Shown here one piece after another: positions 1 to 40,327 of a stretch of DNA of 40,327 nt; positions within the stretch are counted from its first letter, which is position 1; every line of letters begins with the position of its first letter. Origin of the DNA: Bdellovibrionota bacterium (GTDB lineage: Bacteria; Bdellovibrionota; Bdellovibrionia; Bdellovibrionales; JAEYZS01); the NCBI GenBank assembly GCA_963169805.1, contig CAUJDY010000008.1, forward strand, positions 1 to 40,327, read 5' to 3'. Both the position numbers and the translations under genes were made by a program. The notes below the pieces were generated by a model. It did not search any database, had not been told where the DNA came from, and worked only from the letters and a program-made list of their open reading frames with translations.

Positions 1-177
1 CAAATTTTTACCTGTAAGAGTGAGACTGGTTTTATGTTCAAACCCCTCCATTGAAAATGTAAAATGTCCTTTTAGCGGTCGGTCCAAAAACTTTTCTAAT
101 TTATTCAAAAGCTGTTGGCAGTGTTCCTCGACACTTTTTGAATGTTTCATTTTGATATATGTAAAATCACATTTCAT
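1..177 (-). CDS. hpf: Ribosome hibernation-promoting factor, N-terminal part
   Basis: This is the first 59 codons of a gene that continues past the left edge. The product starts MKCDFTYIKMKHSKSVEEHC and continues with a stretch rich in leucine and lysine followed by FLDRPLKGHF. This matches the start of the HPF/RaiA family, small proteins that bind the 30S subunit and drive 70S dimerisation or silencing in stationary phase. The start is supported by an AGGAG about eight bases upstream. In many proteobacteria hpf directly follows rpoN. Here the order is kept, but about 980 bp with two opposite-strand genes separate them, so hpf probably needs its own promoter in 178-400. The C-terminal half cannot be judged. 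Confidence 0.85.
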   Translation of the reverse strand, partial: MKCDFTYIKMKHSKSVEEHCQQLLNKLEKFLDRPLKGHFTFSMEGFEHKTSLTLTGKNL

Positions 178-277
178 GAGAGATCTCCTATTTGTAACAA
201 GATAGCGAGGCTATCATTTAGACTATCGGCGAGCTCTACATGCTTCTTGAATTAAGAGTATAAATCTTATGTCTCAT

Positions 278-293
278 TTTGAGATGTCTCAAA
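278..293. promoter_or_regulatory. 16-bp palindrome, possible activator binding site
   Basis: TTTGAGATGTCTCAAA has two perfect 7-base arms around TG. A further half-site ATGTCTCA begins at 269, 15 bases before the same octamer at 284. The palindrome centre lies about 105 bases upstream of the start point expected for the sigma-54-like promoter at 366-381, which is a usual distance for an enhancer-binding protein. It could also act on the divergent hpf gene. The role is inferred from symmetry and position only. Confidence 0.4.
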
Positions 294-365
294 GTTGATC
301 GTCAATTAAGGTCTTGGCAGCTGTCTAAAAGATAACGGCTAGACCCTTTTAATTTGCTAGTGCCA

Positions 366-381
366 TGGCCCGCACCTTGCA
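366..381 (+). promoter_or_regulatory. Sigma-54 (RpoN) type -24/-12 promoter
   Basis: TGGCCCGCACCTTGCA matches the sigma-54 consensus TGGCACG-N4-TTGCA at all but one defined base, with GG and GC separated by exactly 10 bases. Transcription would start near 391-393, leaving a leader of about 15 bases before the ATG at 408. It faces the two secreted-protein genes at 408 and 671. The gene for sigma-54 itself is the next gene on the other strand. Confidence 0.7.
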
Positions 382-407
382 ATTGAGAGAACTGTCGGGG
401 GACACTT

Positions 408-641
408 ATGATCAAAACAATAATTTTTTCTATGATACTTTTATCTCAAGCTTCAATAGCAGATGTATATTTACATATGCCAAGAGGTAGCTCTACAAGA
501 GCTCATTATTCTTATGGTGATGAAAACTACAATGAATGCAGCCAACAGCAACTTCAATGTGCTCGATATGTTTTATACAGAGGACAATACGTTTGTTCCC
601 AGTATGTCCGCACAGAAGTTATCCTAACTGAGTGCCAGTAA
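408..641 (+). CDS. Small secreted cysteine-containing protein
   Basis: The 77-residue product is of unknown family. It begins with a typical Sec signal peptide (MIKTIIFSMILLSQASIA, likely cut before DVY). The mature part is about 59 residues, rich in Tyr, Gln and Ser, with four cysteines (near residues 44, 51, 63 and 76) that could form two disulfides in the periplasm or outside. A GGGGGA stretch precedes the ATG by about six bases. The gene lies just downstream of a strong sigma-54-like promoter and 29 bp upstream of a lipoprotein gene on the same strand, so the two are probably co-transcribed. Coding status is supported by the signal peptide, ribosome site and promoter; function is not known. 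Confidence 0.7.
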   Translation: MIKTIIFSMILLSQASIADVYLHMPRGSSTRAHYSYGDENYNECSQQQLQCARYVLYRGQYVCSQYVRTEVILTECQ

Positions 642-670
642 TTAATATTTAAAAATAAGCGGGGTTACTT

Positions 671-1162
671 ATGAAATATCTAAAGTTATTTACACTCTTT
701 TCTTTCTCGGTTTTATTGATTTCTTGCAGCCAAAATAAAGAACCAGCAAGTGATGTAGGTCTCTTTGGAGATAACTCTAATGCTGCAAACGGCTCTGCAA
801 CAAACTCTAGTACAAACGATGGAAGCGGATCAAATCTAGGGAGCGGTGATTCTTCAGGGGCGTCAGGATCTAGCGGTTCTTCTGGGTCTGGCGGCAACTC
901 GAATGCTGGAGGAGGAAGCTCAACGACAACTCCAGCTCCACAAAAACTTGATTTCAACCGAGCTTTTACAATTGTTGAAGACTATGGAAATGGACTTGAA
1001 GGTAACTACGCAAACATCCAAGAATTTACGGACGCTGCAAATGCAGGGACTTTCACATCATGTATTTATGCAAGAAGACAAGGCGATACGACTGGTACAA
1101 GCAATACCTATGTTTATTTAGGCTTTGGGCCTTGCCTGACAATTCTATTTACTCAAAACTAG
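671..1162 (+). CDS. Lipoprotein with Ser/Gly/Asn-rich linker
   Basis: The product is a 163-residue predicted lipoprotein of unknown function. The signal peptide ends in a lipobox (LLIS-C, Cys about residue 19). Residues 35-85 are a low-complexity Ser/Gly/Asn/Ala linker, followed by a short C-terminal domain of about 70 residues with two cysteines (SCIYARR and GPCLTILF) that may pair. It probably forms a transcription unit with the secreted protein at 408. Its stop codon overlaps that of the convergent rpoN gene: the four bases CTAG at 1159-1162 end both genes. An opposite-strand reading of the repetitive linker is an artefact of its base composition. Confidence 0.75.
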   Translation: MKYLKLFTLFSFSVLLISCSQNKEPASDVGLFGDNSNAANGSATNSSTNDGSGSNLGSGDSSGASGSSGSSGSGGNSNAGGGSSTTTPAPQKLDFNRAFTIVEDYGNGLEGNYANIQEFTDAANAGTFTSCIYARRQGDTTGTSNTYVYLGFGPCLTILFTQN

Positions 1163-2580
1163 AACATCTTTTTACGTTTGCTCGAAGGCAAAACACCTAA
1201 AGCATCACGATATTTGGCTACTGTTCTTCGGGCAATCTGAATTCCTTCAGATTTAAGTTTATTTACGATTTCTTGGTCTGATAGTGGTTTTTTAGGATTC
1301 TCTTTTGTTACCAAATCTTTTATTTTTAGCTTCACAGATTCTGACGCTAAAGAATCTCCATCCGTTTTTGAAACACCAGAATTAAAGAAATACTTAAGTT
1401 CAAAAATTCCTTGAGGAGTATGAACGTATTTACTCGTTGTCACACGAGACACAGTCGACTCATGTATTCCAACGTCATTAGCTATATCTCTTAAAATCAT
1501 TGGTTTAATAAAAGCCGGGCCCTTTTCAAAAAATTCCTTCTGATGTTTAACAATACTTTCCGTGACTTTATAAATTGTTCTTTGTCTTTGATGTATGGAT
1601 TTAATTAGCCATACAGCACTCTTAAGTTTTTCTTTAATATAATCTTGAGTAACGTTATTTGAGTCTTTACCAGAGAGAATATTTTTGTATAGATTTGAGA
1701 CTCTCAACCGTGGCAATCCTTCTTCATTTAAAGAAATAGCAAAATCCTCACCCACTTGATAAACATACACGTCCGGAGTCACATACTGAGGCTCCTGTGT
1801 CATAAAGGCACGTCCCGGCTTTGGGTCCATATCATAGATAATCTTACACATTTCTACGATATCTTGGATGTCTCGGTTCATAGCCTTTGCAATTTTATCG
1901 TAATTTTTCTTCTCAAGATCTTTAAGGTGGTTCTGGATAAGCTCTACTATATCGTGAGTATCTTCTTGAATATGTTTTGCCTGAATCAAAAGACACTCAG
2001 CCAAATCTCTTGCGCCAACTCCTGGTGGATCGAACTCTTGAACAAAAGGTAAAATCTCTTCAAGGTCTTGGACTGTTATTCCCTCTTCTTTTGAGATTTC
2101 CTCGAATGGCGTTTTCACATAACCATCTTCATCTATATAATTCACTAGAATCGTAGCATGTTTTCTTTCTTCTTCGTTAAATCCGGAAAGGCTCACCTGC
2201 CACATTAAATAATCTATGAGCGACTGTTGCGTTGAGATCAGATTTTCATAGTTCATGATCTCATCGTGATCTCCACCATTACCAATAGGCGATGGTTTAT
2301 TTTGATTTTCTACGTAGGATTCCCAGTCGAATTCGTCTTGCTTAGTCGGATCTCTATCCTCTGTGACATTTGCCTCAGGTGCGGCTTCTACATTTTCTGC
2401 CGTTGCTTTTTCTGGTGCATCTGATGCTTCCTCAAGAACTGGATTTTCGTCAATCTCTTTACGGATAGCATTTTCTAACTCCATACGAGAAAGCTGTAAG
2501 AGCTTAATCGCTTGCTGAAGCTGTGGGGTCATTCTTAATTCAGCCGTTTGCTTTAATGATAATTTTTGATTTAATGCCAT
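1159..2580 (-). CDS. rpoN: RNA polymerase sigma-54 factor
   Basis: The 473-residue product has the usual length and all parts of sigma-54. The glutamine/leucine-rich activator-interacting region I covers about residues 4-50 (it includes MTPQLQQAIKLLQLSRMELE). An acidic region II follows at about 50-100, then the core-binding and DNA-binding domains. The diagnostic RpoN box ARRTVAKYRD is at residues 450-459. The protein directs RNA polymerase to -24/-12 promoters and needs AAA+ activators, one of which is encoded at 19564-20793. GGGGAAGAG precedes the ATG. It follows lptB at a 39-bp gap in the widespread lptC-lptB-rpoN order, so it is probably read with the LPS export genes. Confidence 0.97.
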   Translation of the reverse strand: MALNQKLSLKQTAELRMTPQLQQAIKLLQLSRMELENAIRKEIDENPVLEEASDAPEKATAENVEAAPEANVTEDRDPTKQDEFDWESYVENQNKPSPIGNGGDHDEIMNYENLISTQQSLIDYLMWQVSLSGFNEEERKHATILVNYIDEDGYVKTPFEEISKEEGITVQDLEEILPFVQEFDPPGVGARDLAECLLIQAKHIQEDTHDIVELIQNHLKDLEKKNYDKIAKAMNRDIQDIVEMCKIIYDMDPKPGRAFMTQEPQYVTPDVYVYQVGEDFAISLNEEGLPRLRVSNLYKNILSGKDSNNVTQDYIKEKLKSAVWLIKSIHQRQRTIYKVTESIVKHQKEFFEKGPAFIKPMILRDIANDVGIHESTVSRVTTSKYVHTPQGIFELKYFFNSGVSKTDGDSLASESVKLKIKDLVTKENPKKPLSDQEIVNKLKSEGIQIARRTVAKYRDALGVLPSSKRKKMF

Positions 2581-2619
2581 CTCTTCCCCGCGTTATCGTT
2601 ACACAGCCCACTCTCGTGC

Positions 2620-3354
2620 TTAGAGAGTAAAATTCTCTCCCAGATAAAACTTCCGTGCCAACTCCGAGCCTGCAATATCTTGGCTTGAACCTTGCACTTG
2701 GATTTCTCCCTCTTTAAGTATATATGCATGGTCACAAATTCTCAAAGTTTCTCGTACGTTATGATCGGTAATCAAGACTCCAATCCCAGTCGATTTAAGC
2801 TCAACAATTAAATTTTGAATTTCTCCAACAGCAATTGGGTCAATACCAGCAAAGGGTTCGTCTAGTAACAAAAACTTTGGTCTAGATGCAAGGGCTCTTG
2901 CAATCTCAACTCTCCTTCTTTCGCCACCCGAAAGAGCAATACCTAAACTTTCCCTAACATGTCCAAGCTTGAAATCATCGATTAGAAGATCTAAACGCTT
3001 TCGTCTTTCAGCCCCTCTAAATCCTTGAGCTTCCAACGCCACTAAAATATTTTCGTCAACAGAAAGACGCCTAAAGATACTTGGCTCCTGCGCTAGATAA
3101 CTCAAGCCCAGTCTTGCCCTTTCAAACATTGGTAAAGTTTCAATATGTTGATCATTAAGCAAAACACTTCCTGAATCCGGATTAACAAGTCCCGCTACCA
3201 TATAAAAACTTGTTGTTTTACCAGCACCATTCGGACCAAGAAGTCCCACAATTTGCCCTGACTTTACTTCAAATGAAACATCATTCACAACACGACGTGT
3301 TTTGAAAGCTTTATTGAGGTGCTCTGCTTTTAGTATGCTTAACGGCTCTGACAT
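2620..3354 (-). CDS. lptB: LPS export ABC transporter ATP-binding protein
   Basis: This is a 244-residue ABC ATPase that powers lipopolysaccharide extraction from the inner membrane through LptFG and hands it to the LptC/LptA bridge. Visible motifs are Walker A GPNGAGKT (residues 40-47), the Q-loop region YLAQEPSIF, the signature LSGGERRRVEIARAL, Walker B LLLDEPFAGIDP and the switch histidine in LITDHNVRE. The AQEPSIFR region and the gene order identify it as LptB rather than a generic importer ATPase. AGGAT lies six bases before the ATG. It starts five bases after the lptC stop, which indicates co-transcription. lptF and lptG are not in this window. Confidence 0.95.
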   Translation of the reverse strand: MSEPLSILKAEHLNKAFKTRRVVNDVSFEVKSGQIVGLLGPNGAGKTTSFYMVAGLVNPDSGSVLLNDQHIETLPMFERARLGLSYLAQEPSIFRRLSVDENILVALEAQGFRGAERRKRLDLLIDDFKLGHVRESLGIALSGGERRRVEIARALASRPKFLLLDEPFAGIDPIAVGEIQNLIVELKSTGIGVLITDHNVRETLRICDHAYILKEGEIQVQGSSQDIAGSELARKFYLGENFTL

Positions 3355-3359
3355 AAATC

Positions 3360-4358
3360 CTATTCCAAATTTTTAAGAGTTTTATCAAACTTTGCTTTTG
3401 CTCTCTTTATTTGTATTTGAGATGACTCTTCATGAAAAGTTATTTCTTCACCTTTGAGTTCATTATTATTTTGAATCAGCCGGGGATCACCACTCAGTGT
3501 CACCTTGCGTTCTGCAACATGCATAGTTACTTTATCTGATAGCGCAAGCCTTTGAATATCTGATAGTTTAACTCCACCCTCTACAGTAACTTTGTTAACT
3601 CTGTGATTTGAAGGGTCAACTTCAAGCGTGCCCTTGCGTCCTGAAACTCGATATGCACCATAATCTACAACTAGATTTTCATTGAACTCTGCTCTATAGT
3701 TTTTTGCATTGAAAATTGCACTCTCGCTCTTAAGAGTAACTAGCTGACCTTTTTGCAAAGTTTTATTTGCTCTTACATTATGAAGAATTCGAACCTCGTT
3801 TGTCTCCATGTTTGTATTCATTCCATCACCCGTTAGAACCAACCTTGATTCTCCCTTTATCTCTGGTCCAAGCATTTGTACCTTAGAGTCAGACGTCATC
3901 ACTTTCGTATCTGATTTATAAACAACATCATTCATTTTTAAAAGATATCCGTTAGAGGTAAGCGTATTAACCTCTCCTTCAATGCGGATATTTTCTCTCT
4001 TGGGATCGATCTGTCCTCTTTTACCTGTCACATCGTAATAAATATTATCAGCACCAAATAGACGAATTTTAACATCTTCTAATATCCAATTTCCATCTTC
4101 TTTGAAGTTATACGCATCCTGTGCCCATAACTCCCACTCCTTGCCATCCAAACGAGTTTCTACAAGATGCACTCCCTTCATTACTTGCTCTGTGGTATTG
4201 GAGTTCACTTGAGGAATCTCAGCCTCATCACTCATATCTTTGTTTTGATCAATAACGGCTGGAGCAACAATTAATATCTCAATAGCAATAACAACCATAA
4301 AAATGGGAATCGCATACTTGTATATCAATTTCATCTTTAAATTGAGTATTCTCTTCAT
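3360..4358 (-). CDS. lptC: LptC-like protein fused to an LptA-like domain
   Basis: The 332-residue membrane-anchored periplasmic protein carries LPS across the periplasm. Residues about 10-33 form one transmembrane anchor. Residues about 60-165 match the LptC domain (GVHLVETRLDGKEWELWAQD is characteristic). Residues about 165-325 continue with OstA/LptA-type beta repeats, ending in a GDPRLIQNNNELKGEEITFH stretch typical of LptA. E. coli LptC has only 191 residues, so this is about twice the usual size and seems to join bridge and anchor in one chain. No separate lptA is seen next to it. A second Met at residue 9 is an alternative start; neither has a clear ribosome site. Confidence 0.85.
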   Translation of the reverse strand: MKRILNLKMKLIYKYAIPIFMVVIAIEILIVAPAVIDQNKDMSDEAEIPQVNSNTTEQVMKGVHLVETRLDGKEWELWAQDAYNFKEDGNWILEDVKIRLFGADNIYYDVTGKRGQIDPKRENIRIEGEVNTLTSNGYLLKMNDVVYKSDTKVMTSDSKVQMLGPEIKGESRLVLTGDGMNTNMETNEVRILHNVRANKTLQKGQLVTLKSESAIFNAKNYRAEFNENLVVDYGAYRVSGRKGTLEVDPSNHRVNKVTVEGGVKLSDIQRLALSDKVTMHVAERKVTLSGDPRLIQNNNELKGEEITFHEESSQIQIKRAKAKFDKTLKNLE

Positions 4359-4491
4359 AACTTGCTACGCCAAAGTTAGTTTAAAAGAAAAGTTTAACAT
4401 TGTTTGAGCCTGTTCATCGACGGATTTCATACCATGATGTCAGACCAAGGTCGATATTTATTATTCTCACAGTTATGCCGATAATTTCCCT

Positions 4492-5199
4492 ATGACTGCC
4501 TATTGGTTTATATATTCAAAAGATGTTGTCAGTGGACCATTCACTACAGAAAAAGTAGAGAATGGTATCAAATCTAAGACATGGTCAACGGATTGCCTCG
4601 TTTGGTGGAAGGGACAAAAAGAGTGGATTACCCTCGTAGACTGGCAAAGAAATTTACCCACTATTCTTGATAGCTTTAAAACACGCATTCAAAAATCCAT
4701 ATGGTACGTTGAACATCTTGGAATGCAAAAAGGCCCCATGAACTCAACAGAGCTTCAAGGTTATATTATGTCCACCGGGATTCTCAACTCCTGCAGAGTT
4801 TGGACAATAGGAATGGATCGTTGGATGTATGTTTATGAAATACCAGATCTTGTAGAATTTTTTGGAGTTTCGCGCAGAAAAACAGCTCGCGCACCTATCA
4901 AGGGTCAACTGACCATTAAAAAAGATGACATTATTGTAGAAGGCCCAGCTGGATCAATTAGTACAGGCGGATTGGGTTTTCGCGATCTTTCAGGCTTACG
5001 TCCTGGCGATCATATCAGTTTAACACTAAGAAGCCCTCTTTTGATTGCACCAATTCACTCGCAAGGTAAAATAGTATATACTGCCGACAGAGGTTTTACT
5101 GGACTTCAATTTAATTTACTAAACGCAGAGAGTGAATCGACCATCGCAGACTATGTGAAGCGCTTTCAATCTCACGGAAAAATTCTAAAAGCCTCTTAA
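4492..5199 (+). CDS. Tandem GYF-like domains with C-terminal PilZ domain
   Basis: The 235-residue predicted cytoplasmic protein has no signal peptide or membrane segment. It begins with two GYF_2-type repeats: residues 2-50 (YWFIYSKDVVSGPFTTEKV, then a WWKGQKEW core) and about 70-120 (WYVEHLGMQKGPMNSTEL). The C-terminal 105 residues form a PilZ domain with the c-di-GMP-binding RxxxR motif in RRKTARAPIKG. The second motif, usually D/N-x-S-x-x-G, reads SISTGG here, so Ser replaces the acidic residue and binding may be altered. It is transcribed alone. The nearest large neighbours are the gliding stator genes, and GYF domains also occur in the M. xanthus gliding protein GltJ, so a link to motility control is possible but unproven. 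Confidence 0.8.
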   Translation: MTAYWFIYSKDVVSGPFTTEKVENGIKSKTWSTDCLVWWKGQKEWITLVDWQRNLPTILDSFKTRIQKSIWYVEHLGMQKGPMNSTELQGYIMSTGILNSCRVWTIGMDRWMYVYEIPDLVEFFGVSRRKTARAPIKGQLTIKKDDIIVEGPAGSISTGGLGFRDLSGLRPGDHISLTLRSPLLIAPIHSQGKIVYTADRGFTGLQFNLLNAESESTIADYVKRFQSHGKILKAS

Positions 5200-5220
5200 T
5201 AATCCCCTACCACTCAAATG

Positions 5221-5305
5221 ATCTTTATTTAAATGTCCTTTAAAGACTGCGAACATGCTCGCGGTAGCTGCGCAACTTGCCTCTAAAGGACATTTAAATA
5301 AAGAT
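5221..5305. repeat. Hairpin element 1: 22-bp perfect inverted arms, 41-nt loop
   Basis: The arms at 5221-5242 and 5284-5305 are perfectly complementary (AT-rich, containing ATTTAAATGTCCTTTA). The GC-richer loop holds CTCGCGGTAGCTGCGCAACT, which is close to the reverse complement of the loop of the second element at 5336-5427. It lies in the otherwise empty stretch 5200-5533. It may be a mobile or REP-like extragenic element; it could also stop transcription from the PilZ gene. Confidence 0.85.
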
Positions 5306-5335
5306 AACCTAAAAGTACTCATATTAAGATCCTTT

Positions 5336-5427
5336 TACGTAAATTTAAAAAGTATTTTTAAAAACGAGTTCCGCAGCTACTGCGAGGACTGTTTGATGTT
5401 TTTAAAGATACTTTTTAAATTTACGTA
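5336..5427. repeat. Hairpin element 2: 30-bp inverted arms, 32-nt loop
   Basis: The arms at 5336-5365 and 5398-5427 pair over 30 bases with a single G-T type mismatch. The loop contains TTCCGCAGCTACTGCGAGGA, a near-copy in inverse orientation of the loop core of element 1, while the arms of the two elements differ. The remaining bases to 5533 hold no recognisable gene. Confidence 0.85.
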
Positions 5428-5533
5428 GGACGGCAGCTCTAATATATACTTTAAACCTAGACTTCAGATGTGTTTTTTAGTTTTACGAACTTGAGTGTTT
5501 GTCTGTGGATATTTTTGTGAATATTGTGAACTC

Positions 5534-5956
5534 ATGCTTCTTCTTCAACTCCTTAGCCTATTTGAAAAAGAAGGAATCGAGCATCTCGTGTCGGGCGGAT
5601 ACGCACTTTGCTTAAGCGGTGCGGTTCGCCCGACAATCGATATAGATCTTTTGGTTCCGACCTATCTACTCCAAAGTGAAAAACTTCGTACTTTGGAATG
5701 GAATTTACAGCAACTCGATTTTGATTTGCACATTGAAGAATCACACTCAGAAAAAAAAGTTTATAAAAAAAATTTAAATGAAATACTCTGTCTTCATTTT
5801 GATAGAAATTTCTCTAACTACCGTACCAAAAGCATTCGTATTCAATCTCATCAAATAGAAAGCATTCACCCAAAAGACTTAATCCTACTAAAAAGGAAAA
5901 ATCCATCCGAACAAAATCTAGAGGACATCCGAGCCCTTGAGGTTTTATATGGATAA
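5534..5956 (+). CDS. Nucleotidyltransferase-fold protein (toxin-like, MNT/AbiEii relatives)
   Basis: The 140-residue product has the nucleotidyltransferase-fold signature: Gly-Gly at residues 21-22, then GAVRPTIDIDLLV with Asp36 and Asp38 placed as metal-binding aspartates. Proteins of this kind are often the NTase part of toxin-antitoxin or antitoxin-modifying pairs. The start at 5534 (MLLLQLLSLF) was chosen because the 13 residues read upstream of it do not look like part of the domain; no ribosome site is clear at either start. The next gene, a ribbon-helix-helix protein, overlaps its end by eight bases. The pair is isolated between hairpin repeats and the gliding operon. Substrate and toxicity are unknown. 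Confidence 0.75.
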   Translation: MLLLQLLSLFEKEGIEHLVSGGYALCLSGAVRPTIDIDLLVPTYLLQSEKLRTLEWNLQQLDFDLHIEESHSEKKVYKKNLNEILCLHFDRNFSNYRTKSIRIQSHQIESIHPKDLILLKRKNPSEQNLEDIRALEVLYG

Positions 5957-6230
5957 AATATGGATTTTTACTGAACAATATTTAAAATCTTGCTCTAAAA
6001 TGAAGCCAATTGATATTCTAAACTACCTCGAAGATTATAAAAAATCCATTAAGTTTGAGCTCGATAAATATGACTTTAAAGAAAATGAAAAAATAAAATC
6101 AATTCTTATAAGCATTAAAATACCTGAAGATCTTTTGAATGAATTTAAAGCAACTTGCACAAAAAAGGGTTTGAAATATCAAACCCAGATAAAAACACTT
6201 ATGGTCGATTGGCTTAAAAAAACCAACTGA
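5949..6230 (+). CDS. Ribbon-helix-helix (CopG/BrnA-like) DNA-binding protein
   Basis: The 93-residue lysine-rich protein has a C-terminal 40 residues (ISIKIPEDLLNEFKATCTKK, then GLKYQTQIKTLMVDWL) that fit the ribbon-helix-helix fold of BrnA-type antitoxins: a beta strand with alternating residues, helix, turn and second helix. The N-terminal half is probably the partner-binding part. The ATG at 5949 lies inside the end of the nucleotidyltransferase gene and has GAGG six bases upstream, so translation is likely coupled. By analogy it would be the antitoxin and autoregulator of the pair. Its stop lies one base before the end of the convergent aglS-like gene. Confidence 0.7.
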   Translation: MDKIWIFTEQYLKSCSKMKPIDILNYLEDYKKSIKFELDKYDFKENEKIKSILISIKIPEDLLNEFKATCTKKGLKYQTQIKTLMVDWLKKTN

Positions 6231-6231
6231 T

Positions 6232-6804
6232 TTATAAAACTTCTGGCGCCTTACGAATAACAGCAAAGTTTATTTCCTCTGCTCCTGACTCCGTAACAGT
6301 AAACATTACTTTTTTGATTGTCATAAAATCAATTTTCTTATCAGCTTGTACAGTTACCTTTCTAAAGGCTTTAATTTCTTCTTCTTTAGGAATTTGATTT
6401 CCAACAACTTGCTTCAGTTGTGTTTTTAAATTCTGTCTGTACTTAACTTCTTCTTCTCTAATCTTCTGAGTTAGCTTTTCAGCAAGAGGCCTAACAAACC
6501 AATCTTTTTGCTCCTTAACTTCCAGAAAGTTGAGAACAGGCTGTTCATCTAAAAAAATATATTGTTCTGAAATTGTCACAACGTGTGCTGGTTTGAGTTC
6601 TTTTGTAGACTGTGCAGATGGAAGCTCAACTTCTTTTGGTATAAACAAAACCTCACCTGTCGTATTGTAGTTTTGAAGTAAGAATACAGTCAAAACCGTA
6701 AACATATCCACCATTGCCGTGAGAGACAACATGGCTGCTATTTTTCTTTGTCGTGGAGCACGCTTTCCGTGACGATTTCTTTTTCCTGGCGCGTAAATTG
6801 GCAT
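6232..6804 (-). CDS. aglS: Gliding-motor stator subunit, TolR/ExbD family (second copy)
   Basis: The 190-residue biopolymer-transport ExbD/TolR-type protein has a basic N-terminus, one transmembrane helix carrying the proton-binding Asp (LTAMVDMFTVLTVFLLQNY, about residues 27-46) and a periplasmic domain. In M. xanthus AglR, AglQ and AglS form the proton-driven gliding motor; this is the last gene of that trio here. The start at 6804 was chosen because the stop of the previous gene and this ATG form TAATATG with AAGG just upstream; a longer reading from 6843 overlaps the neighbour by 38 bases. The symbol rests on order and family, not on a sequence comparison with M. xanthus. Confidence 0.85.
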   Translation of the reverse strand: MPIYAPGKRNRHGKRAPRQRKIAAMLSLTAMVDMFTVLTVFLLQNYNTTGEVLFIPKEVELPSAQSTKELKPAHVVTISEQYIFLDEQPVLNFLEVKEQKDWFVRPLAEKLTQKIREEEVKYRQNLKTQLKQVVGNQIPKEEEIKAFRKVTVQADKKIDFMTIKKVMFTVTESGAEEINFAVIRKAPEVL

Positions 6805-6805
6805 A

Positions 6806-7279
6806 TTACCTTGCTCCCCCAGTTGCAACACTGATTTCTTCAAATTGTGCTGTTAATAGCAAATCCATTCCGTGAATTAAATCATCATAGGACATTTCAT
6901 CTGCTACAGCGATGACTGCATCTTTTTTATCAGGATACTCTTGTCTAATAGATGATAGCTCTGCCGTAAGAGTTTTATCATCAAATACGCCGCCTATTTT
7001 TGGAATTGATACAGTTCTTTTTCCGATGTTAACAATGTATCCGGAATTTACGATATCAAGCCTAAAAGCTACTTCAGGCCGAGGAGGCGGCTCTGAAGGC
7101 GTTGATTCTGTTCTCTTTGAATAAACTGAACTACCAATCTGTATCATTGAAACCTGAGTCCAAACAGCAGTCACAAGCAAGAAAATGATACAAACACACA
7201 TTAGATCGATGAACGGAACAATATTTGGTTCAACGTTGATCTCTCTTGATCCACTACCATTATCTTCAATTTGTGCCAT
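6806..7279 (-). CDS. aglQ: Gliding-motor stator subunit, TolR/ExbD family (first copy)
   Basis: The 157-residue product has a single transmembrane helix near residues 20-40 containing the conserved Asp (NIVPFIDLMCVCIIFLLV), as in TolR, ExbD and MotB. A periplasmic domain ends in MDLLLTAQFEEISVATGG, a standard ExbD ending. It couples proton flow through the TolQ-like AglR to force on the periplasmic Glt proteins. AGAGGT lies before the ATG. It is 24 bp downstream of the AglR gene and is stop-start linked to the following TolR paralogue. Two different TolR paralogues after one TolQ is the arrangement of the M. xanthus aglRQS motor. Confidence 0.88.
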   Translation of the reverse strand: MAQIEDNGSGSREINVEPNIVPFIDLMCVCIIFLLVTAVWTQVSMIQIGSSVYSKRTESTPSEPPPRPEVAFRLDIVNSGYIVNIGKRTVSIPKIGGVFDDKTLTAELSSIRQEYPDKKDAVIAVADEMSYDDLIHGMDLLLTAQFEEISVATGGAR

Positions 7280-7303
7280 ACTGTTGACCTCTATTTATAA
7301 ATT

Positions 7304-8011
7304 TTAGTACTTAAGCTTGTCACGATTAGAAACAACTGTGTTCATTAAATTCATCGAACCTTCTGTCATTTCATTAATCGCGCGACCAACTCTTAATTGA
7401 AAGTATCCGTAGAAAATAATTGCTGGGATTGCGACCAAAAGTCCAAACGCTGTACAGTTTAGTGCTTCTGCAATACCTTTTGATAAAAGCTCAGCCTTTT
7501 TTGCAGGATCTGCATCACTCACCGCTCCGAATGATGTAATTAGACCCACGATTGTTCCAAGAAGACCAATCAAAGTTGCAACGTTACCAAACACCGCGAG
7601 GAACGCAGTCCAACCTTCTAATCTTGGCGTTTCTTTGAGAGCTGATCCATCCATAGCAACTTGTACCTCTTCATCTGGACGTTTATTTGCCGCCTGTACA
7701 AGACCTGCTTTTAATGTATTTGTAAGAGGCGCTGGCTTTGAATCACAAAAAGTGATTGCCCCACGTAAATCTCCCCTTAAAACCATTCCCAAGACTTTAT
7801 CTATCACATCGTCTTTATCGAGTTGCAATTTTGAAAGCGACATAAATCTTTCAATAATAATTGCAAATGTTAATAATCCAACAAACGCAATAATATACAT
7901 AGGCCATCCACCATCGTGAAACGCCTTTTGTATCCAATGCATTTGAACTTCCTGCTCAACAGCAACTTGTGTAACTTGTGCTGCCATCTCTTGTGCGTGT
8001 GCTATTGTCAC
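7304..8011 (-). CDS. aglR: Gliding-motor proton channel, TolQ/ExbB family
   Basis: The 235-residue inner-membrane protein has three transmembrane helices: about residues 36-57 (WPMYIIAFVGLLTFAIIIER), 138-165 (FGNVATLIGLLGTIVGLITS) and 185-206. The last two contain the MotA/TolQ/ExbB signature. It is the five-subunit partner type for TolR-like proteins. It starts with GTG at 8011, supported by GGAGGAC seven bases upstream; no better ATG exists near the domain start. It follows the gltG-like gene by 53 bp in the same operon. The context (gltC-G upstream, two TolR genes downstream) identifies it as the Agl gliding motor rather than Tol-Pal or TonB. Confidence 0.9.
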   Translation of the reverse strand: MTIAHAQEMAAQVTQVAVEQEVQMHWIQKAFHDGGWPMYIIAFVGLLTFAIIIERFMSLSKLQLDKDDVIDKVLGMVLRGDLRGAITFCDSKPAPLTNTLKAGLVQAANKRPDEEVQVAMDGSALKETPRLEGWTAFLAVFGNVATLIGLLGTIVGLITSFGAVSDADPAKKAELLSKGIAEALNCTAFGLLVAIPAIIFYGYFQLRVGRAINEMTEGSMNLMNTVVSNRDKLKY

Positions 8012-8064
8012 TTTAGTCCTCCTCTATTAAGACTTACTTTCGCATCTAAAATTATTACTCAACA

Positions 8065-10158
8065 CTAGTTTGTAGCGTTAAATAAGAATGGGAATGTTAC
8101 GACTGCCTCTTGATCTGGTGGCGGCTCTGGAAACTTCCACGTTCTAAGACGTGAAAGTACACAGTTTTCGACTTCACTCGATCCGAGCGTTGTTGATTGT
8201 ACACGAGCATCTTTCACACGCCCGTTTGTTGTAATCACCCATTCAAGGATTACTTTTCCATACAATCCTGGTTGCTTGTTCAATGTTTTTTCGTAGCAAG
8301 CTTGAATTTGCTTTTGGTTATCTCGAATAACTTTTCGAATAGCCTCTCTATCAATTGATCCCGTAAAAGATTCTCCATCACCACCTGGAACAATCGTTGC
8401 CCGAGGTTTTGCGCCCAGGTTACCAGTTCCATAACCCGTTAGACCTCCACCACGACCTTTTGTATTAACTCCTGCAATTCCAAAAGTAGAAGTTCCTTCT
8501 CCACCCGCCCCAAGATCTTTTAATCCAGTACCAGGCGTATCTCCAGCGCCCACATTAGCAGCCCCACCAGTACCCGTAGCCTTACCTGCGGCTCCGCCTA
8601 AAGTTCCCGAACCACTATATGCCTTTGAGAGTTGATCTTGAGTTCCTTTGGATCCAAAAACAGAAAAGAGACCGGTTTTAGTTGGATCAGGCTTTTGTGA
8701 CTTTGTCCCTGCATCAGGCTTTGTTTTTTGATTCACTGGTGCCTTTGTAATGCCTTTTCCTGTTCCAGGATTTGGAGTTGTCAACTTTTTCTCCGTTGAC
8801 TTAGATTTATTTGGCATTGCTTCTGAAGCCTGCCCTTCTTCTCCTCGGCTTTTTGCTTTCTCTTGATCTTTGATCGGCTGAGCTGTTGTTTTTGCCTGCT
8901 CTGGCTCAGCCTCAGTTACTTCAATTCGCTGCTTCGGCCGATCATAAATAAACTTTGCAACTCTTTTTAATTCCTCTTCTTGAATTTGTTCTACTGGATC
9001 GGGTGTATAAATAGAAAAGTACAAAAACATGAGCCCAAACACTAAGAATGATGCAACAAGTGTAGAAACCTCTGATGTCGTTAAGTACAAAAATGGCGCT
9101 GCTATTGGCTTAGGAACTGGTGCTACATATCGAATATGAGCAACAACATGCTCTGAGAGTTGCACACGAACAACTGCTCCTTGATCCAAACTCAGAGAGT
9201 ATCCAACCCCCTCACGAGGAAGTTTACCTTTTACAATTAACTCACTAATTGTCATGATTTGGTCGTTAACTTGCACTTCTCCATTCATCTCCGATGTGAT
9301 GAACACAGATACTTGCGTATCAATTTTAATAAGTGGGTGAGATGATCTACCTTCAAAAACTGGTAGGGCGATTGTATTTTTAGGATGCGAGCCTACAGTA
9401 ACAACTTGCTTGGTATCAAAGTGATAAGTACTTAAGATTCTATCTTTCCACGTAATGGAAACCTCAACAATACTCCCTTTAGATGGCTTTATATATTCAT
9501 TAATGTTTTTAATCTGGCTCTCTGGTGCAAATGTACCATCCACTCCAGAAGGAATATCAAACGGAACAATTTGTGGCTTAGGTATGTGCACATTCTGAGA
9601 TGTAAACGCCTGTTGTGACGGAACCTCTTGTTTTTGAATTGGTTCTGTTTTTTTAGGAGCTGGTTTGTCTGATGGTTTACTAATATCTTTAAAAAGCGGC
9701 TTCTCCGTTGGCGAAGGAGGTGTATTCACTTTCTGCGAAGACACTTTTGTCTCCTCAGACACAAGACGATCTTCTAATTTTGGTGTAGCTGGCTTTGCTA
9801 CTTCTTGAATTTTTGGTTTGCTAACAGGTTCCTGTGGTTTTGTAACAGGCTTAGGAAGACCAATATAAAACTCTAATCTATATGAACCAACCTTAAGCTC
9901 TTCGCCTGTCTCAATTTTTTCATCTAAAACTTGTTTTCCATTTTTGTAAGTTCCACCTTGAGATCCAAGGTCACATACATAAAAGCCATCCTGCCTTTTT
10001 TCGATCATCGCATGCACAGAGGAAACATCTCCTCCTTCTAGTCTTAAATGTGCATCACCTTCAGATCCAATCACTATTTGTGATTCAGCTGATTGAAAAA
10101 CTTCTTTCAAATCAGAACCTAAATAAACACGAATAAATACTTTATCATTAATGCTCAT
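8065..10158 (-). CDS. gltG: Gliding machinery protein: FHA domain, membrane helix, AgmX/TonB-like C-terminus
   Basis: The 697-residue inner-membrane protein has a cytoplasmic N-terminal FHA domain (residues about 5-100; SSVHAMI and GTYKNGK are visible). A Pro/Lys-rich linker follows, then a second FHA-like region at about 230-345 and one transmembrane helix near 365-387. A long Gly/Ser/Thr/Lys-rich periplasmic stretch leads to the C-terminal AgmX/PglI-type TonB-like domain (about 600-697). The conserved FHA arginine after the first glycine is Ser here (IVIGSEGD), though the Ser and His of the second motif are kept. This layout matches GltG of M. xanthus, thought to pass motor force across the envelope. 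The ATG overlaps the gltF stop (ATGA). Confidence 0.88.
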   Translation of the reverse strand: MSINDKVFIRVYLGSDLKEVFQSAESQIVIGSEGDAHLRLEGGDVSSVHAMIEKRQDGFYVCDLGSQGGTYKNGKQVLDEKIETGEELKVGSYRLEFYIGLPKPVTKPQEPVSKPKIQEVAKPATPKLEDRLVSEETKVSSQKVNTPPSPTEKPLFKDISKPSDKPAPKKTEPIQKQEVPSQQAFTSQNVHIPKPQIVPFDIPSGVDGTFAPESQIKNINEYIKPSKGSIVEVSITWKDRILSTYHFDTKQVVTVGSHPKNTIALPVFEGRSSHPLIKIDTQVSVFITSEMNGEVQVNDQIMTISELIVKGKLPREGVGYSLSLDQGAVVRVQLSEHVVAHIRYVAPVPKPIAAPFLYLTTSEVSTLVASFLVFGLMFLYFSIYTPDPVEQIQEEELKRVAKFIYDRPKQRIEVTEAEPEQAKTTAQPIKDQEKAKSRGEEGQASEAMPNKSKSTEKKLTTPNPGTGKGITKAPVNQKTKPDAGTKSQKPDPTKTGLFSVFGSKGTQDQLSKAYSGSGTLGGAAGKATGTGGAANVGAGDTPGTGLKDLGAGGEGTSTFGIAGVNTKGRGGGLTGYGTGNLGAKPRATIVPGGDGESFTGSIDREAIRKVIRDNQKQIQACYEKTLNKQPGLYGKVILEWVITTNGRVKDARVQSTTLGSSEVENCVLSRLRTWKFPEPPPDQEAVVTFPFLFNATN

Positions 10159-10445
10159 TTTCCACCTCGTGGAACGTCTTCTGCTGTTTTTCTCATTTCA
10201 GGAATAAAATTCTCTCTTAGTTTAATGAGCTTACTGAAGTTGAATTGTTTTTTTTGCATAATATAGAACAACTCAGGCTTTTGAACCTCTCCACGGATTA
10301 ATTCATCTTCAAAGTTAATATTTGTTCTTTTTTTGACACGACTTCCTTGCTGTGCAAATACCATCACAGAAGAAAAGGATATAAAAAGGATTAGGAGCTT
10401 AACACTGACTGCCATTTTGCTGTTTACCTTTTTTGCCGTACTCAT
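10155..10445 (-). CDS. gltF: Small periplasmic gliding protein, GltF/CglF-like
   Basis: The 96-residue product has a signal peptide (hydrophobic segment around residues 13-31, ending VMVFA before QQGSR). Its short mature part contains INFEDELIRGEVQKPELFYI and a charged KLIKLRENFIPEMRK helix. This short pattern and its place between the GltE- and GltG-like genes fit the small periplasmic GltF/CglF component of the gliding complex. Both ends are ATGA overlaps with its neighbours, so its translation is tightly coupled to theirs. The family assignment relies mainly on gene order, because the protein is short. Confidence 0.75.
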   Translation of the reverse strand: MSTAKKVNSKMAVSVKLLILFISFSSVMVFAQQGSRVKKRTNINFEDELIRGEVQKPELFYIMQKKQFNFSKLIKLRENFIPEMRKTAEDVPRGGK

Positions 10446-11311
10446 TTTTTCTTCTCGCTCTCATCTATTTTGAGAACAAGGGCGTTAACTTTTCTCAAAA
10501 CGCCTGGGTCCGTTGTTATAAATCTTATTTTACTCACAATTTCGCGAGCTGCCTTATAGTCTTTTTTAAATTCAGCCAAAAGTATAGCTTGATTCAACAT
10601 GGAAACAGAACTTGATGAGCGCCCTTCAATACTTTTATAAACACCTAGAGCTTTGTCGAGCTGCCCTGTTCCCCTTAGAGCAATGGCATAATTATTACCA
10701 ATGTTATAATTCTTTGAATCTTGGTTATAAGAAATCTCAAGGAACATCTCTGCTTTTTCATAATCCAAATATTTTAGATAATAGGTTCCTAAGTTAAAAT
10801 TAGCACCTGCATGCCTGCGATTTCCTTGAAGTGCCTTCTTAAAATAAACAACAGCCTCAGCTTCCTTGTCTTCCTTCAATGCTAGAACACCTAAATTATT
10901 ATTCACATCTGGATGGTCAGGCTTTTTATCAAGAATCCTTGTATAGAAAATTCTAGCAACATCTGGATATCCTTTTCGAAGGTAATGATCTGAGAGGCCA
11001 AGAAGAACTTCTATATTATCAGAATTTTTACTTAGCAACTCTGCGGCAGATTTTAGCAGAGCATCTTCATTTTGCGATTTATACGCATTTTTAAATCTCT
11101 CTTCAGATATACCTAAATCTGTTTTAAGTGATTTCTCAATCTCTTCTTGTATTCTTTCTTGTTTCTTTTGTTCGGCAGCAGATATTTTTACTTCTTGAGC
11201 ATTAACACTTTTCACCTGTTTATCAGAGGTCGATGAAACTTTATCAGTCGAAGAGCAACCAGCTAAAAATGCCACTGCGATGGCTATGTATTTTATTTGA
11301 TTCTGATTCAT
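10442..11311 (-). CDS. gltE: TPR lipoprotein of the gliding complex, GltE-like
   Basis: The 289-residue lipoprotein has a lipobox LAGC at about residues 16-19. A charged helix follows, then at least four tetratricopeptide-type repeats between residues 100 and 260 (for example NNNLGVLALKEDKEAEAVVY and NYAIALRGTGQLDKALGVYK). The Ser after the lipidated Cys suggests outer-membrane sorting. In M. xanthus, GltE is the TPR lipoprotein of the gliding complex, working with GltD. The ATG overlaps the stop of the large TPR gene upstream, and its own stop overlaps the gltF start. It could be any TPR lipoprotein by sequence; the operon makes the assignment. Confidence 0.8.
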   Translation of the reverse strand: MNQNQIKYIAIAVAFLAGCSSTDKVSSTSDKQVKSVNAQEVKISAAEQKKQERIQEEIEKSLKTDLGISEERFKNAYKSQNEDALLKSAAELLSKNSDNIEVLLGLSDHYLRKGYPDVARIFYTRILDKKPDHPDVNNNLGVLALKEDKEAEAVVYFKKALQGNRRHAGANFNLGTYYLKYLDYEKAEMFLEISYNQDSKNYNIGNNYAIALRGTGQLDKALGVYKSIEGRSSSSVSMLNQAILLAEFKKDYKAAREIVSKIRFITTDPGVLRKVNALVLKIDESEKKK

Positions 11312-14300
11312 AGATTCACCTTCGAAAAACTTCCTGCCTCAATAACATCCTCAGATATAAAATCTAGTTTTTCTAGTTTATTGAGAGCTTCACGAGCAGT
11401 AATAACCCATTTATTATAAACATCAATTTGCCGAGCTTTTTGAATACTGTTCTTATAATTATCAATAGCCTGCTTCTTAAGAGGGCCAGCTATTTTCTCA
11501 ACTTCTGCCATGTACTTCTGCGTATCCTCAGCACTCATCCCTTTTGGAATAGGAGCCGTATAGATTGATTGGCTCATATGATCGTACGCTTGGCCAGCTA
11601 CAGATAAACTTGCAACGACATAGTCTCCCACATCAAGCTTCACAACCTGAAGAAGCTCTTGGTTGAGTCGATTCAGCAGAGCAAGTTTTTGTTGCACTGC
11701 TGGACCTTGCTGCGCAGGATTTGCTGGAATACGAATTGATTTAAGCTCGTTAAAAGTTCTAAGCGTAAAATTAAACTGTCCTTCAGCAGATTCACGAGCC
11801 CCCAAATCTCCACCCGCTCGTTTTCTGAGAGCTACAATTTTCTTAAACCATTCTTCTGATTTTGATGGTTGGTTTAATTTTTCTGCATTTTTTGCTACTC
11901 GGTAAGACGCACTTATTACGAGTTTCATATCTCTTGGATTTTCACCAATAAACCTCTCAAAATACCTGTTAGCTGTTGTGAGAGAACCTCTTTTCTCGTA
12001 GAGATCTCCTATAAGATATATAGCATCTACACGATTTGCCTTTTTACTAGTTTCATAGAATCTTTCGTAAGAGCGAATTGCCTTTGTATAGTTTTTAAAT
12101 CCTGCGTATATGACTGCCATATTGTAGTAGAGATCTGGCGTAAGTGGATCTTTTGGATTCTCTACTGTAAATTTCTCAAATTCCTCTGCAGCCTTTTCTA
12201 ATTGCCCTGTTCTCTCATAAATTCTTCCCAATAATCGTCTAGCCTCTTTACGCTGCTTTTCATTTTCATTTCTTTTCCCACCCACTAAAAAGCCACTGTA
12301 CAACTGAGTAGATTTTGATATTTCTCCTGCTCTTTCGTAATTTACAGCCGCATTGTACTTACCAATATTGGCTAATTTTGATGATGGATAAGCTTTTGAG
12401 AATGCTTCAAAAGCTTTTGCAGATCCTAAATAGTTTTTAGATGTCTCTAAATCTTGAGCCTCCCTGAATCGAGCTTTTTCAACAACATCTTGAACGTCCA
12501 TTGTGATGTCAGATGACTTAATATCTGGCGAGGTTAGAATTTCCTCTCCAGCCTTAGTTAAGCCTTCGTAGTCTTTTCTGAGGTTATATATATCCAAAAT
12601 TAAGTTAGCAGAATATTTTGCAAACGGAGTTTTAGGATGCTCTTTCATGATTGCTCTAAATGAACTGAGAGCTTGGTCAAAGTAGTTATGAGAGTAGTAG
12701 ATTCGACCAATCTTGAATTTGATATCAGCTACCTTGTCTGCTTTAGGAAATTTATTTACATAATCTGTACCTGCCGCAATAAATTCCTTTTCTTCTTTGT
12801 TCATCTCAAATGGTTCTAAACTTGCCCCTCTAATTTTTTCGATTTCTTTATCAGAAGGAAGACTTCGCTCAAGTGCTAATAACTGGTTTAGAACTGCGAC
12901 ACTGTGATACTGGCTATTAGGAGCGTTCTCAATAACCCAGTTATACTGCTCGGACGCCTTATCATACTCACCCATATCATACAGAAGTTCTCCGTAAAAA
13001 AACCTCATCTCTGCTATATTTTTTGAATTTGGAAATTCTTTTATGTAAAGTTCATATGTGTTTTTGGTGAGCTTTTGACCTAAAGGAGCACGAGATTTTT
13101 GTAGAGCCTTATGTTCTTGCAAAATATAGTTCTTAAGAGTGCTCTCTCTAACTTCGTTAGCCCTTGCTACTTCTTTGCTATTAGCACGAGCCCATTCGCT
13201 CTCTTCTCCGTAGTTTGAAATCCAATTGAAGAGCTCTTGTCTAAATGTTTGTCGACTTCCGCCTGAAAAATAATTCACAACAATTTGATTTTGAAAATCA
13301 AAATTCTTAGCATCATTAGGCTTCATCTCAATAAGGTGATTGAATACATAACGAGCTGCCTCTCTTTGACCTCTATCCGAGTATAAATAGGCAAGCTTTT
13401 CTAAGTTTGAATAAAGTTTTTCTGACCCACCTATATTTTCAAAGTATGATGGAGCATCCTGATAAGCTCTTGCTTCTGGATAGAACAATATCAAATCATT
13501 AACAGCTTCATCAACCAGTCGAATCTTGTTAACCTGTTTTCCCTGCCTATCTTCAGCAAAATTTGGATTTGACGAAAGCTCGATAACTTTCTCTAAATAA
13601 CCAATTGCGATAGCTGGCTGGCCAGATCGATAGTGTGACCAAGCAAGTTTGTACATAGCAAAAGGATAAATACGACTGCTTGGATCTCTCAATACACTCT
13701 TATAGTTAGGAATAGCCTTTTTCCAACTCGAATTTTCAAAATAATATTCTCCTAGTGCAAAATAGGATTCTGTTACATAGGCACTTTTAGGAAACTGTTT
13801 AGTGAGCCTTTCGTAGTAGTTAGTACCTTTTTTAAACTGTCCCACTTCTACATAGTTGTATCCTAAGAAAAAGAAAGCTTGATCCAACTTCTTACTTTTT
13901 GGAAAATCGTTTGCATACCATTCATAGAGCTGGATTGCCTTCTTGTTAAACACAAGAGGAGCGTCTGCATTAACTTTTGGCGCTTGTCCTTTTTTACCTT
14001 TAGCTTCCCAGTCTGCCAGTTTTTTATCTAATTCAGTTTGAATTCTGTACTGAACCATTTTGGCTTTCTCTACATAAACCTCACCTAGTCTGAGCCAAAT
14101 TTCCCCTCTTTCTGGCGATTTTCTAAATTTTTGAGAGAGAGAGTATAACTCCTCAATTTGGTCATCTATGAGTCTTTCTAGTTGCGCCTCTTTCTCATTT
14201 CCCTTGATAAAAAATTGCATTGAATTAGGAGGCTTAACAGCTCTAACGTTTCTTACCTGCCGTGTTGTTGGCATCTGAGCATCTGGAATGAGTCGAGTGA

Positions 14301-14466
14301 ATTTGTTTATGCGTACAGCCCCACCTCGATCTTCTTCTTTATACTTATTTAGAATATCTTGGACAGTTGACTTTTGCTTTCTTTGTCTTGACTGTGCTTG
14401 TGCATCGTCAATGAAGACTGATATTGTAAATACAAAGGCTGTTAAAAAAATAATTGTACTTTTCAT
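11308..14466 (-). CDS. gltD: Large periplasmic TPR protein of the gliding complex, GltD (AgmU)-like
   Basis: The 1052-residue product has a signal peptide (MKSTIIFLTAFVFTISVF, cut near AQAQS). Most of the rest consists of tetratricopeptide repeats, such as WLRLGEVYVEKAKMVQYR, AYVTESYFALGEYYFENSSW and DLYYNMAVIYAGFKNYTKAI. Size and architecture fit GltD/AgmU, the long periplasmic scaffold that moves with the motor. The start at 14466 was chosen because it forms TAATATG with the stop of the preceding gene; a GTG nine bases earlier would add MNN. Neither has a strong ribosome site, so coupling is likely. It overlaps the following lipoprotein gene by four bases. Confidence 0.85.
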   Translation of the reverse strand: MKSTIIFLTAFVFTISVFIDDAQAQSRQRKQKSTVQDILNKYKEEDRGGAVRINKFTRLIPDAQMPTTRQVRNVRAVKPPNSMQFFIKGNEKEAQLERLIDDQIEELYSLSQKFRKSPERGEIWLRLGEVYVEKAKMVQYRIQTELDKKLADWEAKGKKGQAPKVNADAPLVFNKKAIQLYEWYANDFPKSKKLDQAFFFLGYNYVEVGQFKKGTNYYERLTKQFPKSAYVTESYFALGEYYFENSSWKKAIPNYKSVLRDPSSRIYPFAMYKLAWSHYRSGQPAIAIGYLEKVIELSSNPNFAEDRQGKQVNKIRLVDEAVNDLILFYPEARAYQDAPSYFENIGGSEKLYSNLEKLAYLYSDRGQREAARYVFNHLIEMKPNDAKNFDFQNQIVVNYFSGGSRQTFRQELFNWISNYGEESEWARANSKEVARANEVRESTLKNYILQEHKALQKSRAPLGQKLTKNTYELYIKEFPNSKNIAEMRFFYGELLYDMGEYDKASEQYNWVIENAPNSQYHSVAVLNQLLALERSLPSDKEIEKIRGASLEPFEMNKEEKEFIAAGTDYVNKFPKADKVADIKFKIGRIYYSHNYFDQALSSFRAIMKEHPKTPFAKYSANLILDIYNLRKDYEGLTKAGEEILTSPDIKSSDITMDVQDVVEKARFREAQDLETSKNYLGSAKAFEAFSKAYPSSKLANIGKYNAAVNYERAGEISKSTQLYSGFLVGGKRNENEKQRKEARRLLGRIYERTGQLEKAAEEFEKFTVENPKDPLTPDLYYNMAVIYAGFKNYTKAIRSYERFYETSKKANRVDAIYLIGDLYEKRGSLTTANRYFERFIGENPRDMKLVISASYRVAKNAEKLNQPSKSEEWFKKIVALRKRAGGDLGARESAEGQFNFTLRTFNELKSIRIPANPAQQGPAVQQKLALLNRLNQELLQVVKLDVGDYVVASLSVAGQAYDHMSQSIYTAPIPKGMSAEDTQKYMAEVEKIAGPLKKQAIDNYKNSIQKARQIDVYNKWVITAREALNKLEKLDFISEDVIEAGSFSKVNL

Positions 14467-14467
14467 A

Positions 14468-16144
14468 TTATTCACAACGCGACTTCCCTAAGTAATAATA
14501 GTTTCCAATTTCATCCAACCAATACTCACCCTGAAAAGGCCAGTACTCATAACCGTTTTGAATATAATAACTTCTCTCATTATCAGAATCGATCTGCTTA
14601 CTACTTGTGTTAGAAGCTAGAATCTGTTTTTTTAGAATTTCTTTTTTCCCATTCGACATTTCAAATCGAGCAAAATCGTGCTGTTTAAATAGCTCTAACA
14701 GATCTCTATGAATATCCTGAGCATGTCGCTTCGCAATCAAACCACTGGCTTCTTCGGCTCTTGTAATTCGACGATCTAAGATTTTAATTGAATATTGTCC
14801 TACCGGAGAGGTCTTCCATCGTGAAGACATTTGCTGCATAGTCTGCTTTTCACTTCTAAGATTTACTATATAAGAATACCCTCTAGAAAAATCTGCCTCT
14901 TTAAAGATTTTGCGCGCTACAAGGAAAGGTAGCATGAGCATTTTGCGATCAGCCGTCTTCTCTAGTAAAGCTTGATAGTTCTGAGAAAACTTATCCATCT
15001 CTCTAAAGTAACGAGTTGGAGTTAAATTAGCCTTAAGTAGATCTCTCAATGAAGTTCTTACTGGCAAGTAAACCTGCTTAAATAAATCTAAAGTTTTCTC
15101 CATCTCATCGTATTGACAAATATAAAGATAAACAATCGATCTCAATAGCAGAGACTCAGGGATATAAAAATCTTCATAATAAGGCGAGTGAAGTGAGTGC
15201 ATGTTGCCAAGAACTGATCTAAACTTTGCGGCTCTCATTTGCGCCCAAGAGACTTCAAATAAAGCATCATGCCACTGAGGAGTATCTCTTGGCACTGCTC
15301 GGTAATACTGAATAGCATTGTCCCATTCTTTATTTTGATAGTACGTTCTTGCTAGACCAAGCTGGGCAGATACGCGTGATGCATCCGTAAAATCTGCCTT
15401 TTCTTTTAAATTAAGAAGATCTGAATATGCTCTTAGGGCAAAATCGTTTTTGTTTTGTATCGCAAAAGATAACCCTTCCATATATTTTGATTTTGCGTAG
15501 AGAGCAGAGCCAGCGTCTACAGCAGAAAAGTTTGCAGCAGCCCTGTTGAATTCACCATTTTTAAATTGAAACTCGCCAATCCTGTAGCGTAACAAATCTT
15601 GGCTAGCAGCTGGAAAATCCTCAAGCTGAACTTTTGATAACGCATAATTCAACAGAGTCTCATCACCCAGTTTATCTGCTGCTAGCGATAGTTTTTCTAA
15701 CGATTTTTTTATGTAGAGTGAGTTCCCATCTCTAACAACATCCACAAACTGAAAAGCAGCGGTCTGGAACATCTTCATATCATACAGCATCAGACCCAGT
15801 AGATACTTAATCTGCATTCTCTCACGTGCGTAACGAGGAGATCTGCTTAAATTAAACAGACGAATTGAAGCCTCTTCGTAGTTGCCACTTTTCGCAAGAT
15901 CTAGCGCCCCCTGTAATTCTGTATTATCTGCCCGCTCCGCCATGACTGATTCACTTGGAGCAATTGGCTTACGTGTTGTACGCGACGGCGTTTGTTTTTT
16001 CTTTGCTACAGGTTTCTTTTTTGCTACACGTTTTTTTGTAGTCTGTTTTTTTGCCGAAGCCTGAGCTTCAGCGACACTTACTGGAACACTTGAAGATACT
16101 ACGAAACTAGAAATAATAAGTGAAAGGAGTATTTTTTTATTCAT
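14468..16144 (-). CDS. gltC: Periplasmic TPR protein of the gliding complex, GltC-like
   Basis: The 558-residue product has a signal peptide (residues 1 to about 28, ending SVAEAQA). A Lys/Thr/Pro-rich stretch near 32-60 contains repeated KKxVAKKK-like units, and TPR-type helical repeats run from about 75 to 310. The C-terminal 230 residues are alpha-helical without a family I recognise. GltC of M. xanthus is a periplasmic TPR protein that works with the outer-membrane barrels GltA and GltB. Here the gene overlaps the preceding barrel gene by ATGA, in agreement with that partnership. The last residues (YYYLGKSRCE) precede a stop immediately followed by the gltD start. Confidence 0.8.
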   Translation of the reverse strand: MNKKILLSLIISSFVVSSSVPVSVAEAQASAKKQTTKKRVAKKKPVAKKKQTPSRTTRKPIAPSESVMAERADNTELQGALDLAKSGNYEEASIRLFNLSRSPRYARERMQIKYLLGLMLYDMKMFQTAAFQFVDVVRDGNSLYIKKSLEKLSLAADKLGDETLLNYALSKVQLEDFPAASQDLLRYRIGEFQFKNGEFNRAAANFSAVDAGSALYAKSKYMEGLSFAIQNKNDFALRAYSDLLNLKEKADFTDASRVSAQLGLARTYYQNKEWDNAIQYYRAVPRDTPQWHDALFEVSWAQMRAAKFRSVLGNMHSLHSPYYEDFYIPESLLLRSIVYLYICQYDEMEKTLDLFKQVYLPVRTSLRDLLKANLTPTRYFREMDKFSQNYQALLEKTADRKMLMLPFLVARKIFKEADFSRGYSYIVNLRSEKQTMQQMSSRWKTSPVGQYSIKILDRRITRAEEASGLIAKRHAQDIHRDLLELFKQHDFARFEMSNGKKEILKKQILASNTSSKQIDSDNERSYYIQNGYEYWPFQGEYWLDEIGNYYYLGKSRCE

Positions 16145-16938
16145 CTGTAGCTCGCTTCTGGGAAGAAAAAGCTCATCCCTATGCTTATCTGAATATCAGT
16201 GAATGTATCTTCCCTCTTAGGTTGGCCCGTCTGAATCCCTACTTCAGTTTCACTTGTGTAGTAGTACATGGAAAGATCCCATCTGAAGGCCATCCATTTT
16301 TTGATGGCATAGATTTGGCCAGTACCAGCATGAATAGTGAACGGGTTTGTATTTTCATTTGTTCCTGTAACCCCTGCTCCAAGAGAAAAGTACATATCGA
16401 AAGGAATGATTGAGTCTGTGAAAAAACCCATCTTGCCATAAAAAGGAGTCCATCGAATATCTAATCCATAATAACTTTCTGGAATTATAAGATTCTCTGT
16501 CTTAACCTGCTTGCCTTCGATGTCTTTGGTCACCTTATATTTGGAATCGGTAAAAATCGCAGCAATTGCCTCAATTGCCCACTTCTCAGAAAATGCATAG
16601 CCGAAACGACCTTGAAAGTATGCACTTAGAAAAAAAGCATTATTCGCAATAAATCCAATATTTGGAAAAAACTCAAATCGTTCTGTTTTTGGCAAAAATC
16701 TTTTTTGAATGACTGCAACATCCTCAAATGGCGCAAGTTTTTGTAGCTCGACCAAACTCTTTAAATTTTCTCTTGGAGCCTCTCGATCACTTTCCTGTAT
16801 TTCTTGATTCAGCAGAGAAGGAGATGTTGTTTTTAGTTCTTTCTCATATAAATTTTCCTGGTCTAACTCAGTGGTTTCCTGAGCAAGAGAAGAAATAGAA
16901 CATGCGATCAATACGAAAATGGTAATTTTTTTTATCAT
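16141..16938 (-). CDS. Outer-membrane beta-barrel protein of the gliding complex (GltA/GltB type)
   Basis: The 265-residue product has a signal peptide (MIKKITIFVLIACSISSLA, cut before QETTEL). About 80 charged residues follow, then alternating amphipathic strands with aromatic girdles (AFFLSAYFQGRFGYAFSEKW, DIRWTPFYGKMGFFTDSIIP, KWMAFRWDLSMYYYTSETEV), ending in ISIGMSFFFPEASYR. It fits the small OMP family found in gliding clusters, where GltA, GltB and GltH are barrels. The start was placed at the signal peptide; upstream Met codons at 16950 and 16968 are alternatives, and AAGG lies 12 bases before the chosen ATG. It shares an ATGA with gltC. Which of the M. xanthus barrels it equals cannot be told. 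Confidence 0.75.
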   Translation of the reverse strand: MIKKITIFVLIACSISSLAQETTELDQENLYEKELKTTSPSLLNQEIQESDREAPRENLKSLVELQKLAPFEDVAVIQKRFLPKTERFEFFPNIGFIANNAFFLSAYFQGRFGYAFSEKWAIEAIAAIFTDSKYKVTKDIEGKQVKTENLIIPESYYGLDIRWTPFYGKMGFFTDSIIPFDMYFSLGAGVTGTNENTNPFTIHAGTGQIYAIKKWMAFRWDLSMYYYTSETEVGIQTGQPKREDTFTDIQISIGMSFFFPEASYR

Positions 16939-17111
16939 GATGCAATTCATCCTTAGCTGAGAACTCATTTCCCTAATAATAAGATATCGAAATCATTGAT
17001 GATGATGAAGCATTATGAGTCAGACTAGACTTAGGGTCCGCAGGACTTTGGTCTTGAGGCAGGTTCTGTATCCTATATGGAAAACAATGAAATTTTCTAC
17101 ATTCTAAATAG

Positions 17112-17140
17112 ATTTAAAACTCACTTATTTATTCTCTCAA
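17112..17140 (-). promoter_or_regulatory. Possible sigma-70 promoter for the gliding operon
   Basis: On the minus strand TTGAGA (17140-17135) and TTAAAT (17117-17112) are separated by 17 bases. The -35 box matches the consensus at five of six positions and the -10 at four. It would give a leader of about 165 bases before the barrel gene. In AT-rich DNA such matches arise easily, so this is only a candidate. Confidence 0.25.
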
Positions 17141-17185
17141 AATAGTATTATTTATGGTTTGGCATTGCTCAGTTGCATAGTATAA

Positions 17186-17449
17186 ATTGAGTCGTTCAAT
17201 AATGCACTGGAAAACTATAATAATCCTTCTATCCCTCTTTCTGCGCGAGTAGAACAAATAACAGTAGTACCTGAAATTGCAGATCAAAATTGGATTGAAA
17301 GCATGAGAGTTAGTTTTGAAAATCGAGCAAATACGGACCGCGCAATTCTAACTCAAGTTGTACCACAGTTGCACTCAGAAATTATGGTTAGCACTTGGTA
17401 TAAAACTCATTCATGTTCTAGATATTTCGCTGGATCAATTTCATATTAG
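17186..17449 (+). pseudogene. Remnant open frame without start codon, maybe frameshifted
   Basis: A plus-strand frame stays open for 87 codons up to the TAG at 17447 and has protein-like content (ITVVPEIADQNWIESMRVSF, later LTQVVPQLHSEIMVSTWY), but it has no ATG, GTG or TTG before the first third. In another frame an ATG at 17202 opens a signal-peptide-like stretch (MHWKTIIILLSLFLRE) that stops at 17250. One indel near 17240 would join the signal peptide to the open frame, giving a small secreted protein of about 80 residues. It lies opposite to the gliding genes and ends eight bases from the neighbouring barrel gene's stop. I do not recognise the family; chance openness remains possible. Confidence 0.35.
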
Positions 17450-17456
17450 AAGCACA

Positions 17457-18176
17457 TCAAAAAATGTAAGCAGCTCCCAAGGTGAAAATATATTTCAACT
17501 GAAATCTGTCACCATTTTCACTAATTCCAGGATCAGGATTGACTTCAATTTTTCCTCTTGGATCAGGACCTGTAAAACCTAAAATTCTTAAATCTGCAAC
17601 TAAACTAAATTTATCAGTAAAATAAAATTTTTGTCCGATTCCTAGGGCTGCCGCTACACTTTGCTCGCCACTGATCTGTATCGTACCAATCCCAAGAGTG
17701 CCGTACAAAGCAATATTGAGCACCCCTTGCTTGGTTAAGCTGAACTTTCCATAGTAAGGGCTTATTTTATAGGCTAGCATCATTGCACTCTCTGGCTCTG
17801 CAACTTTGCCACGAATATCATACCCACCTGGATCGCCGCCGGTTTCCTCATTAATTTGAGCAGGGTAATCATTTTCAGTGGCACTAAATACTGTTCCATA
17901 AAACTGAAGAGCATGAAACTCATTAAAGTGATATGTAATCATACCACCAAAATTGTATGGATCTGTAAACGGCTCATTCATTGTTAAACCAAGGAAACCT
18001 GTTAGTTCGATTTTTTTAGCAGTGGTAACATTTCTATTTTTAACTGGCAGTGGATCATCAAATACAGGAAGAACCGACTCACTCGCCAATTCTTCATCTG
18101 GAAACTCGATTTTAGCACTTAGCGCATCATCACCTATACATAGTAAAACAATCAAAAGGATGAGTTGAAATTTCAT
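17457..18176 (-). CDS. Outer-membrane beta-barrel protein, gliding-cluster type
   Basis: The 239-residue product has a signal peptide (MKFQLILLIVLLCIGDDALSA). An acidic, Pro-containing N-terminal stretch follows, then alternating strands (IELTGFLGLTMNEPF, GGMITYHFNEFHALQFYGTV, LNIALYGTLGIGTIQISG), ending in FTLGAAYIF with the C-terminal aromatic residue typical of barrel proteins. It resembles the 265-residue barrel downstream in layout: acidic N-terminus followed by about eight strands. It is likely a second Glt outer-membrane component (GltA, GltB or GltH type). The 518-bp gap to the next gene means it may form its own transcript. Confidence 0.72.
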   Translation of the reverse strand: MKFQLILLIVLLCIGDDALSAKIEFPDEELASESVLPVFDDPLPVKNRNVTTAKKIELTGFLGLTMNEPFTDPYNFGGMITYHFNEFHALQFYGTVFSATENDYPAQINEETGGDPGGYDIRGKVAEPESAMMLAYKISPYYGKFSLTKQGVLNIALYGTLGIGTIQISGEQSVAAALGIGQKFYFTDKFSLVADLRILGFTGPDPRGKIEVNPDPGISENGDRFQLKYIFTLGAAYIF

Positions 18177-18317
18177 ATGCAGCCGTCTCCAAATAGTTAC
18201 AGTGACATCCTCAGATGTCTTTACTTCTAACTTACAGGAGTCAGATCAGAAGAAGAATTATTTTGTGATTTTAAATTTTTGTATACCGACTTGAGTCTAG
18301 TGCAAATCTCTTTACAT

Positions 18318-18779
18318 TTACTTACTTTCCCACCCTATAACTCGTCCATTTTGAAATTTTACAACTCTTTCTTCAATATAGTAGTCGTGGGGTGTTTGCA
18401 CAGGAACAGAGTACTTCCATATTTGATTGAGATGTTTTTCTTGTCCGGTCATTAAAATATCATCAGGAAAGCCCCAACTTTCACGCACAGCCTGCATATC
18501 CATTCCAATTGTAATGTCATTTTGTTCTACCAAAGAAGCCACCGTTCTCTCAAAGCGATTTTTTTCTTGGGGTGTCATCTTTTTCTCTATAGAGGGAGAC
18601 ACTCTTGTCGATTTTTGCTGGGCACGATCTCTTTCTGCAAGATCTGCAAGGGAAACTTCGCCTCCTGCTTGCCCTGCATAGCCTGAGTAACCACTCCCTG
18701 GATGTCTTTGCATTGGAAAGTTTGAACATGACGATACTATAAATCCAACTATTACGAGTATAAATAGAGTTGATCTCAT
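18318..18779 (-). CDS. Lipoprotein with BamE/SmpA-like C-terminal domain
   Basis: The 153-residue lipoprotein has a lipobox VSSC at about residues 15-18. A Gly/Tyr-rich linker (SGYSGYAGQAGG) and a charged helix follow. The C-terminal 65 residues follow the SmpA/OmlA (BamE-like) pattern: ITIGMDMQAVRESWGFPDDI, then a WKY strand and ERVVKFQNGRVIGWES. It is probably anchored in the outer membrane. True BamE is shorter and has no such linker, so this is likely a paralogue with another job. It is read in the same direction as, and just upstream of, the gliding cluster (142 bp), and divergently from the FliL-like gene. GGAGG lies five bases before the ATG. Confidence 0.78.
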   Translation of the reverse strand: MRSTLFILVIVGFIVSSCSNFPMQRHPGSGYSGYAGQAGGEVSLADLAERDRAQQKSTRVSPSIEKKMTPQEKNRFERTVASLVEQNDITIGMDMQAVRESWGFPDDILMTGQEKHLNQIWKYSVPVQTPHDYYIEERVVKFQNGRVIGWESK

Positions 18780-18870
18780 TGAACCTCCGTGTTCTTAAAT
18801 CCCTTTCGGCTCATTTTGATGCAAATTCAACTGGACGGAGGTCTACACTGTCATTACTATATAAACCTAT

Positions 18871-19554
18871 ATGGCAGATGATAAAAAAAATGAAAAACCA
18901 GCGCCAGCCCCTGCTCAGCCCGCAAAAGAACTGCCGCCTTTTGTTTTAAAACTGAAAAAACACCTAGCAACTCTCTTGGAATTAATTCAGAAGATAAAAA
19001 AATCAAAGAAACTTAATTCCGGCCTAGCATTTATCAAAAAGCTTGGTTGGATGGGATGGTTGAAGATTTCAAGCTGCATACTGTTCTTCGTTCTGATTTT
19101 CGTCGTCTATAAATACACACCTCATATTAAGAATCTCTGGAGATTTCCATACATGAGCACTTTTCAAGAGGTTGCAACTAGCAGCCGCGAAATTCCTGCA
19201 GATGAAGATATCATAAGATACGCTAATGATTTGCTAGCCCCTCAGTACATGGTTCAACTCAACAAGATTGTTGTTAATTTATTACCCTCTGCACGCTCGA
19301 CTCGCAATCCAATGATGGCTTTTGATCTCTATATCAGAGCAGACTCTGAGGAGGCGACTGTAGAAATTAAGACGCGCGAAAAGCAATTTCAAGATCACTT
19401 ACAAAGATTTTCAGAATCCCTTACCTATGATCAAATCCAAACAGAAGAGGGAAAGCAAACATGGAAGCTAAAAATGCGCAAGGAGCTGAATGCAATTTTG
19501 AATAACGGACGCATTAGAGACATCTATTTTAAAAATCTGATAATAAAACCTTAA
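18871..19554 (+). CDS. FliL-like single-pass membrane protein
   Basis: The 227-residue product has a charged Pro/Ala/Lys-rich cytoplasmic N-terminus (residues 1-60), one transmembrane helix (about 64-83, ISSCILFFVLIFVVYKYT) and a periplasmic domain. The end of that domain matches the FliL family: a vNL strand (LNKIVVNLL), the TEEGKQTWKLKMRKELN helix and the final GRIRDIYFKNLIIKP, as in flagellar FliL. FliL proteins surround and support MotAB stators. No flagellar gene lies in the window; the nearest motor is the Agl gliding stator on the other strand. The annotation as FliL-like is firm; whether it serves flagella or gliding is open. Confidence 0.82.
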   Translation: MADDKKNEKPAPAPAQPAKELPPFVLKLKKHLATLLELIQKIKKSKKLNSGLAFIKKLGWMGWLKISSCILFFVLIFVVYKYTPHIKNLWRFPYMSTFQEVATSSREIPADEDIIRYANDLLAPQYMVQLNKIVVNLLPSARSTRNPMMAFDLYIRADSEEATVEIKTREKQFQDHLQRFSESLTYDQIQTEEGKQTWKLKMRKELNAILNNGRIRDIYFKNLIIKP

Positions 19555-19563
19555 GAATACTCT

Positions 19564-20793
19564 TCATTTTTTGAATACATGAACATTAATCTTATAGTGT
19601 TTAACTCGATCATAGAATGTGCTTTTCGGTATACCTAAATCTTCAGCTGTCTTCTTTTGATTTCCAAAATTCATAGCTAGTTTTTTAATAATAATCTCTC
19701 TTTCAATTTCTCGAATAATATTTTTTGTTTCTTTGCTAGGCTCAGAAGTGAGACTACTTTCTGAAGCGTGCCTTTGCAGAAACGGCTCAACATCTCTTGT
19801 TTGTATTTTTTGATTTGGATACTGAATCCGACATCTACTTACTAGATTTTTAAGTTCTCTTATGTTGCCAGGCCAACTGTGCTCTTTCAAGAAAGTGATT
19901 GTTTCAAAAGAGAATCTCACTTTCATTTCTCGTGCAAACTCGAAAAGAATTTTCTCAAAATCCTCTTTTCTTTCTCTAAGAGGAGGAACTTTAACTTGTA
20001 TAACGTTTAATCTATAAAATAAATCTAACCTAAATTCACCACGATAAACCTTCTCAAGTAAATTGTGATGAGTACATGCAACAATCCTACAGTTCGTTTG
20101 AATAACATGGTCACCACCAACAGGCCGCACCTCCTTATTTTCAATTGCCCTCAAAAGCTTAGGTTGTAAATCCAGAGGAAGATCCCCAATTTCATCCAAA
20201 ATAAGAGTTCCATTGCGTGCTTCTTCGAAGGCACCCTTTCTGTCTTGAGTTGCTCCTGTAAAGGAGCCTTTTACATGCCCAAACAACTCGCTTTCTGCCA
20301 GCGATGCCGTAAGGGCACTGCAGTTTACAGTTACAGCAGGGTACATACTTCTAGTTGAGAACTTATGAATGTACTGCGATATCTGCTCTTTTCCACTACC
20401 TGACTCTCCTAAGACCAAGACGGGTAAATCCGATTTTGCATAGCTAGGCATTCTTAAGATGACCTCATTCCAATGAGGATTATGACTTTTTAGCTTTTCA
20501 ATTTCAAAGATAGAAGACTGCTCTAAAAAGACAAACTCATATTTGCCTGCGCGAATAGTATCTCCAGGATTTAAGACGGCCGAACCAATCTTCTGTGTGT
20601 TCACATAAGTCCCTGTTTGTGAACGCAAATCCTGTATGTGGTATGTAATACCTTTTCTTAGGATTCTAAAGTGCTTGGCACACAATCCTTCTAAGTAGAT
20701 ATGGTTTTTCTCAGCAGAGCCAACCAGAACGTAATCTTCAAGTAAGTAGTCACGAACCTCCCCCTGATTAAATAGGCATATTTTAAAATTCAC
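19564..20793 (-). CDS. FHA-domain sigma-54-dependent transcription activator
   Basis: The 409-residue activator has an N-terminal FHA domain (residues 1-92) in place of a receiver. The AAA+ sigma-54 interaction domain follows: Walker A GESGSGKE at 129-136, a GSFTGA loop at 176-181 (Ser in place of the usual Ala), Walker B LILDE at 197-201 and an arginine-finger region FRLDLFYRLN. A Fis-type helix-turn-helix closes the chain (NQKKTAEDLGIPKSTFYDRV). In the FHA domain the conserved Arg and Ser are replaced (VLVGSAEKN and CAKHFRI), so phosphothreonine binding may be lost. It would act with RpoN encoded at 1159-2580. Its tail-to-tail neighbour is the FliL-like gene; its targets are unknown. Confidence 0.93.
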   Translation of the reverse strand: MNFKICLFNQGEVRDYLLEDYVLVGSAEKNHIYLEGLCAKHFRILRKGITYHIQDLRSQTGTYVNTQKIGSAVLNPGDTIRAGKYEFVFLEQSSIFEIEKLKSHNPHWNEVILRMPSYAKSDLPVLVLGESGSGKEQISQYIHKFSTRSMYPAVTVNCSALTASLAESELFGHVKGSFTGATQDRKGAFEEARNGTLILDEIGDLPLDLQPKLLRAIENKEVRPVGGDHVIQTNCRIVACTHHNLLEKVYRGEFRLDLFYRLNVIQVKVPPLRERKEDFEKILFEFAREMKVRFSFETITFLKEHSWPGNIRELKNLVSRCRIQYPNQKIQTRDVEPFLQRHASESSLTSEPSKETKNIIREIEREIIIKKLAMNFGNQKKTAEDLGIPKSTFYDRVKHYKINVHVFKK

Positions 20794-20956
20794 ATAAAAC
20801 CCCTTTGAAATTTGTTTAAATCACACAAATAGGGGTAGAAAATTCTATGCCGGAAGAGATCCTACCTCCATCTGCACTAGGTTCGTTTTAAGTTTTTTTT
20901 GATCTAAAAAAATTGAATTTTTAGGTAAAATTAGACATATTAGAATTCATAATTTT

Positions 20957-21534
20957 ATGAGCAAAAAAACATCCGTGAGCGATTTTATTACAAGCGCAGC
21001 CTCATTGGATCAGTGTCCTCTTCACACTCTTCAAGAAATAGCAGTCGTAGGCAGATCTAACGTTGGTAAGTCATCCCTTCTAAATAAAATACTTAAAAGG
21101 GACTTGGTTAAAGTGAGTCAAACACCAGGAAAAACTCAGCTTATTAACTTCTTTAGTAAAGAGGGCAAGTACTGCCTTGTTGACTTGCCGGGCTATGGAT
21201 ACGCAAAGCTTTCAAAAGAGACCGTTGAAACCTGGAAAGAGATGATTGAAGGATATCTAGTTGGCAGAGAACAGCTTATTGGCGTTTTGATGCTTATTGA
21301 TATACGGCGCATGTTCGAAGAAGAGGAAAAACTTTTACTCAAAAGCCTTAAACAACTAAACTTACCCATTGCGTTTGTATTCACTAAATCAGACAAGTTA
21401 AACAGTACCGAACTTAGAAAAATGACTCAAGAGTGTTCAAAAAAATACAAACCTAGTTTCTTTGTCTCTAGTCTAAAAGACACTGGAGTAGTTGAATTAG
21501 AGGATTATATTTACAGAAAATGGGTTATTAACAA

Positions 21535-21538
<4 letters not shown>
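20957..21538 (+). CDS. ysxC: Ribosome biogenesis GTPase YsxC/EngB
   Basis: The 193-residue essential-type small GTPase acts in late 50S subunit assembly. All G motifs are visible: G1 GRSNVGKSSLLNKI, G2 TPGKTQLINFF, G3 DLPGYGYAK, G4 TKSDK and G5 SSLKD. The length is normal. It is the first gene of a four-gene operon; its TGA overlaps the kdsB ATG. A possible promoter (TTGAAT at 20913, CATATT at 20936, 17-base spacer) would leave a very short leader, and no clear ribosome site precedes the ATG, so the transcription start is uncertain. Confidence 0.95.
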
Positions 21539-24960
<3,422 letters not shown>

Positions 24961-24964
<4 letters not shown>

Positions 24965-25422
24965 GGTACCAGGTCGCTTTTCCGAATTATAGGGGTTATT
25001 TTTGATTTGAGCTGTAAGCAGTACAAACTCCTCTATTATTGTGTGATAAACTCGTGTGTGCTTTCACTAACGCACGGAAATAACTCATGATTGTATATGA
25101 AATTTTCATTCGGCTTCTTAAATTCTTAAAAGTACTTTTGAGGAGTGTAGGTTGAGTCTAGTTATAGTTATGTCTAAATGGTTGAGTGAGTTCGGGAAGC
25201 ATAAATAGATGAATATATTTAGAACTTTCAGTCGATACGATAATAAAGCAGTTTATGATCTGACGGCTATATTACTTTGAATTCATTGAATCAGCGACAA
25301 AAATAAAAAAATAAGCAGTGATAACTAAGAAGATTGGGCTATAAAAATATTTATAATAATTTTCTTTACAGCTCAAATCAAAAATAACCCCTATAATTCG
25401 GAAAAGCAACCTGGTACCTTAG
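24961..25422. repeat. 462-bp element with 57-bp inverted arms between kdsD and polA
   Basis: The left arm (24961-25017) and right arm (25366-25422) are complementary over 57 bases with one mismatch. The outer ends read CTAAGGTACC on both strands and include the kdsD stop and, on the other strand, the polA stop. The 348-bp centre is very AT-rich and has only tiny open frames (the longest is 23 codons, starting ATGAATATATTT at 25209). No transposase is present. It may be a MITE-like element or a very large bidirectional terminator or cruciform. The centre holds nothing else I recognise. Confidence 0.85.
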
Positions 25423-27968
25423 TGGGCGTCAAACCATGACTGACCATGGGAGATATTGACTTTAAGAGGAACCCGAAGCTTTACAGTATTTTCCATTTTT
25501 TCACGAATTAAAGGAAGAGTTGATTGAACTTCATTAGCGGGAACTTCAAAAATTAATTCATCATGTACTTGAAGTAACATTCGAATCTGCAAACTACGAT
25601 CAATATCTATCATTGCCTTCTTTACAATATCTGCCGCAGTCCCCTGCATAGGTGCATTAATCACAGCTCTTTCTCCAAAATTTCTAACCATTGCATTTTT
25701 TGACTGAAGTTCAGGTGCATATCTTCTACGACCAAAAAGAGTTTCTACGTACCCTTTTGATTTTGCGATCTCTACACACTCAGACATATATTTTTTTACA
25801 CCAGGAAATTTCATAAAATATTTTTTTATAATTTCAGAGGCTTCTCCACGAGAAATACCTAAGTTTTCTGCCAATCCATGAGGCCCCATACCATAAGCCA
25901 AACCAAAGTTTACAGCTTTTGCAATTCGCCTTTGGTCAGGAGTGACCGTCTGAAGTTCAATTCCAAAGACTTCACTTGCAGTAGCTGCATGTATATCTAA
26001 ATCGTTTTCAAAAGCTCTCACAAGCCCAGCGTCTTCAGTGACATGCGCTAATACTCTTAATTCAATCTGTGAGTAATCTGCTGAAATTAGCTCATACCCT
26101 TCCTGAGCTATAAATGCTTTGCGAATAGAATTCCCTCTCTCTGTTCGGATAGGGATATTTTGTAAATTAGGATTTGAGCTGGAAAGACGCCCTGTTGTTG
26201 TTACTGTTTGGTGAAAAACTGTATGAATTCTATGATCAGGAGCCACAAGCATAGGCAAGGCGTCTACATAGGTTGACTTAAGCTTAGAAAGCTCTCGATA
26301 TTCGATAATTAGTCTCGCTATTGGATGTTCATCTTCTAATTTTTCTAAAACATCTGAATCTGTTGAGTATCCTGTCTTAGTTTTTTTTACCGGATTCAGT
26401 TTTAATTTCTCAAATAGAACCTGGGCCAACTGTTTGGGCGATGAAATATTAAATACCTCTCCCGCCATTTCATAAATACTTTTTTCTAGTTTGCGAATAT
26501 CTGTCTGTAGAGACTCACTTTGATCCTTCAAGATAGATGTATCGAGTTTAATTCCAAGTCCCTCCATTTTATAAAGAATCGAAATAAGAGGTAAATCAAA
26601 GTTCAAATAAACATCTTCTCCATTTTCTTGGGAAAGTTTTTCTTTTAGTATCTGTTCAAGCTGAACATTTGCCTGAACAAGCTCTTGCGATGTTGGAAAA
26701 TCCGAAAGCTTAGATTCGCAGTATTTTTCAAAGACATCATTGAATGTCCCAATGTTACCTGCATTAACCACATAGGCAGCTATCTGGTGATCCCAGTGAG
26801 CTTGGGGACTCTTTAAATTCAACATCTTAAAAAGGCTTTTCAAATCAAAACCTTTCCATTTCAAATTTAAGTCAGACAGAATATTGGCATAATCATGTAA
26901 ACTTCCTGTAAGAGCAAAAATTTTATCTCCGTCGGAGAGGTAAAAACCACGATTATCATTAATCATCCAAATTTCTGAATTAGATTTTATAAACGTAGTT
27001 ATATTTTGAGATGTTACAATTTGCTCTTGCGAACTAATTTCTCTTTTCTCAATTTTCGGAGCTTCTTTTTGAACAACATCCTGCGAGTTTACTGAGGGAG
27101 AACTTTGATTAACTGCTGCTGCATCAAATATTTTTCTCTCTAATGTTTTAAAATCTAGTTCATTTAGAAGCTCGCTTAAGGCTCCCCGATCAATGGGTTT
27201 CATCTTTAAATCATCGAGTTCAGCGTTAAGCGCTACATCTGTCTTAATTGTGACTAATTGTTTTGAAAGGTAAGCCATTTTCTTAGAGGTTATGATTTTC
27301 TCTCGAAGTTTATCAGGCTTTACCAGTTCAGTGTTTTTATATATTCCATCGAGAGACTCAAATTGGTCCAACAACTTAAGAGCAGTTTTTGGACCCACTC
27401 CCGCTATCCCTGGAATATTATCAGATGTATCTCCAATCAAAGCTAAATAGTCGATGATTTGATCTGGTCTTACTCCCCATTTTTCTTTGACACCCGCCAC
27501 ATCATACAGCGCCTCTTTCATTGTGTCGTACATACTTATGTGGGGATTTACCAGTTGAGCAAAATCTTTATCACCACTCACGATAACTACTTGCACATCA
27601 TTTTTTTGTGCAAGTACTGCAAGTGTTCCAATAATATCATCCGCTTCAATGCCAGGCGCCTTAAATGTAGGAATTCCTAGAAGATTCGTTAACTTCTCAA
27701 AGTAAGGCATCTGCTGCACAAGCTCTTCTGGCATTTCTGTACGATGAGCTTTGTACTCCTCATATAAATCTGATCTAAAGGAGCGCTCTTTTGAATCAAA
27801 GCAATAAGCCATATAGTCTGGCTTCTTCTCTTTGAGAAGCTTGATGGTCATAGAGAGATAACCATATAAGGCATTTGTCGGCAGTCCCTTCGAATTATTA
27901 AGCTGTCTTATTGCATAGAAAGCACGAAAGAACATATTACTAGCATCAATCAAATAAAGTTTTCGCAT
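25419..27968 (-). CDS. polA: DNA polymerase I
   Basis: The 849-residue product has an N-terminal 5'-3' exonuclease (residues 1 to about 290; YLIDASNMFFRAFYA, IEADDIIGTLA, IVSGDKDFAQL). A middle 3'-5' exonuclease-like domain follows, then the family A polymerase: motif A DYSQIELRVLAH, motif B RRIAKAVNFGLAYGMG and motif C VHDELIFE. The middle domain starts IWMINDNRGFYLSDGDKI where a proofreading enzyme would have a DxE pair, so proofreading appears lost, as in several other bacteria. It ends SWFDAH, the normal family ending. It follows ftsB by 76 bp on the same strand and has no strong ribosome site. Confidence 0.96.
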   Translation of the reverse strand: MRKLYLIDASNMFFRAFYAIRQLNNSKGLPTNALYGYLSMTIKLLKEKKPDYMAYCFDSKERSFRSDLYEEYKAHRTEMPEELVQQMPYFEKLTNLLGIPTFKAPGIEADDIIGTLAVLAQKNDVQVVIVSGDKDFAQLVNPHISMYDTMKEALYDVAGVKEKWGVRPDQIIDYLALIGDTSDNIPGIAGVGPKTALKLLDQFESLDGIYKNTELVKPDKLREKIITSKKMAYLSKQLVTIKTDVALNAELDDLKMKPIDRGALSELLNELDFKTLERKIFDAAAVNQSSPSVNSQDVVQKEAPKIEKREISSQEQIVTSQNITTFIKSNSEIWMINDNRGFYLSDGDKIFALTGSLHDYANILSDLNLKWKGFDLKSLFKMLNLKSPQAHWDHQIAAYVVNAGNIGTFNDVFEKYCESKLSDFPTSQELVQANVQLEQILKEKLSQENGEDVYLNFDLPLISILYKMEGLGIKLDTSILKDQSESLQTDIRKLEKSIYEMAGEVFNISSPKQLAQVLFEKLKLNPVKKTKTGYSTDSDVLEKLEDEHPIARLIIEYRELSKLKSTYVDALPMLVAPDHRIHTVFHQTVTTTGRLSSSNPNLQNIPIRTERGNSIRKAFIAQEGYELISADYSQIELRVLAHVTEDAGLVRAFENDLDIHAATASEVFGIELQTVTPDQRRIAKAVNFGLAYGMGPHGLAENLGISRGEASEIIKKYFMKFPGVKKYMSECVEIAKSKGYVETLFGRRRYAPELQSKNAMVRNFGERAVINAPMQGTAADIVKKAMIDIDRSLQIRMLLQVHDELIFEVPANEVQSTLPLIREKMENTVKLRVPLKVNISHGQSWFDAH

Positions 27969-28044
27969 AATCAGAGAGTATGACGCCCAAACAACAGAAT
28001 CAATGCATTGCTAAGAGCGTTTAAAGTCTACTTCAATAAATCTA

Positions 28045-28368
28045 CTACTCATCAGAAAAAACAAAGACAAGATCATCTGCCTCTACCAGGTCAAATCGAT
28101 CTTTTGCTTCGCGTTCAATAAACTTTGGATCATTGGCCATTTTAATTTGCTTTTTTAGTTTCACGAGCACTTGCTCTGTATCTACCATCTTTGTTTGAAT
28201 TTTAGTTTGCTCATTCTTAAGCTCCCAGATGCGATAAAGAGTTCCATCTAAAAGCGTTCCCGTAATAGCAAAAATTAAACAAAGAACCAATATCATCTTA
28301 GGTGAGTGAAGGAGATCTGTGATAAATCGCGCTAGTCCTTGCATAATTGCATGCCCCCAAAACCCCAT
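28045..28368 (-). CDS. ftsB: Septum formation initiator FtsB/DivIC-type protein
   Basis: The 107-residue bitopic membrane protein has a transmembrane helix at about residues 25-42 (MILVLCLIFAITGTLLDG). A coiled coil with heptads follows (ELKNEQTKIQTKMVDTEQVL, then KLKKQIKMANDP). The end PKFIEREAKDRFDLVEADDLV carries the FtsB/DivIC signature around REAKDRF. FtsB joins FtsL and FtsQ in the divisome. In E. coli ftsB lies beside eno; here eno is also close, separated by one outer-membrane protein gene. A Met at residue 9 is an alternative start. Confidence 0.85.
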   Translation of the reverse strand: MGFWGHAIMQGLARFITDLLHSPKMILVLCLIFAITGTLLDGTLYRIWELKNEQTKIQTKMVDTEQVLVKLKKQIKMANDPKFIEREAKDRFDLVEADDLVFVFSDE

Positions 28369-28400
28369 TGTAATCCCAAAGTTGAATCCTGTTGAGCATA

Positions 28401-28432
28401 AAAAAAGGGAACCTGTCTTAAAGGTTCCCTTT
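28401..28432 (-). terminator. Rho-independent terminator of the outer-membrane protein gene
   Basis: An 11-bp perfect stem (28404-28414 with 28422-28432, core AAGGGAACC) and a 7-base loop are followed on the minus strand by a run of seven T residues. It sits 50-80 bases after the stop of the gene at 28482 and before ftsB, so it separates these two transcripts. Confidence 0.9.
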
Positions 28433-28481
28433 CTTGTCTTTAAGCACTTAGCCTAAAGTCCTGGTATTACGTTCTAGCTGA

Positions 28482-29330
28482 TTACATTTTAAATGTAGCT
28501 AACAAGTAGTACTCAGATTGCTCAGCTGCATATATTTTTGCACCTGAATCTCTTAGATCAGAAGCATCGTCAGTTTGTCTAACACCAACGTTTAAATCTA
28601 ACCATGAAAGTGGCGAGTAATATACAGATGTTGAAGCATCAAGATTATCAGCTCTTTCTCTTCCATTCTTCCACTTCATGTAAACACCTACTGTTGTTTC
28701 TACTGAAACTTTCTCAGAGATTGCATATGTTAAGCTTGCAGAATTTAAAAGTCTGAATTTGTTAACACCAGCATCATCAGCTCCTGATCCATCTTGAACA
28801 AAAATTCTTGGATTGATCAAAAGACCTGCTGTTAAATTCTTAGCAACTTCTTTTGAGAATGTATTGTAAACTCTAATTTGAGTGATTTGACCAGAATCTT
28901 TAGAAGCATCAGAAATAGGAAGATAAACTCGACCTTGTACTCCATATGCTACATCAGCTGGAAGTTTATATCCAGAGCGTGTGTAGCGAATTGAAGTATC
29001 AGCAATCTTGTTGTGAGCCTCATTATCACCACGTCCGTAGTTACGGCTCCACTCTTGAGCAAGAGAAACTGTATCTCTGTCAGATAACTTGTATTTAACT
29101 TCTACTTTTTCATCAGCTGTAATATCTGTATCGCTGTTGTTTTTTAGACCTGTGTAGTTTTCTGATGCAAAAACCCCTGACCATTTCTTTTCAGTAGCTA
29201 CAGGTGCAACTTCTTGAACAGAAACTGTTTCTGTTGAAATTGATGTAGTAGCTTGGTTTGCATTCTCTACTGCGGCTTGTGCGGAAATTGCGAATCCTGC
29301 TACAAGCGTTACCGCTAGAATTTTATTCAT
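28482..29330 (-). CDS. Outer-membrane beta-barrel protein
   Basis: The 282-residue product has a signal peptide MNKILAVTLVAGFAISAQA and a short Ala/Thr/Val-rich N-terminus. Alternating amphipathic strands end in YYLLATFKM (for example VEVKYKLSDRDTVSLAQEWS, LTYAISEKVSVETTVGVYMK, YYSPLSWLDLNVGVRQTDDA). The start at 29330 was chosen because GGAGACAAGAGG lies just before it and the signal peptide begins there; a Met nine codons upstream is less likely. The strong ribosome site and efficient terminator point to high expression. It has no close family I can name; a porin-like or structural barrel role is likely. Confidence 0.8.
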   Translation of the reverse strand: MNKILAVTLVAGFAISAQAAVENANQATTSISTETVSVQEVAPVATEKKWSGVFASENYTGLKNNSDTDITADEKVEVKYKLSDRDTVSLAQEWSRNYGRGDNEAHNKIADTSIRYTRSGYKLPADVAYGVQGRVYLPISDASKDSGQITQIRVYNTFSKEVAKNLTAGLLINPRIFVQDGSGADDAGVNKFRLLNSASLTYAISEKVSVETTVGVYMKWKNGRERADNLDASTSVYYSPLSWLDLNVGVRQTDDASDLRDSGAKIYAAEQSEYYLLATFKM

Positions 29331-29670
29331 CCTCTTGTCTCCTTTTTTGGTTCGCATATGTAAACCGTTTTTATTTAAAATTTCGCTTCATAAACAAGAT
29401 CTCATTGTAAGTCTTAAATTATGAAACTTAATAATCCCTAAACCTAACTTTAATTTTCAAAACTTAGGTACAACATCGAAACCTAGAGCAATACTTGTAC
29501 CACTTTAAAAAAGCTCAAAAACTCCAAAGGTTTCAACGTTTCTGCGAAGAAGTTTTATACAAAATGATGACGAATTTAGCTACTAGAATGTAAATATTAT
29601 CTTGCTAGGTGCCAGGCACCTGGAAACGTTTTAGTGTTCGTTTCCAGGTGCCTGGCACCTATTGAATTTC
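29331..29670. other. Intergenic region between eno and the outer-membrane protein gene
   Basis: This is a gene-free stretch of 340 bp. It contains the leader of the outer-membrane protein gene and, at 29607-29660, the double palindrome listed separately. From 29340 to 29600 I see only AT-rich sequence that probably includes a promoter for the minus-strand gene, but no box clear enough to name. Confidence 0.5.
29607..29660. repeat. REP-like double palindrome downstream of eno
   Basis: Two 22-base arms (29607-29628 and 29639-29660) are perfect inverted copies around a 10-base loop. Each arm contains its own palindrome AGGTGCCAGGCACCT. The whole can form one long hairpin or two small ones, a layout typical of paired REP elements. 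It ends 11 bases from the eno stop and could act as a terminator or mRNA stabiliser. No other copy was noticed in this window. Confidence 0.85.
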
Positions 29671-30972
<1,302 letters not shown>

Positions 30973-30998
30973 CTACTGGTTTAATGATCTATGTGCGC

Positions 30999-32474
30999 TC
31001 AATGCGCTGGTAACTCAATACTAAATGTTGATCCTTTTCCTGGCTCACTTTTAACCCGAATATCACCGGAATGCATTTCAACAATGGAGTGGGCAATACT
31101 CAAACCTAGTCCGGTTCCTTTTCCTGGCTGCTTTGTCGTATAAAATGGTTTAAAAATGGACTTCAATTTTTCTTCGTCCATTCCAATTCCAGTATCTGAA
31201 ATTTCGATCTCCACTCCACTCCCCTTTGGACGCGAAACAACTCTCACCTCTCCCTTACCATCAATCGCCTGAACAGCGTTGTTTAAGATATTTACCAAAG
31301 CTTGTTCAATTCGAATTGGGTAGACAGGAACCGGTTGATTGATCAGCAAATGACTTTCAATTTTAACATTTTTTGGAGCTTGAACAGAAACCATCTTAAC
31401 TGCTGATTGAATCACTTGATTTAAATCTGATGATACTTTTTTCTCTTCTTGAGACTGTTTTCCTGTTATAAATGAAAGATCCTTTACAATATCTCTTACT
31501 TTTTGCAGACCTAAATTTGCCTCTCCTACTAGCTCAGGAAAATCCTTCTGAATCATAAGCCAGTCTGTACGTCGCATAGCCTCTTGTACTTGAGGTGTTA
31601 AGCGATCCTGTCCTATCAATATTGTAATGAGCTGCTGCGCTCTTACAAAGTAATCTTGCAAACGCAGCATATTACTCGTGACATAGGCTAGAGGGTTATT
31701 AATCTCGTGAGCAAGACTCGCTGCAAGCTCTGTTAAATTAGAGAGCTTTTCTGAGTAGATTTTTTCTTTGTATTGCGATTCAAGCTTCTTTTGTGTTTCT
31801 TCTAAAAGCTTGTTCTTCTCTAGTAACTCTTTATTTTTTTGTTCCAGCTCTTTTTGTTTTTTCTCAAGAGACGTCATGAGAGTATCAACTAAATCTGGCT
31901 TTACATTTCTCTCTAGTTCTTTCTGTGAAAACAAACTATCCTGCTTCTCAGCCCACGAGATATCCAAAACTTGTCCACGCCACTCCACACTCGCTAACCC
32001 TTGTCCAAAAAACAGAGGTAGAGCTTCAAGCGCAGATTTAATATATTTTGCTGTTAGCGGATAATCATAACTCGAAATTGAAATTTGAAACCCAATAGAA
32101 TCCTGTGTTTTTTCAAGCTCCGAAATGGGAGGAATTGGCGAAATAAAATAAGATAAAAATCGTTCAGGGTGCAAATATATTTCTTCTGGCTTTTCCATCA
32201 TCCTAAGAACACTATCAAGAACTCCCCAACAATGAAGATCGATGGATTTATGTCCCACCAGCTCCATCAGCTCTTGAGATGAGGACTCCTCTGCTTGGTA
32301 CATAAGATGTGCAATTTTTAAAAAGTTTTCCATTTCTGCGGACTCAAGCCAGGAGGAAGGATCTCTTAAAAATTCTTCAGGAACATCCAAAGACGAATAC
32401 AGTCCCTCAAGGCTAACTCCTTGATTTTCCAAATATGTGAGGACCGAATTTGAGATTTTACTACTGAAAAGCAT
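30999..32474 (-). CDS. Sensor histidine kinase with AraC-type ligand-binding-like N-terminal domain
   Basis: The 491-residue protein has no membrane segment. Residues 1-185 resemble the sensing domain found at the N-terminus of some AraC-type regulators (GVSLEGLYSSLDVPEEFLRD, then a W-L pair and a long helical part). A coiled coil covers about 200-242. HisKA has the phospho-acceptor His256 in SLAHEINNPLAY. The HATPase domain shows N box ILNNAVQAI, G1 DTGIGMDEEK, F box FKPFYTTK and G2 GKGTGLGLSIAHSI. No response regulator gene is next to it, so it is an orphan kinase. Read-through into eno is possible. The ATG has no clear ribosome site. Confidence 0.88.
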   Translation of the reverse strand: MLFSSKISNSVLTYLENQGVSLEGLYSSLDVPEEFLRDPSSWLESAEMENFLKIAHLMYQAEESSSQELMELVGHKSIDLHCWGVLDSVLRMMEKPEEIYLHPERFLSYFISPIPPISELEKTQDSIGFQISISSYDYPLTAKYIKSALEALPLFFGQGLASVEWRGQVLDISWAEKQDSLFSQKELERNVKPDLVDTLMTSLEKKQKELEQKNKELLEKNKLLEETQKKLESQYKEKIYSEKLSNLTELAASLAHEINNPLAYVTSNMLRLQDYFVRAQQLITILIGQDRLTPQVQEAMRRTDWLMIQKDFPELVGEANLGLQKVRDIVKDLSFITGKQSQEEKKVSSDLNQVIQSAVKMVSVQAPKNVKIESHLLINQPVPVYPIRIEQALVNILNNAVQAIDGKGEVRVVSRPKGSGVEIEISDTGIGMDEEKLKSIFKPFYTTKQPGKGTGLGLSIAHSIVEMHSGDIRVKSEPGKGSTFSIELPAH

Positions 32475-32711
32475 GTTTCATTTTTTATCAGTGAGCCAGA
32501 GCCTATTGCAATGAAGAAGTGTGGGAAAGAGGCTGAATCAAAACCCACGCCTAACGCGCATGGCTATGCCTATTTTGGAAACCTGTAAAACCTCTCTAAT
32601 ATGCGTATGAATTCTATCTTACAAAATTATCATAACATCTTTGGGAATATGCTTCTTGAGGTCCTTCCAATAGCCTCGTCGAGTTTGATTATTTACCTTA
32701 ACGGAGGCCCT

Positions 32712-35159
32712 ATGCTTAAGCACATTATTGTTTTATTTGCACTTCTTGCACCATCTGCATTTGCAATTCAGTGCGGTGATTATTTTTATTTGCGAACACT
32801 CAAATCTGAGACCAAGACTGAAAACCCACTATTACGCAAATCACGCCTAGAAAAGGGTGTTTACCCCGAATTTGACAGAATCGAGCCAGGACATTTTCTT
32901 GAAGCTCTTGACGTTGCAAAAGTACAAGCACAAAGGCTTTTGAATGAAATACGAGAAGAAAAAAATCCGACATTTGAAAATGTCATTTTGAAGTCAGAGG
33001 AAGTCTCTCGCGTCCTAAATAATGCAAATGGCGTGTTAGATTTTTATACAGGTTCATTTAAAACTGAAGCCATTGAAAAAATTGAGGAACTTTATGCAGA
33101 AGAGACATCTCGCTTTTATTCAGAAATTGGTACAGACGCCAGACTTTTTGCTCAAGTGAAGGCGGTTTATGAAAGTCGCGGAGAGCGCAAGTACGCCCCT
33201 GACCAACTTTTACTTATTGAAGATAGCTACAAGGGCTACACAAGAGGAGGCGCACTACTGAATGACGCTCAGAAGGCACGTTTTGTTGAAATCACACAAG
33301 AACTATCAAGCTTATCAGTTAAGTTTCAAAATAATGTGGCCGCATACAAAAAAGCAAACTTTGTGCATGTTACCGATGCAAAAGATCTAGCTGGCATACC
33401 CGCCGATATCGTTGGAATGATGGAGCAAGCAGCTCAAAAACGAGGACTCACGGGCGCCGTCATTGAGATGGGACAGCCCTCCATAATCAAGGAGGTCATG
33501 GAACGTGCAGACAGCGAATCTCTAAGACGAGAAGTATTTTTTAAAAACGGAAAAGCAGGGTATTCAAATGATGCTTTTAATAACGAGTCTGTTCTCAGAC
33601 GTATAGTAGAGCTTCGTCAAGAACGCGCTCAACTCCTTGGATTCGAAACTCATGCAGATTATGTGATTCAAGAAAGAATGGCGGCCTCTGTTTCTACTGT
33701 AAATCAATTTCTAGACACTTTGGGAGCAGCTTATAGACCAAAAGCAGAACAAGAGAGAGATACTCTTGTTGCGTACAAAGAAAAACTCACAGGCTCCAGA
33801 GAAATGCAGCCGTGGGAGAGATCCTATTGGATGGTCAAATTTGAAAATGAGATACTCACATTTGATACAAATGTTTTTAAAGAATACCTGCCTTATCAAA
33901 ATGTACGAGCAGGTTTTTTCAATCTCATACACGAACTATATGGAATAACATTCAAAGAAAGAAGAGACCTACCGCGCATTGATCCAGATGTTGAAGTCTA
34001 CCAAGTCATTAGTAAAGAAGGAGAAACTTATGGCTATTTAACCGTAGATATGTTTGCGCGAGATATTAAAAGAGGTGGAGCTTGGATGAACCCTCATTCC
34101 AACTCTTACGAACTTAATGGGGAACGAGTTCCAGCCTTAGTCTCTATTAATTTAAATACAGCAAAACCTGTTGAAGGAAAGTCTCACCTTTTAACCATTA
34201 ACGAAGGAGAAACTTTTTATCATGAAATGGGACATGCACTACACGGACTTCTCTCACGAGTACGGTATGACTCACAGTCAGGTACAAATGTGAAGTGGGA
34301 TTTTGTGGAACTGCCATCTCAAGTTATGGAAAATTTCTTTAAAGAACGTATGGGGCAATTTGCATTTCACCATGAAACTGGAAAGCCTATTCCTAAGGAA
34401 TATTTGGCAAAACTAGAAGAGCAGCATCAACTCTTTAGCGGGATCGCGGGATTACGTCAGATCTCTTTCGCTCAGCTTGATATGGCTTGGTATACAGGTG
34501 CAATGCAAAAAATGACAGGAACACTTTCTGAAATTGATAGAGCAATCATGGATAAATACTCTGTCTTTCCAAGTGTTGATGGAACCTCTATGTCTGCAGC
34601 ATTCACACATATTTTTAGCGGCGGATATTCTGCAGGATACTATTCATATAAGTGGGCCGAACTTTTGGATGCTGATGCGTATTTTATTATGAGAACTCAA
34701 GGTGTCGAAGCCGCTCGCAGATTTTTGAGATACGTACTTGAAGTTGGAGGCAGTCTAGATCCGAATCAAGCGTACGTAAATTTTGCGGGACGTCCTGCTA
34801 CCATTGATGCACTCTTAATTCGCGATGGAGTTAAGAAAGCACCTTCAGTAGAAACCCCTTCAAGTGAAAAGAAACTCAACGAATCTAAGATTTCTGCGTA
34901 CTTGTTAAAAGCAATTAAAGAAGGAAACAACGGACGGCCTCACTACTCCGTTGCACTTAGAGCAACCTCCGAAGCAGAAGGAAAGCTCGTTGCGGATATG
35001 CTGACAACTATGGGAGCAAAAGTGACACATATTACAGGTAGTACTTTGTGGATTGTTCGTAAAGCAACTCTTGATATGATTATTGAGGCTTCAAACGATG
35101 CGCGAGTTGTGTCAATTAGTGGCAATGAACCAACGCCTCCGCCTCTTCACTTTCCGTAA
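32712..35159 (+). CDS. Secreted M3-family metallopeptidase with extra C-terminal domain
   Basis: The 815-residue zinc peptidase is of the Dcp/oligopeptidase A family. It begins with a signal peptide MLKHIIVLFALLAPSAFA (cut before IQCGDY), preceded by GGAGG six bases upstream; the frame is open 37 codons earlier, but that extension lacks a ribosome site. The active-site HEMGH is at about 504-508 in FYHEMGHALHG, with the downstream Glu in DFVELPSQVMENF. The M3 fold ends around residue 700 (NFAGRPATIDALLIRDG). Another 110 residues follow: a Ser/Lys linker and a small alpha/beta domain (SVALRATSEAEGKLVADML onward). Secretion suggests a role in degrading peptides in the periplasm, outside, or in prey. 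Confidence 0.9.
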   Translation: MLKHIIVLFALLAPSAFAIQCGDYFYLRTLKSETKTENPLLRKSRLEKGVYPEFDRIEPGHFLEALDVAKVQAQRLLNEIREEKNPTFENVILKSEEVSRVLNNANGVLDFYTGSFKTEAIEKIEELYAEETSRFYSEIGTDARLFAQVKAVYESRGERKYAPDQLLLIEDSYKGYTRGGALLNDAQKARFVEITQELSSLSVKFQNNVAAYKKANFVHVTDAKDLAGIPADIVGMMEQAAQKRGLTGAVIEMGQPSIIKEVMERADSESLRREVFFKNGKAGYSNDAFNNESVLRRIVELRQERAQLLGFETHADYVIQERMAASVSTVNQFLDTLGAAYRPKAEQERDTLVAYKEKLTGSREMQPWERSYWMVKFENEILTFDTNVFKEYLPYQNVRAGFFNLIHELYGITFKERRDLPRIDPDVEVYQVISKEGETYGYLTVDMFARDIKRGGAWMNPHSNSYELNGERVPALVSINLNTAKPVEGKSHLLTINEGETFYHEMGHALHGLLSRVRYDSQSGTNVKWDFVELPSQVMENFFKERMGQFAFHHETGKPIPKEYLAKLEEQHQLFSGIAGLRQISFAQLDMAWYTGAMQKMTGTLSEIDRAIMDKYSVFPSVDGTSMSAAFTHIFSGGYSAGYYSYKWAELLDADAYFIMRTQGVEAARRFLRYVLEVGGSLDPNQAYVNFAGRPATIDALLIRDGVKKAPSVETPSSEKKLNESKISAYLLKAIKEGNNGRPHYSVALRATSEAEGKLVADMLTTMGAKVTHITGSTLWIVRKATLDMIIEASNDARVVSISGNEPTPPPLHFP

Positions 35160-36136
35160 AGTTGATGGAGTTCACTTTCTGTAAGTGAATTCATATTTAG
35201 GAGAGCTTCATAAGGCTCTCCAGAAATATAAAAGTACTGTGCAAAGGCTGGCTCCGTAGGGATGCCGGCCTTTTTTAATTGAGAAATTGCAGTACGTGCA
35301 GAGCTTCCGGCTATGTTAAGCAATCTGGACTCTATCAAGAAATGTTGATTGGCAATTATATCATAAACAGGACGATATTGAGCCACACACTCATACTTTA
35401 TATTTTCTGTGGTATAGCGAATGATCACAGACTCATAACCTTTTAATTTTTTAAATGTGACTTCTGGAGAATATTTTTCTGCATAACAAGTGAGATCATC
35501 TGCAAATCGATGGAGATCCTGAGCTGAGAAAATGATATCAAGATCACTCTTTTCGTTGTGGATATTAAGTGGGACTGAGCCAGATACAAGAGGCGTATAT
35601 TTTGACATCGTATTGAGCAGATTATGAACTTCATAAAAAAGATTTTTGTTTTTTTCCATTTCAACTACAGCTTTAAGAGAAAGATGATGAAATTTAATTG
35701 TAGAATTAGAAAGCTTGAGTGCCATTTCTGCATTAAATGTTTTATTTGAGATTTTCCAATTCATTTTTGGATACAGATTTTGCATCTCTTCAAAACTTTG
35801 GTCGATTACAAACTCTACATGCTCAAATCCTGTAGGGTATATTGAACCCTCTTTGGGCGATGGGAGTTCTATAACTCTCAAGACTCTGCCTTCAAAGAGA
35901 ATGGGCTTTTTGAGTTCAAATGTCGCAATCATGCGGCCATTTACTAATGATTCGATTAGCAAATCTGCAAATTCTAAAAGTTGTGTTTTGTAATTTTCAT
36001 ACTCATTCTGAGTTTGAACTCTGAAACATGCATGATCCATTTGAAAGCGGTCTACATTAATATGAAGTACTTCAAGATCTCGAAATACCCTCCCCAAAAA
36101 AACTTCTAATTCCCGCTCAAACTGATTCCGTAACAT
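35147..36136 (-). CDS. Fusion of YecM-like (VOC fold) and DUF4269-like nucleotidyltransferase domains
   Basis: The 329-residue cytoplasmic protein has two parts. Residues about 1-160 resemble YecM, a VOC-fold protein (FQMDHACFRVQTQNEYENYK, ELKKPILFEGRVLRVIELPS, YPTGFEHVEFVID). Residues about 165-329 resemble DUF4269, a nucleotidyltransferase-fold family: GSVPLNIHNEKSDLDIIF with Asp198 and Asp200, then RIAGSSAR-like and AFAQYF stretches. Both families lack an established reaction. The gene converges on the M3 peptidase and overlaps it by 13 bases. The upstream region carries a short direct repeat, and no ribosome site is evident at the ATG. Confidence 0.75.
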   Translation of the reverse strand: MLRNQFERELEVFLGRVFRDLEVLHINVDRFQMDHACFRVQTQNEYENYKTQLLEFADLLIESLVNGRMIATFELKKPILFEGRVLRVIELPSPKEGSIYPTGFEHVEFVIDQSFEEMQNLYPKMNWKISNKTFNAEMALKLSNSTIKFHHLSLKAVVEMEKNKNLFYEVHNLLNTMSKYTPLVSGSVPLNIHNEKSDLDIIFSAQDLHRFADDLTCYAEKYSPEVTFKKLKGYESVIIRYTTENIKYECVAQYRPVYDIIANQHFLIESRLLNIAGSSARTAISQLKKAGIPTEPAFAQYFYISGEPYEALLNMNSLTESELHQLYGK

Positions 36137-36140
36137 TATT

Positions 36141-36238
36141 AGGTAACAATTACCTTTTTGGGTAACGGCGCGTCAAGTGGCTAATATTATTTTAATAAAA
36201 TTAGAAGGTAACAATTACCTTTTTGGGTAACGGTGCGT
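36141..36238. repeat. Two 33-bp direct repeats, each with internal palindrome
   Basis: The repeats at 36141-36173 and 36206-36238 differ at one base and are 32 bases apart. Each reads AGGTAACAATTACCT, then TTTTGGGTAACGG and a GCGT end. The GGTAA/TTACC/GGTAA order allows two alternative small hairpins. The second copy reaches the first base of the cpaF stop codon. A dispersed intergenic repeat is the likely meaning; two copies without cas genes do not make a CRISPR array. Confidence 0.85.
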
Positions 36239-37335
36239 TAGGCGGCGAATTTGGTTTTTGGGAATGGGATTCGGTTGGATTCGATCTCATCCATAAAACT
36301 TGGGATATGGCCAGTTGGTTTCAGCTCCCCAACAAGCTTGCCATCTCCCATTCGCTTAAGCTGACCAAGATCGTAAATTAACTCAACATTATAACCCGTA
36401 TCCGTATGCCCCAAAACTTCAGCAATACTTTTAATTCTTCGGGATCCATCCGGAAAGCGCGAGATTTGTATTATCACGTCAATCGCTGAGCCAATCAAAT
36501 GCTGCAAAGCCTTTTCGCTCATCTTTGCATCTCCACCCATAGCTAAACCTTCTAGCCGGACAAGTGCATCGAACGGAGTATTAGCATGAATTGTTCCCAA
36601 ACATCCTTTATGACCCGTATTCATTGCCTGAATTAAATCTAACCCTTCACTGCTCCTCACCTCACCAACAATGATTCTATCAGGGCGCAATCTCAAAGAA
36701 CTCTTCACAAGATCCCTCATTCCCACTTCACCCTCACCTTGAGAGTCTGCCATTTGAGTTTCAAAGAAAACCACATGGTCATACTCAACCTGGAGCTCAG
36801 AGGAGTCCTCAATAACTATAATTCTTTGTCCTTTAGGAATCCGACTCGTCAAAACACTCAATAGAGTTGTTTTTCCCGAACCCGTTCCACCGCTCACTAG
36901 TATATTTTTACCCAAATACATACACAGATCTAAAAACTGAGCCGCATCTGCAGTCATGGCTCCCTTTTCTACCATCTCTTTTAATGTCATTTTGCTATTT
37001 GTGAATTTACGAATTGAAACCGTTGCGCCGTTGCGAGCACACGGAGGAATGACCGCATGAATTCGAGAACCATCTGGCAGTCGTGCATCCAACAGAGGTT
37101 CCTTGGTTGTAATCCTTCTTCCCACACTTTGAGCAATACTATTGACCGCTGCTAATAGCGCATCTTCATCTGCAAATTGAGCATCAGTCTTCTGTAGCTT
37201 ACCGCCTTTTTCTATGAATATGTCGCTAGGTCCATTAATGAGTATTTCCGTTATAGTCGGATCATCCAGAAATGGTAATACAGGTCCCAGAAAATTTCGA
37301 ATCGCATTTTTGAAAACTTCGATCTTATTAGACAT
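36238..37335 (-). CDS. cpaF: CpaF/TadA-type secretion ATPase
   Basis: The 365-residue VirB11-like ATPase belongs to the type II/IV secretion superfamily. An N-terminal domain ends near residue 115 with the family stretch LLDARLPDGSRIHAVIPP and ATVSIRKF. Walker A GGTGSGKT is at 149-156, and the Asp box IVIEDSSELQ, the Walker B region LRPDRIIVGEVR and the His box GCLGTIHAN follow. This matches CpaF of Tad pili more closely than PilB or GspE. No other tad/cpa gene is near; the gene follows a cupredoxin-like secreted protein by eight bases. FETQ replaces the usual ETR after the Asp box. It may serve a remote Tad system or a reduced one. Confidence 0.9.
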   Translation of the reverse strand: MSNKIEVFKNAIRNFLGPVLPFLDDPTITEILINGPSDIFIEKGGKLQKTDAQFADEDALLAAVNSIAQSVGRRITTKEPLLDARLPDGSRIHAVIPPCARNGATVSIRKFTNSKMTLKEMVEKGAMTADAAQFLDLCMYLGKNILVSGGTGSGKTTLLSVLTSRIPKGQRIIVIEDSSELQVEYDHVVFFETQMADSQGEGEVGMRDLVKSSLRLRPDRIIVGEVRSSEGLDLIQAMNTGHKGCLGTIHANTPFDALVRLEGLAMGGDAKMSEKALQHLIGSAIDVIIQISRFPDGSRRIKSIAEVLGHTDTGYNVELIYDLGQLKRMGDGKLVGELKPTGHIPSFMDEIESNRIPFPKTKFAA

Positions 37336-37343
37336 CTACGGCC

Positions 37344-37847
37344 TCAATTCTGAGACGCTAATCCGCGCTCCTCAGTATTCGGAATGACTACGATTCGCCC
37401 CTCTAGTGATGTCTCAGGACATTGGAATGTAAAGACACCTTCCAAAGACGGAATGAGTTCGAATGCTTTAACTGATCCGTAGTATGTACCGTGATGTTGA
37501 TTGAATGTATTTAAAATAAAACTAACGTTCTTTTCTTTTTCATTAATGTTTACAACATTTATTCTGTACCTTACGCCCTTTCTAAGAGCAACATTTTGAG
37601 GAACAAAACCTTTCTCAGTATTAAGAATAACAATATCCTGAGCGGGCTCATTTGAATTCACAACCTCAGTTGTGGACAAAAGATCTGGAGCAGATTGCAC
37701 AACAGGTTTTTGTGGCAACGGTTGAGACTCAGTTTGTTTTTGTAAATATTTTGTCCGTCTAGAGAAATCGATGTCCCAAGCAAACAAAGATTGCCCATAC
37801 AGAAAGAAACTCATTGTTAGAACTGAGTAATAAAACCACTTTTTCAT
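37344..37847 (-). CDS. Secreted cupredoxin-like protein
   Basis: The 167-residue product has a signal peptide (MKKWFYYSVLTMSFFLYGQS, cut after SLFA). A Gln/Pro/Ser-rich linker leads to a C-terminal domain of about 90 residues with cupredoxin-like strands: IVILNTEKGFVPQNVALRKG, YRINVVNINEKEKNVSFIL and FTFQCPETSLEGRIVVIPN. A single Cys stands where the copper-ligand Cys would be, but the usual later His and Met are not obvious, so metal binding is doubtful. The ATG follows the stop of the preceding gene by one base (TAAAATG); a GTG at 37889 with GGAGG upstream is a real alternative. It probably belongs with the CpaF gene eight bases further on. Confidence 0.7.
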   Translation of the reverse strand: MKKWFYYSVLTMSFFLYGQSLFAWDIDFSRRTKYLQKQTESQPLPQKPVVQSAPDLLSTTEVVNSNEPAQDIVILNTEKGFVPQNVALRKGVRYRINVVNINEKEKNVSFILNTFNQHHGTYYGSVKAFELIPSLEGVFTFQCPETSLEGRIVVIPNTEERGLASQN

Positions 37848-37848
37848 T

Positions 37849-38127
37849 TTAGTGTGTTGTTTTGCGTGAGTAGAAATCTGAGAATTCACGTGCTACCTCC
37901 ATCGCAATATATTCAAGCGTTTTAGAATCTAATTTTTTTAATGATTCAACTATACGTGATTTATTTCTGCCACATCCATTAAGAACATCCATTGCCTTTG
38001 AAAATTCATCAGCATGATTTGGAAATTCATCGTAAGATTTCTTCCAATCCGATTTTAATACGGGTTCAATCACACCTAGCGTGTACAACGCATCAAACAC
38101 CAACTGAAGATCACCTTGCAAATACAT
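37849..38127 (-). CDS. Small cytoplasmic protein of unknown function
   Basis: The 92-residue product is mainly helical, with no signal peptide or membrane segment. It starts MYLQGDLQLVFDALYTLGVI with GAGAGGG about nine bases before the ATG, which favours this start over one 16 codons upstream. It ends in LDSKTLEYIAMEVAREFSDF. I do not recognise the family. Its stop is linked to the start of the cupredoxin-like gene (TAAAATG), and cpaF follows, so the three genes form an operon and may act together, for example in assembly or control of the ATPase. Confidence 0.65.
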   Translation of the reverse strand: MYLQGDLQLVFDALYTLGVIEPVLKSDWKKSYDEFPNHADEFSKAMDVLNGCGRNKSRIVESLKKLDSKTLEYIAMEVAREFSDFYSRKTTH

Positions 38128-38228
38128 GACTGAAACCCTCTCAACGACGAATGTTTTTAGAATCTTTCGTCTCATTTTTTATCGGAGTTTCAGACTAGGG
38201 ACTTAAAGCAACTTATAGAAACTAGACC

Positions 38229-38257
38229 TCAAGAGGGCTCACAATGAGCCCTCTTGA
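38229..38257 (-). terminator. Hairpin terminator after the cysteine-rich protein gene
   Basis: A 13-bp perfect stem (38229-38241 with 38245-38257, core AGAGGGCTCA) has a three-base loop CAA. It lies about 20 bases after the stop of the gene ending at 38276. The following minus-strand sequence has only a weak T-rich tail (GTCTAGTTTCTAT), so efficiency is uncertain. Confidence 0.65.
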
Positions 38258-38275
38258 ACCGGCTATTTGTCGAGG

Positions 38276-38899
38276 TTAGAGCTCACAATGATTAAGTGAA
38301 TTGAACGTATTTGGGCGAGTTATACAAACTTCATTAGAATAATCATACTCGGTAATTGTTGAGAACCACTCTTTAATTTCGTTCGTACAACCCTGACCAT
38401 CAAGTATACCGACTAACTCTGTTTCTAAACATCTTAGCCTTAAACATCCCTGATCTCTTCGAACATTAAATGTGGAGGCCGTGTACCCATGGTTCTCAAG
38501 CCTACAAAAACCAACTAGCATGAGAGAAAAGGTTGTATGAAAAGCATCTTCGCAACGCGCGGATGGACGATTTGTGGCTACACACGCTTCAGGACCACTT
38601 GCTGTATTTGAAGGTGTGGATGAAGGATTGCCATTATTGGATTGAGATGGGGCTTGAGCAGGAGGCGCCTCTACAGGAGCCTCTGCTGGAGCTTGCGCTT
38701 GGCTACTCTGCACAGGTTCGACAACTACGTTCGGTACTCGCTGAGCTCGCCGAATAGTCCGCGATCTGCGCTGAACAAATGTAGACTCCTCGGTCGCTTG
38801 CAGTTGAGCTCTTCTACGAGAAGGCACAACTCTTCTAGCTTCCGCAAATTCATTTATTAAAATAATACTTAAAAATAAAGATAGACCTATAACTTTCAT
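38276..38899 (-). CDS. Secreted cysteine-rich protein with Pro/Ala linker
   Basis: The 207-residue product has a signal peptide (MKVIGLSLFLSIILINEFAEA). An Arg/Gln-rich stretch follows (ARRVVPSRRRAQLQ, RRSRTIRRAQR), then a Pro/Ala/Gln/Ser linker at about residues 65-105. The C-terminal domain has eight cysteines (EACVATN, SARCEDA, GFCRLEN, QGCLRLRCLE, QGCTNE, EVCITR, NHCEL), enough for four disulfides. AGGGGG lies six bases before the ATG, which decides this start against an in-frame ATG 34 codons upstream. No family is recognised. It is a single gene with its own terminator. Confidence 0.72.
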   Translation of the reverse strand: MKVIGLSLFLSIILINEFAEARRVVPSRRRAQLQATEESTFVQRRSRTIRRAQRVPNVVVEPVQSSQAQAPAEAPVEAPPAQAPSQSNNGNPSSTPSNTASGPEACVATNRPSARCEDAFHTTFSLMLVGFCRLENHGYTASTFNVRRDQGCLRLRCLETELVGILDGQGCTNEIKEWFSTITEYDYSNEVCITRPNTFNSLNHCEL

Positions 38900-39095
38900 A
38901 ATTCCCCCTGAGAACCTAGTAAGGCAAGAGTAGTGCCACCTCTTTAGCCTAAAAAAGCGTAGAATGCTTATTAAGATCAAAGCTTCAAAAAACCGTCTCA
39001 ATCTTAGACATCTGTGAAAAAAGGTTTAGACAATACAACTCCAAAGGAATCTATGGTCCTTTTGTAAGGCCTCAATATTGCTAACTGAGAAGTGT

Positions 39096-39311
39096 ATGAA
39101 AAAGAATATTATTTTGATGAGTGAATACAGAAAGAAAAAGAAAGATCTAAATTGGCTTTATTCTTTATCTGAGTATGATTTGATTTGTGAGTTTATTGAT
39201 TCTCACAATGAATACGAAAGAGACAGCCGCAATCCAACCACACTTGAATGGTTGGACACGGTATCAGATGTTGTCTCTATCCGTTGCTTTGATAAAACAA
39301 ACGAAAAATAA
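39096..39311 (+). CDS. Small charged protein of unknown function
   Basis: The likely product is 71 residues: a lysine-rich start (MKKNIILMSEYRKKKK), then DLNWLYSLSEYDLICEFIDS, HNEYERDS and TTLEWLDTVSDVVSIRCFD. No signal peptide or known domain is visible. GAGAAG lies six bases before the ATG at 39096; the ATG at 39117 is an alternative. It ends three bases from the stop of the convergent PhoH gene. Residue composition and the clean junction suggest a real gene, but there is no family evidence. Confidence 0.5.
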   Translation: MKKNIILMSEYRKKKKDLNWLYSLSEYDLICEFIDSHNEYERDSRNPTTLEWLDTVSDVVSIRCFDKTNEK

Positions 39312-39314
39312 AAC

Positions 39315-40327
39315 CTACAGAAGGTTTGAGGCCAGTTCTGCGAGCTCGGATCTCTCACCTTTTGTGAGCGTCACATGGGCCGCAATTGCTTGGCCTTTAA
39401 ATCTCTCCACGGCATGAGTTAACCCACTATTTCCTGAGTCAATATATGGATTATCAATTTGATAACAGTCACCTGTTAAGATAATCTTTGTTCCCTGACC
39501 CGCACGAGTCACGATTGTTTTGATTTCATGTGGAGTCAGGTTTTGTGCTTCATCTACTATGAGATACTGATTTGGGATTGAACGACCACGAATATACGTT
39601 AGCGGTTCAATATTGAGCATTCCTTGATTGATAAGCTCTTGAGCCCTTCCTGCCGCCTTTTTATGAGAACTATCAGCTCCCATCAAATACTCTACGTTAT
39701 CAAAAATTGGCTGCATCCAAGGATTTAACTTCTGCTCTACGTCTCCCGGCAAATAACCAATATCACGTCCCATCGGAAAAATAGGACGGCTTACTAAAAG
39801 TTTTCTGTAGCGCCCCTCATCTAAAGTTTTTGCTAACCCAGCTGCCAATGCGATAATTGTTTTACCAGTCCCGGCTTTTCCAACTAGAGAGCACATTAAA
39901 ATTTCATCATTTAAAAGACAATCCAACGCAAAACTTTGTTCAACATTTCTAGGAAAAATTCCCCAAACACTTTCATTTAAGTGAATGAGCGGAACCAGGG
40001 CCTCATGTTGTGGACTATAACGCCCAATTGCAGAGTGGTTAGGATTTGATTTATCTTTCATCACAACATACTGGTTTGCTAAAAATTTTGCATCTAATCC
40101 AGCTAATTGTTTTTTAGAATAAAACTCATCGATAGCCTCAGAATCAACTTCGACTTCGATATAACCAGAGTACAACTCATCCATTGAAACAGAATCTGGT
40201 TCATAGTCTCTTGCAGAGACTCCAAAAACATCAGCCTTAATTCTGAGGTTAATGTCTTTAGAAATCAGCTCAGTTACATCGTTGCGGTGATGAGCCTGAA
40301 GATGAATTGCTGTTGCTAAAATTCTTG
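39315..40327 (-). CDS. PIN-PhoH family ATPase, 3' part
   Basis: The gene runs off the right edge; 337 codons are visible. The most upstream residues (ILATAIHLQAHHRNDVTELI, then SKDINLRIKADVFGV) are the end of a PIN nuclease domain. The PhoH ATPase domain follows: Walker A VGKAGTGKTIIALA, a LLVSRPIFPMGRDIGYLPGD stretch, Walker B YLIVDEAQNLTPHE and the TGDCYQIDNPY sensor. This is the PhoH2-type PIN-ATPase, proposed to couple RNA unwinding with cleavage. An internal Met at 40184 is not the start, because the frame continues upstream with PIN sequence. Confidence 0.93.
   Translation of the reverse strand, partial: RILATAIHLQAHHRNDVTELISKDINLRIKADVFGVSARDYEPDSVSMDELYSGYIEVEVDSEAIDEFYSKKQLAGLDAKFLANQYVVMKDKSNPNHSAIGRYSPQHEALVPLIHLNESVWGIFPRNVEQSFALDCLLNDEILMCSLVGKAGTGKTIIALAAGLAKTLDEGRYRKLLVSRPIFPMGRDIGYLPGDVEQKLNPWMQPIFDNVEYLMGADSSHKKAAGRAQELINQGMLNIEPLTYIRGRSIPNQYLIVDEAQNLTPHEIKTIVTRAGQGTKIILTGDCYQIDNPYIDSGNSGLTHAVERFKGQAIAAHVTLTKGERSELAELASNLL

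Follow-up and report, generated by a model that had tools for sequence, protein, structure and literature searches.

Which genes does the palindrome at positions 278-293 serve, and what kind of regulator would recognize it? It lies near the beginning of a stretch of 40,327 nucleotides (the window) that is the start of contig C8 in the 2.38-Mb draft genome of a Bdellovibrionota bacterium. The original prediction took the palindrome for an enhancer-binding-protein site belonging to the sigma-54-dependent gene of a small secreted protein, and the position of that gene next to rpoN as inviting the idea of a local regulon. The features concerned are as follows.

1-177, minus strand: hpf (ribosome hibernation promoting factor), N-terminal 59 codons; the contig end truncates the rest
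224-250, minus strand: FliA/sigma-28-type promoter of hpf, TCAAG (250-246), N16, CCGATA (229-224)
272-284, no strand: site A, TCTCATTTTGAGA, core of the conserved, predicted operator GTCTCA-N3-TGAGAC
278-293, no strand: the originally described palindrome, TTTGAGATGTCTCAAA, comprising the right half of site A and a third half-site, TCTCA (287-291)
314-324, plus strand: site B, TTGGCAGCTGT, at exactly +42 counted from the start of site A
366-381, plus strand: sigma-54 -24/-12 element, TGGCCCGCACCTTGCA, with a predicted start at about 391-394
397-401, plus strand: Shine-Dalgarno-like GGGGG, with an ATG 6 bases further on
408-641, plus strand: ORF for a small secreted four-cysteine protein of 77 codons, an orphan
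671-1162, plus strand: ORF for a 163-codon lipoprotein with the lipobox LLISC, starting 29 bases past the first stop
1159-2580, minus strand: rpoN (sigma-54), with Pfam PF00309, PF04963 and PF04552

The sigma-54 element and its operon

The near-consensus -24/-12 element was found as described: at 366-381, GG (367-368) and GC (379-380) are separated by exactly ten bases, with one mismatch to TGGCACRNNNNTTGCW, and the element precedes the small secreted-protein gene by 27 bp. With one mismatch or fewer allowed, the genome contained 54 such sites, compared with 9 for the reversed-pattern control, so that a single near-consensus site has, position aside, about a one-in-six chance of being background. 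For those elements that an ORF follows, many of the predicted products had a signal peptide. The promoter at 366-381 is predicted to be active.

A second near-consensus element, TGGTACAAGTATTGCT, occurs in the window at 29487-29502 (minus strand), 130 bp ahead of a 291-codon ORF whose product begins like a signal peptide; at enhancer distance from this element, no good palindrome was found. The window also encodes, at 19564-20793 (minus strand, 409 codons), one of the ten clear sigma-54 activator ATPases of this genome, the N-terminus of which looks FHA-like by eye, and, at 4492-5199 (plus strand), a PilZ-domain protein that also has two GYF_2 stretches.

The ORF at 408-641 encodes the expected 77-residue secreted product, with a signal-peptide-like N-terminus, plausibly cleaved after ...SQASIA, and four cysteines from residue 44 on. 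This protein had also been thought to be probably a lipoprotein; its first cysteine is residue 44 and no lipobox was found in it, and it is the neighbor at 671-1162 that has one. Pfam and NCBIfam searches with the 77-residue protein gave no match, and no credible relative was found in 99 genomes; a single weak match in G098, which falls at a flagellin gene but in another reading frame, was dismissed. The 163-residue lipoprotein, which carries a Ser/Gly-rich linker and had no Pfam or NCBIfam family match above cut-off, is probably encoded by the second gene of an operon begun by 408-641. This operon is convergent with rpoN, ending against it, and the gene pair was absent from the rpoN locus in two same-family genomes (G001 and G002).

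The conserved unit of the palindrome

Both the perfect 16-bp palindrome and the extra half-site (TCTCA, at 272-276) were present, and the palindrome lay about 106 bp from the expected start, as claimed. The copy at 278-293 was the only one in the genome with zero mismatches. A genome scan for the 16-mer, as had been suggested, returned 11 copies with one mismatch or fewer, compared with 3 in the control. Nine of the 11 copies were inside genes, and the only other intergenic copy (C63:31003) lies upstream of the -24/-12 element of an SLT-family lytic transglycosylase gene. The composite of three half-sites, TCTCA-N-TTTGAGA-N3-CTCAAA, was found with zero mismatches only in the window and at C63:30997.

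The transglycosylase gene (L105:2173-2868, on contig C63 of this genome) has a sigma-54 promoter together with sites A and B. Its -24/-12 element was conserved in the orthologues of G002, G016 and G004, making four genomes with C63. The left dyad, TCTCA-N3-TGAKA, kept its position in G002 and was degenerate in G016 and G004, and the right half of the originally described palindrome was not kept in these three orthologues. Because orthologous promoters keep a TCTCA-N3-TGAGA-like sequence, and not the originally proposed motif TTTGAGA-N2-TCTCAAA, the 16-base palindrome was dropped as the unit in favor of a 5-N3-5 dyad with the core TCTCA-N3-TGAGA. The conserved unit, GTCTCA-N3-TGAGAC, is shifted relative to the palindrome first described, and it is built with what had been regarded as the extra half-site.

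The window and C63 also share site B, in that both carry TTGRCASSTGT at exactly +42, an offset that is identical in the G002 orthologue. The dyad and the -24 element are 94 bp apart in the window, compared with 127 bp both at C63 and in G002, and the two spacings differ by about three helical turns. The core of site B, ACA-N2-TGT, was present in 15 of 74 spacers, compared with 1.6 expected and a maximum of 7 in 200 shuffles, and was located mostly about 50, 60 or 80 bp ahead of the -24 element, a step of about 10 bp seen in small numbers. Site B may be a second contact.

Site A at sigma-54 promoters and across the order

The pairing of site A with sigma-54 promoters was evaluated by searching for TCTCA-N3-TGAGA with TGG-N9-TGC 83-113 bp downstream, the reversed pattern serving as control. 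This search returned 101 matches in 57 of 99 Bdellovibrionales genomes, compared with 5 for the control, an excess that is partly due to site A's own enrichment and that is measured against reversed patterns keeping composition only approximately; the flanking-base, spacer and offset-window tests are independent of that enrichment. Outside the query, a G preceded the dyad in 46 of 74 non-redundant cases and a C followed it in 39, and these conserved flanking bases define the full site as GTCTCA-N3-TGAGAC with an AT-rich center. A dyad about 80-150 bp upstream is thus recurrent at -24/-12 promoters, as would be expected of an enhancer-type site, and its distance from the promoter is variable (83-133 bp), unlike that of a strictly positioned contact.

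Site A was also enriched irrespective of promoter type. Six genomes contained 24, 19, 24, 18, 50 and 41 copies (controls: 5, 0, 4, 0, 2 and 5), with 24 copies in the genome studied here, and a 1.2-Mb reduced relative contained 0; genomes of 1.2-2.0 Mb in the order are mostly without site A. Counted over 97 genomes of the order, the full site GTCTCA-N3-TGAGAC had a mean of 7.2 copies each, and elsewhere in the phylum it was at background (mostly 0-1). About 110 of 187 candidate neighbors looked exported by a crude test that counted both flanks, so that not all of them are targets. Pfam and NCBIfam matches among the neighbors included transglycosylases, L,D-transpeptidases, flagellin, FliL and a mosaic adhesive trimer protein; gene starts in the relatives were derived from ORFs, not from annotation. 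Literature searches found no published description of the site A motif, the single match being an unrelated human Alu paper.

In two distant families (L303 and L273), site A was also seen in the spacer between divergent genes for thioredoxin and a receiver-domain protein. The latter is a receiver-DUF4388-DnaJ protein in G002; G013 has a similar arrangement, which the end of the stretch cuts.

Site A at sigma-28 promoters and upstream of hpf

On the minus strand, site A faces hpf. The N-terminus of the truncated hpf product reads MKCDFTYIK, compared with MKCEFTYIK in the G002 orthologue, and its position also matches. PF02482 matched the truncated piece at E=0.004, which is below the cut-off, and one A2 protein, from the set to which the full-length G002 orthologue belongs, matched PF02482 at 8.8e-15. 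Read toward hpf, site A (284-272) is followed by TCAAG-N16-CCGATA (250-224) and then by hpf, from 177. The FliA consensus mapped in the attack phase of B. bacteriovorus is TTAAG-N16-CCGATA, with CCGATA as the -10 box (PMC3627812); the hpf element agrees with it at 10 of 11 positions and in its exact spacing, as expected of a sigma-28 promoter.

This arrangement recurs throughout the order. Site A followed by CCGATA at 45-75 bp gave 230 matches in 72 of 99 genomes, compared with 5 for the control (read with the same two reservations as the sigma-54 search), and positions 224-284 of the window were among these matches. Site A paired more often with CCGATA boxes than with -24/-12 elements. In a complete Bdellovibrio genome, 13 of the 49 site-A copies had CCGATA at 35-110 bp, compared with 2 in an offset control; 28 had neither promoter signature at the thresholds used, and nine were deep in coding sequence.

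Upstream of hpf in relatives, TCTCA ranked first among all 1024 possible 5-N3-5 dyads, occurring in 9 of 21 regions compared with a mean of 0.2, and the palindrome is therefore part of a conserved hpf promoter region from which the plus-strand operon diverges. The site had been assigned to the secreted-protein gene as its target; it also lies upstream of hpf on the opposite strand, and is one of the 24 copies in the genome. Sigma-54 control of hpf was considered and rejected, as no quality GG-N10-GC was found between site A and hpf, and G002 had one score-4 match.

Comparison with published Bdellovibrio data

One of the genomes, G031, is what we take to be B. bacteriovorus HD100. A c-di-GMP riboswitch was located in it within the coordinates, and on the strand, published for merRNA (PMC3627812), so that positions in G031 can be taken as HD100 positions. 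In G031, site A precedes the CCGATA of flp1 by 68 bp; a response of the flp1 promoter to FliA was seen in E. coli (PMC5430801). An exact site A is also present at -92 relative to the start published for the attack-phase small RNA APsRNA7 (L474, G031:C1:3416200-3416900); of the eight published small-RNA starts tested, no other had an exact copy within 200 bases.

In the FliA regulon of B. bacteriovorus, TTAAG-N16-CCGATA precedes cell-surface, motility and exported-protein genes (Karunker et al. 2013, PMC3627812). Site A has in common with that regulon its concentration ahead of CCGATA boxes, that of flp1 among them, and it is upstream of APsRNA7 too. Unlike the signal of the FliA study, for which 50 bases upstream of starts were examined, site A is farther upstream and also marks sigma-54 promoters. 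The attack-phase transcriptome yielded the FliA signal and left the remaining third of attack-phase promoters without a strong motif (PMC3627812).

Which regulator would use site A

We propose, with a probability of roughly 0.6, that positions 272-293 hold one copy of an order-wide predicted operator between the divergent hpf (sigma-28) and secreted-protein (sigma-54) promoters, tied to the attack phase by a dimeric regulator. This regulator would bind site A and set both promoters. On the minus strand, where about 43 bp separate site A from the CCGATA (-10) of the hpf promoter downstream, it would fulfill its conserved, ancestral role; with site A 94 bp ahead of the -24 element on the plus strand, it would act on a promoter driving a lineage-specific operon for the small secreted protein and the lipoprotein. 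Most likely, the regulator would tie both promoters to the attack-phase (hunting, non-growing) program governed by FliA in Bdellovibrio, a timing that we extrapolate by analogy from Bdellovibrio to the organism of the draft genome. A protein probably binds site A, and we infer that it activates rather than represses.

The plus-strand arrangement resembles NtrC-family sigma-54 promoters in combining GG-N10-GC with a dyad at about 100 bp, and an NtrC-type enhancer-binding protein could accordingly recognize the palindrome and activate the 408 promoter or, more broadly, a FleQ-like protein could bind all copies. We regard this as unlikely. A conserved site at enhancer distance was indeed found, with the sigma-54 association described above, the genome encodes ten candidate activators, and several sigma-54 promoters have site B at an equal offset. 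However, the larger excess at CCGATA boxes argues against a dedicated sigma-54 enhancer: the dyad is common to sigma-28 promoters and occurs at hpf promoters without a good -24/-12 element, whereas classical enhancer-binding proteins work solely with sigma-54, and none of the genome's candidates was linked to site A. As promoter-paired copies of site A are more often at sigma-28 than at sigma-54 promoters, a classical enhancer-binding protein is disfavored. FleQ of Pseudomonas is a c-di-GMP-responsive AAA+ regulator at sigma-54 flagellar and other promoters, and a FleQ-like protein is a possible exception to the classical rule; by analogy, the likeness would consist of one regulator at two promoter classes and a GTC...GAC palindrome with an AT-rich center.

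It is rather improbable that the palindrome serves hpf alone and that the -24/-12-like element is a chance match before an orphan ORF. The site is conserved at hpf, about 9 of the 54 near-consensus elements are background by the control rate, and the 408 ORF has no relatives, but the orientation of the element, its distance from the ATG, the ribosome-binding site and the downstream signal peptide all fit, and site A, the third half-site and site B reproduce the offsets of the conserved transglycosylase promoter exactly. The local rpoN regulon, a circuit specific to the sigma-54 locus, has proximity in its favor; we give it hardly any credence, with site A found genome-wide, the gene pair missing beside rpoN in same-family genomes and the operon running against rpoN. 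Since site A is shared by two promoter types and lies between hpf and the secreted-protein operon, a shared regulator is indicated, rather than a private circuit of the rpoN neighborhood.

Several individual proteins were considered as site-A binders and rejected. The region upstream of pilA had no -24/-12 element and only a loose TTTCA-N3-TGAAA dyad, which argued against PilR. A TetR protein, a DUF4423 protein and the receiver-DUF4388-DnaJ protein, all encoded adjacent to site A, recurred too rarely and had no deciding DNA-binding domain for self-regulated binders.

Implications for the Bdellovibrionales

The switch between hunting and growing in predatory Bdellovibrio has been called largely unknown (PMC3627812). 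We see about even odds that GTCTCA-N3-TGAGAC is the putative operator of an undescribed global regulator of the Bdellovibrionales, acting at both the FliA and the sigma-54 promoters that serve exported proteins, motility and ribosome hibernation, and that this regulator would form a second layer of the attack/growth switch beside FliA, lost or thinned in reduced genomes. A hibernation factor and exported proteins would suit a non-growing hunting cell. With its order-wide enrichment and its ties to FliA and sigma-54, the site A palindrome offers a direct bait for the missing regulator, and the positions of site A provide a list of that regulator's likely targets.
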